Source of the DNA: Aquabacter sp. L1I39
Lineage (GTDB): Bacteria; Pseudomonadota; Alphaproteobacteria; Rhizobiales; Xanthobacteraceae
Reading direction: 5' to 3'
NCBI RefSeq assembly: GCF_017742835.1
Contig: NZ_CP072392.1
Location: 3,557,695-3,621,694 of the forward strand
DNA: 64,000 bases
Each line of letters opens with the position of its first letter. Position 1 is the first letter of the stretch. Under the pieces are notes generated by a model, which saw nothing but the letters and a program-made list of their open reading frames with translations, ran no database searches and had not been told where the DNA came from. Shown here one piece after another: positions 1 through 64,000 of this stretch. Position numbers and translations under genes: made by a program.

Positions 1-199
1 CCACACAGCCCGTCTTCACCGTCACATTCTCATCGATCAGGAACGCATGCGGGGCCTTCGTCATTGGGACCGCAGGCAGCCTGTGTGGGCATCCCTGGGT
101 CTGACCCCGGATGCCAGAGGTCGTCATGGACGTGGCGCACGGGCGCTTGCCTGTCCGGCCAGTCCGAACGGCCCGCAGAGTGAAGTGAGGTGGACGAAG

Positions 200-838
200 A
201 TGAAGTCGGTTCTCGTTTCCGGCGCCCTCCTGGGCGCGATGGTGGCGGCGCCCGCCATGGCCGCGGATCTCGCGAAGCCGCAGTCCTATCCGGTGAAGGC
301 GCAGGTCGCGGCGCCGGCCCCGGTCTTCTCCTGGACGGGCTTCTATATCGGCGCCAATGCCGGTTATGCCTGGGGGTCCGGCAAGGGGGCGGCCGACTAT
401 TACGGCGTGTCTCCCGACGGCTGGTTCGGCGGCGGCCAGGTCGGCTACAACTACCAGTTCCAGAACAACATGCTGGTGGGTGTCGAGGCCGACCTCCAGG
501 GCAGCGACATTTCCGGAAGCGCGAACAACGTCAACAGCAAGCTGGACTATTTCGGCACCGTGCGGGCCCGTCTTGGCTACGCCTATGACCGCTTCCTGCC
601 TTATGTCACGGGCGGTCTCGCCTATGGCAAGAACACCATCAATGATTTCGGCTACAGCGATTCCAACACCCATGTGGGATGGACGGTCGGTGGCGGTCTT
701 GAATACGCCATCACCAACAACTGGACCGCACGCGCCGAATATCTCTACGTGGATCTCGGCAAGAAGACCTACGACAATATCGGCGATGCCGGCATCGCCG
801 CCAGCACCGCCCGCGTGGGCGTGAACTACAAGTTCTGA
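200..838 (+). CDS. Outer membrane beta-barrel protein (Omp25/Omp31 type)
   Basis: 212 residues. A signal peptide (MKSVLVSGALLGAMVAAPAMA) is followed by a short Pro/Ala linker and the phrase WTGFYIGANAGYAWG, which is typical of the small eight-stranded porin-like proteins of Rhizobiales and Brucella. The protein ends in an aromatic residue (GVNYKF), as outer-membrane barrels do. Alternating Gly/aromatic stretches such as GGGLEYAITNNWTARAEYLYVDLG fit beta strands. The start at 200 has a GAGG about 10 nt upstream and begins directly at the signal peptide. A longer in-frame reading from 47 would put 51 unrelated residues before it. The gene is alone, with a hairpin terminator downstream. Its exact role (structural or porin) cannot be read from sequence. 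Confidence 0.9.
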   Translation: MKSVLVSGALLGAMVAAPAMAADLAKPQSYPVKAQVAAPAPVFSWTGFYIGANAGYAWGSGKGAADYYGVSPDGWFGGGQVGYNYQFQNNMLVGVEADLQGSDISGSANNVNSKLDYFGTVRARLGYAYDRFLPYVTGGLAYGKNTINDFGYSDSNTHVGWTVGGGLEYAITNNWTARAEYLYVDLGKKTYDNIGDAGIAASTARVGVNYKF

Positions 839-882
839 CACAGCGGCGGCGGGCCGCAAGGCCCGGCGAGAGAGACGCGGAA

Positions 883-920
883 CGCGCGGGCGTCCCATCG
901 GGGCCCGCGCGTTTCCGTTT
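883..920 (+). terminator. Rho-independent terminator after the outer membrane protein gene
   Basis: The 9-bp perfect stem CGCGCGGGC (883-891) / GCCCGCGCG (903-911) is followed by TTTCCGTTT (912-920). It lies about 45 nt after the stop codon at 838. Confidence 0.75.
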
Positions 921-1063
921 GACGCGCCGCGGCAGGGGCGGCTCGGCCGTAATATGGCGACGCAATTGTTGAAGGCGGGGAGGTATCAGGGTCTTCGGAT
1001 TGCCTCGCATCCGCCCCATGTCCCGTGATAGACGCGTTCCCGCACATCAGGAGTGAGGCTCAA

Positions 1064-2056
1064 ATGGCGCACGATTCGGCTTCGCTGGATCGCCCCCCGG
1101 TGCGGATCGGGGTCACGGGCATCGGCATCATGGGATCCAACCACGCCCGCGTTCTCTCCCAGCTGGCTGGGGTGGAGCTTGTGGCGGTGGCTGACCCCGA
1201 CCAGGCCCAGGCGGAACGGGTGGCTGGTTTTCTCGGCTGCAAGGCGGTCGGTGACCATCGGGCGCTGCTGGACCTCGGTCTTGACGCCGTGATCGTGGCG
1301 GCGCCCACCCATCTGCACCACCCGGTGGCGCTCGACGTCATCAATGCCGGCGTGTCCGTGCTGGTGGAAAAGCCGGTGGCCTCCACCGTGGCGGAGGGCC
1401 GCGAGATCGTGTCCGCCGCGCGCGCCAAGGGCGTGACCCTCATGGTCGGCCATGTGGAGCGCTTCAATCCGGCGGTGCAGACGGTCAAGAACGCCATCCG
1501 CGACGAGGAGCTTCTCTCCATCGCCATCACGCGCGTCGGCCCCTTCCCGCCCCGCATGTCCAATGTGGGTGTGGTGATCGATCTCGCCGTGCACGACATC
1601 GACCTCATCCGCTGGTTCACCGGCTCCGACATCGTGGAGGTGCAGCCCCAGACCTCCAGCGCCATGGCCGAGCGCGAGGACATCGCGCTGCTTCAGTTCC
1701 GCACCGCCTCCGGGGTGCTCGCCCACATCAACACCAACTGGCTCACCCCCTTCAAGGCGCGCACGGTGCATGTGGCGACTCGCAAGAAATATGTGATGGG
1801 CGACCTCCTCACCCGGCAGGTGACCGAGTGCTTCGACTATCGCCCCGACGGCTCCTATTCCATGCGCCACCTGCCGGTGGCCTATTCCGAGCCGCTGCGC
1901 TCGGAGCTGGAGAATTTCGTCGAGGCCGTGCGCACCAAGAAGCCGCCCATGGTGTCCGGCGACGAGGGCGTCGCCAGCCTCGAAATCGCCATCCAGTGCC
2001 TGGCCGAACGGGCCGAGGCCACCTTGCGCGCCGACCGCCTGCGGGCGGCCGGTTGA
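1064..2056 (+). CDS. Gfo/Idh/MocA family NAD(P)-dependent oxidoreductase
   Basis: 330 residues. The N-terminus carries a Rossmann fold (GVTGIGIMGSNHARV) and the family signature EKPVAST, whose Lys takes part in catalysis in known members. The C-terminal half matches the GFO/IDH/MocA alpha/beta domain. The start at 1064 has AGGAG at about 1049. A GTG at 1025 would add 13 residues with no match to the fold. The next gene, 23 nt downstream, is a DegT-type sugar aminotransferase. In known sugar pathways (for example WbpB/WlbA with WbpE) such a dehydrogenase oxidises a UDP-sugar C3 hydroxyl and the aminotransferase aminates it. That reaction is inferred here from pairing, not proven. Confidence 0.85.
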   Translation: MAHDSASLDRPPVRIGVTGIGIMGSNHARVLSQLAGVELVAVADPDQAQAERVAGFLGCKAVGDHRALLDLGLDAVIVAAPTHLHHPVALDVINAGVSVLVEKPVASTVAEGREIVSAARAKGVTLMVGHVERFNPAVQTVKNAIRDEELLSIAITRVGPFPPRMSNVGVVIDLAVHDIDLIRWFTGSDIVEVQPQTSSAMAEREDIALLQFRTASGVLAHINTNWLTPFKARTVHVATRKKYVMGDLLTRQVTECFDYRPDGSYSMRHLPVAYSEPLRSELENFVEAVRTKKPPMVSGDEGVASLEIAIQCLAERAEATLRADRLRAAG

Positions 2057-2079
2057 TTGCCATTCTCAAGGGACATTTC

Positions 2080-3228
2080 ATGACTTCCCACGTGACCTCG
2101 CAGATGGCACCCATCCCCTTCATCGACGTGGCCGCCCAGCGCGCCCGGCTTGGCGCGCGCATCGACCGCGCGGTGTCCTCGGTGCTGGAGAGCTGCCGCT
2201 TCATCAATGGGCCGGAAGTGGCGATGCTGGAGGAACAGCTCGCCGCCTTCGCCGGCGCCAAATATGCAGTCTCCTGCTCCAGCGGCACGGATGCGCTGGC
2301 CATGCTGCTGATGGCCTGGGGCGTGAAGGCGGGGGACGCGGTCTTCTGCCCGGCCTTCACATTCTGCGCCACCGCCGAGGTGGTGCCGTGGGTGGGCGCC
2401 ACCGCCGTGTTTGTGGACGTGCTGCCCGACACCTTCAACATGGATGCCGCCTCCCTGGAGCGCGCCATCGGCATCGCCAAGGCCAAGGGCCTGACCCCCA
2501 AGGTGGTCATTCCCGTGGACCTGTTCGGCCAAGCGGCGGACTATGACGCCATCCTGCCGGTGGCCGAGGCCCATGGCCTGAAAGTGCTGTGCGACACCGC
2601 CCAGGGCTTCGGCGCCACCTGGCGCGGCCAGCGCACCGGCAGCATCGGCCATGCCACCGCCACCTCCTTCTTCCCGGCCAAGCCGCTCGGCTGCTACGGC
2701 GATGGCGGCGCCATCTTCACCGATGACGCTGACCTCGTGAGCGTACTCAAGAGCGTGCGCGAGCACGGCCAGGGCACGGACAAGTATGAGAATGTGCGCA
2801 TCGGCATGACCGCCCGCCTCGACACCATCCAGGCGGCGGTGCTGATCGAGAAGCTGGACATCTTCGAGGACGAGATCGCGGCGCGCGACCGCGTCGCCAA
2901 GCGCTACAACGAAATGCTGGGCGATGTGGCCACGGTTCCGGTGGTGGACCCGCGCGCCACCTCCATCTGGGCGCAATACACCATCCGCCTCGCCCCCGGC
3001 CGGCGCGATGCCCTCGCCGATGCGCTGAAGAAGGACGGCATCCCCACCGCCGTCTATTATCGCATCCCCATGCATCGCCAGCCGGCTTACAGCCACTTCC
3101 CCAGCGATGCCGCCCCCGTGGCGGAGGCGCTCTGCCCGGAAGTGATCAGCCTGCCCATGCATGCCTATCTCGGCCAGGCGACGCAGGATCGAATCGTGAC
3201 CGCCGTCCGCCGCGCTTTGGCGGGCTGA
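2080..3228 (+). CDS. DegT/DnrJ/EryC1/StrS family PLP-dependent aminotransferase
   Basis: 382 residues, normal for the family. Recognisable blocks are FIDVAAQRA and FINGPEVAMLEEQLAAF at the N-terminus, the cofactor-binding CSSGTDALAMLL, CDTAQGFGATW, and the PLP lysine region SFFPAKPLGCYGDGGAIF, followed by the substrate-loop block VREHGQGTDKYENVRIGMTARLD. These enzymes transfer an amino group to keto-sugar nucleotides used in surface polysaccharides. The ATG at 2080 gives the expected N-terminus, and the frame is open further upstream inside the previous gene. It forms an operon with the MocA-type oxidoreductase, 23 nt apart, and ends at a strong terminator. No acetyltransferase or glycosyltransferase lies beside it. 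Confidence 0.9.
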   Translation: MTSHVTSQMAPIPFIDVAAQRARLGARIDRAVSSVLESCRFINGPEVAMLEEQLAAFAGAKYAVSCSSGTDALAMLLMAWGVKAGDAVFCPAFTFCATAEVVPWVGATAVFVDVLPDTFNMDAASLERAIGIAKAKGLTPKVVIPVDLFGQAADYDAILPVAEAHGLKVLCDTAQGFGATWRGQRTGSIGHATATSFFPAKPLGCYGDGGAIFTDDADLVSVLKSVREHGQGTDKYENVRIGMTARLDTIQAAVLIEKLDIFEDEIAARDRVAKRYNEMLGDVATVPVVDPRATSIWAQYTIRLAPGRRDALADALKKDGIPTAVYYRIPMHRQPAYSHFPSDAAPVAEALCPEVISLPMHAYLGQATQDRIVTAVRRALAG

Positions 3229-3268
3229 GCGGGCAAGGCCGCGCACGGCGCGCGGCACGGACATGAAG

Positions 3269-3297
3269 AGGGCCGGCCGCCATGGCCGGCCCTTTTT
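3269..3297 (+). terminator. Rho-independent terminator after the aminotransferase gene
   Basis: The perfect 10-bp stem AGGGCCGGCC (3269-3278) / GGCCGGCCCT (3284-3293) has a 5-nt loop and a TTTTT run (3293-3297). It is placed 40 nt after the stop. Confidence 0.9.
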
Positions 3298-3460
3298 CAT
3301 GGGGGCGACCTGAATGCGGCCCGTGGCCCCGCGGCCTCAGAATGCGGGCCGGGCGAAGCGGGCAGGGGCTGCGGCATCGCCCGGCCTTCCCGCAGATAGC
3401 GATACAATCGGACCCGAACGTGCAATAGCCTGCCGCCAGACGCGGCGATAAAGCGGACCC

Positions 3461-5029
3461 ATGTTCAAAAGCATCCTCTCCGTCGGCGGACTGACCCTGC
3501 TTTCGCGCCTCGCCGGCTTCGTGCGGGACGTGGTGATGGCGGCCGTACTCGGCGCCGGGCCGGTGGCGGATGCCTTCCTGGTGGCTTTCCGCCTGCCCAA
3601 TCATTTCCGCGCCATCTTCGCCGAGGGCGCCTTCAACGCCGCCTTCGTGCCCACTTATTCGCGGCTGCGGGAGCAGGGGGGCGTGGCCACGGCCCGGGAG
3701 TTTGCCAACGAGATTCTCACCGCCATGGCACTGGTGCACGCCGTGCTGCTGGCTCTGGCGCTGGGCTTTACGGCGGATTTTGTGGGGCTGCTGGCGCCGG
3801 GCCTCAAGGAGAATCCCGAGCGGTTCCAACTGGCGGTGTCGCTCACCCGCATCACCTTTCCCTATCTGGCGCTCATTTCGGTCGCCACCCTCATCTCCGG
3901 CGCGCTCAACGCCTCCAACCGCTTCGCCATGGCGGCGGCCTCGCCCATTTTGCTGAATGTCTGCATGGTGGGGACGCTGCTTTCGGCGGCCGCCTTTCCC
4001 ACCGCCGGCCATGCGGCGGCCTGGGGCGTGCTGCTGTCGGGCATCGGGCAGGTGCTGCTGGTGGGATGGGATGCGGAGCGCAGCGGCATCGGCCTGCGCT
4101 TCTCCCGGCCCCACCTCAATCCCGGAACGCGGCAATTCCTCAAGGCGCTGGGCCCCGCCATCATCGGCTCGGCCGGGGTGCAGATCGCGCTGTTCGCCGA
4201 CACCATCATCGCCACTTTCCTGCCCTCGGGCGCGCTCTCAGCGCTTTATTATGCCGATCGCATCAACCAATTGCCCATCGGCGTGGTGGGAATCGCCATT
4301 GGCACCGTGCTGCTGCCGGAAATGTCCCGGCGTCTGGCCGCGGGGGATGATGCGGGCGCGGCCCATGCGCAGGCGCGTTCCATCGAGTTCGCGGTGCTGC
4401 TCTCGCTGCCTTTCGTTGTGGCGGCGCTCCTCATTCCCGACCTCACCATGCGTGCCCTGTTCGCGCGCGGCGCCTTCACACGGGGTGATGCGGCGGAGGC
4501 GGCCGCGACATTGCAGGCCTATGGGGTGGGGCTCATCGCCTTCGTGGTGTTGCGGGCCTTCATCGCGCCGTTCCATGCCCGCGGCGATACGACGACGCCC
4601 ATGGTCGCCTCGCTGACCGCCGTGGGCATCAATGTGGCGCTGAAATTCGCGCTCATGGGGACGCTGGCGCAGGTGGGCCTTGCGCTGGCCACCGCCATTG
4701 GCGGCTGGATCAATCTCGGCCTCCTCATCTTCTTCGCCCACCGGCGCGGGCTGCCGCTTGGCGATGCGCGGCTGCCGGGAAATCTCGGGCGCCTTCTGGT
4801 CTGTGGCCTGGTGCTGGCGGGGGTCCTGCTCGGTGCCGACCCGATCGCGCGCCTCCTAACGGCGCACCTTGCCGTCGCGCGGGAGGAACTGGTCTTCCTG
4901 GCCGTGGTGCTGACGGGGGGACTTGCCTATCTCGCCACGGTCATCGTGTTTTTCGGCCGACGCTTCCTCGCGCCGCTGCTGCGCCGGCGGGGGACCGCCG
5001 CCCCTGCGCCGACGGACAAGGAGCCATGA
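3461..5029 (+). CDS. murJ: Lipid II flippase MurJ (MviN)
   Basis: 522 residues. It begins MFKSILSVGGLTLLSRLAGF, with RDVVMAAVLGAGPVADAF, RLPNHFRAIFAEGAFNAAFVP and a later PIGVVGIAIGTVLLPEMSR, all characteristic of the MurJ/MviN branch of the MOP exporter superfamily. About 14 membrane segments are visible along the whole length. MurJ moves the peptidoglycan precursor lipid II across the inner membrane. The start is the ATG at 3461 at the beginning of the conserved N-terminus. The gene stands alone between the upstream terminator and a 283-nt gap. A polar C-terminal tail (RRRGTAAPAPTDKEP) follows the last helix. Confidence 0.95.
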   Translation: MFKSILSVGGLTLLSRLAGFVRDVVMAAVLGAGPVADAFLVAFRLPNHFRAIFAEGAFNAAFVPTYSRLREQGGVATAREFANEILTAMALVHAVLLALALGFTADFVGLLAPGLKENPERFQLAVSLTRITFPYLALISVATLISGALNASNRFAMAAASPILLNVCMVGTLLSAAAFPTAGHAAAWGVLLSGIGQVLLVGWDAERSGIGLRFSRPHLNPGTRQFLKALGPAIIGSAGVQIALFADTIIATFLPSGALSALYYADRINQLPIGVVGIAIGTVLLPEMSRRLAAGDDAGAAHAQARSIEFAVLLSLPFVVAALLIPDLTMRALFARGAFTRGDAAEAAATLQAYGVGLIAFVVLRAFIAPFHARGDTTTPMVASLTAVGINVALKFALMGTLAQVGLALATAIGGWINLGLLIFFAHRRGLPLGDARLPGNLGRLLVCGLVLAGVLLGADPIARLLTAHLAVAREELVFLAVVLTGGLAYLATVIVFFGRRFLAPLLRRRGTAAPAPTDKEP

Positions 5030-5312
5030 GGCGCCGGACCGGGCGATGAAGCGGTCGTGACCACCCTCATCACGGTCGCAGCAGCTTGAGCGCCGATACG
5101 CGAAGCCCGAGGGCCTGCAGGAGGTTCAATCACACCGCCGTCTGCGCCGAGGCCGCGATTCAGAGGATCTTGGCTTGCCGTTAGGGATTTTGCATTGCAC
5201 ACGTCTGTGCTATGCGAGCGGCTGTGGCAAACGGCTCGTCGGTTGCGGGAAGCGCCGTTCTTCGCCCTGACAATGAAATGGCGCGCCTCAAGTCGCCCTG
5301 TCGGAGCACTCT
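5030..5312. other. Intergenic region before the first RND operon
   Basis: No gene is supported in these 283 bases. The stretch probably holds the promoter of the efflux operon starting at 5313. No clear operator palindrome or local repressor gene was seen. Confidence 0.5.
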
Positions 5313-6488
5313 ATGTCCGTCCAGCCGCATCGCGTAGCGATCACTGCGTTCGTCCTGTCTGCCCTCGTTGCGCTTGCTGGCTGCGGCCAGCCGCAGCAAC
5401 AGCAGCAGCAGGCTGCGCCGCCGCCGCCCACGGTCACCGTGGCCAAACCCCAGCCGCGCACCATCACCGATTATGACGAATATGTCGGCCGCTTCGCCGC
5501 CATCGACCGGGTGTCGGTCAATGCGCGCGTGTCCGGCTACCTGGATAAGATCAGTTTCACCGACGGCCAGATGGTGAAGGAGGGCGACCTGCTCTTCACC
5601 ATCGACCAGCGGCCCTACAAGATCGCGCTGCAGCAGGCGGAGGCCAACCTCGCCCAGGCGAAGGCCAATCTGGACTACGCCACCACCGATCTGGAGCGCG
5701 CCCGCACCCTGATCGAGGACAAGACGTCCAACGCCATCTCCAAGCAGACCTTCGACCAGCGCACCCAGACCCAGCGCACGGCCGCGGCCACCGTCCAGGC
5801 GCAGGAAGCGGCGGTCAACCAAGCCAAGCTCGATCTTCAGTTCACTGAGCTGCGCGCGCCCATCACCGGTCGCATCGGCGACCGGCGGGTGTCGGTGGGC
5901 AATTATGTGGTCGGCGGCGCGGGTGCCTCGCCCACGCTTCTGGCCATCATCGTCTCGACCGATCCCATCTATTTCGAGTTCACCTTCGACGAAGCCTCCT
6001 TCCTGCGTTACCAGCGCCTGATGGGCGGCGCGGATGTGAGCGGCTCCAAGGTCGATCTCAAGCTGATTGACGACAAAGGCTGGCCCTATCACGGCAAGAT
6101 GGACTTCCTGAACAACATCGTGGACCGCGAGACCGGCACCATCCGGGGCCGCGCGGTGTTCGAGAATTCCAAGGACCTGTTCCGTCCCGGCATGTTCGGC
6201 CGGGTGCGGGTGGCCTCCTCGGCGCCCTATGAGGCGCTGACCGTGCCGGACACGGCCATCGGCAGCGAGCAGACCCAGAAGTTCGTTTATGTGGTGGGCC
6301 CGGAGAACACGGTGCAGGTGCGCCCGGTGGTGCTTGGGCCCCTGGAGGGGCCGCTGCGCGTGATCAAGTCCGGCTTGAAGCCCGACGACGTGGTGGTGGT
6401 GAACGGCCTGATGCGCGTGCGTCCTGGCGTCAAGGTCACCCCTCAGGAGGAAAAGCCAGCCGCGGCACCCTCGGCCCAGGCCAAGTGA
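5313..6488 (+). CDS. RND efflux periplasmic adaptor (membrane fusion) lipoprotein, AcrA/MexA type
   Basis: 391 residues. The lipobox LVALAGC makes this a lipoprotein, and a Gln-run (residues about 28-34) follows the acylated Cys. The order of domains is half-lipoyl (VNARVSGYLDKISFTDGQMVKEGD), alpha-hairpin coiled coil (about residues 100-175, with QAEANLAQAKANLDYATTDLERA), second half-lipoyl (LRAPITGRIGDRRVSVGNYV), beta barrel and membrane-proximal domain. It links the inner-membrane pump to an outer-membrane channel. The pump gene starts 13 nt downstream, so the two form an operon. No TolC-type channel gene is adjacent. Substrates cannot be predicted. Confidence 0.93.
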   Translation: MSVQPHRVAITAFVLSALVALAGCGQPQQQQQQAAPPPPTVTVAKPQPRTITDYDEYVGRFAAIDRVSVNARVSGYLDKISFTDGQMVKEGDLLFTIDQRPYKIALQQAEANLAQAKANLDYATTDLERARTLIEDKTSNAISKQTFDQRTQTQRTAAATVQAQEAAVNQAKLDLQFTELRAPITGRIGDRRVSVGNYVVGGAGASPTLLAIIVSTDPIYFEFTFDEASFLRYQRLMGGADVSGSKVDLKLIDDKGWPYHGKMDFLNNIVDRETGTIRGRAVFENSKDLFRPGMFGRVRVASSAPYEALTVPDTAIGSEQTQKFVYVVGPENTVQVRPVVLGPLEGPLRVIKSGLKPDDVVVVNGLMRVRPGVKVTPQEEKPAAAPSAQAK

Positions 6489-6501
6489 GGGGGACGGCAC
6501 C

Positions 6502-9500
6502 ATGCGCTTGTCCCATTTCTTCATCGACCGCCCGATCTTTGCCTGGGTGGTCTCCATTGTCATCGTGATCCTGGGCGCGGTCACCTATCTGCGCCTGCCC
6601 GTGGCGCAATATCCCGAGATCGCGCCGCCCGTCATCAACGTCACCGGCCAATATCCCGGCGCCAGCGCCGAGACCGTGGCCGAGACCGTGGTGGCGCCCA
6701 TCGAGCAGCAGATCAACGGCGTGGAGGGGATGCTTTACATCTCCTCCAACTCCACCGCCGATGGCCGCTTCTCCATTTCGGTGACCTTCGACCTCGGCAC
6801 CAACCTGGATATCGCCCAGGTGCAGGTGCAGAACCGCGTCGCCATCGCCGAGCCGCGCCTGCCCTCCGAGGTGCAGCAGGTGGGCGTGGTCACCGCCAAG
6901 TCCTCGCCGGACCTGATGCTGGTGGTGAGCCTCTACTCACCTGATGGCAGCCGCGATCCGCTCTTCCTGTCCCATGTGGCCAACGTCCAGATCAAGGACG
7001 TGCTGTCGCGCATTGACGGCGTCGGCTCCATCACGGTGTTCGGCTCCCGTGAATACGCCATGCAGGTCTGGCTTGACCCGACCCGGCTTCAGGAACTGAA
7101 CCTGACCGCGGGCGACGTGGTCACCGCCTTGCGCGCCCAGAACGTGCAGGTGGCCTCCGGCGTGCTGAACCAGCCGCCCGTGCCGCAGCAGCGCGCCTTC
7201 CAGGTGGCGGTGCGCACCCTCGGCCGACTGTCCGATCCCGAGCAGTTCGGCAATGTGGTCATCAAGCAGACCGAGACCGCCCTGGTGCGCCTGAAGGACG
7301 TGGCCAAGGTCGAGATTTCGGCCCAGGACTATGCCTCCACGTCGTTCCTCGACAAGGACTTGTCGGTCTCGCTGGGCGTGTTCCAGCGCCCGGGCTCCAA
7401 CGCGCTCGCCACCGGCAATGCCATCGTCGCGGAGATGCAGCGGCTCGGCAAGGAACTGCCGAGCGGCGTGAAGTACGCCATCTATTACAATCCCACCGAG
7501 TTCATCCAGCAGTCGGTGGAAGCGGTCATTCACACCATCGCCGAAGCCATTGTGCTCGTGGTTCTGGTGGTGATCCTCTTCCTGCAGACCTGGCGGGCGG
7601 CGATCATCCCGATCCTCGCCATCCCGATCTCGCTGGTGGGCACCTTCTTCTTCATGTCGCTGTTCGGCTTCTCGCTGAACAACCTGTCCTTGTTCGGACT
7701 GGTGCTCGCCATCGGCATCGTGGTCGACGACGCCATCGTGGTGGTGGAGAATGTGGAGCGCAACATCGCGGCCGGCCTCTCGCCACGGGACGCGGCCTAC
7801 CGCTCCATGGATGAGGTGGGCGGAGCGCTTGTGGCCATTTCGCTGGTGCTGGCCTCGGTGTTCATTCCCACCGCCTTCATCACCGGCATTTCCGGCCAGT
7901 TCTATCGGCAGTTCGGCCTCACCATCGCCGGCTCGACCCTGATCTCGCTGCTGGTGTCGCTGACATTGTCGCCGGCCATGTGCGCGGTGCTGCTGAAGCC
8001 CCATCGGGAGAACCACAAGGTGGCCTGGTATGCCCGGCCTCTGCATGGCTTCTTCCGCATCTTCAATCGCGGCTTCGAGGGGCTGGGCAACGGCTATGCC
8101 TGGCTCACCTCGCGCCTGGTGCGCATCGTGGCGGTGGTGCTGATTGCCTATGCGGGCATCCTGGCTTTTGGCGGCCATCTGTTCGTCTCGACCCCGCAGG
8201 GCTTCATCCCGCAGCAGGATCGCGGCTACCTGATCGTGGTCGCGCAATTGCCGCCGGGCGCCGCCATGCAGCGCACGGAAGAGGTGATGAAGCGGGCGGC
8301 GGACCTGGTGTTGGGCACCCCGGGCGTCGGCCATATCGTCAACATTGCCGGCTTCTCGGGCGCCACCTTCACCAATGCGCCCAATGCGGGCGCCATGTTC
8401 GTCATCCTGGAGCCGTTCTCCGAGCGCCAGAACGATCCGGGACGATCGGCGGGCGCGGTTCAGCGGCAATTGTTCGGCAAGCTCGCCGCCATCCAGGAAG
8501 CCATGATGATCGTGGTGCAGCCGCCGCCCGTGCAGGGCATCGGCAATGCCGGTGGCTTCCGCATGATGGTGGAGGACCGCACCGGCGCCGGCTACAAGGC
8601 GCTGCAGAACGCCACCTATGCCATGATGGGCGCGGCGGCTCAGACGCCGGGCCTGATGCAGGTCTATTCGCTGTTCGAGACCTCGACCCCGCAGATGTAT
8701 CTCGACATCGACCGGGCCAAGGCGCAGCTCCTGCAGGTGGACATCGCCAATGTGTTCGCCGCGCTTCAGACCTATATCGGCTCCACCTATGTGAACGACT
8801 TCAACCTCTTCACCCGCACCTTCCGCGTGCAGGTGCAGGCGGATGCGGCGTTCCGCATGGATCCGAACGACATTCTGAAGATCCGGGTGCGCAATGCCAG
8901 CGGCGAGACCGTCCCGCTCGGCTCCTTCACCACCATGCATGACCTGACGGGTCCCTATCGCGTGGCCCGCTACAATCTCTATCCGGCGGCGGAGCTCGAT
9001 GGCTCGCCGGCGCCGGGCTATTCCCAGGGCCAGGCCATGCAGATCATGCAAGGCCTCGCCGCCCAGGTGCTGCCGCAGGGCTTCGCCTATGAATGGACGG
9101 CGCTGGCCTACCAGCAGCAGCGGGCCGGCAACACCGCCATCTTCGCGTTTGCCCTCGGCGTGGTGTTCGTCTTCCTGGTGCTGGCGGCCCAATATGAGAG
9201 CCTGACTTTGCCTTTGGCAGTCATTCTCATCGTGCCCATGTGCCTGGTGGCCGCCTTGGGCGGGGTGATCTTGCGCGGGATGGACAATAACGTCCTGACC
9301 CAGGTGGGCTTCGTGGTGCTCATCGGCCTTGCGGCGAAGAACGCGATCCTGATCGTGGAATTCGCCAAGCAGCTGGAGGATGAGGGCCATGGGCGCCAGG
9401 AGGCGGCGGTGGAGGCGGCGCGGTTGCGTCTGCGTCCCATCGTCATGACTTCGCTCGCCTTCATCCTGGGCGTGGTGCCGCTCGTCTGGGCGGTGGGCGC

Positions 9501-9705
9501 GGGCGCCGAGCTGCGTCAGGCGCTGGGCACGGCGGTGTTCTCCGGCATGATTGGGGTGACCATTTTCGGCCTCATCTTCACGCCGGTCTTCTATGTGTTC
9601 GCCCGCTGGATCGCCTCCTTCGGCAAGCGCAAGGACAAGCCGGCCCCCAAGTCGGACGACGACCACCGTCCGCCGCAAGGGGATTATGTGGCGCCGGCCG
9701 AATAG
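6502..9705 (+). CDS. RND multidrug efflux permease, HAE1 family (AcrB/MexB type)
   Basis: 1067 residues, the usual size. It begins MRLSHFFIDRPIFAWVVSI. The proton relay aspartates in TM4 are present ([17 protein letters not shown]), and the second-half signature [21 protein letters not shown] is intact. The two large periplasmic loops contain typical porter-domain phrases, including YVNDFNLFTRTFRV. It forms a trimeric proton-driven pump with the adaptor encoded immediately upstream. The gene ends in a charged tail and is followed by a 15-bp hairpin. A second RND pair of the same superfamily occurs at 50.8-55.1 kb. The two differ clearly in sequence and are not a recent duplication. Confidence 0.96.
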   Translation: MRLSHFFIDRPIFAWVVSIVIVILGAVTYLRLPVAQYPEIAPPVINVTGQYPGASAETVAETVVAPIEQQINGVEGMLYISSNSTADGRFSISVTFDLGTNLDIAQVQVQNRVAIAEPRLPSEVQQVGVVTAKSSPDLMLVVSLYSPDGSRDPLFLSHVANVQIKDVLSRIDGVGSITVFGSREYAMQVWLDPTRLQELNLTAGDVVTALRAQNVQVASGVLNQPPVPQQRAFQVAVRTLGRLSDPEQFGNVVIKQTETALVRLKDVAKVEISAQDYASTSFLDKDLSVSLGVFQRPGSNALATGNAIVAEMQRLGKELPSGVKYAIYYNPTEFIQQSVEAVIHTIAEAIVLVVLVVILFLQTWRAAIIPILAIPISLVGTFFFMSLFGFSLNNLSLFGLVLAIGIVVDDAIVVVENVERNIAAGLSPRDAAYRSMDEVGGALVAISLVLASVFIPTAFITGISGQFYRQFGLTIAGSTLISLLVSLTLSPAMCAVLLKPHRENHKVAWYARPLHGFFRIFNRGFEGLGNGYAWLTSRLVRIVAVVLIAYAGILAFGGHLFVSTPQGFIPQQDRGYLIVVAQLPPGAAMQRTEEVMKRAADLVLGTPGVGHIVNIAGFSGATFTNAPNAGAMFVILEPFSERQNDPGRSAGAVQRQLFGKLAAIQEAMMIVVQPPPVQGIGNAGGFRMMVEDRTGAGYKALQNATYAMMGAAAQTPGLMQVYSLFETSTPQMYLDIDRAKAQLLQVDIANVFAALQTYIGSTYVNDFNLFTRTFRVQVQADAAFRMDPNDILKIRVRNASGETVPLGSFTTMHDLTGPYRVARYNLYPAAELDGSPAPGYSQGQAMQIMQGLAAQVLPQGFAYEWTALAYQQQRAGNTAIFAFALGVVFVFLVLAAQYESLTLPLAVILIVPMCLVAALGGVILRGMDNNVLTQVGFVVLIGLAAKNAILIVEFAKQLEDEGHGRQEAAVEAARLRLRPIVMTSLAFILGVVPLVWAVGAGAELRQALGTAVFSGMIGVTIFGLIFTPVFYVFARWIASFGKRKDKPAPKSDDDHRPPQGDYVAPAE

Positions 9706-9733
9706 GCGGCAGCGCCCCCTGTCCTGACGCTGG

Positions 9734-9766
9734 AATGTCCCGCCCCGGCCACCGGGGCGGGACATT
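9734..9766. terminator. Hairpin terminator after the first RND operon
   Basis: The perfect 15-bp stem AATGTCCCGCCCCGG (9734-9748) / CCGGGGCGGGACATT (9752-9766) has a 3-nt loop. It lacks a clean T-run (CGCTTTC follows), so termination may rely on stem strength. Confidence 0.7.
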
Positions 9767-9874
9767 CGCTTTCAGGGCCCCGACTTGACCCGCGCGGAGA
9801 CGCGGTGCAGTTCTCCCGCCCAATCCTTGCGCGCGGACCTGCGCGCCCTCTCGACCCCGCTTGCGAGCCTGTCC

Positions 9875-10909
9875 ATGTCCCTCCCGCCCAATGCGTCCGG
9901 TCTTCCCTTCGACGACATCCGCAACCTCGTCGCCACCATGCCGGGCCCGGATATCGGCGCGCGGGTGATTGCCGAGGACCGCCAGTCGCAGCTCCTGAAG
10001 CCGCCGGGCGCGCTGGGTCGCCTGGAGGAGATCGCCATCCACCTCGCCACCTGGCAGGGCAAGGGCATTCCCACCGCTGACCGGCCCATGGTGGCGGTGT
10101 TTGCCGGCACCCATGGTGTGACGGCCAATGGCGTCTCGCCCTATCCCTCCGAAGTCACGCGGCAAATGCTGGACGCCTTCACCGCCGGCAAGGCGGCGGT
10201 GAACCAGATCTGCGCCACCTTCGATGCGGGCCTTCGGGTGTTCGACCTGGCGCTCGACCTGCCCACCGGCGACATCACCCGTGAGGCGGCGCTCGACGAG
10301 CGCGCCTGTGCAGCCACCATGGCCTTCGGGATGCAGGCCATTGCCGGCGGAGCGGATGTGCTGATCCTGGGCGAGATGGGCATCGGCAACACCACGGTCG
10401 CCGCTGCCATCTGCCACGCCCTCTATGGCGGCACGGCGCAGGACTGGGTGGGCGCCGGCACCGGCGCCACCGGCGACGTCCTCGCCCGCAAGATCGAGGC
10501 GGTGCGCAAGGCGGTGGCCCTACACGGACCGGCAAGCGGCGGCGATCCGCTGGAGGTGCTGCGGCGGTTGGGCGGTCGGGAACTGGCCGCCATTGCCGGC
10601 GCCATCCTCGCCGCCCGCCACGAGCGCGTGCCCGTGATTCTGGACGGCTATGTGGTCACCGCCGCCGCCGCCATTCTCCAGGCGCTGGACCCCGGCGCGC
10701 TGGACCATTGCCTCGCCGGCCATGTGTCGGACGAGAAGGCCCACCGTGCGCTGCTCGACCATCTGGGCCTGCGCCCGCTGCTGGATTTCGGCATGCGCCT
10801 CGGCGAGGGGTCAGGCGGTGCTCTGGCGGTGGGGCTCATCAAGGCCGCGGTCGCCTGCCACAAGGGCATGGGCACCTTCGCGGAAGCCGGCGTCTCCGAC
10901 AAGGACTGA
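9875..10909 (+). CDS. cobT: Nicotinate-nucleotide--dimethylbenzimidazole phosphoribosyltransferase CobT
   Basis: 344 residues, as expected for CobT/CobU. It makes alpha-ribazole phosphate for the lower ligand of cobalamin. Visible family blocks are LLKPPGALGRLEEIA (residues about 44-58), VFAGTHGVTANGVSPYP, GEMGIGNTTVAAAI, and GAGTGATGDVLARKI. The C-terminal SDEKAHRALLDHLGLRPLLDFGMRLGEGSGGALA contains the conserved catalytic-Glu region. The ATG at 9875 is preferred over an upstream TTG at 9785, which would add 30 non-conserved residues. No cobS or cobC gene is adjacent, and no cobalamin riboswitch was recognised in the 100-nt gap before it. The convergent histidine kinase gene ends only 4 nt away. 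Confidence 0.95.
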   Translation: MSLPPNASGLPFDDIRNLVATMPGPDIGARVIAEDRQSQLLKPPGALGRLEEIAIHLATWQGKGIPTADRPMVAVFAGTHGVTANGVSPYPSEVTRQMLDAFTAGKAAVNQICATFDAGLRVFDLALDLPTGDITREAALDERACAATMAFGMQAIAGGADVLILGEMGIGNTTVAAAICHALYGGTAQDWVGAGTGATGDVLARKIEAVRKAVALHGPASGGDPLEVLRRLGGRELAAIAGAILAARHERVPVILDGYVVTAAAAILQALDPGALDHCLAGHVSDEKAHRALLDHLGLRPLLDFGMRLGEGSGGALAVGLIKAAVACHKGMGTFAEAGVSDKD

Positions 10910-10913
10910 GGCG

Positions 10914-11978
10914 TCACGCCCCCGCGCGGGGCGGCAGCCGCCGGGCGGCGGGGAAGGAAATCTCCGCGCGTGTGCCGCCCTCGGCGCGCCGGGCGAGCGT
11001 GAGGCGGGCGCCATGCAGGTCGGCAAGCCCGCGCACGATGGCAAGCCCGAGGCCGGCTCCGCGCCCGCTCACCGGGTCCGTGGCGCTCTCGCGGGAGCGG
11101 GCGGCGCCGGTCAGCGGCAGTTCCGCATCGCCGATTCCCGGCCCGGTATCGTCCACGCACACGCAGGGCTCGCCCGCCGCGGTCACTCCGCTCGAAAGGC
11201 GCACCATGCCACCGGCCGGCGTGAACTTCACGGCATTGGCCAGCAGGTTCAGCGTGATCTGCCGCATGGCCCGCTCGTCCGCCCACAGACGCGGTGCGCC
11301 CGCGATGTCGCCGACGGAAAGCCGCACCCCCCGGTCCGCCGCAGAAAGGCGCATCATGTGGGCGCAGTCCTCCAGCAGGGGGCCAAGCGATACGGCGGTC
11401 TCCAGCAATGTCCGATGCCCGGTCTCGATGCGGGCAAGGTCCAGGATGTCGTCGGCAAGCGCCAGCAGGTGGCGGCCGGAGCTGTGGATGTCGCGGGCAT
11501 AGCCCCGATAGGCCGGCACGGAGTGGGGGCCGAGCACCTCGTCCGCCATCATTTCCGAAAAGCCGATGACCGAATTGAGGGGCGTGCGCAGTTCGTGGCT
11601 CATTTCGGCCAGGAAGCGGGACTTGGCAGCGTTCTCTCCCTCGGCCTGACGCAGGGCGGAAAGGGTCTCCTCCGCTTGCCGGCGGCACCGCTCCAGTTGG
11701 GACGCGAGGGCCGTGGAGCGGGCGCGCAGGCGGTGGAGGGTCGCGGCGGCGACGGCGAGTGCGCCGGCTGCGCAGCCGAGCAGCAGGCGAGCCCCCGGTT
11801 CGGCCTCCGCTCCCAGCGCCGCCACGGCGGCCACCGCCGCCGTCGCCCAAAGGCCGGGGAGCATGAGGGTGGAGAGCGCGGCGGACGGAGGGGGCAGGGG
11901 GAATCCGGGATCATGCGCCCGTGCCACCGGTTCGGTGGGCAGAGCGTGCCGGTCGCCAGAGGGTAAGGGTCGATCCAT
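10914..11978 (-). CDS. Membrane sensor histidine kinase, PleC/DivJ-like kinase core
   Basis: 354 residues. Two hydrophobic stretches (about residues 35-85) are followed by a short coiled coil (LASQLERCRRQAEETLSALRQAEGENA). The HisKA H-box is EMSHELRTPLNSVIGFSEMM. The HATPase domain has an N-box (NLLANAVKFTP), G1 box (DDTGPGIGD) and G2 box (GAGLGLAIVRGLADLHGA). The H-box and the following DIHSSGRHLLALADDILDLARIE resemble the alphaproteobacterial DivJ/PleC/PdhS group. There is no recognisable sensor domain between or after the helices and no response regulator nearby, so it is an orphan kinase. The start at 11978 has AAGGG just upstream. It is convergent with cobT. Its signal and partner are unknown. 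Confidence 0.88.
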   Translation of the reverse strand: MDRPLPSGDRHALPTEPVARAHDPGFPLPPPSAALSTLMLPGLWATAAVAAVAALGAEAEPGARLLLGCAAGALAVAAATLHRLRARSTALASQLERCRRQAEETLSALRQAEGENAAKSRFLAEMSHELRTPLNSVIGFSEMMADEVLGPHSVPAYRGYARDIHSSGRHLLALADDILDLARIETGHRTLLETAVSLGPLLEDCAHMMRLSAADRGVRLSVGDIAGAPRLWADERAMRQITLNLLANAVKFTPAGGMVRLSSGVTAAGEPCVCVDDTGPGIGDAELPLTGAARSRESATDPVSGRGAGLGLAIVRGLADLHGARLTLARRAEGGTRAEISFPAARRLPPRAGA

Positions 11979-12194
11979 GGCCCTTGCATTCCGCGCCCCG
12001 GCGGAGGGGTGAGTCCGTCCGCATGAGGATGGAAGCGACTCCTGCGGCAAGAGGGTTAGCGGAAGGTTAACGGCAGGCGGACCCAGCCGTTCCATGCCTT
12101 TGTATGCCCTGGATTCTCGCGGAAGGGTGGCTGGAACGTCACGGCCGGCGCGCGGGAGATTGCATACATCCGGGAAGAATGGCACCTGATCGGA

Positions 12195-12698
12195 ATGTCC
12201 ATGCGCGACCTCCTTACCGCCATCCTGGTCCTCGCCGCCCTTGCGGGCCTTGCGCGGCTCATCACGCGCGGCGAGGAGGCGGTGGGGCCGGCGCGGGCGG
12301 TGGATGGCGACACGCTGGAGATTCTCGGCCAGAGGGTGCGCCTGTCCGGGATCGATGCGCCGGAACTGGCCCAAACCTGCGGCACCGGCGAGGCGCTCTG
12401 GCCCTGCGGCGCCGAGGCGCGGACCCATCTTGCGAGCCTGGTGCGGATGCACATCGTCTCCTGCCGGGGCAGCCGGCATGACCGCTACGGCCGGCTGGTG
12501 GCCGTCTGCTCGGTAGGGGAAGGAGAGGACGCCAGCGACCTTGCGGCTGACATGGTCACCTCCGGTTTTGCCATCGCCGCGACCGGCAAGGGCTACAAGA
12601 CCCTGCAGGCGGAGGCCCAGGCGCGGGGCCGGGGCATCTGGTCGGGCCCGTTCCAGCGGCCGGCGGACTGGCGGTCCGCCCATGCCGCCGGCCCCTGA
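12195..12698 (+). CDS. Membrane-anchored or secreted thermonuclease (SNase-like) family protein
   Basis: 167 residues. An N-terminal hydrophobic helix (LLTAILVLAALAGLARLI) is followed by an SNase fold with RAVDGDTLEILGQRVRLSGIDAPEL, which carries the Asp/Thr calcium-binding region and the first Arg-containing loop. DRYGRLVAVC and ARGRGIWSGPF follow, the latter a hallmark of this family. Such proteins act as calcium-dependent nucleases outside the cytoplasm. ATG codons at 12195 and 12201 are both possible starts. The gene is transcribed away from the histidine kinase gene and lies 75 nt before the GST gene. Confidence 0.88.
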   Translation: MSMRDLLTAILVLAALAGLARLITRGEEAVGPARAVDGDTLEILGQRVRLSGIDAPELAQTCGTGEALWPCGAEARTHLASLVRMHIVSCRGSRHDRYGRLVAVCSVGEGEDASDLAADMVTSGFAIAATGKGYKTLQAEAQARGRGIWSGPFQRPADWRSAHAAGP

Positions 12699-12773
12699 GA
12701 CGCCCGCGCGCTGCCTTGACGCGGTAGGCGCGCCATGGTCTGTCGGCTGCAAAATGTGAGGAGACGCCGCACC

Positions 12774-13391
12774 ATGAAGCTCTTTCTCTCCGCCCGCGCC
12801 CCCAATCCCCGCCGCGTGCAGTTCTTCCTCGCCGAGAAGGGCATCACCGTGCCCGAGGTGATGGTGGATCTCGCCGCTAAGGAGCACATGGGCGAGGCCT
12901 TCCTGCGGATCAATCCGCGCGCCAAGGTGCCGGTGCTGGAGCTGGATGACGGCACCCACATTTGCGAATCCATCGCCATCTGCCGCTATTTCGAAGCGCT
13001 CCAGCCCGAGCCCAACCTGTTCGGCGCGACGCCCCGCGAGCAGGGCCTGGTGGAGATGTGGCAGCGCCAGATGGAAATCGAGCTGATGCAGGCAGTGCAG
13101 TTCGCCTTCCGGCATCTGCACCCTGCCATGGCCGAGCGGGAAGTGCCGCAGGTGAAGGAATGGGGCGAGGCCAACAAGGCCAAGGTGTTGAATTTTCTGG
13201 GCTACCTGGATCGCCATCTGGCCGACAAGGCCTATATCGCCCTCGATCGCTTTACGGTGGCTGATATCACCGCCATCGTGGCCATCGACTTCATGCGTGC
13301 CGCCCGCATGGCAGTGCCGGAGGAGATGGTCCATGTGGGCCGCTGGCGGGCGCAGGTTTCGGCCCGCCCGGCGGCAAAAGCGGGAGCCTGA
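12774..13391 (+). CDS. Glutathione S-transferase family protein
   Basis: 205 residues. The N-terminal thioredoxin-like domain carries RAPNPRRVQFFLAEKGI, the cis-Pro region AKVPVLELDDGTHICESIAICRYFE (including the conserved Glu-Ser that binds the glutathione gamma-glutamyl group), and an all-helical C-terminal domain with FTVADITAIVAIDFM, the conserved N-capping box. The catalytic Ser/Cys region is replaced by APNPRR, as in many bacterial beta/theta-like enzymes. The start at 12774 has GTGAGGAG upstream. It leads a compact run, with the next gene only 3 nt after its stop, so co-expression with the metallo-hydrolase gene is likely. The substrate is unknown. Confidence 0.9.
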   Translation: MKLFLSARAPNPRRVQFFLAEKGITVPEVMVDLAAKEHMGEAFLRINPRAKVPVLELDDGTHICESIAICRYFEALQPEPNLFGATPREQGLVEMWQRQMEIELMQAVQFAFRHLHPAMAEREVPQVKEWGEANKAKVLNFLGYLDRHLADKAYIALDRFTVADITAIVAIDFMRAARMAVPEEMVHVGRWRAQVSARPAAKAGA

Positions 13392-13394
13392 GGC

Positions 13395-14138
13395 ATGCGT
13401 CTGACGGTGGTTGGATCGGGGGATGCCTTCTGTTCCGGTGGGCGGGGCACCACCTGCTTTCATGTGGAGGCCGATGGCTTCCGCATGGCCATCGACTATG
13501 GCGCCAGCGCACAGCTCGGCTGCAAGAGCCTCGGCCTGAAGGTGGAAGAACTCGATGTGGTGGTTCTCTCCCACCTGCATGGCGACCATTTCGCTGGCCT
13601 GCCCTTCCTGATCCTCGACGGCCAGCTGGGGACGCGACGCGACAAGCCCCTGCGCATCTTCGGCCCGCCTGGCACGCAGGCGCGCCTCCACGTGGTCATG
13701 GAGGCGCTCTATCCCGGCATCACCGGCAATCGCTGGCGGTTCGACTGGTCGGTGGAGGAGGTGGCGCCCGGCACGCCGGTGCCGGTGGGGCCCTTCACCC
13801 TCGCCACCGCCGAGGTGCTCCATTCCTCCGGCGCCCCGTCCACGGCGGTGCGGTTCGAGGGGCAGGGGAAGACGCTGGCCTATTCCGGCGACACCGCCTG
13901 GACGCCCGTATTGTTCGAGGTGGCGCGGGACGCGGACCTCTTCATCTGCGAATGCTACCGCTTCGATGGCGCTCCCACCGGCCACATGGCCTATGAGACC
14001 ATCGCCGCCAACCGGCACGGCTTCTCGGCGCGGCAGATGATGCTCACCCATATGAGCGACGACATGTGGGCGCATCGGGACCAGGTGGATGGCTCCCGCT
14101 TCCTCGTGGCCCGGGATGGCCTCGTCCTTGATGTCTGA
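13395..14138 (+). CDS. MBL-fold metallo-hydrolase, RNase Z/arylsulfatase-like
   Basis: 247 residues. It begins RLTVVGSGDAFCSGGRGTTCF, typical of the ribonuclease Z branch of metallo-beta-lactamase folds, and has the metal motif SHLHGDHFAG (about residue 58-67). A later Asp (SGDTAWTPVLFEVARDADLFICECY) and the final His (LTHMSDDM) complete the binuclear zinc site. The substrate is not known. Related proteins include tRNA 3'-processing enzymes and small-molecule hydrolases, and this one is shorter than bacterial RNase Z. It starts 3 nt after the GST gene and overlaps the next gene by 8 nt, so translation is probably coupled. Confidence 0.85.
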   Translation: MRLTVVGSGDAFCSGGRGTTCFHVEADGFRMAIDYGASAQLGCKSLGLKVEELDVVVLSHLHGDHFAGLPFLILDGQLGTRRDKPLRIFGPPGTQARLHVVMEALYPGITGNRWRFDWSVEEVAPGTPVPVGPFTLATAEVLHSSGAPSTAVRFEGQGKTLAYSGDTAWTPVLFEVARDADLFICECYRFDGAPTGHMAYETIAANRHGFSARQMMLTHMSDDMWAHRDQVDGSRFLVARDGLVLDV

Positions 14139-14835
14139 CGAGAACGGTCCGCAGGGGAACGGCCTCGCGGACCTTCTGGCCGCGATCCGCGCCTGCCGGG
14201 CCTGCGTCGAGGCGCCGCTCGGCGCGCCCATGCCCCACCAGCCCCGGCCGGTGCTTCGCGTGTCCGCCACCGCCCGCATCCTCGTGGCGAGCCAGGCGCC
14301 GGGCACGAAGGTTCATCTTTCCGGCCTGCCCTTTACCGATGCCTCGGGGGATCGCCTGCGGGCCTGGATGGGCGTGGACAAGCCCGTCTTCTACGACGAA
14401 GCGCGCATCGCCATCGCGCCCATGGGCTTCTGCTTTCCCGGTCAGGACGCGGCGGGCGGCGATCTGCCGCCCCGGCGGGAATGCGCACGGCTCTGGCATG
14501 ACCGCCTGTTCGCCACCTTGCCCCCCTTCGATCTCGTACTTGCCATCGGCCGCCCGGCCCAGGCCTATCATCTGAAGCGACTGGGCCTCGGCCATCTTCT
14601 GGGCAAGGGGCTGACCGAGACGGTGGCCAATTGGCGGGCGGTGCGGGAGGCCGGCGGCACGCGCATCTATGCGCTGCCGCATCCTTCCTGGCGCAATACG
14701 GGCTGGCTGAAGCGCCATCCCTGGTTCGAGGCGGAGCTGGTGCCTGAGTTGCAGGCGGATATCCGTGATTTTCTTCGCCCCCGTGGCGCCGAACCGGCCT
14801 CAGGGCGGGATACATCCGCGCCGCACTCACTATAA
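14131..14835 (+). CDS. Uracil-DNA glycosylase superfamily protein with four Fe-S-type cysteines
   Basis: 234 residues. ILVASQAPGTKVHLSGLPFTDASGDRLRAWMGV is the superfamily motif A region, and ALPHPSWRNTGW is the motif B/His region. Cys22 and Cys25 (CRAC) plus two further cysteines 17 residues apart (GFCFPG and RRECARLW) match the spacing of the [4Fe-4S] cluster in family 4 enzymes. Which damaged base it removes, if any, cannot be read. The start at 14131 overlaps the end of the previous gene. Its stop codon shares a base with an ATG at 14835, but the next gene more likely begins at 14859. Confidence 0.82.
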   Translation: MSDENGPQGNGLADLLAAIRACRACVEAPLGAPMPHQPRPVLRVSATARILVASQAPGTKVHLSGLPFTDASGDRLRAWMGVDKPVFYDEARIAIAPMGFCFPGQDAAGGDLPPRRECARLWHDRLFATLPPFDLVLAIGRPAQAYHLKRLGLGHLLGKGLTETVANWRAVREAGGTRIYALPHPSWRNTGWLKRHPWFEAELVPELQADIRDFLRPRGAEPASGRDTSAPHSL

Positions 14836-14858
14836 TGCGCGTGCACCGGAGCCTTCAG

Positions 14859-15551
14859 ATGCACGCCACGTCCGCCTGCGTGTTCGACGCCTATGGCACC
14901 TTGTTCGATCTGCGCTCCGCGCTGAAGCACCACTTGCTGGTGCTGGGCGCGCCTGCGGAGCGATTCCTGGAGGTATGGCGCACCAAGCAGCTGGAATATG
15001 CCTGGACCAGCGCGCTGATGGGGCTCGACCGCAACTTTCTCGATGTGACGCGCCAGTCCCTCGATTATGCCCTGCGGGTGTGCGGCATTGCCGACGATTC
15101 CGGCGCCGCCTTGGTGGACGAGATCGCGGAAGCCTTCATGGTGCTCGATCCTTACCCAGACGTGATCCCCGCCTTGCGGGAGGTGCGCCAGTCCGGGCGC
15201 CAGGTGGTCATCCTGTCCAATGGAACCCGCAAGATGGTGACCACGGCGGTGGAGCGCGGCGGCCTTGCCGGCCTCGTGGACGAGGTGCTGAGCTGCGAGG
15301 AGATGCACACCTTCAAGCCGGACCCGCGCGGCTATGAGCTCGCCTGCGCTCATCTAAGACTGCAGCCCCGGGACATCATGTTCGTCGCCTCCAACACCTG
15401 GGACGTGGCGGGCGCCACGGCGTTCGGCTTCCCAACGGTCTGGGTCAACCGGGGGGCGGAGCCGGCGGAATATCCGTGTCTCCCCCCGGCCGCCACGGTG
15501 TCCAACCTCATCGACTTGCAGTCGTTGGTGGAGCGCGTGGACGCCAGATGA
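14859..15551 (+). CDS. Haloacid dehalogenase type II (L-2-haloacid dehalogenase family)
   Basis: 230 residues. Counting from this start puts the nucleophile at Asp10 (FDAYGTLFD) and the halide-binding Arg at position 41 (VWRTKQLEYAW), exactly as in L-DEX enzymes. Ser120 (LSNGT), Lys153 (TFKPDP), Tyr159, Asn179 and Asp182 (ASNTWDVAG) are also present. Such enzymes hydrolyse L-2-haloalkanoates to D-2-hydroxyacids. The ATG at 14859 has a GGAG 8 nt upstream and gives the family-typical N-terminus. An ATG at 14835 is the alternative. The gene lies in the same direction as the GST, metallo-hydrolase and glycosylase genes. Activity on haloacids is likely from residues but untested. Confidence 0.87.
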   Translation: MHATSACVFDAYGTLFDLRSALKHHLLVLGAPAERFLEVWRTKQLEYAWTSALMGLDRNFLDVTRQSLDYALRVCGIADDSGAALVDEIAEAFMVLDPYPDVIPALREVRQSGRQVVILSNGTRKMVTTAVERGGLAGLVDEVLSCEEMHTFKPDPRGYELACAHLRLQPRDIMFVASNTWDVAGATAFGFPTVWVNRGAEPAEYPCLPPAATVSNLIDLQSLVERVDAR

Positions 15552-15633
15552 GGCCTTCCTCGCCGCCGCCACCCGTGCGAAAGGAGACGCTCGGGTGGAC
15601 GCACCTGGACGGGTATGGAGTGGAGACGGCCTG

Positions 15634-16767
15634 ATGAGCGATGTGACCGAAAACGGCGTGCGCGAGGCTCTGGCAAAGGTGCGCACCCCCGACGGGGTGC
15701 CCCTGTCCGCGTCCCCTGCCTTGTCCGGCATCGTGGTCACCAGCGGCAAGGTCTACCTGTCCATCAACGTGGATTCGGCCCAGGCGCGGGCGTGGGAGCC
15801 GGTGCGGGTGGCGGCGGAAGAGGCGGTGCGGGCGCTGCCCGGCGTTGCCTCTGCGCTGGTGGCGCTCACCGCCGAGCGCAAGATGGGCGGCCGTCCCGGC
15901 GCCGCGCCGCAGGGTGGTCCGCAAGGGGGGGGCCAGGGCGCGCCTCAAGGTGGCAAGGCCATCGAGGTGCCGGGCGTCGGCGCCATCATCGCGGTGGCCT
16001 CCGGCAAGGGGGGCGTCGGCAAGTCCACCGTCTCCATCAATCTGGCGCTCGGCCTGCGCGACCTCGGCCTGAAGGTCGGCCTTCTGGATGCGGATATCTA
16101 TGGCCCTTCCGTCCCGCGCCTGTCCGGCGTGCACGGCAAGCCGGAGACCATTGACGGGCGCATGATGGTGCCGCTCGAGAATTTCGGCCTCCAGCTCATG
16201 TCCATCGGCTTCCTGGTGGACGAGGCCACCCCCATGATCTGGCGCGGGCCCATGGTCATGTCGGCGCTCACCCAGATGCTGCGCGAGGTGAAGTGGGGGC
16301 CGCTCGACGTGCTGGTGGTGGACATGCCCCCCGGCACGGGCGACGCGCAGCTCACCATGGCCCAGCAGGTCAACCTCGCCGGCGCCGTCATTGTCTCCAC
16401 GCCTCAGGACCTCGCGCTGATCGACGCCCGACGGGGCATCGCCATGTTCCAGCGGGTCAACGTGCCGATTCTGGGTGTGGTGGAGAACATGTCCTATTTC
16501 ATGTGCCCCCATTGCGGGGAGCGCTCGGACATTTTCGGCCATGGTGGGGCGCGGCACGAGGCCGAGGAGATCGGCGTGCCCTTCCTCGGCGAAGTGCCGC
16601 TCCACATGCGCATCCGCGAGATGTCGGACGCCGGCCTGCCCATCCTCGTGTCCGATCCGCAGAGCCCGCAGGCGGAGATCTATCGAGGCATCGCCCGCAA
16701 TGTTCAGGCGGCCATGGGACGGGCCGGCGCCAGCGCCCGCAAGGCGCCGCGCATCGTGATCGAATAG
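15634..16767 (+). CDS. Mrp/NBP35 (ApbC) family iron-sulfur cluster carrier ATPase
   Basis: 377 residues. An N-terminal MIP18/DUF59-like domain (about residues 1-90) is joined by a Gly/Gln/Pro-rich linker (about 90-112) to the P-loop domain. The deviant Walker A is ASGKGGVGKSTVSINLA, Walker B is VVDMPPGTGDAQL, and MSYFMCPHCGER holds the CxxC that binds a bridging [4Fe-4S] cluster. The protein delivers Fe-S clusters to target enzymes in the cytoplasm. The ATG at 15634 has GGAG 8 nt upstream. It lies 82 nt after the HAD gene. Family membership is firm, and its client proteins are unknown. Confidence 0.95.
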   Translation: MSDVTENGVREALAKVRTPDGVPLSASPALSGIVVTSGKVYLSINVDSAQARAWEPVRVAAEEAVRALPGVASALVALTAERKMGGRPGAAPQGGPQGGGQGAPQGGKAIEVPGVGAIIAVASGKGGVGKSTVSINLALGLRDLGLKVGLLDADIYGPSVPRLSGVHGKPETIDGRMMVPLENFGLQLMSIGFLVDEATPMIWRGPMVMSALTQMLREVKWGPLDVLVVDMPPGTGDAQLTMAQQVNLAGAVIVSTPQDLALIDARRGIAMFQRVNVPILGVVENMSYFMCPHCGERSDIFGHGGARHEAEEIGVPFLGEVPLHMRIREMSDAGLPILVSDPQSPQAEIYRGIARNVQAAMGRAGASARKAPRIVIE

Positions 16768-16902
16768 CGTGGCGTCTACGCCTTTAGTACCATAGGGGGG
16801 CGGTCGCCATTGCAACCGGCTTCCGGTACAAGAATGCGGGGCGTTCCGCCGGCCGGCCTGCCGAAGCGGGATGCCAGAAGAATTTCATAGGGAGTCTCAT
16901 CC

Positions 16903-17994
16903 ATGAAACGCCGTGAGTTCCTGACTGCCGCCGGCGCCGGTGTCGCCGCCTCGACCGCCGTCGCCATGCCGGCGATCGCGCAGTCCCAGCCCGAGATCAA
17001 GTGGCGCTGCACCTCGTCCTTCCCCAAGTCCCTCGACACCATCTACGGCGCCGCCGAGCTGATGGCCAAGAACGTGGCCGAGGCCACCGACGGCAAGTTC
17101 CAGATCCAGGTCTTCGCCGCGGGTGAAATCGTCCCCGGCCTGCAGGCGCTCGACGCGACCCAGAACAAGACCGTCGAGATGTGCCACACGGCCTCTTATT
17201 ACTATGTGGGCAAGGACCCAACCTTCGCGTTCGGCTCCGCCTTCCCGTTCGGCCTCAATGCCCGCCAGCTGAATTCCTGGTTCTACCATGGCGGCGGCCT
17301 CCAGGTGCTGGCCGAGTTCTACAAGAAGTACAACGTCGTGATGCTGCCGGGCGGCAATACGGGCTGCCAGATGGGCGGCTGGTTCCGCAAGGAGATCAAG
17401 TCGGTCCAGGACCTGCAGGGCCTGAAGTTCCGCATCGCCGGCATTGCCGGGCAGATCTTCTCCAAGCTCGGCGCGGTGCCGCAGCAGCTCGCCGGCGGCG
17501 ACATCTATCCGGCGCTCGAAAAGGGCACCATCGACGGCGCCGAGTGGGTCGGCCCCTATGACGACGAGAAGCTCGGCCTCTACAAGGTGGCGCAGTACTA
17601 CTACTATCCCGGTTGGTGGGAAGGCAGCGCCGGCCTGACCTTCTTCTACAATCAGGACAAGTGGAACGAGTTGCCCAAGGCCTACCAGGCGGTGCTGACT
17701 TCCGCCGCCGCCCAGGCCAATGGCGACATGCTGGCCAATTACGACGCCAAGAATCCTGGCGCCGTGCAGCGTCTCGTGAAGGCCGGCACCCAGCTGCGCC
17801 GCTATCCCAACGACGTCATGGACGCCTGCTTCAAGGTGGCGACCGAGATGTATGACGAGATCGGCTCCAAGAATCCGGACTTCAAGAAGATCTATGAGTC
17901 GGCTCGGCCGTTCCGGAACGAGAGCTATCTGTGGTGGCAGATCGCCGAGTATAATTACGACGACTACATGATCCGCGCGCGCAGCCGCGGCTGA
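16903..17994 (+). CDS. TRAP transporter substrate-binding protein, DctP family (Tat signal)
   Basis: 363 residues. The N-terminus MKRREFLTAAGAGVAAS is a twin-arginine signal, with AIAQ before the mature region. The mature protein follows the DctP family: KSLDTIYGAAELMAKNVAEATDGKFQI, DLQGLKFRIAGIAGQIF with the family Arg that ligates the substrate carboxylate, and a Trp/Tyr-rich pocket (GAEWVGPYDDEKLGLY, YYYYPGWWEG). It resembles the sodium/2-oxoacid-binding TakP-like subgroup. Export through Tat suggests folding in the cytoplasm. AGGGAG lies upstream of the ATG. The membrane subunits DctQ and DctM are not adjacent, so the gene is an orphan here. It ends at a strong terminator. Confidence 0.92.
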   Translation: MKRREFLTAAGAGVAASTAVAMPAIAQSQPEIKWRCTSSFPKSLDTIYGAAELMAKNVAEATDGKFQIQVFAAGEIVPGLQALDATQNKTVEMCHTASYYYVGKDPTFAFGSAFPFGLNARQLNSWFYHGGGLQVLAEFYKKYNVVMLPGGNTGCQMGGWFRKEIKSVQDLQGLKFRIAGIAGQIFSKLGAVPQQLAGGDIYPALEKGTIDGAEWVGPYDDEKLGLYKVAQYYYYPGWWEGSAGLTFFYNQDKWNELPKAYQAVLTSAAAQANGDMLANYDAKNPGAVQRLVKAGTQLRRYPNDVMDACFKVATEMYDEIGSKNPDFKKIYESARPFRNESYLWWQIAEYNYDDYMIRARSRG

Positions 17995-18032
17995 GGGCGC
18001 GTAGCCTCAAGACAGTCGCCTTGAAATGAACG

Positions 18033-18062
18033 AAGGCCCCGGAGCAATCCGGGGCCTTTTTT
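18033..18062 (+). terminator. Rho-independent terminator after the TRAP binding protein gene
   Basis: The 10-bp stem AAGGCCCCGG (18033-18042) / CCGGGGCCTT (18049-18058) has a 6-nt loop and a run of six T (18057-18062). Confidence 0.93.
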
Positions 18063-18130
18063 GTTGCGTGTGCCTTATGCATATGCCTCTAACGCCCGCG
18101 TCGCGCGGGGGAATGCCGGCGTGGCGATGT

Positions 18131-18544
18131 TTATCGCGTCGCGCCAGGCGTCGCCTGGGTGCGGCCGCCTTCCTGTGCGGGGCCCTTATGGGTGTCCGGA
18201 GCGGGCGCGAGGCCGCTGCGCGGGGTCGCGGGAACGGAGCCGGTGGTATCCGTGGAACCGCCGCTGCCGCCCGGGGAGGCCTGGGTGCGGCCACCCTGCT
18301 GGGCGGGACCGGCCTGGGTGTTTTGACCGGGCTTCACGCCGCTATGGGGCGTGGGCTGCGCCGCCTGGTCGTTCCGCTGCACCGTGCCGGAGCCGGAGGC
18401 GCCGGGGGTCATGTTCGTGCGGCCGCCTTCCTGGGCCGGGCCGGTCTGGGTGTTGGGGGCAGGGGCGATGCCGCTCTGCGCCGCGGCGCCGAAGGTGGTC
18501 AGCGCCAAAGCGGCGGCGGTGAGAAGGGGAAGCGTCTTGTTCAT
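18131..18544 (-). CDS. Small secreted protein with three 25-residue repeats, function unknown
   Basis: 137 residues. A signal peptide (MNKTLPLLTAAALALTTFGAAAQ) is followed only by low-complexity Gly/Pro/Thr/Gln sequence. Three repeats of the form SGxxPxxNTQxGPAQxGGRTxxxPG occupy residues 24-48, 68-92 and 110-134, separated by Ser/Gly/Thr-rich spacers. AGGAG lies just upstream of the ATG at 18544, and a longer in-frame reading to 18604 would bury the signal peptide. It is convergent with the TRAP binding protein gene. The composition suggests a disordered periplasmic or extracellular protein. No family is recognised with confidence, and no function is assigned. Confidence 0.75.
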   Translation of the reverse strand: MNKTLPLLTAAALALTTFGAAAQSGIAPAPNTQTGPAQEGGRTNMTPGASGSGTVQRNDQAAQPTPHSGVKPGQNTQAGPAQQGGRTQASPGGSGGSTDTTGSVPATPRSGLAPAPDTHKGPAQEGGRTQATPGATR

Positions 18545-18779
18545 TGAGGTCTCCTTTGTCGTCCCGCTCGCTCGTTGCAACGCCCTTGCGCCGGCTCGGT
18601 TCAATCACGCAGGCGTGTGCAGGCGGAGGCGATGCCGTAAGGGAGCGGCGGCCGCAGCGGCGCGGGATCGATGGGGAGGGCGGCCGGGGCGGGGAACGTA
18701 TGGCGTTGCAATGTGATCGGCGCCTGCTCTAGTGTCCGCGCGCGTTTCGACCCCTCTTCCAGCTGCCGGAAGGCTGCCC

Positions 18780-19709
18780 ATGATCGACCCTTCGCTGCCC
18801 GCCCACATGCGCCCCGACCGTTCCTTCCAGGGATTGCTGCTGACCTTGCAGCGCTTCTGGGCGGACCAGGGCTGCGTGGTCCTGCAGCCCTATGACATGG
18901 AAGTGGGCGCGGGCACCTTCCATCCGGCCACCACGCTGCGCGCTCTCGGACCGCGCCACTGGCGTGCCGCCTATGTGCAGCCCTCCCGCCGGCCGAAAGA
19001 CGGGCGCTATGGCGAGAACCCCAATCGTCTCCAGCATTATTACCAGTTCCAGGTGATCCTGAAGCCCTCGCCCGACAACCTCCAGGAGCTCTATCTCGCC
19101 TCCCTTGATGCCATCGGCATCGACACGCTCCTCCATGACGTGCGCTTCGTGGAGGACGACTGGGAGAGCCCGACGCTGGGCGCATGGGGGCTTGGTTGGG
19201 AGTGCTGGTGCGATGGCATGGAAGTCTCGCAATTCACCTATTTCCAGCAGGTCGCGGGCTTCGAGTGTTCGCCGGTCTCCGGCGAATTGACCTATGGCCT
19301 GGAGCGCCTCGCCATGTATGTGCAGGGCGTGGAGAACGTCTACGACCTGAACTTCAACGGCCGCGAGGGCGCCGAGAAGGTCACCTATGGCGACGTCTTC
19401 CTGCAGGCCGAGCAGGAATATTCCCGGCACAATTTCGAATATGCCGACACCGACATGCTGCTGGAACAGTTCCGCATGGCCGAGGCGGCCTGCGCCAAAT
19501 ATCTGGCGGCGGGCGACCGGGGCGAGCGGCACCTGATGGCGCTGCCCGCCTATGACCAGTGCATCAAGGCCTCCCACGTCTTCAACCTCCTGGATGCGCG
19601 CGGCGTCATCTCGGTGACAGAGCGGCAGAGCTATATCCTGCGGGTGCGCGAACTGGCCAAGGCCTGCGGCGCCGCCTTCCTGAAGACGGAGGCCGGCGGG
19701 GCCGGCTGA
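18780..19709 (+). CDS. glyQ: Glycyl-tRNA synthetase alpha subunit
   Basis: 309 residues. [44 protein letters not shown] is the highly conserved GlyQ N-terminal block, and [16 protein letters not shown] and [19 protein letters not shown] are the later class II synthetase motifs. This subunit carries the adenylation site of the bacterial alpha2beta2 enzyme. GGAAGG precedes the ATG at 18780. An earlier in-frame ATG at 18732 is possible but adds non-conserved residues. The beta subunit gene (21138) is in the same direction but separated from it by an MFS transporter gene. Confidence 0.97.
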
Positions 19710-19713
19710 TCCC

Positions 19714-21036
19714 ATGACGGGGCGGGGGCCCATGGACGAACATGCCGGGCGCGCCATACGCCTGCCTTGGAAGACGGTGGCCGCTGGCGCCGCCGGCAAT
19801 GTGCTCGAATGGTACGACTTCGCGGTCTATGGCTTCTTCGCCACGGTGTTCGCGAAGGTCTTCTTTCCCCAGAGCACGCCCTTTGTGGGTCTCCTCTCCG
19901 CGTTCGCGGTGTTCGCCGCCTCCTTCCTGATGCGGCCGCTGGGTGCGGTCGTCTTCGGCACGCTGGGCGACCGGCTGGGGCGCTCGCGCGCCCTGGTCCT
20001 GTCCGCCGGGCTGATGACGGTCTCCACCGTCTCCATCGGCCTCCTGCCCAGCTATGAGATGGCCGGGATTGCGGCGCCGGTCCTCTTGTTGCTCATGCGT
20101 CTGGTGCAGGGCGTGTGCATCGGCGGCGAATACACCACCTCCGCCGTCTTCCTGGCCGAGCATGCCGCGCCGGGCCGGCGGGGCTTTGCCACCTCGTTTT
20201 CCGCCGCCGGGGTGAGCGGGGGCACGCTGATCGGCTCCGGCGTGGCCGCCGTCGTGGCGGGAACGCTCGATGCCGAGCAGTTGCAGGCCTGGGGCTGGCG
20301 CGTCCCGTTCCTGCTCGGCGTGGTGCTGGGCCTGCTGTCACTTTATCTGCGCCGCACCGCGCTCCAGGAGACGCCGCATGTTTCCGAGGGAGGGCTGCCG
20401 CTCCTTGATACGCTCCGCCACGATCTGCCCGATTTGGCGCGGGCGGTGATCCTCTCCTTCCAGGCGGGCGTCGCCTATTATCTGCTGTTCGTCTATCTGG
20501 CCACCTATCTCCAGCAGCAGGACGGGCTCTCCGCCAGCTTCACTTTGCGCCTCAACACGGTGTGCCTCGCCGTGACCATGGTGCTGGTGCCCATCTGCGC
20601 CATTGTCAGCGACAAGGTGGGGCGCCGCACCGTGGTGTTGGCAGGCATGGCGGGCCTGACGCTTCTGGCGTGGCCCCTGTTCAGCCTGTTTGGGCGCGGC
20701 GATGTGCGGCTCGCCATTATCGGCCAGATCCTTCTCGCCATGCTCTTGCCGCTGGCCAATGCGCCGCTGGCGGCCATGCTGGTGGAAATGTTTCCCCGCT
20801 GTCGGCGCTGCTCGGCGGTGGCTTTTGCCTGGAACCTGGGGGTGGGCATTGGCGGGGGGACTGCGCCCATGGTCGCCACCTTCCTGGTCGGCGACCTCAG
20901 CAGCAAGATGGCGCCGGCCCTTTATCTGGCGCTCGTCTCCGGGGTGGGGGCGCTGGCCGTCATGACGGTGAAGGACCGCCACCTGGAGCCCCTCGATTCC
21001 GATCCCGCCCAGCCGGCATCTCGACGTGCTGGCTGA
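19714..21036 (+). CDS. MFS transporter, metabolite:H+ symporter (ProP/KgtP-like) family
   Basis: 440 residues with about 12 membrane segments. [21 protein letters not shown] is the family's first-helix signature, [21 protein letters not shown] the loop 2-3 motif, and [23 protein letters not shown] the helix 4 region. The family imports osmolytes, oxoacids or similar solutes with protons, and the substrate cannot be deduced. Starts at 19714 or 19732 are both possible. The gene begins 4 nt after glyQ, and glyS starts about 100 nt after it, so it probably belongs to the same transcript. Confidence 0.92.
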
Positions 21037-21137
21037 AACAGAATAGACGCGGGGGCAGCCGGCCCGTCTGGTCCGCCCCCGTCCGTCCTCCGCCAACCCG
21101 CCCGGCGCGTCCGCCCGGGCAGGAAGAGCCCGATCCG

Positions 21138-23372
21138 ATGCCCGACCTGTTTCTTGAACTGTTCAGCGAAGAAATCCCCGCCCGCATGCAGGCCCAGGCC
21201 GCCGAGGCGCTGCGCAAGCTGGTGACGGACGCCCTCGTCGAGCGCGGCCTGCTCTATGAGGGCGCGAAGGCCTTCGTGACCCCGCGCCGGCTGGCGCTGG
21301 CGGTGCATGGCCTGCCCGGCCGGCAGGCGGACAGCAAGGAAGAGCGCAAGGGGCCGCGCGTGGGCGCGCCGGAGGGGGCCATTCAGGGCTTCCTCAAGGC
21401 GACGGGCCTCGCCTCCATCGACCAGGCCACCATCCAGAGCGACCCCAAGAAGGGCGACTTCTACGTGGCGGTGGTGGAGCGGCCCGGCCGCGCCACCACG
21501 GAGGTGATCGCGGAGGTCGTGCCGCAGATCATCCGCGCCTTTCCCTGGCCGAAATCCATGCGCTGGGGCACGGGCAGCATGCGCTGGGTGCGCCCGCTCC
21601 ATTCCATCGTCTGCACCTTCGGCACCGACATCGAGGAGGTGGAGGTCATCCGCTTCGAGGTGGAGGGCATCACCTCGTCTAACGTCACCTATGGCCACCG
21701 CTTCCTGGCGCCCGGCGCCATCGAGGTGAAGCGCCTGGATGACTGGCTGACCAAGCTGGAGGCCGCCAAGGTGGTGGCCGACCGCGACCGCCGCAAGTCC
21801 ATCATCCTCGCCGACGCCAAGGACCTCGCCCTGGTCCACGGGCTGGAGCTGGTGGAAGATGAGGGCCTGCTGGAGGAAGTCGCGGGTCTCGTGGAATGGC
21901 CGGTGGTGCTCATCGGCTCCTTCGATGCCGCCTTCCTGGACATTCCCGACGAGGTGATCCGCGCCACCATCCGCGCCAACCAGAAGTGCTTCGTGCTGAA
22001 GGACCCGAAGACCGGCCGCCTCGCCAACCGCTTCATCCTGATCTCGAATCTGGCCGCCACCGACCAGGGCGCCGCCATCGTGGCCGGCAATGGCCGCGTC
22101 ATCCGCGCCCGCCTGTCGGACGCCAAATTCTTCTGGGACACCGACCGGCGCACGGCGCTGGAGGACCGGCTGGCCAAGTTCGACCAGATCACCTTCCACG
22201 AGAAGCTGGGCAGCCAGGGCGAGCGCATCGCGCGCATTTCGCGCCTCGCCGCCGAGATTGCCCCGCAGGTGGGTGCCGATCCGGAGCTGGCCGCCCGCGC
22301 CGCCCGCATCGCCAAGGCAGACCTGCTGACCGAGGTGGTGGGCGAGTTCCCCGAATTGCAGGGCCTCATGGGCCGCTATTATGCCGAGCACGAGAAGCTG
22401 CCGGCGGAAATCGCGGCCGCCTGCGAGGACCATTACAAGCCGCAGGGCCCCTCCGACCGCGTGCCCACCGCGCCCGTCTCCGTCGCGGTGGCCCTGGCGG
22501 ACAAGATCGATACGCTGGTGGGCTTCTGGGTCATCAATGAGAAGCCCACCGGCTCCAAGGATCCCTATGCCCTGCGCCGCGCCGCCTTGGGTGTGATCCG
22601 CATCGTATTGGACAACAATCTCACTCTGCCGCTGCGGCCGGTGATCGTGGCCTCCGCCCGCGCCATCCTGGGCGAGGCCCATTATGGCAGCAACCCGCTG
22701 GATGTGTTCCGCATCGACAAGCTCGCCAACAAGCTGGTGGCGGACATCCTGCACGACCTCGCACGCCGGCTCGCCAAGCTCGGCCCGGATGCGGTGCCGG
22801 ACGAGGCGCAGAGGGTGGAAGGTCAGACGATCGCGGGGGACCTGGCCACCGACCTCCTCGCCTTCCTCGCCGAGCGCCTCAAGGTGCATATGCGCGAGCG
22901 CGGCGCGCGCCACGACCTCGTGGACGCCGTCTTCGCCCTGGAGGGGCAGGATGATCTTCTTCAGATCGTCCGCCGCGTGGAGGCCCTGCAGGCCTTCCTG
23001 GAGACAGACGACGGCAAGACTCTGCTGGCTGGCTATCGGCGCGCCGTGAACATCCTGCGCATCGAGGAGAAGAAGGACGGCGCCCGCTATGAAGGCCCCG
23101 CCGTTCCCGCCTTCTTCGTCGAGCCGCAGGAAGTGGCGCTGGGCGCCGCCATCGAGGAGGTGAAGGCCAAGGTGCGCGATGCCATCGCCGCCGAGGACTA
23201 TGCCGGCGCCATGGCCGCCCTGGCTCGCCTGCGCGCGCCTGTGGACGCCTTCTTCGAGGATGTGACAGTGAACGCCGCCGATGGTCAGCTGCGCATCAAC
23301 CGCCTCAAGCTGCTGGACGAGATTCGCGCCGCCACCCGGGGAATCGCCGATTTCGACCGCATAGAGGGATAG
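21138..23372 (+). CDS. glyS: Glycyl-tRNA synthetase beta subunit
   Basis: 744 residues. It begins [18 protein letters not shown], the standard GlyS N-terminus. Conserved parts include KRKGPR-like [19 protein letters not shown]-type [29 protein letters not shown], and a C-terminal anticodon-binding region with [11 protein letters not shown]. The beta subunit binds tRNA-Gly and completes the alpha2beta2 enzyme with GlyQ. GGAAGAG precedes the ATG at 21138. The frame is open for another 192 codons upstream inside the MFS gene, which is an artefact of GC bias. A GC-rich hairpin follows the stop. Confidence 0.97.
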
Positions 23373-23380
23373 CCCCCTTC

Positions 23381-23412
23381 TTCCCCCGACGCCTGTGGCG
23401 GTGTCGGGGGAA
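23381..23412 (+). terminator. Probable hairpin terminator after glyS
   Basis: The 10-bp stem TTCCCCCGAC (23381-23390) / GTCGGGGGAA (23403-23412) starts 8 nt after the glyS stop. No T-run follows, so this is a moderate call. Confidence 0.5.
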
Positions 23413-23841
23413 TCGGACGCGCTGGGGCGTAACCGCGCGAAAAAAGTGCATGCGGTATCGCGCTGCTTACCGCCAATTCTTAAGACTCCGCTTGCCCCTT
23501 CCGCTGGCATTGCCGCCTCAGCCGGGCACTCCTTTCGGCCTTGCGAAGGCCGCGCCCGGCCGCGTCAATGGCTCACGCACGCACTGTGGCACCTGCCCTC
23601 CCTCCTTCATTTGCAACCGGTTGCGCATGCAGCGCCCGTGGGCGGGGCCTCGGCCTCGAGTCCATCGGGGCGGCTTTCCCGCTGATCGGGAGGGACGTCT
23701 TCAAACGCCCGTGAGTCTCGCTGGGATTCATGCCCTGTTAATACAAGTAAATATCGGATTTTCTTGGGCTTTTAGGGAAATGTTCATTGCCCCGCTTCAC
23801 TGTGCTCGGAGGGTTGGGTTGAGTAATGGGTGAGCGTAGCG
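23413..23841. promoter_or_regulatory. Long upstream region of sciP with GANTC and TTAA sites
   Basis: No gene is supported in these 429 bases. GANTC sites, the target of the cell-cycle methyltransferase CcrM, occur at 23484-23488 (directly after a TTAA), 23713-23717 and 23725-23729. A second TTAA lies at 23738-23741, about 100 nt before the sciP start. GANTC and TTAA half-sites fit control by GcrA/CcrM and CtrA, as known for Caulobacter cell-cycle promoters. No full TTAA-N7-TTAA CtrA box was found, so this is suggestive only. Confidence 0.4.
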
Positions 23842-24117
23842 ATGACCGATGCCTATCGGCCGAGGGTGAAATACGTGATCGGCCCGGACGGAAGTCCGTT
23901 GACCGTAGCTGATCTTCCGCCACCGGACACCAGACGCTGGGTTATCCGGCGCAAAGCGGAGGTGGTGGCTGCCGTGCGCGGCGGTCTCATCAGCCTTGAG
24001 GAAGCCTGCAAGCGCTACACGCTGACGGTGGACGAATTCCTGTCGTGGCAGGCGTCCATCGATCGCCACGGATTGCCGGGCCTGCGCACCACGCGCATCC
24101 AGCATTATCGCCAGTGA
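23842..24117 (+). CDS. sciP: CtrA inhibitor SciP (DUF1153 family)
   Basis: 91 residues, the usual length of this small alphaproteobacterial regulator. The conserved stretches are KYVIGPDGSPLTVADLPPPDTRRWVIRR, KAEVVAAVRGGLISLEEACKRYTLTVDEF and the terminal QASIDRHGLPGLRTTRIQHYR. It is all helical with a helix-turn-helix-like core. In Caulobacter, SciP binds CtrA and DNA and blocks CtrA-dependent transcription in early G1. The ATG at 23842 gives the family N-terminus, and an upstream in-frame GTG at 23830 would add four residues. The gene is alone and convergent with the phn operon. Confidence 0.93.
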   Translation: MTDAYRPRVKYVIGPDGSPLTVADLPPPDTRRWVIRRKAEVVAAVRGGLISLEEACKRYTLTVDEFLSWQASIDRHGLPGLRTTRIQHYRQ

Positions 24118-24334
24118 GGGAAGGGCGGTGCCCAAGGCCCGCCATGGTCAGCTTCCGCGCCGGCCATTTCCCCTGCCGTAGAAGCACCGGGACCCGCCCC
24201 TATTGTCGGGTCGCCTGAAGTGAAGACGGCCTTGGCCGTGGTCTTGAGCCTGCGATGCAGGTCTTCTTCTTCACGAAGGTGTTCTTCTTCACCAGATCAG
24301 ACGCATTGCCTTCACGTCTGAGGCCTGCAGGTTC

Positions 24335-24937
24335 TTACACGCGCGCCGGTGCGCCGTATCGTGGGCGTGGCGCGACTTCATCCGCCACGCGGCGCACGAA
24401 GCCGGCGAGTTGCATGCCGCCCTCCTGCGGCGTTCCCACATTGTTGATCTCCAGTTCGGGCGCCACATCCAGCGCCGGAGCGCGCGTGAGGCGCTCGGCG
24501 ATGTCCTGGGCGCTCTCGCGGCCCCGGGCGGCCAGGCGCTGGGCGCGCACCTCCACCGGCGCCGTCACATGCACCACGTAAAGCCGGTCGAAGCGCGCCC
24601 GTGCCACCGGCAGGGTGGCCCGCGAGCCATTGGCGATGACGGTGTGGCCGGCTGAAATCCAGTCCGCCACATCCTCGCCCAGCGCGTAGCTGAGGCCATG
24701 GGCCTGCCAGCAGAGGGCAAAGCGGGGCTGAAGGCGGGTAAAGTCCTCTTCCGTCAGCGTCCCATGGGCCTCCCCCGCACCGGCCGGCCGGGTGACGAGG
24801 CGGCGGGCCACATGCACGTCGGCCCGCGCCGCCAGCGCCGTGCGGGCGATGTCGATGAGCGTGTCCTTGCCGGCGCCCGACGGCCCCACCACCAGGATCA
24901 GGGCGCCTGGCCCCAGCCGTGTCTGCGCATCGCTCAT
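24335..24937 (-). CDS. phnN: Ribose 1,5-bisphosphokinase PhnN
   Basis: 200 residues. The P-loop is VVGPSGAGKDTLIDIAR, with the guanylate-kinase-like motifs RRLVTRPAG and EDFTRLQPRFALCWQAHGLSYAL, typical of PhnN. The enzyme phosphorylates ribose 1,5-bisphosphate to PRPP, the last step of the C-P lyase pathway. The ATG at 24937 overlaps the phnM stop as ATGA, so it is the last gene of the operon. An upstream in-frame ATG at 24961 lies inside phnM and is less likely. Downstream is a 217-nt gap containing two TTCTTCTTCAC repeats 18 nt apart but no convincing terminator. Confidence 0.93.
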   Translation of the reverse strand: MSDAQTRLGPGALILVVGPSGAGKDTLIDIARTALAARADVHVARRLVTRPAGAGEAHGTLTEEDFTRLQPRFALCWQAHGLSYALGEDVADWISAGHTVIANGSRATLPVARARFDRLYVVHVTAPVEVRAQRLAARGRESAQDIAERLTRAPALDVAPELEINNVGTPQEGGMQLAGFVRRVADEVAPRPRYGAPARV

Positions 24938-26091
24938 GCCACCCGACGCCCCTCGCGCCACACCCCGCGCACCACCGGCATGTCGCCGGCGAGCCCCACG
25001 CGGATGAGATCGGCCCGCCGTTCGGGGGCGATCTCTCCCCGATCCAGGAGGCCGGCGGCCTCGGCCGGTGTGCGGGAGACCATGCGCACCGCCTGTGGCA
25101 GCGATATGGCCTCTTCCCGGCGCGTGAGGTCAAAGGCGCTCCACAGGAGGGAGGAGGGCACATAGTCCGAAGACAGGATGTCGAGCAAGCCGTTGCGGGC
25201 CAGTTCCTGCGCCGAGACATTGCCGGTGTGCGAGCCGCCCCGCACCATGTTCGGCGCGCCCATGAGCACGCGGAGGCCGGCGGCATGGGACAGGCGCGCC
25301 GCTTCCAACGTGGTGGGAAATTCGGCGATGGCCACCTCATCTGCGATGGCCTCCTCCACATGCTCCGGCGTGCCGTCGTCATGGCTCGCCAGCACGACGC
25401 CACGCGCCTGCGCAAGCGCCACCAGGCGGGTGCGATTCTCTTGGGCGAAGCGGGCGTGGAAGTCGAGGCGCATGGCGACGATGACGTCCATCTCGTCGTC
25501 GGTGATGCCGCTCTTCTTTTTGTAGTAGCTGCGGAACTGCTCGATGCTCGCGAACTGGCGCTGGCCCGGCGTGTGATCCATGAGCGAGATGAGGCGGACC
25601 TCGAAGCGCTCCATCAGCGCCTGCACATCCTCCACCACGCTGTCAGTGGGAATCTCGCAGCGCAGATGGATCTGGTGGTCGGCCCGCAGCGCATCCGCCG
25701 CGCGGGCGGTGCTCAGCGCCTCGGCGAGGATGGGGGCATCGCCATCCATGCCCACCGCCTTCTTGTCCGGCCACACCCGCAGGGAATCGAACACGGTGGT
25801 GATGCCGGAAGCGGCGATCTGCGCATCATGGGCGAGCACCGCCGCCATGGGGTTCCAGCGCACCTTGGGCCGGGGCGAAAGGTGGCCTTCCACGTGGTCC
25901 GTGTGCAGTTCCACGAGGCCTGGCAGCACATAGTCGCCGGCGCAGTCGAGGGCGTCGCGCGGCGCGGCGCCGGTGCCGATTTCCACGATCCGCCCGTCAC
26001 GGACGCGCACGTCGCCTTGGACCACCGCATCGGCGGTGACGATACGGGCATTGGCGAGGATCAGGTCGGGCTCGGAAGACGCCAGCGGCAT
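24934..26091 (-). CDS. phnM: Alpha-D-ribose 1-methylphosphonate 5-triphosphate diphosphatase PhnM
   Basis: 385 residues of the amidohydrolase superfamily. Metal-binding blocks are seen in PGLVELHTDHVEGHLSPRP, in MDHTPGQRQFASIEQ, and in VLASHDDGTPEHVEEA. PhnM removes pyrophosphate from the triphosphate made by PhnGHIL, leaving the substrate for PhnJ. A strong Shine-Dalgarno (AAGGAGG) lies about 10 nt before the ATG at 26091. There is a 108-nt gap between it and phnL, the only large break in an otherwise overlapping operon. Confidence 0.95.
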   Translation of the reverse strand: MPLASSEPDLILANARIVTADAVVQGDVRVRDGRIVEIGTGAAPRDALDCAGDYVLPGLVELHTDHVEGHLSPRPKVRWNPMAAVLAHDAQIAASGITTVFDSLRVWPDKKAVGMDGDAPILAEALSTARAADALRADHQIHLRCEIPTDSVVEDVQALMERFEVRLISLMDHTPGQRQFASIEQFRSYYKKKSGITDDEMDVIVAMRLDFHARFAQENRTRLVALAQARGVVLASHDDGTPEHVEEAIADEVAIAEFPTTLEAARLSHAAGLRVLMGAPNMVRGGSHTGNVSAQELARNGLLDILSSDYVPSSLLWSAFDLTRREEAISLPQAVRMVSRTPAEAAGLLDRGEIAPERRADLIRVGLAGDMPVVRGVWREGRRVA

Positions 26092-26199
26092 CGCACTTCC
26101 TCCTTGGAGGCATGTTCGGTCAAGGGGCGCCGGACACGCGTCGCCCCTGGGGAAGGGGACGCGCCGGGCTGGCGCCCCCGTAAGGGAAAGGCTGGGCGA

Positions 26200-26967
26200 T
26201 CAGACCCGGAAGCGGGACACGTCGATCACCCGGTCGGAGACCGCCGCCTGGATGGCGGTGTCGTGGAAGATGCCGATGAGGGCCGTGCCGCGCGCCTTGG
26301 TCTCGCCGATGAGATCCACCACCACCGTCTGGTTGGCGGCGTCGAGCGACGCCGTGGGCTCGTCAAGGAGAAGGAGGTCGCGGGGCGAGATGAAGCCGCG
26401 GGCAATGTTGACCCGCTGCTGCTCGCCGCCGGAGAAGGTGGCGGGCGGCAGGTCCCAGAGGCGCTGGGGCAAATTGAGCCGGGCGAGCAGGTCGCGGGCG
26501 CGCGCCTCCGCCTTCTCCGGGGCGACACCGTCCTGGCGCAGCGGCTCGCTGACCACGTCCAGCGTCCGCACGCGGGGAATGACCCGCAGGAACTGGCTGA
26601 CATAGCCGATGCGCTCGCGCCGCAGCTTGAGAATGCGGCGGGGGTCGGCCTTGACCACATCAATCATGCCGTGCGGGCCGTCGGCCACTTCTATGGCCCC
26701 AGCGTCCGAACGGTAATTGCCGAAGATCATCTTCAGGATGGAGCTCTTGCCCGCGCCGGAGGGCCCGCCCAGCGCCACGCACTCGCCTCCATGCACCTCG
26801 AAGGACACGTTGCGCACCACCGGCAGCCGCGCCCCGTCGCGCAGGTGCAAGGTGAAGGCCTTTTCCAGCCCCTCCACCTTCAGGCGCGGTTGCGCCGGAT
26901 GGGGAGCGGGCGGGGCGGAAGGGGCCTCAGCGGCCCCGTAGGTGGCGGCGAGCGAAGCGGGCATCAT
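26200..26967 (-). CDS. phnL: C-P lyase ABC-type subunit PhnL
   Basis: 255 residues. An N-terminal Ala/Pro-rich extension of about 28 residues precedes an ABC ATPase: Walker A GGPSGAGKSSILKMIFG, Q-loop YVSQFLRVIPRVRTLDVV, signature FSGGEQQRVNIARGF, Walker B LLLLDEPTASLD and switch His (GIFHD). PhnL is needed with PhnGHI to attach the phosphonate to the ribose of ATP. It carries no membrane domain and is part of the soluble complex rather than an importer. Its ATG overlaps the phnK stop. Confidence 0.94.
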   Translation of the reverse strand: MMPASLAATYGAAEAPSAPPAPHPAQPRLKVEGLEKAFTLHLRDGARLPVVRNVSFEVHGGECVALGGPSGAGKSSILKMIFGNYRSDAGAIEVADGPHGMIDVVKADPRRILKLRRERIGYVSQFLRVIPRVRTLDVVSEPLRQDGVAPEKAEARARDLLARLNLPQRLWDLPPATFSGGEQQRVNIARGFISPRDLLLLDEPTASLDAANQTVVVDLIGETKARGTALIGIFHDTAIQAAVSDRVIDVSRFRV

Positions 26968-27743
26968 GCGGCAAGCACCGAGGCGACGAGGAGCTGGGTA
27001 TAGGGTTCGTGCGGATCGTCGAGCACCTGGTCCGTCAGGCCCTGCTCGATCACCCGCCCGCGCCGCATCACCATGATGCGGTGGGACAGGAGCCGGGCCA
27101 CCGCCAGGTCATGGGTGACGATGATCACGGCGACGCCGAGATCGGCCACCAGGGAACGGATCAGGTCCAGGAGACGGGCCTGGACGGACACGTCGAGACC
27201 GCCGGTGGGTTCGTCCATGAAGACGAGGCGGGGCCTTGTGACGAGGTTGCGGGCGATCTGGAGGCGCTGGCGCATGCCGCCGGAAAAGGCGCGGGGATCA
27301 TCGTCGATGCGGCTCGCATCGATCTCCACCCGCCCCAGCCAGTCGGTGGCCTCATTCCGGATCTGCCCGTAATTGCGCCAGCCCACCGCCATGAGGCGTT
27401 CGCCCACATTGCCGCCGGCGGACACCGCCATGCGCAGGCCCTGTTCCGCATGCTGGCGCACGAAGCCCCAGTCGGTGCGCAGCAGGAGGCGCCGCTCGGC
27501 CTCAGACAGGCTGGCGAGGTCGCGCAGCGCGCCATCGCGCATGCGGTAGCTCACGTCGCCCGACGTGGGGGCAAGCTCGGTGGACAGGAGCGAGAGCAAG
27601 GTGGACTTGCCCGAGCCGGATTCGCCCACGATGGCCAGCACCTCGCCGGGATGGACGGTCAGGTCCACGTCCAGGCAGCCGGGGCGGGCGCCGTAATATT
27701 TGGTCAGGCCACGGGCGACGAGAAGAGGTTCATCCGCGCTCAT
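26964..27743 (-). CDS. phnK: C-P lyase ABC-type subunit PhnK
   Basis: 259 residues. It has Walker A VGESGSGKSTLLSLL, the PhnK-type Q-loop region RTDWGFVRQHAEQGLRM, signature FSGGMRQRLQIARNL, Walker B LVFMDEPTGGLDVSVQ and switch VTHDLAVARLL. In structural work PhnK docks on the PhnGHIJ core near PhnJ. The start overlaps the stop of the GNAT gene upstream as ATGA. It resembles oligopeptide-transporter ATPases in sequence, but its place between the C-P lyase genes settles the call. Confidence 0.95.
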   Translation of the reverse strand: MSADEPLLVARGLTKYYGARPGCLDVDLTVHPGEVLAIVGESGSGKSTLLSLLSTELAPTSGDVSYRMRDGALRDLASLSEAERRLLLRTDWGFVRQHAEQGLRMAVSAGGNVGERLMAVGWRNYGQIRNEATDWLGRVEIDASRIDDDPRAFSGGMRQRLQIARNLVTRPRLVFMDEPTGGLDVSVQARLLDLIRSLVADLGVAVIIVTHDLAVARLLSHRIMVMRRGRVIEQGLTDQVLDDPHEPYTQLLVASVLAA

Positions 27744-28231
27744 GCCAAAGCCTCCGCACGACCTGCCGCCGCATGGCGGGCCGGATCGAGATCCACATGC
27801 AGGCTGACGCCGTGGCGGCGGAAGCCAAGGTTTTCGTAAAAGTGGTGCGCCTGGGTCCGCCGGTTGTTGGAGGACAAGGCCAGCTTGTAGCAGCCCTTCT
27901 CCGCCGCCTTGGCCATGGCGAAGCGCATCATCGCGGCACCGATGCCGCTGCCCTGGCGCTCCGCGGCCACCACCACGTCCTCCACAACCGCGGAGGGGGA
28001 GCCCTGATGGCCGATATTGTCCATCACCAGCAGGGCGAAGGTGCCCACCAATGTGCCTGCATCCTCGGCCACATAGAGCACATAGTCGGGATAAAGGGCG
28101 AAGCGGGCGAACACGGCGCGCGCATCCGCGAGGGACAAGACGCGGCCATTGTCCATGGCCGGCTGGGCATAGAGGGCGAGCACGCCCGCAAGGTCATCCT
28201 CGCGCGCCGGGCGAATGCGGAAGCCGCTCAT
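27740..28231 (-). CDS. GNAT family N-acetyltransferase in the phn operon (possible PhnO role)
   Basis: 163 residues. The acetyl-CoA binding loop region is VVVAAERQGSGIGAAMMRFAM (motif A, Q/RxxGxG/A), followed by the C-terminal motif B phrase SSNNRRTQAHHFYENLGFRRHG, typical of GNAT enzymes. It overlaps phnJ upstream and phnK downstream by 4 nt each, so it is translated as part of the C-P lyase operon. PhnO of enteric bacteria N-acetylates aminoalkylphosphonates, and the same job is a reasonable inference. The sequence itself does not prove the substrate. The start at 28231 was chosen because it begins the fold (MSGFRIRPAREDD) and sits on the phnJ stop. Confidence 0.85.
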   Translation of the reverse strand: MSGFRIRPAREDDLAGVLALYAQPAMDNGRVLSLADARAVFARFALYPDYVLYVAEDAGTLVGTFALLVMDNIGHQGSPSAVVEDVVVAAERQGSGIGAAMMRFAMAKAAEKGCYKLALSSNNRRTQAHHFYENLGFRRHGVSLHVDLDPARHAAAGRAEALA

Positions 28232-29130
28232 TCCGCCGCCTCCTGCGCCGGGGCGCTCATCTCGCCGCGATGGCCTTCGGCCTGACGGGTGCTGCAATGG
28301 TCGGTGTCCGAGCACACGAACATGCGCCCGCCTTTGTCGTCGAGGATCACCTCGTCGAGATAGACCCCCGTGGCGCCGCACAGCGCGCAGGGCTTGGCGA
28401 AATGCTGGACGCGGAAGGGATGGTCCTCGAAATCCAGCGAGACAACGCGGGTATGCGGCGGGATGGCATAGATGCGCTGCTCGCGCCCGGCGCCGAAGAG
28501 CTGCAGCGCGGGGCTGTCATTCATCTTCGGATTGTCGAACTTGGGGATGGGCGAGGGGTCCATCACATAGCGCTCGGCGACCGCCACCGGATAGGCATAG
28601 GTGGTGGCGATATGGCCGTGGCGGGCGATGTCCTCATAGAGCTTCACATGCATGAGGCCGTAATCGGCAAGGCCGTGCAGCTTGCGCGTCTCGGTCTCGC
28701 GCGGCTCCAGGAAGCGCAGCGGCTCGGGGATGGGCACCTGATAGACCAGCACCTGGCCGGCCTTCAGCGGGGCTTCCGGGATGCGGTGGCGGGTCTGAAT
28801 GACGCTCGCCTCCTCCGTGCGGGTGGTGGTGGCCACCCCCGCCGTCTTCTTGAAGAAGCCCCGGATGGCCACCGCATTGGTGGTGTCGTCCGAGCCCTGG
28901 TCGATGACCTTCAGCACATCATCGGTGCCGAGGAGGGCGGCCGTCACCTGCACGCCGCCAGTGCCCCAGCCATAGGGCATGGGCATTTCGCGGCTGGCGA
29001 AGGGCACCTGATAGCCGGGAATGGCGATCGCTTTGAGGATCGCGCGCCGGATCATGCGCTTGGTCTGCTCGTCCAGATAGGCGAAATTATAGGTGATGGC
29101 GGGCGCGGTCGTGGTGGGGGCCGTGGTCAT
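28228..29130 (-). CDS. phnJ: C-P lyase catalytic subunit PhnJ (radical SAM-type)
   Basis: 300 residues. Cys248, Cys251, Cys273 and Cys279 (PCALCGATG and FVCSDTDHCS) match Escherichia coli PhnJ Cys241, Cys244, Cys266 and Cys272 with a constant offset of seven. The first three hold the [4Fe-4S] cluster, and the last is the thiyl-radical Cys. The glycine region AIPGYQVPFASREMPMPYGWG is also intact (Gly39). PhnJ cleaves the C-P bond of ribose-1-alkylphosphonate-5-phosphate, releasing an alkane. The sequence therefore encodes a full-length enzyme with all known catalytic residues. The gene overlaps phnI and the GNAT gene by 4 nt each. Confidence 0.97.
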   Translation of the reverse strand: MTTAPTTTAPAITYNFAYLDEQTKRMIRRAILKAIAIPGYQVPFASREMPMPYGWGTGGVQVTAALLGTDDVLKVIDQGSDDTTNAVAIRGFFKKTAGVATTTRTEEASVIQTRHRIPEAPLKAGQVLVYQVPIPEPLRFLEPRETETRKLHGLADYGLMHVKLYEDIARHGHIATTYAYPVAVAERYVMDPSPIPKFDNPKMNDSPALQLFGAGREQRIYAIPPHTRVVSLDFEDHPFRVQHFAKPCALCGATGVYLDEVILDDKGGRMFVCSDTDHCSTRQAEGHRGEMSAPAQEAAE

Positions 29131-30269
29131 TGCGCCGCCTCCGGCAGCTGGAGTGCTTCGTCAGCGGGGGCCTCGTCCTGCGGCAAGGCGGTGGCCCGCA
29201 TGCGGCGCACCAGGTCCAATTCGGCCTGGAAGTCCACGTAGTGGGGCAGCTTCAGGTGCTCCACGAAGCCGGTGGCCTGTACATTGTCGGAATGGGAGAG
29301 GACGAATTCCGTGTCCTGGGCGGGGGCGGTCTTTTCCTCCCCCAGCTCCTGCCAGCGCAGCGCCCGGTCCACCAGCGCCATGGACATGGCCTTGCGCTCG
29401 GACTGGCCGAACACGAGGCCATAGCCGCGGGTGAACTGGGGCGGCACGCTGGCCGAGCCCTTGAACTGGTTCACCATCTGGCATTCGGTGACGGTGACAC
29501 GGCCGAGCGGCACGGCAAAGCCCAGCTCCTCCACATGGAGCTCCACCTCCACCTCGCCCATGCGCACCTCGCCCACGAAGGGATGGGTGCGGGCATAGCC
29601 GCGCTGGGTGGAATAGCCGAGCGCCAGCAGGAAGCCCTCGTCGCCGCGCGCCAGATTCTGGAGCCGCAGCGGCCGCTCGGCGGGGAAGGAGAGCGGCGAG
29701 CGGGTGAGGTCCGGCGGCTCGCTGCCATCGTCGTAAGGGGCGGGCTCGATGAGGCCCTCGTCGCCGAGCAAATCGGTGACGCGGGGCATGGCCTCCGGCG
29801 GCTGGGCGGTCGCGACGAGCGGCTCGTCCGCGCGGGGCGCCGACGGGGCGGCTTCCGCTGCATTCACCGCGAGGGACGGGTCCAGCAGGCGATGGGTGTA
29901 GTCGAAGGTGGGGCCGAGCACCTGCCCGCCGGGGAGGTCCTTGAAGGTGGCCGAGATGCGCCGCCGCGCCCGCATGGCCCCGGTATCCACCGGCTCGGTG
30001 GCGCCGAAGCGGGGCAAGGTGGTGCGGAAGGCGCGCACCAGGAAGATGGCCTCGATCATGTCGCCGCGGGCCTGCTTCAAGGCGAGGGCGGCGAGATCCC
30101 GGTCATAGAGCGAGCCCTCCGCCATGATGCGGTCCACCGCCAAAGCGAGCTGCTCGCGGATCTGGTCGATGCCCAGCTCCGGCACGGCCGGGTCGCCCCG
30201 CCGGGTGCGATCGAGCAGAGCGTGGGCATTGCCAATGGCGGTCTCGCCGCCCTTCACTGCCACATACAT
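29127..30269 (-). CDS. phnI: C-P lyase core subunit PhnI
   Basis: 380 residues, normal for PhnI. It begins MYVAVKGGETAIGNAHALL and continues with RTRRGDPAVPELGIDQIREQL, then RISATFKDLPGGQVLGPTFDYTHRLLD and the C-terminal block PHYVDFQAELDLVRRMR, all conserved in PhnI. The protein is a nucleosidase-like subunit that, with PhnG, PhnH and PhnL, displaces adenine from ATP with the phosphonate. The ATG at 30269 lies 4 nt after the phnH stop (30274). The frame stays open upstream, which reflects GC bias only. It overlaps phnJ by 4 nt. Confidence 0.96.
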   Translation of the reverse strand: MYVAVKGGETAIGNAHALLDRTRRGDPAVPELGIDQIREQLALAVDRIMAEGSLYDRDLAALALKQARGDMIEAIFLVRAFRTTLPRFGATEPVDTGAMRARRRISATFKDLPGGQVLGPTFDYTHRLLDPSLAVNAAEAAPSAPRADEPLVATAQPPEAMPRVTDLLGDEGLIEPAPYDDGSEPPDLTRSPLSFPAERPLRLQNLARGDEGFLLALGYSTQRGYARTHPFVGEVRMGEVEVELHVEELGFAVPLGRVTVTECQMVNQFKGSASVPPQFTRGYGLVFGQSERKAMSMALVDRALRWQELGEEKTAPAQDTEFVLSHSDNVQATGFVEHLKLPHYVDFQAELDLVRRMRATALPQDEAPADEALQLPEAAQ

Positions 30270-30273
30270 GGAC

Positions 30274-30885
30274 TTACTCCTCCGCGCCGGCGCGCACCGA
30301 GCGGGGCAGCCCCACCACGATGTCACGCGCGACCAGCAGCAGGTCGATGCCGAGGGGGAAGGCGGCGCGGTTTTCGCGCAGCCGGTCCGCCATATCGGCC
30401 GGAAGGGGAGTGGCGCCGAGCCGGATCGCCCCGTCGATGCCGGGCCCTTCGAGCCGAAGGCGCACGCCGGGCACGTCCGGCCCCGCATCCTCCACGCCGA
30501 CAATCAGCGTCGCCGAACGGTCCGGATAATCGGGCTCGCCCTGGGCAAAAAGGGCGAAGTCCGGTAGCGCCGCGCCCGCAGCGATGAGCGCGAAACGGGC
30601 GGTGGCGGGGTCGTCAACCACCGGTGCGCCGGTGTGGAAGCGCAGGAAATCCGCGACGCCCGCGCCTTCCCGCAAGGCGGGGTCGAGCCAGACGGGGGTC
30701 TCGTAATCCAGCAAAGCCAGGGCGATGGCGGCAAGCCCCGGCGTCAACGGGGTGGGCGGCGCCAGATCGGTGTCGAGGGTCTGTGGCGCGCCAGGCTGCG
30801 CCAGCGCCCACATCACCGCCTTGAAGGTGCGCTGGGCATCGCGGGCGGGGTCGGCAAAGCCGGAAGCAAGAGCGGGGGCGGTCAT
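30274..30885 (-). CDS. phnH: C-P lyase core subunit PhnH
   Basis: 203 residues. GFADPARDAQRTFKAVMWALAQPG at the N-terminus and ALALLDYETPVWLDPAL are PhnH landmarks, and the C-terminal RENRAAFPLGIDLLLVARDIVVGLPRSVR is strongly conserved. PhnH forms part of the (PhnGHIJ)2 core. A clear GGAGAGGAT ribosome site precedes the ATG at 30885, whose first base is the last base of the phnG stop codon (TGATG). Confidence 0.95.
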   Translation of the reverse strand: MTAPALASGFADPARDAQRTFKAVMWALAQPGAPQTLDTDLAPPTPLTPGLAAIALALLDYETPVWLDPALREGAGVADFLRFHTGAPVVDDPATARFALIAAGAALPDFALFAQGEPDYPDRSATLIVGVEDAGPDVPGVRLRLEGPGIDGAIRLGATPLPADMADRLRENRAAFPLGIDLLLVARDIVVGLPRSVRAGAEE

Positions 30886-31340
30886 CAATCCTCTCCGCGC
30901 ACCATGGTGAAGAAGTCCACCTTGGTGGCCTTGGTGCGCTCGGCTTCCGCCGCCGCGTCGGCCGCGAGGCGCAGGCGGATGGGCTTTAAGGCATCTTCCA
31001 GCGCTGGCCGAAGGGCCGCGTCTTGCCACAAGGCATCGAGAATGGCCGCCGCTCGCGCGCGCTTGGGATCGCGCCCGAGCAGATAGGCAACGCCCGTGGG
31101 GCCATTGCCGACGCGGACGGCCGCCCGTGTGACGGTGGCCTCCCCCAGATTGAAGGGGGCGCCGTCGCCACCGATTCGACCGCGCACCATGGCGAGGCCC
31201 GATTCCGGCGGGCGCAAATCCCTGACCGGCGGCAGGGGCGCGAAGCGCTCCAGCGCCACGTCCAATTCTTTCTGGGTGGCGCCGGCGAGAATGGTCATTG
31301 CCGCCTGCCGTTGTTCGGTGAGGTCCTGGTCTGCCGTCAT
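30885..31340 (-). CDS. phnG: C-P lyase core subunit PhnG
   Basis: 151 residues. QRQAAMTILAGATQKELD, the central RPPESGLAMVRGRIGGDGAPFNLGEATVTRA and GVAYLLGRDPKRARAAAILDAL are typical of PhnG, which pairs with PhnI in the complex. GAGGG lies just before the ATG at 31340. It is the first gene of the minus-strand phn operon, 72 nt from the palindromic operator at 31412-31433, with phnF transcribed in the opposite direction. Confidence 0.94.
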   Translation of the reverse strand: MTADQDLTEQRQAAMTILAGATQKELDVALERFAPLPPVRDLRPPESGLAMVRGRIGGDGAPFNLGEATVTRAAVRVGNGPTGVAYLLGRDPKRARAAAILDALWQDAALRPALEDALKPIRLRLAADAAAEAERTKATKVDFFTMVRGED

Positions 31341-31411
31341 GGAGCCCTCAAGCCGTATAATCCGAGGCCGCGTGTGGCCTCGGAGGTATCTCATACCGGA
31401 TCTGGTGCTTC

Positions 31412-31433
31412 TTTGTATATTGGTCTATACAAA
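31412..31433. promoter_or_regulatory. Probable PhnF operator between phnG and phnF
   Basis: The perfect 8-bp inverted repeat TTTGTATA (31412-31419) / TATACAAA (31426-31433) has a 6-nt spacer. The right half reads TGGTCTATAC, which resembles the GTCTATAC-type half-sites bound by GntR/HutC regulators including PhnF. It lies in the divergent region, 45 nt from phnF and 72 nt from phnG, so one bound dimer could control both transcripts. Confidence 0.7.
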
Positions 31434-31477
31434 TACACAAGAACGGAATGGCGGTGCAAACAGCGAGCGGGGGGAAC

Positions 31478-32242
31478 ATGGAAGAGTTCGATCACGGGAC
31501 AATGACGGTAGCCGATGAAAGCTCCCTGGCGCGGGGCACCGGAGTCGCGCTCTGGAAGCAGATTGCCGAGCGGCTGGAGGCGGAGATTGCCGGCGGCTCC
31601 TTTCCGCCCGGCGCGCGCCTGCCGGTGGAGGCGGACCTGGCGGTGCGCTTCGGGGTCAACCGGCATACAGTGCGGCGCGCCCTTTCGGTGCTGAGCGAGA
31701 AGGGCCTCATCGAGGCGACCGCCGGGCGCGGCACCTTTGTGCGTGAGCCGCCGATCGCCTATCCCATCGGCCCGCGCACGCGCTTCTCCGAGATCGTCTC
31801 GGCGGGTGGCCGCGAGCCGTTTGGCCGCTATATGGGCTCGTCGGTGGAGCCGGCCTCTGCCGAGGTGGCCCGCGGGCTGAATGTGGCGGAGGGAACTGAG
31901 ATCCTGGTGATCGAGAGCCTGCACGAGGCGGATGGGGTGCCCATCTCCTTCGGCCGTGCTTGCTTCGTCCATGCTCGGTGTCCGGACCTCGACCTCGTCT
32001 ATGCCGCGACCGGGTCGCTCACGCGCGCTCTCGCCACCATCGGCATCCAGGACTATCGTCGGCGCGAGACCCGGATTTCGGCGCGCCCCGCCACCGAGCG
32101 GGAACAGGAGGTGCTGAGCCTTGCGGCTGGCCGTTCCGTCCTGGTGCTGGAGCGCGTCGACGTGGAGCCGAACGGCGTGCCGCTGCAATGGGGCCGCTCC
32201 AGCTTCGCGGCGGACCGGGTGCAACTCGTGGTCAAGCCTTGA
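31478..32242 (+). CDS. phnF: GntR family (HutC subfamily) regulator PhnF
   Basis: 254 residues. The winged helix-turn-helix (LWKQIAERLEAEIAGGSFPPGARLPVEADLAVRFGVNRHTVRRALSVLSEKGLIEATAGRGTFV, about residues 25-88) is followed by a UTRA effector domain ending VERVD-like LVLERVDVEPNGVPLQWGRSSFAADRVQLV. It is divergent from the C-P lyase operon, as phnF usually is, and next to a palindromic site. It probably represses the operon. The start at 31478 has a G-rich ribosome site (GCGGGGGGAAC). An ATG at 31448 would add ten residues. Confidence 0.92.
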   Translation: MEEFDHGTMTVADESSLARGTGVALWKQIAERLEAEIAGGSFPPGARLPVEADLAVRFGVNRHTVRRALSVLSEKGLIEATAGRGTFVREPPIAYPIGPRTRFSEIVSAGGREPFGRYMGSSVEPASAEVARGLNVAEGTEILVIESLHEADGVPISFGRACFVHARCPDLDLVYAATGSLTRALATIGIQDYRRRETRISARPATEREQEVLSLAAGRSVLVLERVDVEPNGVPLQWGRSSFAADRVQLVVKP

Positions 32243-32250
32243 GGTTTATC

Positions 32251-32862
32251 GTGCCCGCCATTTCCTCCCTCGCCGAGCTGCGCAGCGTCTACAAGCCCGC
32301 CAATCCCCGCTCGGTGGCCAAGGCGATTCCCCAGCTCGACGGCCACTGCCGGCGCTTCATCGGCCTGAGCCCGTTCTTGCTGCTGGCCACCGGCGGTCCC
32401 GACGGCACGTCCGACGTCTCCCCGCGCGGCGATGGCCCCGGCTTCGTGGCGGTGGAGGATGACCACACCCTCCTTCTGCCCGACCGCCCCGGCAACAACC
32501 GCCTCGACAGCCTGGAGAACATCATCGCCCGTCCCGGAGTCGGCCTCTTGTTCCTCATCCCCGGCGTCGACGAGACGCTGCGGGTGAATGGCACCGCGCA
32601 GATCCATACGGACGAGGACCTCAAGGCCCGCTTCGTGGTGCAGGGCAAGCTGCCGCTGTCCGTGATTCGCATCACCGTTCACGAGGCCTATCTGCATTGC
32701 GCAAAGGCGCTCATGCGCTCGGAATTGTGGAATGCCGAGCGCCAGGTGGAACGCTCCGTCCTGCCCACCATGGGGCAGATGCTGGAGGACCACACGTCCG
32801 GCGCCTACAAGGCCGAGAGCCAGGAAGAGATGCTCAAGCGCTACAAGGAAGTTATGTACTGA
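32251..32862 (+). CDS. PPOX-class FMN-dependent flavoprotein (MSMEG_1061-like family)
   Basis: 203 residues. A split-barrel flavin-binding fold is suggested by FLLLATGGPDGTSDVSPRGDGPGFV, TLLLPDRPGNNRLDSLENIIARPGVGLLFLIPG and ETLRVNGTAQI, followed by CAKALMRSELWN, all typical of pyridoxamine-phosphate-oxidase-like proteins of this family. It starts at a GTG 8 nt after phnF, with GAGG 7 nt before it, so it is probably co-transcribed with the regulator. A direct role in phosphonate use is not known and is inferred only from position. It is convergent with the deacetylase gene, 9 nt away. Confidence 0.85.
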   Translation: MPAISSLAELRSVYKPANPRSVAKAIPQLDGHCRRFIGLSPFLLLATGGPDGTSDVSPRGDGPGFVAVEDDHTLLLPDRPGNNRLDSLENIIARPGVGLLFLIPGVDETLRVNGTAQIHTDEDLKARFVVQGKLPLSVIRITVHEAYLHCAKALMRSELWNAERQVERSVLPTMGQMLEDHTSGAYKAESQEEMLKRYKEVMY

Positions 32863-32871
32863 GGACGGGGT

Positions 32872-33843
32872 TTACGGGGCCGGCAGCACCCGCCGGCCCG
32901 CCCGCGCCGCCTCGTCATAGACCCGCGTGTCGCCAGGCCGTTCCGAATAGCAGGTGGACGCCACCACCGGCGTCCCGGCCTTCAGGAGGTCGGAGACGGT
33001 GACGAAGCGATAGCCCTTCGCCTTCAGCGCGGGAATGAGCATCCGCACCGCCTCCGCCGTGTGGCGGCCGCGGCCATTGGCGTGCATCAGCACGATGGAG
33101 CCGGGCTTGATGGCGCGCAGCATGGCGTCCGCCATGAACTTGGCGCCGAGAAAAGCCGGATCGCCGGAATCCACGTCCCACTGGATGGCCAGGTGCCCGG
33201 TCTCGTTCACATAGGCCATGGATTCCGGGCTGCACGAGCCATAGGGGAAGCGGAAGAGTTCCGTGCGCGCCGGCACCTTCTCCAGCATGCATCCGGCCGC
33301 CGCCGCATCCGCCCGCGCGCCCGCCACCGCCATGTCCGTGTCATCCACCTGACGGCGCATATAATCGCCGCCGCGCACGGCAAGGTTGGCGTGGGACCAG
33401 GTGTGGTTGCCCACCTCGAACAGTGGGTCGGCGATCAATTGGGCGGCGCGCTCCTTGTGGTCCAGTGTCCACTTGCCGCCGGCAAAGAAGGTGGCGGGCA
33501 CCTTTTCGGCCCGCAGCGTATCCACGATCACCCCGTCATAGCCGGAGATTTCCCCCGACGCCTCGCACAGGTCGAAGGTGAGGGCCACCAGCTTCACGCC
33601 CGGCGGCAGGTCCACCCGGCGGATCGAGCCGCTGAGCCCAGGTGCCACCTGCCGGGGCGCGGGCAACAGGCGCTCCTTGAGTTGAGCGGCCACGTGGGAG
33701 GGCTGCACCTTCTCCTCGCCCGGCCGCGCGGCGAGTGCGCCCGGAGCAAAGCAGGCCGGCTGGGCGGCGAGCGGGGAGGCCGGGAGGAGGGCGCCGAGAA
33801 GGAGCGCGGCTGACGTCAGGCGGCGGAGGGAAAAGCGAGGCAT
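32872..33843 (-). CDS. Secreted polysaccharide deacetylase (CE4/NodB fold), variant metal motif
   Basis: 323 residues. A signal peptide (residues about 1-26, ending PLAAQ) precedes a NodB-homology domain. Motif 1 reads ALTFDLCE rather than TFDDG, keeping the catalytic-base Asp but replacing the metal-binding Asp with Leu. Motif 2, NHTWSHANL, keeps both His. Later blocks ELFRFPYGSCSPES, QWDVDSGD and SIVLMHANGRGRHTAEAV match the family. Such enzymes remove N-acetyl groups from peptidoglycan or polysaccharide outside the membrane. The TFDLCE form occurs in other proteobacterial members, so activity is plausible. The start at 33843 begins the signal peptide. Confidence 0.85.
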   Translation of the reverse strand: MPRFSLRRLTSAALLLGALLPASPLAAQPACFAPGALAARPGEEKVQPSHVAAQLKERLLPAPRQVAPGLSGSIRRVDLPPGVKLVALTFDLCEASGEISGYDGVIVDTLRAEKVPATFFAGGKWTLDHKERAAQLIADPLFEVGNHTWSHANLAVRGGDYMRRQVDDTDMAVAGARADAAAAGCMLEKVPARTELFRFPYGSCSPESMAYVNETGHLAIQWDVDSGDPAFLGAKFMADAMLRAIKPGSIVLMHANGRGRHTAEAVRMLIPALKAKGYRFVTVSDLLKAGTPVVASTCYSERPGDTRVYDEAARAGRRVLPAP

Positions 33844-34014
33844 CGGGCGATTCTTGCGGGGATTTTCGGGGGCGCGGTGAGACCAAGCGTGCGGTGATCG
33901 CACGGGGCGGCCGCTCTTTCGGGCGGAGAAGACAGGCCAGTCCTGGCCGGGTGAGACCGGCGGCACTATGCACCGCGCCACCGGGAGCGGAACCGCCGAT
34001 TGCGGGGATCACCC

Positions 34015-34908
34015 ATGCGCGCCCGCCTCTTCCTCGCTGTCCACCGCTCCTGCCGGCGCGGGCTTGGCCTCTGGCGCGTGTGGAGCGCAAGCTGTACCAT
34101 CCTGGGGTGTCTCGATCATGACCGGGGGAGGGGGCTCATGGCCGTGGTGGTGCGCACCGCTCAGCTGCGCCAGAGCCTGCATATTCCCCCGCGCGACGCG
34201 GTGGACGCCGAGACGGCGGATGTGCCCGACGACCAGATCCTCGGCACCAACTTCCTGCTGGACTATGAGGCGGCCGACGGCGCGCCGAGCCGGCGCGAAA
34301 TCATCGTGCGCAAGGTGGAGCGGGCCGACGGCGTGCTGCGGGTGGGGGCGGTGTGCCTGCTGCGCAAGACCACACGCTCCTTCCGCGTCGACCGGATGCG
34401 CATGCTCGTCCATGGCCGCACCGGCGAGATCATTGACGACATTCCCGGCTTCTTCGGCAAGCTTGCACTGGTCGAGGCGGACCCTGCACCGCAGGCCGTG
34501 CACGCCCGGCGGCAGCCTCTGTCTCCGGTGCGCCTCGACACGGTCCAGCGCGACGCGCTGCGGGCGCTTGTGCGTCCGGCGGCCATCGCGCTGATGTATA
34601 TGGCGCGGGCCGACCATGATCTGGCCGGCGAGGAGATCGCCGTGATCGCCGACCTGATCGAGGACGCCCGGACCCATCTTGCCCTGCCGGCAAGCGCGGC
34701 CGACGCCCACCTGCTCCAGGAGATGACCGCCTTGCTGCCCACCGGCAACCTCTTGACCCGCGCGCTGCGCACCCTGGCCGGCGCCGATTTTCCCAAGGAC
34801 TTGCCGGCGCGCCTCACCCGCATGGCGAAGGCGGACGGCCACGCGCGGCCGGAGGAAGTGGCAGCCTATGGCGAGATCCTCTCCACCTTGCGGCGGGTGA
34901 CGGCCTGA
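34015..34908 (+). CDS. TerB-like tellurite-resistance-domain protein, function unknown
   Basis: 297 residues. The first 60 residues are basic and partly hydrophobic. The centre (about 60-160) has a WYL-like pattern, REIIVRKVERADGVLRVGAVCLLRKTTRSFRVDRM. The C-terminal third (about 180-295) resembles the helical TerB domain: MYMARADHDLAGEEIAVIADLIEDA and ARLTRMAKADGHARPEEVAAYGEIL, with acidic residues that could bind metal. The last base of its stop codon is the first base of the next ATG (TGATG), so it is translationally coupled to a DEDD exonuclease. The start is uncertain: an ATG at 34138 is also possible, and the SD at 34015 is weak. Confidence 0.7.
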   Translation: MRARLFLAVHRSCRRGLGLWRVWSASCTILGCLDHDRGRGLMAVVVRTAQLRQSLHIPPRDAVDAETADVPDDQILGTNFLLDYEAADGAPSRREIIVRKVERADGVLRVGAVCLLRKTTRSFRVDRMRMLVHGRTGEIIDDIPGFFGKLALVEADPAPQAVHARRQPLSPVRLDTVQRDALRALVRPAAIALMYMARADHDLAGEEIAVIADLIEDARTHLALPASAADAHLLQEMTALLPTGNLLTRALRTLAGADFPKDLPARLTRMAKADGHARPEEVAAYGEILSTLRRVTA

Positions 34909-35498
34909 TGCGCCCGCCGGCCTCTTTGCCGCCCGTGGTGGTGGCCCTCGACGTGGAGACCACCGGCGTCAGCGGGGCGGACCGCATCGTCTCCATCGGC
35001 ATGGTCCGCCTGGAGACGGCGGGCCTTGCGGACGGGAACCTGGTCGTCGAGGTGCACCACGCATTCTGCAATCCAGGTCGGCGCAGCCACTGGGCGGCGC
35101 TGAAGGTGCACGGGATTAAGGATGCGTTCCTGGCCGCGCAGCCGCCGTTTGCCGACCTCGCCGACGAGATCTGCGCGTTCCTCTCTCCCGCCAGCCTCCT
35201 CCTCGCCCACAATGCCCCCTTCGACCGGCGCTTCCTGACGCAGGAACTGGCTCTTTCCGGCCGTCTGGGGCGTCTGCCGCCCTGGCTTTGCACCCTTCAG
35301 CTGTCCGGCGCGAAGCTGGATGTGGCCTGCGCCGATCTCGGCCTGACGCGCGCCGGCGCACATCATGGGGCGTTGGAGGATGCCTGGCTGGCGCTCATGG
35401 TCTATCTCGCCCATTCCGGGGTGTCGCGGGACCTCCTGTGCGCCCTGCCGACGGAGCTGACTGCCGCCACCGCCGCCCCATTGTCCGCCCTGGCGTAG
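34908..35498 (+). CDS. DEDDh 3'-5' exonuclease (DnaQ epsilon-like)
   Basis: 196 residues. All exonuclease motifs are present: ExoI DVETTGVSG, ExoII LLAHNAPFDRRFL and ExoIII HHGALEDAWL (His with Asp five residues on, the DEDDh pattern). It degrades DNA or RNA from the 3' end. It is shorter than the replicative epsilon subunit of many species and lacks an evident clamp- or polymerase-binding tail, so it is probably an accessory nuclease. It is translationally coupled to the TerB-like gene. Confidence 0.88.
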   Translation: MRPPASLPPVVVALDVETTGVSGADRIVSIGMVRLETAGLADGNLVVEVHHAFCNPGRRSHWAALKVHGIKDAFLAAQPPFADLADEICAFLSPASLLLAHNAPFDRRFLTQELALSGRLGRLPPWLCTLQLSGAKLDVACADLGLTRAGAHHGALEDAWLALMVYLAHSGVSRDLLCALPTELTAATAAPLSALA

Positions 35499-35598
35499 CG
35501 GGAGGTGCGCCGCACAAGGCAAGGGCCTTGCGGGAGTGGCGCGGCGGGCCGATGTTTCTGGCCATCCACGCGGCGGGGGCCGTAACGGGGACAAAAGA

Positions 35599-36435
35599 AT
35601 GCCCGCCTGGCCGAACATGCAGACCCTTTCCCATGCCGTGCCCGGCAGCCCCGGCAGCGAGCCGCCGCTCGCTTTGGTCACGGGCGCCAGCAGCGGCATC
35701 GGGCTGGAATTTGCCCGCCTGCTGGCCCGCGACGGCTTCCGCCTCATCCTGCTGGCCCGGGACAATCGCCGGCTCGCCGCCGCCGCACGGGCCATCGCGC
35801 CGGTGCCGGGCGGCATCGAGTTGATGGCAGTGGACCTTTCCGACCGCGAGGCGGTGGAGGATCTGTGCGGGCGCCTGGCGGCCCTTGAGCTGGACGTGCT
35901 CGTTAACAATGCAGGCTTTGGCGCCTATGGCCCGTTCGACGAGATCGACGGCGCGCTGGAGGCGGACATGATCGCCGCCAATGTCACCGCGCTCACCCTC
36001 ATCACCAAGGCGGTGCTGCCCGGCATGGTGGCGCGCGGGCAGGGGCGCATCGTGAACGTGGCCTCCACGGCGGCGTTTGCGCCAGGCCCGTTCGCCGCCG
36101 TCTATTCCGCCACCAAGGCCTATGTGCTGAGCCTGTCGGAGGCCCTGGCCGAGGAGTTGCGCGACACCCGCATCCGGGTCACCGCGCTCTGCCCCGGCCC
36201 CACCGACACCGCCTTTGTGGAGCGGGCGGGCATGGGGCGCACGCGGGTATTCAAGGGGCCCGTCGCCTCGGCCAAGATGGTGGCGGAAGCCGGCTATGCG
36301 GCCATGCTTTCGGGCCGTCCAGTGGCGGTGGTGGGGCTGGCCAACCGCCTGATGACGTTTGCCGTGCGTTTCGCGCCGCGCGCGCTGGTGGCGCGCCTCG
36401 CCCGCCGCGCCTTTGCCGAGGACGAGATCGGCTGA
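35599..36435 (+). CDS. Short-chain dehydrogenase/reductase (SDR)
   Basis: 278 residues. The cofactor motif is TGASSGIGLEFARLLARDG, the NNAG motif is VLVNNAGFGAYG, and the catalytic triad is Ser (NVASTAAFAPG) with YSATK. The substrate is unknown. The arrangement resembles the DltE/YqjQ-like general SDRs. The start at 35599 is favoured, and 35617 is possible. It stands alone between the exonuclease and pdxY genes. Confidence 0.9.
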   Translation: MPAWPNMQTLSHAVPGSPGSEPPLALVTGASSGIGLEFARLLARDGFRLILLARDNRRLAAAARAIAPVPGGIELMAVDLSDREAVEDLCGRLAALELDVLVNNAGFGAYGPFDEIDGALEADMIAANVTALTLITKAVLPGMVARGQGRIVNVASTAAFAPGPFAAVYSATKAYVLSLSEALAEELRDTRIRVTALCPGPTDTAFVERAGMGRTRVFKGPVASAKMVAEAGYAAMLSGRPVAVVGLANRLMTFAVRFAPRALVARLARRAFAEDEIG

Positions 36436-36555
36436 GGCGATCCATCAGCAATCCGCGCATTCGCCATCAGCAAAATCCATTTGTGCTTGGCGCGGGTGCG
36501 GAGTAGCTGCGGATTATCCTCCTGCCCGCCTCGCGGGTCTGTCCTGAAGACCGCC

Positions 36556-37404
36556 ATGAACCTCCTGTCCATCCAGTCCCATGTCGCCTACGGCCATGTG
36601 GGCAATGCCTCCGCCGTCTTTCCGCTGCAGCGCCTGGGCGTGGAGGTGTGGCCCATCCACACCGTCCAGTTCTCCAACCACACCGGCTATGGCGCCTGGC
36701 GCGGCCAGGTGTTCGAGGCTGGCGTGATCGGCGAGCTGGTGACCGGCATCGCCGAGCGCGGGCGCCTGTCCGCCTGCGACGGGGTGCTCTCGGGCTATAT
36801 GGGCTCGGCCGATATCGGCGCCGCCATCCTGGATGCGGTGGCGCAGGTGCGCGCGGCCAATCCCAAGGCGGATTATTGCTGCGATCCGGTGATCGGCGAT
36901 GTGGGGCGCGGCATCTTCGTGCGGCCGGGCATTCCCGAATTCATGCGCCACCAGGCGGTGCCCGCCGCCGATGTCATCACCCCCAACCAGTTCGAGCTGG
37001 AACTGCTCTCGGGCCACCATGTGGCGACCCTCGACGATGCCCGCGCCGCCTGCGACCTGCTGCATGCCTCAGGTCCCAAGGTCATCCTCGTGACCTCGCT
37101 CCACGTGGACGCGACGCCATCCGACGCCATCGACCTCATGGCCAGCGGCCCGGACGGGCGCTTCCTGGTGCGGACGCCGAAGCTCGACGTGTCGCTGAAC
37201 GGGGCAGGGGATGCCATCGCGGCCCTCTTCTTCTTCCACCTGAAGCGCACCGGCTCAACCGCCGCCGCGCTGGAGGCGGCGGGCTCCTCCATTTTCGGCC
37301 TGCTGAAGCGCACGGCGCAGGCCCAGTCCCGCGAATTGCTGCTGGTGGGGGCGCAGGACGAGTTCGTTAAACCAACTCATGTCTTCACGCCGACGTGCAT
37401 TTAA
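36556..37404 (+). CDS. pdxY: Pyridoxal kinase
   Basis: 282 residues. SIQSHVAYGHVGNASAVFPLQRLGVEVW, TVQFSNHTGYGAW and CDPVIGDVGRGIFV are pyridoxal-kinase signatures, and LNGAGDAIAALF contains the catalytic GxGD. It phosphorylates pyridoxal in the PLP salvage pathway. The length matches PdxY. The family distinction between PdxY and PdxK rests on the N-terminal YGHVGN motif, as seen here. The ATG at 36556 begins the conserved sequence (MNLLSIQSHV). No partner gene is needed, and the neighbours are unrelated. Confidence 0.94.
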   Translation: MNLLSIQSHVAYGHVGNASAVFPLQRLGVEVWPIHTVQFSNHTGYGAWRGQVFEAGVIGELVTGIAERGRLSACDGVLSGYMGSADIGAAILDAVAQVRAANPKADYCCDPVIGDVGRGIFVRPGIPEFMRHQAVPAADVITPNQFELELLSGHHVATLDDARAACDLLHASGPKVILVTSLHVDATPSDAIDLMASGPDGRFLVRTPKLDVSLNGAGDAIAALFFFHLKRTGSTAAALEAAGSSIFGLLKRTAQAQSRELLLVGAQDEFVKPTHVFTPTCI

Positions 37405-37482
37405 GGCCAAACTGTGTCGAACCGTTTCCGGCCTGCCGGGGCGGAGACGACAGAGACCTTCCAGAACAAGGCCAAAGACGCC

Positions 37483-38379
37483 ATGCCCCGCCGCTATGTG
37501 ACGCTCGATGTCTTCACCTCGCGCCCTCTCGGCGGCAATCCGCTGGCGGTGGTGCTGGATGCGGCGGGCCTGGACGATGCGGCCATGCAGCACATCACGC
37601 GGGAGTTCAACCTCTCGGAGACCGTGTTCGTGTTCCCGCCGCGCGACCCGTCCCGGCAGGCGCGCATCCGCATCTTCACCACCGCCCATGAGCTGCCCTT
37701 CGCCGGGCATCCCACCGTTGGATCGGCGGTGCTGCTGGCGCTGGAAAATAAGCTCGCCAAGGGGCAGTTCCAGATCGAGGAGCAGATTGGCCCGGTGCGC
37801 TGCGAGGTGACCACGGAGGGACCTGGCTCGCGCCGGGGCGCGGCCACCTTCGTGGTGCCGCGCAAGGCGACGCTGGAAGAGGCGGACATTTCCCGCAAAG
37901 CGTGCGCGGATGCGCTGAATCTGGCCGTGTCCGACATCGGCTTTGACGCCCATCGCCCGGTGGTGGCCTCGGCGGGCGTGCCGTTCCTGTTCGTGCCGGT
38001 GGCGAACTTGACCGCGCTCGCCCGCGCCCGGCCCGACGAAGCCGCCTTCATCCGCTCGCTCGGCTCCTATGGCGAGGCGCTCTATCTCTACACGCCGGAC
38101 GAAGAAGGTGATGCCGACTTCCGCACCCGCATGTTCTCCCCCGGCCTCGGCATCGAAGAGGATCCGGCCACCGGCGCGGCGGCCGCCGCCTTCACCGCCG
38201 TGCTGATGGATGCGGAGGCGCGGGTGGATGGCCATCACAAGGTGCGCATCGACCAAGGCTTCGAGATGGGGCGCCCCAGCCGCATCAATCTGGGCTTCAC
38301 CGTGAAGGGCGGGGATGTGGTGGAGGCCACCATCGGCGGCAGTGCCGTGGTGATTGCCGAAGGGGTTCTGCACCTGTGA
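37483..38379 (+). CDS. PhzF family isomerase/epimerase-like protein
   Basis: 298 residues. Features are LDVFTSRPLGGNPLAVVLDA at the start, the conserved Glu in FNLSETVFVFPP (catalytic in PhzF), AHELPFAGHPTVGSA and the mirrored C-terminal phrase EDPATGAAAAAF. It has the two-domain diaminopimelate epimerase-like fold. Most members do not make phenazines and have unknown substrates. An upstream GTG at 37414 would add 23 residues not seen in the family, so the ATG at 37483 is preferred. Confidence 0.92.
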   Translation: MPRRYVTLDVFTSRPLGGNPLAVVLDAAGLDDAAMQHITREFNLSETVFVFPPRDPSRQARIRIFTTAHELPFAGHPTVGSAVLLALENKLAKGQFQIEEQIGPVRCEVTTEGPGSRRGAATFVVPRKATLEEADISRKACADALNLAVSDIGFDAHRPVVASAGVPFLFVPVANLTALARARPDEAAFIRSLGSYGEALYLYTPDEEGDADFRTRMFSPGLGIEEDPATGAAAAAFTAVLMDAEARVDGHHKVRIDQGFEMGRPSRINLGFTVKGGDVVEATIGGSAVVIAEGVLHL

Positions 38380-38449
38380 TCCGTGGAATCCGTGGCAGGA
38401 AAGTCGCACGCGGAACCGTGATCCTGGCATTGGCCATGGGGTCCCTTGG

Positions 38450-38470
38450 ATAGGAAGGGAGCCTTCCTAT
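38450..38470. repeat. Short perfect hairpin between PhzF and OYE genes
   Basis: ATAGGAAGG (38450-38458) / CCTTCCTAT (38462-38470) is a 9-bp perfect stem with a GAG loop, 66 nt before the OYE start. It may be a terminator or a regulatory stem. No T-run follows. Confidence 0.4.
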
Positions 38471-38535
38471 GTGTTGTGCATCGCACCATCCACGCGCGCG
38501 CCGTTCGAGCGCGCAGCACCGGAAAGGCTGAACCG

Positions 38536-39630
38536 ATGAGCGCTTCCACGCCGTCTCTCTTCGACCCCTATCGCCTCGGCGAGATTTCCCTGTCCAACCG
38601 CATCGTCATGGCCCCGCTCACCCGCAACCGCGCGGGGGCGGGCCTTGTCCCCACCGATTTGACCGCCCGCTATTATGCCCAGCGCGCCACCGCCGGCCTT
38701 CTCATCTCGGAAGGCTCGCAGGTCTCCCGCCAGGGCCAGGGCTACCAGGACACGCCCGGCATTTATTCGCCCGAGCAGGTGGCGGCCTGGCGCAAGGTGA
38801 CCGACGCCGTCCATGCCGAGGGCGGGCGCATCTTCATCCAGCTCTGGCATGTGGGCCGGGTGTCCCATGTGGACCTTCAGGAGGGCGGCGCTGCTCCGGT
38901 GGGTCCCTCCGACCTTATCGCCAACACCAAGACCTATGTGAATAACGGCTTTGCCGCCACCTCCGCGCCCCGCGCGCTGGCGGCCTCCGAACTGCCGGGG
39001 ATTGCCGACGACTTCCGCCGCGCTGCCGCCAATGCGATCGCCGCGGGCTTTGACGGTGTGGAGATCCACGGCGCCAACGGCTATCTCATCGACCAGTTCC
39101 TGCGCGACGGGGCCAACACCCGCACCGACGCCTATGGCGGCTCCATCGAGAATCGCCTGCGCTTCCCGCTGGAGATCATCGACGCGGTGGCCGGCGAGAT
39201 CGGCGCCAGCCGCACCGGCATCCGCCTCTCCCCCGTGACGCCGGCCAATGACCTCACCGATTCCGATCCCCAGCCGCTCTTCAACCGGCTGCTGGAAGAG
39301 ATCGAGGCCCGCAAGCTGGTCTATGTGCATGTGATCGAGGGCGCCACCGGGGGCCCGCGCGACGTCAATCCGGGCTTCTCGTTCGAGGAACTGCACAAGC
39401 GCTATTCCGGCACCTGGATGGTGAACAATGGCTACGACCTTGGAATGGCGCGGGACGTGATCGCCTCCGGCAAGGCGGATCTGGTGGCTTTCGGGCGGCC
39501 CTTCATCTCCAATCCGGACCTGGTGGAGCGCCTGCGCCGGGGCGCGCCGCTCAACGAGCTGAAGCGCGAGACGCTCTATGGCGGCGGCGCGGAAGGCTAT
39601 GTGGATTATCCCACCCTCGACGCAGCCTGA
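38536..39630 (+). CDS. Old Yellow Enzyme family alkene reductase (NemA-like)
   Basis: 364 residues. LSNRIVMAPLTRNRAGAGLVPTDL binds FMN, GRIFIQLWHVGRVSH follows, and the substrate-binding HGAN motif lies in FDGVEIHGANGYLIDQFLRDGANTRTDAYGGSIENRLRF. The C-terminal GKADLVAFGRPFISNPDLVERLRRG binds the FMN phosphate. The enzyme reduces activated C=C bonds (enones, maleimides, nitro-compounds) using NAD(P)H. The start at 38536 has GGAAAGG upstream. No NemR regulator is adjacent. The NUDIX gene follows 15 nt later and is probably co-transcribed. Confidence 0.94.
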   Translation: MSASTPSLFDPYRLGEISLSNRIVMAPLTRNRAGAGLVPTDLTARYYAQRATAGLLISEGSQVSRQGQGYQDTPGIYSPEQVAAWRKVTDAVHAEGGRIFIQLWHVGRVSHVDLQEGGAAPVGPSDLIANTKTYVNNGFAATSAPRALAASELPGIADDFRRAAANAIAAGFDGVEIHGANGYLIDQFLRDGANTRTDAYGGSIENRLRFPLEIIDAVAGEIGASRTGIRLSPVTPANDLTDSDPQPLFNRLLEEIEARKLVYVHVIEGATGGPRDVNPGFSFEELHKRYSGTWMVNNGYDLGMARDVIASGKADLVAFGRPFISNPDLVERLRRGAPLNELKRETLYGGGAEGYVDYPTLDAA

Positions 39631-39645
39631 CGGAGACCTCGCCCC

Positions 39646-40377
39646 ATGATCGTGCCGCCCGGCCGCACCCCCGCTGAAATCGTCCAGGTGGACCGGCTCG
39701 ACGTTCGCGTCGAGCAGGGCGCCGTCTGGCACGAGGCGGAGGCGCACCGGGCGGAGATCGACGCCAATTTCGCCGCCCGGGTCGCGGCCAATCCCTATCT
39801 GTGGAACGGCCGGGTCCTGGTGCTTCGGCGCTTTACCCTCGAAGACGGCGTGCTCACGGGCACCTGCATCGAGGTGGACTATGCCTCCTTCACCTGGTGG
39901 CGCGATCAGGACTGGCCGGATCTGGGCGCCTGGAACATCTTCGCCCTGCCGGCGCTGGAAGGCGCAGACGGCGTGTTCGTCATGGCCGAGATGGGCGCTC
40001 ACACCGTGAATGCCGGCCGCGTCTTCTTTCCCGGCGGCACGCCGGACCTCTCCGACATCACGCCGGACGGCGCCGTGGATCTCTATGGCTCGGTGCTGCG
40101 GGAAATGGAGGAGGAGGCCGGGCTGTCCGAGGACGGCGTCCGGCAATCCGGCACTTGGGACGTGGTGCTGGACGGCCCCTATATGTGCCTGATGCGCCGC
40201 ATGGTCTTCCCGCAGACCGGCGCCGCTCTGGCGGAGCGCATTTCCGCCGTAACGGCCACCCAGAAAAAGCCGGAGCTGGCGCGCCTGTATCTGGCGGCAG
40301 GGCCGGACGATCTCGGGCCGGAAGTCATGTCCTTTGCCGCTGACTATCTCGCCTGGCGATTTGCCGAGCGCGCCTGA
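39646..40377 (+). CDS. NUDIX-like hydrolase
   Basis: 243 residues. The core REMEEEAGLS matches the second half of the NUDIX box (REUxEExGU). The preceding Gly and Glu of the canonical GX5EX7 part are not in register: Val lies where the Glu is expected, with Asp next to it. The N-terminal half (VVWHEAEAHRAEIDANF-like, NGRVLVLRRFTLEDGVLTG) resembles the domain found before such boxes in some alphaproteobacterial NUDIX proteins. The substrate is unknown. It follows the alkene reductase gene by 15 nt. Confidence 0.72.
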   Translation: MIVPPGRTPAEIVQVDRLDVRVEQGAVWHEAEAHRAEIDANFAARVAANPYLWNGRVLVLRRFTLEDGVLTGTCIEVDYASFTWWRDQDWPDLGAWNIFALPALEGADGVFVMAEMGAHTVNAGRVFFPGGTPDLSDITPDGAVDLYGSVLREMEEEAGLSEDGVRQSGTWDVVLDGPYMCLMRRMVFPQTGAALAERISAVTATQKKPELARLYLAAGPDDLGPEVMSFAADYLAWRFAERA

Positions 40378-40480
40378 GGCTTGCCGCCGGCGGGCAAGTT
40401 GCGCCCTTGTGCTTGTGCCGGATCGCCAATTCGGCTAATGAGCGAGCAAGAGCAGTTGAAACCGAGCGAGCCGCAGTCCC

Positions 40481-40588
40481 GTGTCGTCCATCTCGACGAA
40501 CATTGCTGGTGACGCCTCCCGCACCCAGGTGGTGGCGGGCAACGCTCTTTCTCTGCGCGCGCTCCTTCTTCTCCTTAGCCGCCCCTGA
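40481..40588 (+). CDS. Leucine-rich leader peptide upstream of leuA
   Basis: 35-codon frame starting with GTG and ending ALSLRALLLLLSRP. Seven of the last thirteen codons encode Leu, including five in a row (CTC CTT CTT CTC CTT). It ends 110 nt before leuA, and its stop codon lies inside a stem-loop (40582-40624). This is the layout of a transcription attenuator in which a ribosome starved for leucyl-tRNA stalls at the Leu run. The start is uncertain, since no strong ribosome site is seen at the GTG. Confidence 0.7.
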   Translation: MSSISTNIAGDASRTQVVAGNALSLRALLLLLSRP

Positions 40589-40624
40589 GCGCCGGCCGGG
40601 CGAACACGCCTGGGCACTCAGGGG
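40582..40624 (+). promoter_or_regulatory. Stem-loop at the end of the leader peptide, probable leuA attenuator element
   Basis: The outer stem CCCCTGAG (40582-40589) / CTCAGGGG (40617-40624) encloses an inner stem GCCGGGCG (40595-40602) / CGCCTGGGC (40607-40615) with one bulge. It overlaps the leader stop codon. Two more stems fit an attenuator: CCCGC (40518-40522) / GCGGG (40535-40539) within the leader, and GCCCGC (40651-40656) / GCGGGC (40668-40673) shortly before leuA. None has a strong T-run, so which is the terminator is unresolved. Confidence 0.55.
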
Positions 40625-40698
40625 ACCGAGAAGCCGACCAAAGCGCCATCGCCCGCGCAGATGAAAAGCGGGCCAGAATTTCCCGGAAGGACGCCGCC

Positions 40699-42270
40699 AT
40701 GACCACCGAAAACACCGCCGCTCCCGTATCCGAGCGCGACCGCGTCATCATTTTCGACACCACCCTGCGCGACGGCGAACAATGCCCCGGCGCCTCCATG
40801 ACCTTCGAGGAGAAGCTGCAGGTCGCCGAGTTGCTGGACGACATGGGCGTCGACGTGATCGAGGCCGGTTTCCCCATCGCCTCCGTGGGTGACTTCGAAT
40901 CGGTGGCCGAGATTGCCCGCCGTTCCAAGCGCGCGGTGATTGCGGGTCTCTCCCGCGCCGCGCTGAACGACATCGACCGCTGCGCCGAGGCTGTGAAGCA
41001 CGCCAAGCGCGGGCGCATCCATACCTTCCTGTCCACCTCGCCGGTGCATATGAAGTACAAGCTGCAGAAGCAGCCCCATGAAGTGCTGGAGATGATCGTC
41101 GCCTCGGTGACGCGCGCCCGCAACCATGTGGAAGACGTGGAATGGTCGTCCGAGGACGGCACCCGCACCGAGATCGATTTCCTGTGCCGCTGCGTGGAAG
41201 CCGCCATCAAGGCGGGCGCCTCCACCATCAACATTCCCGACACCGTGGGCTACACCACCCCGGCCGAGTATCAGGCCCTGTTCCGCACCGTGCGCGAGCG
41301 GGTGCCGAACTCCGACAAGGCGGTCTTCTCGGTCCATTGCCACGACGACCTGGGCATGGCGGTGGCCAATTCCCTGGCCGGCCTCGCCGGCGGTGCGCGG
41401 CAGGTGGAATGCACCATCAACGGCATCGGCGAGCGCGCGGGCAATGCGGCGCTGGAAGAAATCGTGATGGCCATCAATGTGCGGTCCGACGTGCTGCCTT
41501 ATGCCACCGGCATCGAGGCCACCATGCTGACCCGCGCGTCCCGCCTGGTGTCCGCCGTGACCTCGTTCCCGGTGCAGTACAACAAGGCCATCGTGGGCCG
41601 GAATGCCTTCGCCCATGAGAGCGGCATCCACCAGGACGGCATGCTCAAGCACACCCAGACCTATGAGATCATGACGCCCGACAGCGTGGGCGTCTCCAAG
41701 ACCTCGCTGGTCATGGGCAAGCATTCGGGCCGCGCCGCCTTCCGCGACAAGCTGAAGACGCTGGGCTACGACCTGGGCGAGAACGCCCTGAACGATGCCT
41801 TCACCCGCTTCAAGGACCTCGCCGACCGCAAGAAGGTCATTTATGACGAGGACATCGAGGCGCTGGTGGACCAGGGCATCGCCGCCGCCCATGACCGCAT
41901 CAAGCTGATCTCCCTGTCCGTCATCGCCGGCACGCGGGGCCCGCAGCGGGCCACCATGAAGGTGGAAGTGGACGGGCGCGTCCAGACCGAGGAGGCCGAG
42001 GGCAACGGGCCGGTGGATGCCACCTTCAACTGCATCAAGGCCCTGTTCCCCCACACCGCCAAGCTGGAGCTCTACCAGGTGCACGCCGTGACCGAGGGTA
42101 CCGATGCCCAGGCCGAGGTGTCCGTGCGCCTGGAGGAGGAGGGCAAGGTGGTGACCGCCAAGGCCGCCGATCCCGACACCTTGGTGGCGTCCGCCCAGGC
42201 CTATATCACCGCGCTCAACAAGCTGATGGTGAAGCGGCATTCGGTGAACCCGCAAGCCGCCGCAGGCTGA
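40699..42270 (+). CDS. leuA: 2-Isopropylmalate synthase
   Basis: 523 residues, the LeuA type 1 length. [19 protein letters not shown] is the catalytic/metal motif, [11 protein letters not shown] and [17 protein letters not shown] (metal-binding His pair) are conserved, and [14 protein letters not shown] follows. The C-terminal regulatory domain (about 390-505) binds leucine for feedback inhibition. It catalyses the first committed step of leucine synthesis from 2-oxoisovalerate and acetyl-CoA. The start at 40699 has GGAAGG about 9 nt upstream. The final codons fall in a 22-bp repeated sequence. A leucine-rich leader peptide lies upstream. Confidence 0.96.
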
Positions 42271-42313
42271 GAGGCAAGCCGCCGCAGGCTGAAAAGGAAC
42301 CGCCGCAGGCCGA
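42252..42313. repeat. 22-bp tandem repeat covering the leuA stop codon
   Basis: GCAAGCCGCCGCAGGCTGA occurs at 42252-42270, where its TGA is the leuA stop, and again at 42274-42292. A diverged copy (GGAACCGCCGCAGGCCGA) follows at 42296-42313. The period is 22 nt. Confidence 0.85.
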
Positions 42314-42391
42314 GATTAGGGCTGCGGCAGCCTTGCGAGCAGATCTGCGGCGCCGTCCGGTCATCTTCCGCGCCGCATCCAGAATGAAGCG

Positions 42392-42423
42392 AAAGGTCGG
42401 GCTTTGGCCCGGCCTTTTCTTTT
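42392..42423 (+). terminator. Rho-independent terminator after leuA
   Basis: The stem AAAGGTCGGGC (42392-42402) / GCCCGGCCTTT (42407-42417), with one G-T pair and a TTTG loop, is followed by TTTTCTTTT. Confidence 0.9.
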
Positions 42424-42732
42424 GGCATTTCTGTGTTCTGCGCGCGGTGGCAGCGAGTATTCCGCAATGCAATGAGGAGTTTCAGAGATAGTTTGTGATG
42501 AAAGTATGGTTGCCTTGCTATCTCGTCATATTGCCTAAGAAAAGGGCGTCATATGCGAGCGCTCTGCCGGCAATATTCATGCTGCAGCGCAACATAGCCC
42601 CCTCATACACCTGCGTTATGCCGTAGGGATGCGCATTTCACTTGACGAAGGGGAGGGCGACATTCTTCAAGGGAGGCTGTAGCGGGTCGATAAACGCAGA
42701 ATGGCCTCGCAGAGGGTTCAAGGAGGTTCACG
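42424..42732. promoter_or_regulatory. AT-richer upstream region of the tripartite transporter genes
   Basis: No gene is supported. The region is visibly richer in A/T than its surroundings and probably holds the tctC promoter. The octamer CGTCATAT is repeated directly at 42524-42531 and 42547-42554, 23 nt apart, and could be a regulator site. A clear -35/-10 pair was not identified. Confidence 0.4.
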
Positions 42733-43710
42733 ATGAAGCTGAAGCTCGCAGCACTGGCTGTCGCCACGGTGTTCGGCCTTTCGGTGGCTGGCGCCAAGGC
42801 GGACACCTATCCCAACCGCGCCGTGACGGTGGTTGTCCCCTTCGCTGCCGGCGGCCCGACCGACACGGTGGCGCGCCTCGTGGCCGAGTCCATGTCGAAA
42901 TCCCTCGGCCAGCAGGTGATCGTGGAGAATGTGGGCGGCGCCGGCGGCACCCGTGGTGCCGGCCAGGTGGCCAAGGCGGCCCCCGATGGCTACACGCTCC
43001 TCATCCACCATATCGGCATGGCGACGGCCCCGAGCCTCTATCGCAAGCTGCCCTTCAACGTGCTGACCGACTTCGAGGATGCCGGCCTCATCACCGCCGT
43101 TCCCATGACGGTGATCGGCAAGCCCAATCTTGAGCCGAAGACCGTCGTCGAGCTGATCGACTTCGTGCGCAAGAACAAGGAGAAGGTCACCTACGGCAAT
43201 GCCGGCGTTGGCTCCGCCTCCCATCTGTGCGGCATGCTGTTCATGTCCAAGGTGGGCGCCCAGATGACCACCGTTCCCTACCAGGGCACGGGTCCCGCCA
43301 TGAACGACCTCATTGGCGGCCAGATCGACGTGATGTGCGACCAGACCACCAACACCACCGGCCAGATCAAGGCCGGCAAGGTGAAGGCCTATGCCGTCAC
43401 CACCAAGGACCGCGTGAAGTCGATGCCGGACCTGCCGACCCTTCAGGAGAGCGGCCTCAAGGACTTCGAAGTGGCCATCTGGCACGGCCTCTATGCCCCC
43501 AAGGGCACCCCCAAGGAGGTGGTGGACAAGCTGAACGCGGCGCTCAACGTCGCGCTCGACGATCCCAAGGTGATTGCCCGATTCGCTGACCTCGGCACCG
43601 AGCCGGAGCCCAAGGATCGCCGCAGCCCCGCCTTCCATAAGGAGTTCCTGGCGGCGGAAGTGGCCAAGTGGAAGCCCGTTATTGACGCCGCCGGCGTCTA
43701 TGCCGACTGA
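42733..43710 (+). CDS. Tripartite tricarboxylate transporter substrate-binding protein (TctC/Bug family)
   Basis: 325 residues. The signal peptide (residues 1-23, ending GAKA) is followed by the Bug-family landmarks YPNRAVTVVVPFAAGGPTDTVARLVAESM, GQQVIVENVGGAGGTRGAGQVAKAAPDGYTLL and YQGTGPAMNDLIGGQIDVMCDQ. It binds a carboxylate in the periplasm for the TctAB membrane unit encoded downstream. The substrate (citrate-like or aromatic acid) is not predictable. AAGGAGG lies about 10 nt before the ATG. A terminator-like hairpin separates it from tctB. Confidence 0.95.
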   Translation: MKLKLAALAVATVFGLSVAGAKADTYPNRAVTVVVPFAAGGPTDTVARLVAESMSKSLGQQVIVENVGGAGGTRGAGQVAKAAPDGYTLLIHHIGMATAPSLYRKLPFNVLTDFEDAGLITAVPMTVIGKPNLEPKTVVELIDFVRKNKEKVTYGNAGVGSASHLCGMLFMSKVGAQMTTVPYQGTGPAMNDLIGGQIDVMCDQTTNTTGQIKAGKVKAYAVTTKDRVKSMPDLPTLQESGLKDFEVAIWHGLYAPKGTPKEVVDKLNAALNVALDDPKVIARFADLGTEPEPKDRRSPAFHKEFLAAEVAKWKPVIDAAGVYAD

Positions 43711-43717
43711 AGTCGCC

Positions 43718-43752
43718 AGCCGGCGCATCCGTGTCTCGGATGCGCCGGCTTT
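43718..43752 (+). terminator. Hairpin after tctC, terminator or processing stem
   Basis: The perfect 13-bp stem AGCCGGCGCATCC (43718-43730) / GGATGCGCCGGCT (43738-43750) is followed by TT. It begins 8 nt after the tctC stop. Confidence 0.75.
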
Positions 43753-43998
43753 GTCGCGCGCCGACATGTCTTGCGTGTAGCGGGATCCGGTTTCGCGTTT
43801 TCGTCGCCCTGGCCTAGTTTTATTCCGTAACGGCATCCCTTTGGGCACGTCATTATTGGCTGTCTCTCCGGAAGTTTCATTCGACTTTCGGAGCATAGAC
43901 ACTATTTTCGTGCGCCAAGGTGCATGTGCCGCTGCGAATGCCGCAGCGTTTCGCGACCACGGCCACGAAGAGCTATCTACACGGCGGGAGGAGCATTG

Positions 43999-44460
43999 AT
44001 GAGTTTTATCCGCAGTCCTAAGGACGTGCTGGCAGGTTTGCTATTTCTAGCATTTGCCGGCATTTTTGCTTGGCAGACTGGCGATCTGCCCATGGGAACC
44101 TCGGTCCGCATGGGGCCGGGCTATTTCCCCCTCGTCCTTTCTGGCCTGATGGGCATGCTGGGCCTCATCGTCCTGGTGAATGGCTTGCGGTTCAAGGGTG
44201 AGGCGCCGTCCAACGTCGCCTGGCGCGGCCTCATTATCCTGACTGTCTCCACCCTCTTCTTCGGCTTCGCCATGCGTCCGCTGGGCTTCCTGCCCACGCT
44301 GGCCATCACCGTCTTCCTGTGCGCCACGGCGAGCCAGAAGTTCCATATCGTGACTGCCCTCATCATCACCGCCGTGATGACCGTGTTCTGCTGGGGCGTC
44401 TTCATCGTGGGCCTTGGCCTGCCGCTGCAATTGCTCGGGCCCTGGCTCGGCGGATACTGA
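43999..44460 (+). CDS. Tripartite tricarboxylate transporter small membrane subunit TctB
   Basis: 153 residues with four membrane helices. MGTSVRMGPGYFPLVLSGLMGMLGLIVL is the typical TctB region, with the conserved MGPGYFP. GGGAGGAG precedes the ATG at 43999, and an upstream in-frame ATG at 43924 would add a Cys/Arg-rich stretch unlike the family. It pairs with TctA, whose gene starts 11 nt after its stop. Confidence 0.9.
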   Translation: MSFIRSPKDVLAGLLFLAFAGIFAWQTGDLPMGTSVRMGPGYFPLVLSGLMGMLGLIVLVNGLRFKGEAPSNVAWRGLIILTVSTLFFGFAMRPLGFLPTLAITVFLCATASQKFHIVTALIITAVMTVFCWGVFIVGLGLPLQLLGPWLGGY

Positions 44461-44471
44461 GGAGGGCGCCC

Positions 44472-45971
44472 GTGGAACTCTTTCAAAACCTCGAGCTCGG
44501 CTTCTCGGTCGCGCTCTCGTTCCAGAACCTGCTTTACTGCTTCATCGGCGTTCTGCTGGGCACGCTGATCGGCGTGCTGCCGGGCCTTGGCCCGCTGGCC
44601 ACCATCGCCATGCTGCTGCCCATCACCTTCGGCCTGCCGCCGGTCTCGGCGCTGATCATGCTCGCCGGCATCTATTATGGCGCGCAATATGGCGGATCGA
44701 CCACCGCCATCCTGATCAACCTGCCCGGTGAATCCTCATCGGTGGTGACAGCGCTGGACGGCTACCAGATGGCCCGCCAGGGCCGTGCCGGAGCGGCGCT
44801 TGCCACCGCGGCTCTGGGCTCCTTCTTCGCGGGCTCGGTGGCCACCTTGCTCCTGGCCCTGTTCGCCCCGCCGCTGGCGGATCTCGCCTTGAAGTTCGGT
44901 CCGCCCGAATACTTCTCCCTGATGGTGCTCGGCCTCGTCGCCTCGGTGACGCTCGCCTCCGGCTCCATCGTCAAGGCCTTGGCCATGATCGTGCTGGGCC
45001 TGCTGCTCGGCCTCTCCGGCCAGGACATCTATACCGGCACGCCGCGCTTCACCTTCGATGTTCCCGATCTCGCTGACGGCTTCGACTTCGTGGCGCTGGC
45101 CATGGGCATGTTCGGCATCGGCGAAATCATCCGCAACCTTGAGGATGAGCATCAGCGCAGCCTGGTCGCCGCCAAGGTCAAAGGCCTGATGCTGACCTGG
45201 AGCGAGTTCAAGCAGATCATCCCTCCGGTCCTGCGCGGCACAGCGCTTGGCTCCGTGCTCGGCATCCTGCCGGGCGGTGGCGCCATGCTGTCCTCCTTCG
45301 CCTCCTATTCCATCGAGAAGAAGCTGTCCAAGAACTCGCGCATGTTCGGCAAGGGCGCGATCGAGGGCGTGGCGGGGCCGGAATCGGCCAACAATGCCGG
45401 CGCGCAGACCTCGTTCATCCCCATGCTGACGCTGGGCATTCCCTCCAACCCGGTGATGGCGCTCATGATCGGCGCCCTCATCATCCAGGGAATCACGCCC
45501 GGCCCGAACGTGGTGACCGACAAGCCTGACCTCTTCTGGGGCGTTATCGCGTCCATGTGGATCGGCAATTTCATGCTGATCCTGCTGAACCTGCCCCTGA
45601 TCGGGATCTGGGTGCGCCTGCTGACGGTGCCCTACCACATCCTGTTCCCGGCGATCATGGCCTTCTGCTGCATCGGCGTGTACTCGGTGAACAACAACAC
45701 GTTCGACGTGTACACCATGGCCATGTTCGGCGTGCTCGGCTACGTGCTGGTCAAGCTGGAATGCGAGCCGGCGCCGCTGCTGCTCGGCTTCGTCATCGGG
45801 CCGATGCTGGAGGAATATCTGCGCCGCGCCATGCTGATCTCCCGTGGCGATCCCATGGTCTTCCTCACCCGGCCCATCTCGGCGGTGCTCCTGATCGCCG
45901 CGGTGGCGGCCCTCGTGGTGGTGCTGCTGCCCTCGGTCAGCAAGACCCGCGAGGAAGCCTTCAAGGAGTGA
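44472..45971 (+). CDS. Tripartite tricarboxylate transporter large membrane subunit TctA
   Basis: 499 residues, about 12 helices. GVLLGTLIGVLPGLGPLATIAMLLP, YYGAQYGGSTTAILINLPGESSSVVTALDGYQMARQG and AGPESANNAGAQTSFIPMLTLGIPSNPVMALM are TctA signatures. It starts at GTG 44472, with GGAGGG about 6 nt upstream right after the tctB stop. It uses the membrane ion gradient to import the solute delivered by TctC. A strong terminator follows, so tctC-tctB-tctA is a closed unit. Confidence 0.95.
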   Translation: MELFQNLELGFSVALSFQNLLYCFIGVLLGTLIGVLPGLGPLATIAMLLPITFGLPPVSALIMLAGIYYGAQYGGSTTAILINLPGESSSVVTALDGYQMARQGRAGAALATAALGSFFAGSVATLLLALFAPPLADLALKFGPPEYFSLMVLGLVASVTLASGSIVKALAMIVLGLLLGLSGQDIYTGTPRFTFDVPDLADGFDFVALAMGMFGIGEIIRNLEDEHQRSLVAAKVKGLMLTWSEFKQIIPPVLRGTALGSVLGILPGGGAMLSSFASYSIEKKLSKNSRMFGKGAIEGVAGPESANNAGAQTSFIPMLTLGIPSNPVMALMIGALIIQGITPGPNVVTDKPDLFWGVIASMWIGNFMLILLNLPLIGIWVRLLTVPYHILFPAIMAFCCIGVYSVNNNTFDVYTMAMFGVLGYVLVKLECEPAPLLLGFVIGPMLEEYLRRAMLISRGDPMVFLTRPISAVLLIAAVAALVVVLLPSVSKTREEAFKE

Positions 45972-46045
45972 GTCTCCTTTTGGACGGCTCGCCTGTCCCG
46001 CGCGTCCTTCTCGCGGGGCAGGGGCTTCAAGTTTTCCACAGCGCC

Positions 46046-46077
46046 ATGCGGCCCCCCACAAGGGGCCGCATTTTTTT
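46046..46077 (+). terminator. Rho-independent terminator after tctA
   Basis: The 10-bp stem ATGCGGCCCC (46046-46055) / GGGGCCGCAT (46062-46071) has a 6-nt loop and seven T (46071-46077). Confidence 0.95.
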
Positions 46078-46149
46078 ATGGCGGAGCGCTGGACACCATG
46101 GGGGGTGTTTGCTACACGACGGCTCCCGACGCGGTCACGGCCAGTCGGC

Positions 46150-46225
<76 letters not shown>

Positions 46226-46736
46226 AAAATCCCCAAAGATTTCGGTGGTTTAAGACGGTGAAGACGAGTGCCTCCGGGCACGCCGTAGCCGTTTATCTCT
46301 TCTTCCCAGACCGGGCATAATCGCCGCCATCCCTCACTGGGAGATGTCAGGCTGTGCGGAGACATGCGCGCGCGCCGGCAACGGGGGATGTTTCCCCCGG
46401 CTGCGCGGGCGGTCGTGTGGACACGCACCGACGTCCCGGATCCCCGCGCCATCGAAGCCCCGCCGATCCCCATAGGTCTTTGGCGAAAGCCCATAAGCCG
46501 CGCGCCTGGAGAGCGTGCGAGGCGAGCGTTAGCTTGGGCATGGGTTGGGGCGCCGGTTGAACCGGCATGCCTGTGTCCTTCGTGTGCGTGGCCATCCTGT
46601 GTGGGCAGGGCGGACGCCTGCGGCTAAGCTTCGCGTTACCCCCAAGCGCATTTCAGCGTAGGGTTGTGGCCGAGCCATCCGCACGAAGGTGGGCCGGGCC
46701 GATGCGCATCCCCCACGGATCACGAGGGACAGCATT
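46226..46736. other. Intergenic region without a supported gene
   Basis: 511 bases between tRNA-Lys and the Ntn-hydrolase gene. Several short frames exist on both strands, but none has a ribosome site together with a recognisable protein. A palindrome GCCGGTTGAACCGGC lies near 46550. Nothing else was recognised. Confidence 0.4.
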
Positions 46737-47789
46737 ATGCGCAAGAGGACTTACATGACCGGCCTCGGCCTCGCCGCAGCCGTCTCGGCCATTCTGGCCG
46801 GCGGGCCCATCGCCTCCGCTTGCAGCCTCATCCTCTGGAACACCAATGACAAGGCCGTGGTGGCCGCACGCACCATGGATCTTTATATCGATGACCAGCC
46901 GCGCCTCGTCTTTCTGCCCCGCGGCATCGCTCGGCGGGGTGTGTCCGAGCGCAATGCGGTCGAGTGGACGTCCAAATATGCCAGCACGGTCATGACCGCG
47001 CTCGATGCCGCCACCAGCGACGGCATGAACGAGGCAGGAGTCAGCGTCCATCTCCTTTATCTGCACGGCAGTGAGCACGAGCCGGACGATGCACGCCCGG
47101 GCCTTTCGAATGCGCTCTGGGGTCAGTATGTGCTCGACAACTTCGCCACCGTCTCGGATGCGCTGGCGGCGCTCGAGAAGTTGCGGATCGTCTCGGTGAA
47201 GGTGCATGGGCGCGAATGGCCGCTGCACCTGTCCATCGAGGATGCCACCGGCGACAGCGCCGTCATCGAGTTCGTGGGCGGAAAGGTGGTGGTCCATCAC
47301 GGCAAGGACGTCACCGTGATGACCAATGAGCCGCCGCTGGACGAGCAGATGGCCAACCTGAAGCGCTACAAGCTGTTCGGCGGCGAGCTGTCCATGCCCG
47401 GCGACATCGATCCCATGAGCCGCTTCGTGCGCGCCTCGTCCTATCTGAAGACGCTGCCGCCGCCCGCCGACACGACCGAGGCCATCGGCCATCTGGCCGG
47501 GGTGGTCCGCAATGTGGCCGTGCCGTTCGGGGCGCACGATACGTCTGGAGGCGAGTCCATGGATACCTGGCCGACCCGCTGGGCTTCCGTCTCCGACCAC
47601 ACCCACAAAGTCTATTATGTGATGCCGGTGAACAGCCCCAACGTGCTCTGGGTCGACTTTTCCAAGCTGAAGCTGGACGGGAAGGACATTCTCGCCGTCA
47701 CGCCCACCGAGCCGGGGCTGAGCGGGGATGTCTCGGCCAGCCTGAAGCCGTTTGGCACCACCGCAAAGGCGTTTCCGCCGAACCACTGA
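46737..47789 (+). CDS. Secreted C59 family Ntn-hydrolase (penicillin V acylase / bile salt hydrolase type)
   Basis: 350 residues. The signal peptide ends ASA just before Cys29, so cleavage would leave an N-terminal Cys nucleophile (CSLILWNTND). Counting from that Cys, Arg17 and Asp20 (AARTMDL) are the conserved partners, and the later TNEPPLDEQM contains the conserved Asn. This set matches the choloylglycine hydrolase family. Gram-negative members often cleave penicillin V or acyl-homoserine lactones. The bile-salt role is unlikely in this kind of organism. GAGGG precedes the ATG at 46737. 46755 is an alternative that would shorten the signal peptide. Confidence 0.9.
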   Translation: MRKRTYMTGLGLAAAVSAILAGGPIASACSLILWNTNDKAVVAARTMDLYIDDQPRLVFLPRGIARRGVSERNAVEWTSKYASTVMTALDAATSDGMNEAGVSVHLLYLHGSEHEPDDARPGLSNALWGQYVLDNFATVSDALAALEKLRIVSVKVHGREWPLHLSIEDATGDSAVIEFVGGKVVVHHGKDVTVMTNEPPLDEQMANLKRYKLFGGELSMPGDIDPMSRFVRASSYLKTLPPPADTTEAIGHLAGVVRNVAVPFGAHDTSGGESMDTWPTRWASVSDHTHKVYYVMPVNSPNVLWVDFSKLKLDGKDILAVTPTEPGLSGDVSASLKPFGTTAKAFPPNH

Positions 47790-48024
47790 GGCGTACGGAA
47801 CCGGCCGGTCCGTAACCCCTGCGCTTCCATGGGTCATGGCTCCACGGAAGCGCTCAATCTCATTGCTCTGACGCATTTCCGTCCTGCTCGGAAATGCTCT
47901 GGCCGGTCCGCAGTGGGGCGGCGCGCAGCGGGGGCGGTGCGCGGTGCGGGATGCGGCGTCGCCTTCGGTCGGGCGCTCGGCCGGTGGCGGCGCCGTGTCC
48001 GGCCCGGGATGAGAAGGGGGAGGC

Positions 48025-50577
48025 ATGGCACGGGTGCGGATGCGCTGGGTCATTGGCGGCGTCGTGGGGCTCTGCCTCGCTGCCGTCCTGCTGTTCCTCG
48101 GTCTTGTGGCCGCCGCCCTCCTGCCGCAGGCCGATGGGCTGCGCCGCGCCGTGACCGAGCGGGCTTTGACCAGGCTTTGGGGCGAGCCGGTGACCGTCAG
48201 CGGGGCGGTCACCCTGGAGATTTGGCCACGCCCCGTCCTCTCCGTCTCGGGCGTCGAATCCCGGGGGTCCGATGGCGCCGCCGCCCGCGTGGCCCAGGTG
48301 GTGGTGGGCTTGCCCGACTATGGCGACCTGTTCGCCGGCCGGCTCTTCTATCGTCTGGCGGTGGATGAGGCGCGGCTCGATGTGCCCATGGATGGCGGGG
48401 AGGATGCCACCTCCGGCTCGCTTCTGGAATCGCCCATCCATGTGCTCTCCTTGCTGCCGCATCTTGAGATCCGCCACACGCTCATTCGCCTGTTCGATGC
48501 CAAGGGCTGGACGTTCGAACTGAAGGTCGAGGACCTCAGCAGCCGCCTTGAGGGCACGCGCACGGCGCTGGTCGCCGATGCCGCCCTGAACGGGACGCCG
48601 GTCCGCTTGGCCTTTTCCTTTGACTTGGAGGCCCAGCCCGATGAGGGCTTGCGGCCCTATGGCGCCCAGATCCTTTTTTCCGTTCCCGGAGCAGGCGACC
48701 CCTTTTCCTGCCGGCTCGATGTGCGCGCGCCCACCGCCCGGTTCGACCATGGCCTTGCCATGGAATTGGCCGCCGATGCGGGCAGCCTGGCGCAGGTGCT
48801 GGTGCTTGCGGGCCTTGCCCCGTCAGTGGAGGGCACCGGCACGCTGCGCGCCCGCCTGGATGCGGAACCGGACAGGCTGGCGGTCCGCGACCTGCGGCTC
48901 ACCTTGAAGCTGGCTGATGGCGAGCAGGTGCAGGTGCAGGGCGCCGTGGGCGACCTGCCGACCCTTCAAGGCGTGGATGTGAAGGCGGTGGCCACGCTCG
49001 ACGCCTCGGCTGCGTCCGCCGTGTCCTTGCGCGACATCGCGGTCACCCGGCTGTCCGGCGCCTTCCGCAGCGGGCCCGACGGCCTGATGCTGGAAGACAC
49101 GCTCATCGAGACCAATGCCTTCGACCAGAGTTTCCGGGAAATCGGCCCCCTCTTTGTGCATGCGGTGGAGCGGGACAGTGCCGGGCGGGTGGCCTTCAAG
49201 GGCATTTCCATCCAGGCCGGACCGCTGGCGCATCCGGTGATCCGGCTCACGGGCGATGTGCGCGACGTGCTGCGCTTCGAGGGCGTGAACCTTGCCGGAT
49301 CCGTGGACCTGCCGGTGGCGAGCCTGCTGGCCTTGCCGCCAGCGGATGGGGCGCGGCTCGGCCGGCTGGTGGGGCGCATGGCGCTATCGGAAGCGGGATC
49401 TGGCCTCAGTCTCGATGCCTTCTCGGCCCGAATCGAGGGCAGCGACCTCCTGCGGGCAAGTGTCGATCTTTCGTTGCATGACCTCGCCGCGTCCGATTCC
49501 GCCCTGGGGGGGCGCATGGAGACCCGGCTCGACATTCCCAATTACGCCGCCTTCGCGGCCGTCTTCGGCGTTCAGGTGGCGTTTCAGGGACCCCTGCGAT
49601 TCGAGGGGAGCGTCAGCGGCACCGAGGACGTCCTGGCGCTGGAGGGGCGCACCGACATCGGCCGCACGCAGATTGTGGGTGCCTTCACCAGCCGCGCCAA
49701 GCCCGACGGCCGTCTTCTTGTGGCCGGCACCGTCACCGCACCGCAGCTCTTCGTGGACGAACTGGCGAGCCTCGCCCGCGCCCAGCCGCAGGGCGCCCGC
49801 CGGCCGGTGGCGCTGGCCGGGGCCAAGCCGCCGGACGGGGGAAGCCAGATTGACCTCATGGCCACCACCGATGCGGACATCACCCTTTCGGCCGATCGCC
49901 TGGAAGGGAGCGGGGCTGGCGCCAAGGGCCTCCAGGCGCGCATGGTGCTCAATGCGGGGGCGCTGCGGGTGGACCCCTTGCGCATCAATTTTGTGGGGGG
50001 CGCCGTTTCGGCCGTGCTGGCGAGCGAGGGCGCCCATGTCCTGCGCCTGAAGGGCGCGGGTGAGGGCTTTCCGATGGCCGCGCTGATGGGGCCGGACGCC
50101 GCCATCAAGATCAGCGGCACGCTGCGCCTCGCCTTCGACCTGACCGCGCGCACGGATGGCGACGACCCGCTGGCGACGCTGGGTGGCACCTTGACCGCGC
50201 GGGTGGGGCGCGGGCGCATCGGCACTGGCCTGCTGGACCTTGCCGGCATGGGAATTGTGGGCGGGTTGTTCACCTCGTCCGTCTATCGCGGCGACAGCGA
50301 GCTGCGCTGCGCCAAGGTCCCGCTGGTGTTCGAGAAGGGCGTGGCGCGCACCAATCCCATGCTGGTGGTCATCACCGAGAACATCCAGGCGCTGGGCCGT
50401 GGCACCATCGACCTGCCGCGCAACCGCATCGACCTGCTTGTGGTGCCGCGTCCGTTGAATTCCCTGTTCGGCGAAACCGGCCACAGCTTCACGGTGAAGG
50501 GCGCACTGGCCGCCCCCTCCATCGCGCTCGCCTCGGGCGGTGCCGACCTGAAGGGGCGCGTGGGATGCGACAACTGA
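48025..50577 (+). CDS. AsmA family protein
   Basis: 850 residues. A single N-terminal membrane helix (WVIGGVVGLCLAAVLLFLGLVAAALL) precedes a long periplasmic region beginning with the AsmA-type phrase LTRLWGEPVTVSGAVTLEIWPRPVLSVSGV. The C-terminal AsmA_2 part (ALMGPDAAIKISGTLRLAFDLTARTDGDDPLATLGGTL and the terminal SLFGETGHSFTVKGALAAPSI) is well preserved. AsmA proteins are thought to help lipid transport between membranes or outer-membrane assembly. The start at 48025 has GGGGGAGG upstream. The neighbours are unrelated, and the exact role is unknown. Confidence 0.88.
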   Translation: MARVRMRWVIGGVVGLCLAAVLLFLGLVAAALLPQADGLRRAVTERALTRLWGEPVTVSGAVTLEIWPRPVLSVSGVESRGSDGAAARVAQVVVGLPDYGDLFAGRLFYRLAVDEARLDVPMDGGEDATSGSLLESPIHVLSLLPHLEIRHTLIRLFDAKGWTFELKVEDLSSRLEGTRTALVADAALNGTPVRLAFSFDLEAQPDEGLRPYGAQILFSVPGAGDPFSCRLDVRAPTARFDHGLAMELAADAGSLAQVLVLAGLAPSVEGTGTLRARLDAEPDRLAVRDLRLTLKLADGEQVQVQGAVGDLPTLQGVDVKAVATLDASAASAVSLRDIAVTRLSGAFRSGPDGLMLEDTLIETNAFDQSFREIGPLFVHAVERDSAGRVAFKGISIQAGPLAHPVIRLTGDVRDVLRFEGVNLAGSVDLPVASLLALPPADGARLGRLVGRMALSEAGSGLSLDAFSARIEGSDLLRASVDLSLHDLAASDSALGGRMETRLDIPNYAAFAAVFGVQVAFQGPLRFEGSVSGTEDVLALEGRTDIGRTQIVGAFTSRAKPDGRLLVAGTVTAPQLFVDELASLARAQPQGARRPVALAGAKPPDGGSQIDLMATTDADITLSADRLEGSGAGAKGLQARMVLNAGALRVDPLRINFVGGAVSAVLASEGAHVLRLKGAGEGFPMAALMGPDAAIKISGTLRLAFDLTARTDGDDPLATLGGTLTARVGRGRIGTGLLDLAGMGIVGGLFTSSVYRGDSELRCAKVPLVFEKGVARTNPMLVVITENIQALGRGTIDLPRNRIDLLVVPRPLNSLFGETGHSFTVKGALAAPSIALASGGADLKGRVGCDN

Positions 50578-50800
50578 GCCGGCCCCTGTTGAAGGTCAGC
50601 TTTCGCCCGGTGCGCCGAACATTTCCGGGCGCGTCATCTCCCCGTGTCATGTATCCGACATATGGGGCCATAGTGGAAGTGGGGGGCTTGCCCCAGCGCG
50701 CCACCTGGATTCACGCCCGTTCTCTTGCTTTGGCGCGGTCCTTATGCTCCCCTCCCATCGCAAAGCCGACGCTCCAATCTTGCGCTATCCGGATAAAGTC

Positions 50801-51955
50801 ATGCCCCGTCTGATCCGCCTCGCCTGTGGCTACGGCCTTCCGCTCGCCCTCGCCCTGCTGGTGGCGGGGTGCAAGGACACCAAGGAGGGCGCAGGCGCCC
50901 CCGCCCAGGACGTGGCGCCCGTGGTGATGGTGGTGCCCGCGCAGATGCGCCCGGTGAGCGAGGGGTCGGAATTTGTCGGCCGGGTGGAGGCCATGGAGCG
51001 GGTGGATATAAGGGCCCGCATCACCGGCTTCCTCACCGAAAAGGTGTTCACCGAGGGGCAGAAGGTGGCCGCCGGCGATGTGCTCTTCCGCATCGAGCCG
51101 GAACCGTTCGAGGCCCAGGTGGCGGCGCGCCAGGCTCAGCTGGAGGGCGCCCAGGCGACCCTCAACAATGCCGATCTCCAGGTGGCGCGTGGACAGGAGC
51201 TGTTCCGCACCAACAACCTGCCCCGCGCCACCCTCGACCAGCGCATCGCCGACCAGCAGCTCGCCGCCGCGCAGGTCTCCGCCGCCAAGGCCGCGCTCGA
51301 TCAGGCCAATATCCAGCTGGGCTATACCCGCATCACCACCCCCATTGCCGGGCGGGTGGGCCGCTCGGCGGTCAATGTGGGCAATGTGGTGAGCCCGGAC
51401 AGCGGCATCCTCACCACGGTGGTGAAGGACGACGTGGTGAAGGTGCTCTTCCCCGTGTCCCAGCGCCTGCTGATCGACATGAAGCGCGACGCCGCCAAGA
51501 ATGGCGCCCGCCCCCTCCAGATCCGGCTGCGCCTGCCGGACGGCTCGCTTTATGACCAGCCGGGCCGCCTCTCCTTCATCAATGTGACGGCGGACGCATC
51601 CACCGATTCCACCCTGGTCCAGGCCGAGGTGCCCAATCCCGATGGCCTGCTCACCGCCGGCCAGGTGGTGGGCGTGCGCGTGGAGGAGGAGAAGGGCAAG
51701 GATGTGCTGGTGATCCCCCAGTCCGCCCTGCAGCTCGACCAGGCCGGCACCTTCGTGCTGGTGGTGGGTGCCGACAACAAGGTGGCCCAGACCTTCGTGA
51801 AGGTGGGCTCCACGCGCGGCGGGCAGGCGGTGATCACCGAGGGCCTCGCCCCCGGCGCCCTTGTCATCACCGAGGGCGCGCAGCGGGTGCGGCCGGGGCT
51901 GCCGGTCACGCCCAAGCCGGCGCCGACCCCCCTCGACGGTCCGGTCAAGGGCTGA
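50801..51955 (+). CDS. RND efflux periplasmic adaptor lipoprotein (second pair)
   Basis: 384 residues. The lipobox is LLVAGC (acylated Cys about residue 24). It continues with [26 protein letters not shown] (lipoyl half), the alpha hairpin ([27 protein letters not shown]), and [21 protein letters not shown] (second lipoyl half), then barrel and membrane-proximal domains. It ends only 4 nt before the pump gene. An upstream start at 50744 is possible, but it puts 19 residues before the signal. It is distinct from the adaptor at 5313. Confidence 0.92.
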
Positions 51956-51959
51956 CGCC

Positions 51960-54900
51960 ATGATCTCCAAGATCTTCGTCGACCGCCCCCGCCTGGCGAT
52001 GGTCATCGCCATCGTCATGGTCATTGCGGGCCTTGTCTCGCTCACGCGCATTCCGGTGGCGCAGTTTCCTGACATTGTGCCGCCGCAGGTGCAGGTCACC
52101 GCGCGCTTCCCCGGCGCTTCCGCCGAGGTGGTGGAAGCCACCGTCGCCCAGCCCATTGAGGGCCAGGTGAACGGCGTGGACAACATGATCTACATGAAGT
52201 CCACCAGCGGCGACGACGGGTCCTACACGCTCAACGTCTCGTTCAAGGTCGGCACCGATCCCGACCAGAACGCCACCAATGTGAACAATCGCGTCCAGCT
52301 CGCCATCGCCATGCTGCCGGAAGAGGTCCAGCGACAGGGCCTGAGCGTGCGCAAGCAATCCTCGGCGCTGCTCCAGGTGGTGGGGCTGTGGTCCGACAAG
52401 GCGGAGCATGACACGCTCTTTTTGTCCAACTACGCCACCATCAACATTCTCGACATCCTCCGGCGCATTCCCGGTGTCGGACAGGCCAATCTGTTCGGGC
52501 CGCAGGACTATGCCATGCGCATCTGGTTCCGCACCGACCGGCTGGCGGCGCTCGACCTGACGCCCCAGGACGTGGTGGCGGCCATCCAGAGCCAGAACCG
52601 CATCGCCCCGCTCGGGCGCATCGGCGCCCAGCCGGCCAGCACCGACACCTCCTACCAGTTGAACATCCGCACCACCGGCCGCCTCTCCACGCCCGAGGAG
52701 TTTTCCAACATCGCCGTGCGCGCGAATCCCGACGGCTCGGTGCTGCGGGTGGGCGATGTGGCGCGGATCGAGCTTGGCGCCTTCAACGAGGATGTGGAGA
52801 CGCGCCTCAATGGCCGCTCGGCGCAGCTCATCGCGCTCTACCTCTCCCCCGGCGCCAATGCGCTGGGCGTGGCGGAGGAGGTGAACCACGCCATGGCGGA
52901 CCTTGCCCGGCGTTTTCCGGCGGGCATGAAGCAGGCCATCACCTATGACACCACCAGCTTCGTGGAGGCCACCATCGAGGTGGTGGAACACACGCTGGTG
53001 GAAGCCTTTGTGCTGGTCATCATCGTGGTGTTCATCTTCCTCGGCTCGCTGCGCGCCACTTTGATCCCGCTGCTGGCGGTGCCGGTAAGCCTGGTGGCCA
53101 CCTTCGCGGTCATGCTGGCCATGGGCTATTCGGCCAATACCGTGTCACTGCTGGCCATGGTGCTGGCCATCGGCATCGTGGTGGACGACGCCATCGTGGT
53201 GGTGGAGGCGGTGGAGGCCCAGATGGAGGCCGACCACCATCTCACGCCCGCGCAGGCCACCAAGAAGGCGATGGAGGGCATCACTGCGCCCATCATCGCC
53301 ATCACGCTCGTGCTCCTGTCTGTGTTCGTGCCGCTGGCCTTCATTCCCGGCATTTCCGGCGAGCTGTTCCGGCAGTTCGCGGTGGTCATCAGCGTGTCCA
53401 TGCTGTTCTCGGCGCTGAACGCGCTGACGCTCTCGCCGGCTCTGTGCGCGCTGCTGCTGAAGCCGCACCAGGGCGAGCGCAAGGGCGTGATGGCCTGGGT
53501 CAGCCGCCGCATCGACGGCGTGCGCGACGGCTATGCGGCCGTCGTCGCCCGGCTCGTGCGGGTGGCGGTGCTCTCGCTGGTGCTGATCGGGGCGGCGGGC
53601 GCGGGCATCTATGTGCTGGGCGGCAGCACCCCCTCCGGCTTCCTGCCCCAGGAAGACCAAGGCGCCTTCTTCATTGAGGCCAAGCTCCCCGATGCCGCAT
53701 CCCTCAACCGCACCCGCGAGATCGTGGCGCGGGTGGAAGACGTGGTCTCCAAGCTGCCGGGCGTGCAGGACGTGTCGGTGGTTTCAGGCTATTCCATGCT
53801 GTCGGGGCTCGCGGAATCCAACAGCGCCTTCTTCATCGTGACGCTGAAGCCCTTCAAGGACCGCACGCTCGGCGTCAACGACCTCATCGCCCGCGTGGCG
53901 CGGGAGACGGCGGAGGTGCCGGCCCTCGTCATTCCCTTCAACCTGCCGCCCATTATCGGCCTCGGCACCGGCGGCGGGTTCGAGTACCAGCTGCAGAATC
54001 TGGAGGGCCGTCCCGCGGCCGAGATGGGCGAGGTGATGCGGGCCCTCGTCTTCGCCGCCAACCAGAACCCCGCCTTGAGCGAGGTCTATTCCACCTTCCG
54101 CGCGCAGACGCCCTCGGTGTTCCTGAACATCGACCGCGACAAGGCGGAAGTGCTGGGCCTGTCGGTCAGCGACATCTTCGCCGGCCTCCAGGCTGCGCTC
54201 GGCAGCGCCTATGTGAACGACTTCAACATGTTCGGCCGCACCTGGAAGGTGGCCCTCCAGGCCGATGCCCTCGATCGCGCCAGCATCGACGACATCTACC
54301 GCGTCCAGCTGCGCAATCGCGATGGCAAGATGGTGCCCGTGCAGGCGGTGGCCGAGGCGGAGATCGCGTTCGCGCCCTCGGCCGTCATCCGCTTCAACAA
54401 TGTGCGCAGTCTCACCGTGAACGGCGCGCCGGCGCCGGGCTTCAGCTCGTCCCAGGCGCTGGCCGCCATGGAGGCGGTGAGCGACAAGACCTTGCCCAAT
54501 GGCTACAGCTATGCCTGGACCGGCACCGCCTATCAGGAAAAGGCGGCCAGCGGCCAGATGGGCGCCATCCTCGCTTTGGCGGTGCTGTTCGCCTTCCTGT
54601 TCCTGGTGGGGCTCTATGAGAGCTGGGTCATCCCCGTTCCGGTGATGCTGTCGGTTGCGGTGGCGCTGGTGGGCGGCATCGCGGCGGTGGGGCCGGCGGG
54701 CCTGTCCATCGACCTTTATGCCCAGATCGGCATCGTCGTGCTGATCGCGCTGGCGGCCAAGAACGGCATCCTCATCGTCGAATTCGCCAAGGCCCGGCGG
54801 GAGGAGGGGGTGCCGATCCAGGAGGCGGCCGTCCAGGCAGCGCGCCTGCGGTTCCGCGCGGTGATGATGACGTCCTTCGCTTTCATCCTCGGCCTGCTGC

Positions 54901-55076
54901 CGCTGGTGATCGCCGTCGGCGCCTCGGAGATCAGCCGGCGCTCGGTCTCGACGCCGGTCTTCTTCGGGATGATCGCGGCCTCCACCGTGGGCATCCTGGT
55001 GATCCCCATGCTCTATGTGGTGTTCCAGTCCGCCCGCGAATGGGTGAAGACCAAAGGCGGCAAGCCGGCGGCCTGA
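51960..55076 (+). CDS. RND multidrug efflux permease (second pair)
   Basis: 1038 residues. It begins [20 protein letters not shown], with the proton-relay Asp pair ([17 protein letters not shown]) and [23 protein letters not shown] in the second half. It has the usual 12-helix, two-loop layout, with porter-domain phrases such as [14 protein letters not shown]. It is expected to pump toxic compounds with its adaptor and an outer-membrane channel encoded elsewhere. The start at 51960 is the ATG following the adaptor stop. A bidirectional hairpin lies at its end, facing the convergent AraC gene. Confidence 0.95.
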
Positions 55077-55096
55077 GGGGCGCCCCGGGCGCCCCT
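55076..55096. terminator. GC-rich hairpin between convergent RND and AraC genes
   Basis: The stem AGGGGCGCC (55076-55084) / GGCGCCCCT (55088-55096) is perfect, starts at the RND stop codon and has a 3-nt loop. It has no T-run on the plus side. Confidence 0.55.
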
Positions 55097-55115
55097 GCCA
55101 GAGCTTGGCGCGCCC

Positions 55116-56111
55116 TCAGCCCGCCGGGTCGGCGGGCTCCGGCGCGCCGGTGGGCGGGTGGCCGAAGCGGCGGGTGAAGGCGAGGGAGAAATTGCTGGCA
55201 TGGGCATAGCCCAGCCGGTGCGCCACCTGTTTGACGCTCAAGTCGCCCCTGCCGAGCCATTGGTGGGCGAGATCGAGTCGCCAGCGCACCAGGCATTGCA
55301 GCGGCGAGGCGCCGAACACCTCCCGGAACACCTCGTTCAGCCGCCGCTGGGAGAGCCCCACCTGGGCGGCCACCTCCTCGATGCGGGGCGGATGGGCGGG
55401 GTCGGCCATCAGGATGTCCCGCGCCGCCAGCGCCAGCCGCCGCGCCCGCCCGCTGGGCGCGGGCACCGCGTCCTCGCAGAAGGCGGACATGTATTCCGCC
55501 AGCATCTCGAACGCCTTGCCCTCCAGATAGAGGGTCTCCATCACGCCCCGATAGGGGTTGCTGGCGATCTGCTCGGCAATGGTGCGCATGGCCGCGGTGG
55601 GCGCGGCGGAGGCGATGAAAGGGTCGAAGGTGCCATCCAGGAACGCGGCGATGGTGCGGTTCGGCCGCTGGCCCTGGAGCATCTCGCTGAGCCGCTCGGG
55701 CGTCACCGCCATGCCGGACGTCACGTGGTGGCCCGGCCCGTAATGGAAGGTGCTGGACGGGTCGCGCAGCATGGCGAAATGGCTGCTGGTGGGCAGGATG
55801 GCGCCCTCCAGGCCGCCATCATGGACATAGAGGTTGCGCCCTGAAAAATTCAGCGCCAGCCAGAGATAGGGCTCCCCGGAGAGCACCTCATAGGTCAGGT
55901 CCACCGGCGCGCGCACGCGCGCCTCGAAAGTGTAGACCTCCAGCCCGGGCCGCAGGGAGAATTGCGGATAGCTCACCTGTGCCACGCTGTCCGGCAGAAG
56001 GCGCTCATGGGGTGGCAGGTCCAGGCTGTCGAACCCGTTGGGCAGCATCCACCGGCTGTCGGACGCAATGCCCATCGCCGCCGCGCCCGCGACCTCGGAT
56101 GTCTCTTCCAT
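55116..56111 (-). CDS. AraC family transcriptional regulator
   Basis: 331 residues. The C-terminal HTH domain is complete: PRIEEVAAQVGLSQRRLNEVFREVFGASPLQCLVRWRLDLAHQWL, then the second helix-turn-helix VKQVAHRLGYAHASNFSLAFTRRFGHPP. The N-terminal part (about 1-220) is of the PchR-like AraC type, with LVLNFSGRNL-like ALNFSGRNLYVHDGGLEGAIL. The start at 56111 gives the usual length. It is divergent from edd (164 nt between the start codons) and convergent with the RND pair. Which of these it controls is unknown, and edd is the nearer candidate by position. Confidence 0.9.
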   Translation of the reverse strand: MEETSEVAGAAAMGIASDSRWMLPNGFDSLDLPPHERLLPDSVAQVSYPQFSLRPGLEVYTFEARVRAPVDLTYEVLSGEPYLWLALNFSGRNLYVHDGGLEGAILPTSSHFAMLRDPSSTFHYGPGHHVTSGMAVTPERLSEMLQGQRPNRTIAAFLDGTFDPFIASAAPTAAMRTIAEQIASNPYRGVMETLYLEGKAFEMLAEYMSAFCEDAVPAPSGRARRLALAARDILMADPAHPPRIEEVAAQVGLSQRRLNEVFREVFGASPLQCLVRWRLDLAHQWLGRGDLSVKQVAHRLGYAHASNFSLAFTRRFGHPPTGAPEPADPAG

Positions 56112-56274
56112 GCCCGCCCCCGGGTTCAGGATGAGCTTGACCTTAACATAAGGCTCCGCCGGCCGTGTGACCATTCGCTGTGCAGCAAGGCCGCGCGGAC
56201 ACGGTCCCGCTGCCATTGGGCCGCCACGCAGCGCGGCCTATAGTAGTTCCAGAAAAGCGCAGGTGGAGGCGATC

Positions 56275-58110
56275 ATGGACGGCAGCAGCAGCATCCAGGC
56301 CCGGGTGGGCGAAGTGACCGAGCGGATCGCCCGCCGGAGCGCCGCCGGACGCGAACGTTATCTCGACCGGATCGCGGCGGCCGCGCGCAACACCCCGGCG
56401 CGTCGGGGCCTTGGCTGCGCCAACCAGGCCCACGGCTTTGCCGCCTGCGGCCCCCATGACAAGGCGGAATTGCGGGCAGGGGAGGGGCCGAATCTGGCCA
56501 TCGTCACCGCCTATAACGACATGCTCTCCGCTCACGAGCCCTATGAGCGCTTCCCCGCCCTCATCCGCAATGCCGCGCGGGAGGCGGGGGGCACCGCCCA
56601 GGTGGCGGGGGGCGTGCCGGCCATGTGCGACGGCATCACCCAGGGCGAGGCTGGCATGGAACTGTCCCTCTTCTCCCGCGACGTGATCGCCCTTTCCACC
56701 GCGGTCGCGCTCTCCCACCAGACCTTCGACGCGGCGGTGTATCTCGGCATCTGCGACAAGATCGTGCCCGGCCTCGTCATCGGCGCGCTCTCCTTCGGCC
56801 ATTTGCCGGCGGTGTTCCTGCCGAGCGGCCCCATGACGTCGGGCCTGCCCAATGACGAGAAATCCAAGATCCGCCAGCTGTTCGCGGAAGGGCGCATCGG
56901 CCGGGACGAACTCCTGGAGGCCGAGGCGCGCTCCTATCATGGGCCGGGCACCTGCACCTTCTACGGCACCGCCAACACCAACCAGATGATGATGGAGATC
57001 ATGGGCCTGCATTTGCCCGGCGCCTCCTTCGTCACCCCCAACACGCCGCTGCGCGACGCGCTCACCCGCGAGGGCGTGCACCGGGCGCTCGCCCATACCG
57101 CGCTGGGCAACCAATACAAGCCCATCGGGCGGATGCTGAACGAGAAGGCCTTCGTGAATGCGGTGGTGGGCCTTCACGCCACCGGTGGCTCCACCAATCA
57201 CACGCTGCATCTGGTGGCCATGGCGGCGGCGGCGGGGCTCACCCTCACCTGGGATGACTTCTCGGACCTTGCCGAAGTGGTGCCCCTGCTCACCCGCATC
57301 TATCCCAACGGCAAGGCGGACGTGAACCATTTCCATGCCGCCGGCGGGATGGGCTTCGTGATCCGCGAACTGCTCTCGCAGGGGCTCCTGCACGCGGACG
57401 TGGAGACCGTCTGGGGCACGGGCCTTGATGGCTATGCGGTGGAACCGGGCCTGGATGCGGATGCCCAGCTCACCTGGCGCCCGGCGGCGGAGGCCTCGGG
57501 CGATGCGGCGGTGCTGCGGCCGGTGGCCGAGCCGTTCCAGCCCACGGGAGGCCTGCGGGTGCTCACCGGCAATCTCGGCCGGGCGGTGGCGAAGACCTCG
57601 GCGGTGGCGCCCGAACGCCATGTGATCGAGGCGCCCGCCCGCGTCTTCCATTCCCAGGAGGCGTTCCAACAGGCCTTCAAGGCCGGCAGCCTGACGGGGG
57701 ATTTCGTGGCGGTGATCCGCTTCCAGGGGCCGAGCGCCAATGGCATGCCCGAATTGCACAAGCTGATGCCGCCCTTGGGCGTGCTCCAGGACCGGGGGCA
57801 GAAGGTGGCCCTCGTCACCGACGGGCGGCTCTCAGGCGCTTCCGGCAAGGTGCTCTCCGCCATCCATGTGACGCCCGAGGCCGTCCATGGCGGCGCCATC
57901 GCCAAGATCGGGGATGGCGACCTGGTGCGGGTGGATGGGGTTGCTGGCACGCTGTCCGTGCTGGTGGAGGAAGCCGAGCTCGCCCGCCGGCTGCCGGCGC
58001 AGGTGGACCTTTCCGCCTCTCACGAGGGCGTCGGCCGCGACCTCTTCGGCGCCTTCCGGGGCGCGGTGGGCGCTGCCGATCATGGCGCGTCCATCTTCCG
58101 GGCGGCCTGA
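56275..58110 (+). CDS. edd: Phosphogluconate dehydratase (Edd), Entner-Doudoroff pathway
   Basis: 611 residues of the IlvD/Edd family. The Edd-type N-terminal phrase is [22 protein letters not shown]. Cysteines consistent with the cluster lie in [42 protein letters not shown] and [32 protein letters not shown] and [14 protein letters not shown] complete the fold. It converts 6-phosphogluconate to 2-keto-3-deoxy-6-phosphogluconate. GTGGAGG precedes the ATG at 56275. The aldolase (eda) and zwf/pgl genes are not adjacent. Confidence 0.95.
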
Positions 58111-58142
58111 GCGCCGGAGCGGACGGCACAAGCGCGCCGATC

Positions 58143-58196
58143 TCAGCGCATTTCCAACATCAGCGGGGACCGGTTCGCGGAAGGGAAATGCGCTGA
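58143..58196. repeat. 13-bp inverted repeat in the edd/Nif11 intergenic region
   Basis: TCAGCGCATTTCC (58143-58155) and GGAAATGCGCTGA (58184-58196) are perfect inverted copies with a 28-nt spacer. The element lies 33 nt after the edd stop and has the form of an intergenic REP-like palindrome or an extended terminator. Confidence 0.65.
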
Positions 58197-58363
58197 AACG
58201 AGCAGAGAACGTTTCAGGGTCTCCTGTCGAAGCTCTGACATGCTCTCGCCAAACATCTGCACCAGAGGGCGGACGTCTCACCGCCCTTCGGGCCCGTCGC
58301 ATCCCAGGGTGGTCGCCGCTTTGCTTGACGGGTTATCTCAACCTTCGAGACGATACGCCGCAT

Positions 58364-58630
58364 TCACTTCGTGATCCTCATGGCGCTGCGCCACCGCTCC
58401 AGGATCATGAAGGGATTTCCACCGCCGCTCACCCCTTCCAGCTCCGCCTCGCTCAGCAGGCCGGCCTGCGGCAGGTCCTCGGGGGAAAGGGTGAAGCCGG
58501 CCGCCTGTGCCGCCGCCAGAAACATTTCCGGCGTCAGGGGCTCGTGCTCGGGCAGCGCGTCTTGAAAGCGCGACGCCACATCCGGATCGGTCTCAATGGC
58601 GGCCAGTAGCGCCGCAAGTTTCTCGTTCAC
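58364..58630 (-). CDS. Nif11-type leader peptide, candidate RiPP/bacteriocin precursor A
   Basis: 88 residues. The leader (1-70) has the Nif11-like pattern: an N-terminal helix MNEKLAALLAAIETDPDVASRF, PLTPEMFLAAAQAAGFTLSPEDLP, then LSEAELEGVSGG ending in a double-Gly. The putative core (71-88) is GNPFMILERWRSAMRITK, 18 residues with net charge near +3 and no Cys. Such leaders precede natural-product peptides that are modified and exported. It starts at GTG 58630, with GGAG about 9 nt before. The paralogous gene B lies 49 nt upstream. No modification, protease or ABC exporter gene is adjacent. Confidence 0.82.
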   Translation of the reverse strand: MNEKLAALLAAIETDPDVASRFQDALPEHEPLTPEMFLAAAQAAGFTLSPEDLPQAGLLSEAELEGVSGGGNPFMILERWRSAMRITK

Positions 58631-58679
58631 TGCCGTTCACTCCTTTTCAGGTTCGATCTCATCACCGGCCGGAGGCGCA

Positions 58680-58985
58680 TCAGCCGAAGAGCTTGTTCCA
58701 GACCTTGCGCCAGGTCTTGGCCTGCCACGCGAGGGTCGGGATTGCTTCGGTCCGCAGGTCGCGTGGGCGCACGCCGCCCGAGAGCTCTTCCAGCGCCCGC
58801 TCGTCCAGCGCCGCCGTGCCGAAGGGAAGGTCCTCCCGCGACAAGGCAAAGCCGGCGGCATGTGCAGCTTTCACAAACATGTCCGCTGTGAGCGGCGCAT
58901 TCTCCGGCAGAGCAGCCCGCACCCGGGACAGAACCTCCGGATCGGTCTCGACAGCGTCCAGAAAGGCCGAGAGCTTGTGGCTCAT
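58680..58985 (-). CDS. Nif11-type leader peptide, candidate RiPP/bacteriocin precursor B
   Basis: 101 residues. The leader is clearly paralogous to A (MSHKLSAFLDAVETDPEVL, AAHAAGFALSREDLPFG, LDERALEELSGG). The double-Gly lies at 70-71, and the core (72-101) is 30 residues with Arg73, Arg75, Arg78, Arg93 and Lys90, Lys94, Lys98. Trp87, Trp92 and Trp96 are spaced every four to five residues (AWQAKTWRKVWNKLF), and there are no Cys. The core is strongly cationic (about +5) and amphipathic. GGAG precedes the ATG at 58985. It is probably co-transcribed with A, 49 nt apart. Confidence 0.84.
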   Translation of the reverse strand: MSHKLSAFLDAVETDPEVLSRVRAALPENAPLTADMFVKAAHAAGFALSREDLPFGTAALDERALEELSGGVRPRDLRTEAIPTLAWQAKTWRKVWNKLFG

Positions 58986-59273
58986 GCTGGGTCTCCACCC
59001 ATTTGCAGGGCATGCACAGTCTTATCCGTGCGGCCCGGCCGACCGCAATGAAAGGCTTGGTAACACAAGCACTTTCGCCCCACACAGCCACCGCCGCGGG
59101 CCATGTTCGCGCGGAGGGGATGAGGGGGCTCGACCCCCATCCATGCCCTGCGGGAATGCATGAGGGCAGTGCTCTGCGCCGCCGCGCCATTGCATCGCGC
59201 AGCGATCGGTGGAAGCTGGAGCGCGGACCGCGCCGGCGGCATTCAGAACCGGCCGGCGGGTGAGGGAGGATGC

Positions 59274-60281
59274 ATGTCGGCACATCAGGGAGCGCCCGCC
59301 ACGGGGGGCATCACGCAGATCGCTCCTGGCCTTCTGCGGGTCACCGTGCCGCTGCCTTTCCCGCCCAGCGAGGTGAATGCCTGGCTGCTCGCCGACGAGG
59401 GCGGCTGGACGCTGGTGGATTCCGGCGTCGATGATGCCGCCACCCGCGCCCTCTTCACCGCCGTCCTTGCCCATCCCTTGCTGGGCGGCCTGCCGGTGAA
59501 GCGGCTGCTCGTCACCCATTTCCATCCGGATCATCTGGGCCTGTGCGGCTGGCTCCATGCCCGCACCGGCGCGCCCGTGCACATGGCGCGCACCGAATGG
59601 CTCCAGGCCCGCACGCTGCTCGCCGAGCCGGCGCAGATGGTCATTCCCCATATTGTCGACCATGGCCGCTGGTGCGCGGCCCCGGACGCCTATCTGGAGA
59701 TGGTGGAGCGGCGGGGGCTGATCTTCAACCGCTGGGTCACGGCGCTTCCCCACTCCTATGTGCGCCTCAAGGAGGGCGACGAACTGGACCTTGCCGGCAC
59801 CCGCTGGCGGGTGCTGATCGGCGAAGGTCACGCGCCGGAAATGGTCTGCCTGTTCAGCGCCGAGCGGAACATCCTCATCGCCGCCGACCAGATTCTGGGC
59901 CGCATCACCCCCTTCATCGGGGTCTGGGCGGGAGAGCCTGAGGCGGATCCCCTGGGTCTGTTCCTGTCCTCGCTCGCCCGCTTCGAGCCGCTGCCGCGCG
60001 AGACGCTGGTGCTGCCCTCCCATGGCGAGCCTTTCTTCGGCCTGCATGCGCGCATCGCCGAGCTGAAGGCCCATCACGAGGAGCGCCTCGCCAAGCTGAT
60101 GGACTTTTGCGCCGCCCCCCGCTCCGTGATGGAGGCGGCCACCATCCTCTTCCGCAAATTGCCCACCGAGCAGGTCGGCTTCGGCATCGGTGAGGCCCTG
60201 GCCCATCTGCGTCATCTGGTGGTGCGGGGGCAGTTGCAGGTGGTGCAGGGGGCGCCCGTGGGGCTTTTCCAGCGGGTGTGA
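59274..60281 (+). CDS. MBL-fold metallo-hydrolase
   Basis: 335 residues. The metal motif is LVTHFHPDHLGL, with further ligands in EGHAPEMVCL and LPSHGEPFFG. A C-terminal helical extension (about 255-335) follows, as in the GloB/lactonase-like subgroup. The substrate is unknown. Lactone or thioester hydrolysis is typical of the fold, but nothing specific shows here. GAGGGAGG precedes the ATG at 59274. A longer reading from 59160 has no match to the fold. It is divergent from the Nif11 peptide genes, with about 290 nt between. Confidence 0.87.
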   Translation: MSAHQGAPATGGITQIAPGLLRVTVPLPFPPSEVNAWLLADEGGWTLVDSGVDDAATRALFTAVLAHPLLGGLPVKRLLVTHFHPDHLGLCGWLHARTGAPVHMARTEWLQARTLLAEPAQMVIPHIVDHGRWCAAPDAYLEMVERRGLIFNRWVTALPHSYVRLKEGDELDLAGTRWRVLIGEGHAPEMVCLFSAERNILIAADQILGRITPFIGVWAGEPEADPLGLFLSSLARFEPLPRETLVLPSHGEPFFGLHARIAELKAHHEERLAKLMDFCAAPRSVMEAATILFRKLPTEQVGFGIGEALAHLRHLVVRGQLQVVQGAPVGLFQRV

Positions 60282-60362
60282 GCTTTCGGCAGGCGCGGAC
60301 GGCGCACCCGGAGGCGGACCTTGGGCGTGCCGCTGGGTGCTTAGTATCTTTTTTGGATAGAA

Positions 60363-60375
60363 ATTGTTGAACAAT
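60363..60375. promoter_or_regulatory. 13-bp palindrome upstream of the TSUP gene
   Basis: ATTGTT-G-AACAAT (60363-60375) is a perfect palindrome around one base, in an unusually AT-rich stretch (about 60340-60490) ahead of the TSUP/TIGR02186 operon. It is a candidate operator. No regulator gene is adjacent. Confidence 0.4.
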
Positions 60376-60537
60376 GATGCCCGGCAGGTCTTGCGGCGAA
60401 ATTTGCGCTTAGCCGATCGAATTACATAGGTTTTCGCTTTAGGAATTGCCTGCTCGACCGTCCTTTTTGCTTTTAAATCCAGGAGGGTGCCTCTATAGGA
60501 CGGTCACGTCCTGCCTGCCCCATCGGACATTCCCCGC

Positions 60538-61464
60538 GTGACCATCTATCTGCCGATCGCCGAAATGCCGGCGGCCATCTTCACCATATTCGCCATGGGA
60601 TTGGCGGTCGGGTTCATCTCCGGAATGTTCGGCGTGGGCGGCGGCTTCCTCATGACGCCTTTGCTCATCTTCGCCGGCGTGCCCGCCGCCGTGTCGGTGG
60701 CGAGCGTGTCCGCCCACATGGCGGCCTCCTCCTTTTCCGGCGCCCTGTCCTATCTGCGCAAGGGCCTGATCGACCTGCCTCTGGCCGGCGTGCTGCTGGC
60801 GGGAGGCTTTACGGGGACAGGCCTCGGGGTGGGCGCCTTCACGCTGCTGCGCGCTTATGGGCAGATCGATTTCGCCATTCGGGTGTCCTATGTGCTGCTG
60901 CTGTCGGGCATCGGCACCATGATGCTGGTGGAAAGCGTGCGCGCCATCGTGCGCAGCCGTGGCGGCCGGGCGGCCACCGTACGCCGGCCGGGCACCCATG
61001 GCTGGTTTCTGCGTCTGCCCTGGAAGATGCGCTTCCGCCGCTCGCGCATCTATGTCTCGGTGCTGCCGGTGATCGCGCTGGGGCTCGGCATCGGCTTTCT
61101 CGGCGCTGTGCTGGGCGTGGGGGGTGGCTTCCTGCTGGTGCCCGGCCTCATCTATCTGCTGCGCGTGCCCACCCAAACCTCGGTCGGCACGTCCCTCGTG
61201 CTGACACTGGCCACCATGACGGCGGCCACCATCCTCCAGGCCACCTTTAACGGCACCGTGGATGCCATCCTCGCCTTGATCCTGGTGATTGGCGGGACGG
61301 TTGGCGCGCAGTTCGGCGCCCGCGCGGGGCAGACGCTGAAGGCGGAACATCTGCGCCTGCTGCTGGCGCTGCTGGTGTTGGCGGTGGGCCTTCGGGTGGG
61401 GGTGGACCTGGTGCGCCCGCCGGTCGATCCCTATGCGGTCACCATCCAGGAGGGCCGGCTGTGA
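60538..61464 (+). CDS. TSUP/TauE-SafE family membrane transporter
   Basis: 308 residues. There are two repeats of membrane helices with the family phrase GFISGMFGVGGGFLMTPLLIFAGVPAAVSVASVSAHMAASS in the first half and GFLGAVLGVGGGFLLVPGLIYLLRVPTQTSVGTSL in the second. TSUP proteins export or import small sulfur- or carbon-acids such as sulfite or sulfoacetate. The start is GTG 60538, without a strong ribosome site. Another start further in is possible. The last base of its stop is the first base of the ATG of the TIGR02186 gene. Confidence 0.88.
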   Translation: MTIYLPIAEMPAAIFTIFAMGLAVGFISGMFGVGGGFLMTPLLIFAGVPAAVSVASVSAHMAASSFSGALSYLRKGLIDLPLAGVLLAGGFTGTGLGVGAFTLLRAYGQIDFAIRVSYVLLLSGIGTMMLVESVRAIVRSRGGRAATVRRPGTHGWFLRLPWKMRFRRSRIYVSVLPVIALGLGIGFLGAVLGVGGGFLLVPGLIYLLRVPTQTSVGTSLVLTLATMTAATILQATFNGTVDAILALILVIGGTVGAQFGARAGQTLKAEHLRLLLALLVLAVGLRVGVDLVRPPVDPYAVTIQEGRL

Positions 61465-62234
61465 TGCGCATTCTGCAGGCGCTCGTCCTCGCGCTGGTGC
61501 TGTTCGCCGGATCGGGCGGGTTCGCCTGCGCCCAGCGGCTTATCCTGTCCGTGTCACAGCCGGAAGTGCTCATCACGTCCAATTTCGCGGGCGCCGACCT
61601 CGTCCTGTTCGGCGTGGTCGAAGGCGTGCCCGATGCGGACCATCGGTATGATTACGCCGTCACCGTGCGCGGCCCGCAGGAGAGTTTCATCACCTGGCGC
61701 AAATCGCGGGTGGCGGGCATCTATATCAATACGGACAGCCGCACCTTTGTGGACGCCCCCGCCGTTCTGGCGGTGGCCACCAATCGGCCGGCGGTGCAGA
61801 TCGCCCCGGCGGAGGTGCTGCGGCGCGAGCAGGTGGGCCTGTCGCGCAACATCTTCGTCCAGCGGGTCGGTCCCGATTTTGCCGACGTGGTTGCGGACGA
61901 TCCGTTCCGCCTCGCCTTCCTGCGCATCAAGCAGGCGGATGGGCTCTATAGCGAGGAGCCGAACGGCGTCCTGCTGCTGTCGCCTCAGGTGTTCCGCACC
62001 AGCTTCCGCATTCCCGCCTCGGCGCCCGTGGGGACCTATGAGGTGGAGGTCAAGCTGTTCGGCCAGGGGCAGCTTTTGGCCAGCGCCAAGACCTCGGTGG
62101 TGGTGCGCAAGTCCGGCTTCGGCCAGCAGATCGCGGCGCTGGCGGAAGATCACGGCTTCCTCTACGGCCTGTGCGTGGCCTGTGGGGCGCTCGCCATCGG
62201 TTTTGGCGCGAACTTCGTCTTCCGCAAGGACTGA
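61464..62234 (+). CDS. TIGR02186 family membrane-anchored protein (TSUP partner)
   Basis: 256 residues. A signal peptide (MRILQALVLALVLFAGSGG) is followed by a beta-rich periplasmic domain (LILSVSQPEVLITSNFAGADLVLFG, DYAVTVRGPQESFITWRKSRVAGIYIN) and a C-terminal helix (FLYGLCVACGALAIGFGANFVF). Genes of this alphaproteobacterial family regularly follow TSUP genes, so the two probably act together. The ATG at 61464 shares its first base with the TSUP stop codon, and AGGAGGG lies 9 nt before. A GTG at 61461 is the alternative start. Confidence 0.86.
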   Translation: MRILQALVLALVLFAGSGGFACAQRLILSVSQPEVLITSNFAGADLVLFGVVEGVPDADHRYDYAVTVRGPQESFITWRKSRVAGIYINTDSRTFVDAPAVLAVATNRPAVQIAPAEVLRREQVGLSRNIFVQRVGPDFADVVADDPFRLAFLRIKQADGLYSEEPNGVLLLSPQVFRTSFRIPASAPVGTYEVEVKLFGQGQLLASAKTSVVVRKSGFGQQIAALAEDHGFLYGLCVACGALAIGFGANFVFRKD

Positions 62235-62835
62235 GCGGTGCCGGCCTCTGCTCTCACCGTCTTGCACGCAAGTGCGCGTCCCATCTGCCTCCCGGCGGCG
62301 TGTACCTTCAGCGTCGCACTGTAATATCTGTGCAACCAGCGGATGAATTTCTTCCGATATGGGCAGGCTTTTTTGACAGTGTTTCCAGTCCGGAAGCATC
62401 TCTTCTGGAGATGTGAATTTGTCCCTTGCGATGAGATGCCTTTGAGGACAATGAATGCACCAGCGGAAACGCCGCAGCCTCGCAAGGACGCGGCTTCGGA
62501 TGCGAGTTCCTCGGCATTCGACTTCCAGGTGCCAAGCCCTGACCGGCATCTGGTGGGGCGGGACGGTGTGTTGAATAAGCATGCCGTCCCGTGCCTCGCG
62601 CTCTTCTTCTCCTTTGCGCAACTTCCCCTCTTCAACCTGCCATGGTTCGCAGGTTAGATGCGGGAGAGCCGGATCCGAACACCTTGGTTCGCCCTGCGGG
62701 ACGAGGTGATCCGCCGATCCGTCTCTTGGAGCGGACAGAGGGCGTTTTCCGGCTGGGAGACCTCCGAGCCGGGCGCGCTCTGGCCACAGATGGGACCGCG
62801 CGGGGATGCGGGCCGAAGGATCGAGGGGAGGGCAT
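62235..62835. other. Intergenic region without a supported gene
   Basis: 601 bases between the TIGR02186 and crotonase genes, visibly less GC-rich than its neighbours. Frames exist, for example 62343-62657, but their composition and N-termini do not support a protein. A stem GGGACGG / CCGTCCC occurs near 62560-62592. A regulatory region for the crotonase gene is likely within the last 100 nt. Confidence 0.4.
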
Positions 62836-63621
62836 ATGGCCGCCGGAGACGTTTCCATCAGCGTGGAGGGGGGCATCGCCCGCCTGGTCCTTACCAATCC
62901 CGAGCGGCGGAATGCCATTTCCAGCGCCATGTGGCGCGCACTTTCCGCCTTTGCGGCGGAAGCGGTGGGGCGCAGCGACATCCGCGTGGCGCTGCTGCGG
63001 GGGGAGGGCACGCTGGCCTTTTCCGGCGGTGCCGACATTTCCGACTTCTCCGCCGCCCGCTCGGATGCGTCCGGCGCGCAGAGCTATGACGAACTGGTGG
63101 AAAGCGCCTGCGCCGCCATCGAGGCCATTCCTTTCCCCGTGGTGGCGCTGGTGCATGGCGCCTGCGTGGGGGCGGGCGCGGCGCTCGCCGCCAGCTGCGA
63201 CCTGAGAATCGCCGCCGACAACGGCTTCTTCGCCATTCCCGCCGCCCGCCTTGGCCTTGGCTATGATCCGCGCGGCGTCGCCCGGCTGGTGCGCGCCTAT
63301 GGCGCGCAGACGGTGCGCCAGCTCTTCTATGGCGCCGAGCGGCTCGATGCCCGCCGCGCCTTTGAGCTCGGCGCCCTCGACCATATGGCGGCCCCGGACG
63401 AGGTGGATGCCCTCGCCGACCGGGTCGTCTCCCGCATCGCCGAGAATGCGCCGCTCACCTTGCGGGCCGCCAAGCTCTCCATCCGCGCCGCGACCGGCGC
63501 AGGCGGGCAGGCGGCGGCGGAGGCGCGGCGCCTGACGATCCTCGCCAATGGCAGCGCAGACTACCGGGAAGGCCGCCTCGCCTTCGCCGAGAAGCGCGCG
63601 CCCCGCTTCACCGGCGCCTGA
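62836..63621 (+). CDS. Enoyl-CoA hydratase/isomerase (crotonase) superfamily protein lacking both catalytic Glu
   Basis: 261 residues. The oxyanion-hole segments are intact (AFSGGADISDF and GACVGAGAALAASCDLRIA). By alignment with rat enoyl-CoA hydratase, Glu144 falls at Ala136 (AIPAARLGLGYDP) and Glu164 at Gln162 (TVRQLFYGAERLDARRAFELG). Both catalytic bases are therefore missing, so classic hydratase activity is unlikely. Other crotonase-fold activities (decarboxylation, hydrolysis, isomerisation with other residues) remain possible. The start at 62836 follows GAGGGGAGGGC. It stands alone, followed by a hairpin and tRNA-Gln. Confidence 0.88.
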   Translation: MAAGDVSISVEGGIARLVLTNPERRNAISSAMWRALSAFAAEAVGRSDIRVALLRGEGTLAFSGGADISDFSAARSDASGAQSYDELVESACAAIEAIPFPVVALVHGACVGAGAALAASCDLRIAADNGFFAIPAARLGLGYDPRGVARLVRAYGAQTVRQLFYGAERLDARRAFELGALDHMAAPDEVDALADRVVSRIAENAPLTLRAAKLSIRAATGAGGQAAAEARRLTILANGSADYREGRLAFAEKRAPRFTGA

Positions 63622-63649
63622 GGTCCGGTCCGGGCCTTGCCAGTGGATC

Positions 63650-63680
63650 ATCACCGCCATGGCGGTGATCCCCGTTGCGT
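63650..63680 (+). terminator. Possible terminator after the crotonase gene
   Basis: The palindrome ATCACCGCCATGGCGGTGAT (63650-63669) can form an 8- to 9-bp stem and is followed by CCCCGTTGCGTTTT. The T-run is displaced, so this is a modest call. Confidence 0.45.
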
Positions 63681-63718
63681 TTTGACCGCGGGTGTGGATA
63701 TGGTCCGCGCCCGCGCAT

Positions 63719-63793
63719 TGGGGCGTAGCCAAGTGGTAAGGCAGGGGATTTTGATTCCCCCATTCCCAGGTTCGAATCCTGGCGCCCCAGCCA
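63719..63793 (+). tRNA. tRNA-Gln (anticodon TTG)
   Basis: 75 nt. The acceptor stem is TGGGGCG (63719-63725) / CGCCCCA (63783-63789), then G and an encoded CCA (63791-63793). The D-arm reads AGCCAAGTGGTAAGGC, the anticodon stem GGGGA/TCCCC has loop TTTTGAT (anticodon TTG), and the T-arm is CCAGGTTCGAATCCTGG. It decodes CAA. Confidence 0.97.
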
Positions 63794-63826
63794 CGCCCCT
63801 TCCTTCAAATCCCCGGGCAGAGACCG

Positions 63827-64000
63827 ATGCGCGAAGCTCTCGTCTTCCATAGCGAACTGGATGCCGCCGCTCCCTGGGTGGAGGCGCTCAACGCCGAGCT
63901 GCCCGACCTGGATCTGCGAGTCTCGCCGGACGTGGGCGACCCCGAGGCCGTGCGCTATGCGCTGGTGTGGAAGCCGCCGCACGGCTTCTTCGCGCCGTTC
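63827..64000 (+). CDS. Glyoxylate/hydroxypyruvate reductase A family protein, N-terminal part (truncated by window end)
   Basis: The first 58 residues are visible: MREALVFHSELDAAAPWVEALN, then LRVSPDVGDPEAVRYALVWKPPHGFFAPF. The phrase YALVWKPPHG is characteristic of GhrA-type D-2-hydroxyacid dehydrogenases, which reduce glyoxylate and hydroxypyruvate with NADPH. The cofactor and catalytic parts lie beyond the window. The ATG at 63827 lies 33 nt after tRNA-Gln. Confidence 0.8.
   Translation, partial: MREALVFHSELDAAAPWVEALNAELPDLDLRVSPDVGDPEAVRYALVWKPPHGFFAPF

Follow-up and report, generated by a model that had tools for sequence, protein, structure and literature searches.

Class II double-glycine bacteriocins and microcins carry a Gly-Gly leader, are exported by C39 peptidase-ABC transporters and have no maturase. 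Nif11-derived peptides (N11P, TIGR03798) were tied to the NHLP/Nif11 export cassette (TIGR03794/03796/03797) in 2010, and the similarity of their leaders to those of class II double-Gly bacteriocins was stated in the same article (Haft et al., PMC2887384). Precursors of the Nif11 type are usually treated as substrates of maturases (PMC2887384 among other sources), and in cyanobacteria, precursors encoded at a distance from their clusters have been noted before (PMC3140520). The recognition determinants reported for one C39 peptidase acting on Nif11 leaders are Leu-12, Glu-8, Leu-7 and Val-4 (PMC6363468). Among open-license PMC papers, we found no description of the peptides reported here.

The window, i.e., the whole stretch of 64,000 nucleotides that was analyzed, belongs to a one-contig genome of 5,388,224 bases. 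It contains two small genes, A and B, which in a profile search were the sole PF07862 matches of the genome at E ≤ 0.001. Gene B (58680..58985, minus strand) starts with ATG and encodes 101 amino acids, with 35.4 bits against TIGR03798 (cut-off, 32.3) and 27.7 bits against PF07862 (cut-off, 23.8). Gene A (58364..58630, minus) starts with GTG 49 nt after the stop of B and encodes 88 amino acids, with 41.7 and 30.5 bits against the same two cut-offs. As read from the upstream letters, Shine-Dalgarno-like sequences precede both genes: GGAG 7 nt 5' of the ATG of B (58993..58996, minus), and AAGGAG 9 nt 5' of the GTG of A (58640..58645, minus). The leader of A (residues 1–70; 58421..58630, minus) ends in LLSEAELEGVSGG, is followed by a third Gly, and fits all four of the published determinants before its Gly-Gly (Leu at −12, Glu at −8, Leu at −7 and Val at −4; PMC6363468). 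The leader of B (residues 1–71; 58773..58985, minus) ends in ALDERALEELSGG and fits at −12 and −7 (both Leu), with Ala instead of Glu at −8, Leu at −4 and Gly-Gly at −2/−1. Over a longer stretch, the leader ends are LSEAELEGVSGG in A and LDERALEELSGG in B, both of which finish Ser-Gly-Gly. The core of A is 18 residues long, GNPFMILERWRSAMRITK (58367..58420, minus; stop codon at 58364-58366), and has a charge of +3. The core of B has 30 residues (58683..58772, minus; stop codon at 58680-58682), ends in TLAWQAKTWRKVWNKLFG and has a charge of +4 over its last 18 residues; its Trp residues occur at positions 87, 92 and 96, i.e., at a spacing of 5 and 4, in the triplets WQA, WRK and WNK. Neither A nor B contains Cys. 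The first-pass annotation had reported Nif11-like leaders ending in a double Gly, Cys-free cores of 18 and 30 residues and recurring Trp in the longer one, and each of these observations is borne out; it had named leader scores below the family cut-off as a refutation, and both scores are above it.

The pair is flanked by edd on one side and, as had been noted, by a divergent MBL-fold hydrolase gene (start at 59274) on the other. None of the C39, radical-SAM, LanC-like or YcaO matches of the genome lies inside the window, and no immunity gene was seen by eye beside the pair or beside the corresponding array of the sister species, which agrees with the earlier remark that no maturation gene adjoins. 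There was no Rfam match for a structured RNA at 57900-59400, and a crude scan, of a kind that suits few alphaproteobacterial promoters, detected no sigma-70-like promoter at the locus. A perfect 10-base inverted repeat, GCGCATTTCC...GGAAATGCGC, lies 3' of edd at 58146-58193 (it occurs once in the window, where chance would give no match) and could represent either a dispersed repeat or a terminator. Beyond edd, as seen from the pair, lies an AraC-type regulator gene (55116-56216, minus) that is conserved in the sister species. With leaders over the TIGR03798 cut-off, a Gly-Gly followed by divergent cores, and an unlinked TIGR03794/03796/03797 exporter in the genome, A and B are, as judged from their sequences, members of the N11P precursor family, a classification that implies a modified product for neither.

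The genome-wide search for C39 peptidases suggested by the first-pass annotation returned a single one (one PF03412 match), which forms the N-terminus of a 724-aa protein scoring 971.8 bits against TIGR03796 (equivalog cut-off, 853.3). This peptidase-ABC protein is flanked by proteins over the cut-offs of TIGR03797 (776.8 vs 709.4 bits) and TIGR03794 (256.5 vs 156.2 bits), which completes an NHLP/Nif11 export cassette (HlyD, C39-peptidase ABC and second ABC) approximately 536 kb from the A/B pair. The peptidase retains the ECGA motif, the cysteine of which we take to be catalytic. A small double-Gly ORF lies beside the cassette in both Aquabacter genomes (L011:2334-2798, minus; L094:6235-6519, minus); its leader ends in MLSDDELLPVSGG or MLSDDELIPVSGG (MLSDDEL[LI]PVSGG), which resembles the leader ends of A and B, and its core of about 64 residues ends in KGTR. 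The copy in the window's genome had no NCBIfam match, and this ORF likely encodes a further cargo of the exporter.

Protein searches returned 6 proteins for B, 3 for A and 18 for an alignment of 12 sequences, counts that include the window's own protein(s); the alignment search scored only the 7,996 candidates that shared most words. In a scan of genome contigs, no relative was confirmed with B alone, and the alignment returned one locus, in Aquabacter sp. P-9. The aligned relatives fall into three core types. The A type comprises A of the window and P0008, which share 17 of 18 core residues and 74% of their leaders. The B type comprises eight database proteins and the sister copy, and the Trp spacing and the W-x-K-L-F-G end of B recur in all eight database proteins compared. 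Seven proteins (P0012-P0018) make up the C type, in which the cores have 16 residues, as in MDSFYNLERWRKVWKR, and P0011 of the sister species is intermediate between the A and C types. The region after the Gly-Gly is thus in frame and recognizable in the relatives; the first-pass annotation had asked for this comparison, and the unconserved, frameshifted region that it named as a refutation was not seen. In both Aquabacter genomes, the B-type gene is accompanied by an A- or C-type gene. The same may hold for the metagenomic pairs P0008 and P0009, P0010 and P0016, and P0004 and P0017, on contigs of 4880, 6498 and 2357 bases, where a common contig is deduced from equal size alone. This hints at a two-peptide unit of a B-type core with a shorter partner.

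We also compared the window with the other Aquabacter genome (G001), here called the sister. At the syntenic site between edd and the MBL-fold hydrolase gene, the sister has six small double-Gly Nif11-like ORFs, of which three exceed the TIGR03798 cut-off (41.7, 41.9 and 33.1 bits), two fall below it (24.5 and 16.7 bits) and the sixth gave none at E ≤ 0.1. A Trp occurs among the nine C-terminal residues of each of the eight Aquabacter cores encoded at this site, i.e., the two of the window and the six of the sister. The cores of the sister array (L012:8472-10839) otherwise differ widely, and one of them (L012:9555-9854) has a Cys near its end. The difference between six ORFs and two would be consistent with the birth and death of peptide genes at a fixed site. 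Between the window and the sister, B is 69% identical, vs 96.6% for edd, 94.9% for the MBL-fold hydrolase and 93.9, 86.8 and 94.2% for the three exporter proteins, so that evolution is much faster in the peptides than in their surroundings. Conservation within the B type is lower in the core (mean pairwise identity of six proteins, 69%) than in the leader (78%). For B of the window against B of the sister, dN and dS were 0.128 and 0.468 in the leader, and 0.375 and 0.722 in the core.

The hydrophobic moment exceeded that of shuffled sequences at p < 0.05 in only 1 of the 14 cores (P0010, p = 0.028; B of the window, p = 0.12; A, p = 0.44), i.e., there was no support beyond composition, and the amphipathic helix was rejected as a proof. 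In an AlphaFold2 model of B (mean pLDDT, 68.0), residues 85-100 at the C-terminus form a helix. A Foldseek search of this model against the PDB returned nothing at E ≤ 0.001, and a sequence profile against PDB chains returned only a Nif11-domain protein (E = 0.43) and hemoglobin (E = 0.73). An amphipathic helix in B is suggested by the Trp spacing of 5 and 4 and by this low-confidence model, not by the statistics. The first-pass annotation had offered cyclophane crosslinks or an unmodified amphipathic bacteriocin; of these two ideas, the unmodified bacteriocin is the better, but its amphipathic part is weak.

We then examined whether precursors and exporter occur together. Among 391 genomes of the family, 6 had TIGR03798 matches and 30 had TIGR03796 matches over the cut-off. 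The exporter was present in all five genomes with full-length Gly-Gly proteins (G000, G001, G055, G081 and G102) vs 25 of the 386 others (Fisher p = 1.9e-6), the others including 18 genomes with below-cut-off TIGR03798 matches (24 genomes had any match). When G191, in which a Nif11 domain without Gly-Gly directly follows nifH and TIGR03796 does not reach the cut-off, was also counted as positive, the figures were 5/6 vs 25/385 (p = 1.1e-5). Among 397 genomes of the order, 9 exceeded the TIGR03798 cut-off, G000 included. Here, TIGR03796 was over the cut-off in 6/6 genomes with full-length Gly-Gly proteins (G606, G641, G643, G682, G698 and G710; four of the six are of one genus) vs 3/50 others (p = 2.6e-6), the latter (G391-G440) being taken in order, not at random, from 385 genomes without a match. 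With one row per genus, the exporter was present in 3/3 vs 3/50 (p = 9e-4). All of these p values are only indicative because the rows are related by descent. In G526 and G446, the match covers only the first 51-52 of the 68 TIGR03798 positions; G526 has neither Gly-Gly nor exporter, and G446 has the exporter. Three genomes with below-cut-off TIGR03798 matches (G605, G671 and G676) lack a TIGR03796 exporter. The 65-aa Nif11 proteins of G191 (L096) and G526 (L107) are over the TIGR03798 cut-off without Gly-Gly and end after the Nif11 domain, with no core; therefore, TIGR03798 fails to distinguish precursors from Nif11 proteins of the nif type. In G102, G641, G643 and G682, the Nif11-GG genes and the cassette are no more than approximately 10 kb apart, and inspection by eye of 16-20 kb at these loci revealed neither radical-SAM nor LanM genes. 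Two of the Nif11/exporter loci in other genera (L131 and L132) adjoin AraC-type regulator genes. In G055, which is of another genus, Nif11-GG peptides are encoded at several unlinked sites (L091:8018-8476, L092:6984-7923 and L098:5903-6427); two of the sites adjoin an ABC gene resembling the second exporter subunit, and several of the peptides have FF-x-x-W, or an aromatic motif like it, at their C-terminus.

Taking these results together, we consider it probable that A and B, a small group of paralogs with Nif11-type leaders and a double Gly, are precursors exported in trans by the unlinked NHLP/Nif11 exporter as linear, unmodified peptides, likely a bacteriocin-like pair. The single type-I exporter of the genome would bind the last ~12 residues of the leaders, cut after the Gly-Gly and export the 18- and 30-residue cores, which would leave the cell linear and unmodified. 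B would probably provide the long Trp-x-Lys member of the pair, and a peptide of the A type (in relatives, also of the C type) the shorter one. The most likely targets of the cores would be other bacteria, against which they would form a narrow-range bacteriocin-like set, a secreted signal being the next best role; we infer either role from the class of the precursors, the charge, the Trp content, the fast turnover and the growth of the array. Several observations stand against this reading. The exporter is unlinked to the pair in both Aquabacter genomes, in contrast to the linked loci of G102, G682, G641 and G643, and a different exporter or a defunct pair is therefore possible. No immunity gene is visible, a single core of 14 beat its shuffles, dN of B is higher in the core than in the leader, and G191 and G526 exceed the TIGR03798 cut-off, with proteins that lack Gly-Gly, in genomes without an over-cut-off peptidase-ABC.

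Other readings concern the state of the cores. In the whole genome, neither LanC-like (PF05147) nor YcaO (PF02624) domains were detected. Radical-SAM profiles gave 21 matches, two of them in one frame, i.e., 20 proteins, and 18 of these exceeded a named family's cut-off: MoaA (twice, L014 being the second), MiaB, HemN, RimO, HemW, BioB, MtaB, LipA, YgiQ, RlmN, PqqE, PA0069, NifB, a lysine-2,3-aminomutase-like protein, MSMEG_0568, TIGR04295 and QueE. PqqE is a peptide maturase that acts on PqqA, and no second SPASM match turned up in the sister genome. The two proteins without a family were L026 (radical SAM and SPASM) and L023 (B12-binding radical SAM). The genome-wide search for maturases thus covered the LanC-like, YcaO and radical-SAM classes. 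The first-pass annotation had offered radical-SAM cyclophane crosslinks as one possibility, which would require a radical-SAM/SPASM enzyme encoded elsewhere to join W-x-K triplets into three-residue cyclophanes before export. W-x-K triplets might suit the aromatic-x-x rule for cyclophane crosslinks and recur in the cores of the B-type database proteins (third triplet in 8/8, second in 7/8 and first in 5/8), a pattern also compatible with a plain helix, and L026 is encoded in both Aquabacter genomes (97% identical). However, L026 had no over-cut-off NCBIfam maturase match, and among 32 genomes searched it was found in 2/9 with Nif11-GG proteins and 1/23 others; its neighborhood in the window's genome is one of glycosyltransferases. 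In the one other genome (G004), which has no Nif11 match and no over-cut-off peptidase-ABC, orthologs of L026 (76%) and L023 (72%) lie near each other among nucleotidyltransferase, sugar dehydratase, dTDP-sugar epimerase, methyltransferase and glycosyltransferase genes, and both proteins look like polysaccharide enzymes. Cyclophane maturation was rejected as the main reading, and we regard it as highly improbable: since no maturase of these classes was found, nothing supports cyclophane chemistry, and secretion of unmodified peptides is the reading that fits best. The expectation that the machinery is encoded elsewhere was right; the remark that no exporter adjoins is true as well, but it conceals a complete, dedicated one at a distance of 536 kb. 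Rather unlikely, in our view, is some other modification of the cores before export, such as acylation, hydroxylation, methylation or bromination. The literature describes diverse enzymes on Nif11-type or related leaders, and in two other genera a GNAT acetyltransferase (L132:7014-8132) and a JmjC/cupin protein (L133:13277-14470) adjoin Nif11-GG genes and the linked cassette; they are possibly unstudied tailoring enzymes, and modification is therefore possible in those genera. However, none was seen next to the pair, nor in the 16 kb examined at the cassette.

The remaining alternatives deny export altogether. That A and B are intracellular Nif11 proteins of nitrogen fixation or regulation, with an incidental Gly-Gly, would accord with the NifB encoded in the genome and with the Nif11 domain beside nifH in G191, but the pair (window, 3557695-3621694) is far from nifB (597961) and outside any nif cluster, A and B carry a conserved core after the Gly-Gly whereas the proteins of G191 and G526 end after the Nif11 domain, and the Gly-Gly types track the exporter across genomes; we consider this very unlikely. 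Orphan remnants of a former cluster, with expression or export lost, would explain why two genes are present here vs six ORFs in the sister and why the crude scan found no sigma-70-like promoter. This reading is very improbable, however, in view of the intact frames, Gly-Gly motifs, ribosome-binding sites and cores, of a dN below dS in both leader and core, and of a core of A that is nearly invariant in P0008.

If the preferred reading of secreted, unmodified peptides is correct, the locus suggests that Nif11 leaders can also serve plain secreted peptides, a claim that is directly testable because the cores are short and linear. A wider idea, which we put forward tentatively as possible but doubtful, is a maturase-free Nif11 branch in which the leaders would be only export tags for an obligate pair of linear Trp/Lys peptides (a B-type W-x-K core and a 16-18-residue A or C partner), served in trans by one exporter and subject to tandem birth and death at a fixed site.

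Compared with the N11P systems described in PMC2887384, the locus shares a leader family over the cut-off, the Gly-Gly, paralogous sets with divergent cores and the same three-gene exporter. It differs in that its genome has no lanthionine or thiazole/oxazole enzyme, its exporter is distant, and its cores are Cys-free and of the Trp/Lys type, whereas those of N11P are rich in Cys, Gly and Ser. LahT/LahA of Lachnospiraceae bacterium C6A11 (PMC6363468) is similar in combining a C39 peptidase-ABC with Nif11-type leaders and in residues −12, −7 and −4, but it is a linked cluster with nine precursors, whereas here the genes are unlinked and no maturase was found. Prochlorosins (PMC10783134) also have Nif11 leaders and many paralogous precursors, but they contain Cys and depend on LanM-class enzymes, whereas no LanC-like domain occurs here. 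With class II double-Gly bacteriocins and microcins, the pair shares the double-Gly leader, the C39-ABC exporter and the lack of a detected maturase; unlike them, it has a long Nif11 leader and no adjacent immunity gene seen by eye, and its antibacterial role is putative. The description as an "undescribed peptide system" in the first-pass annotation was too strong, since Nif11-derived peptides and the export cassette had already been linked in 2010 (PMC2887384). The leader family and its link to the exporter are known already, and the novelty lies in an unlinked, maturase-free pair of Trp/Lys peptides, together with its relatives.
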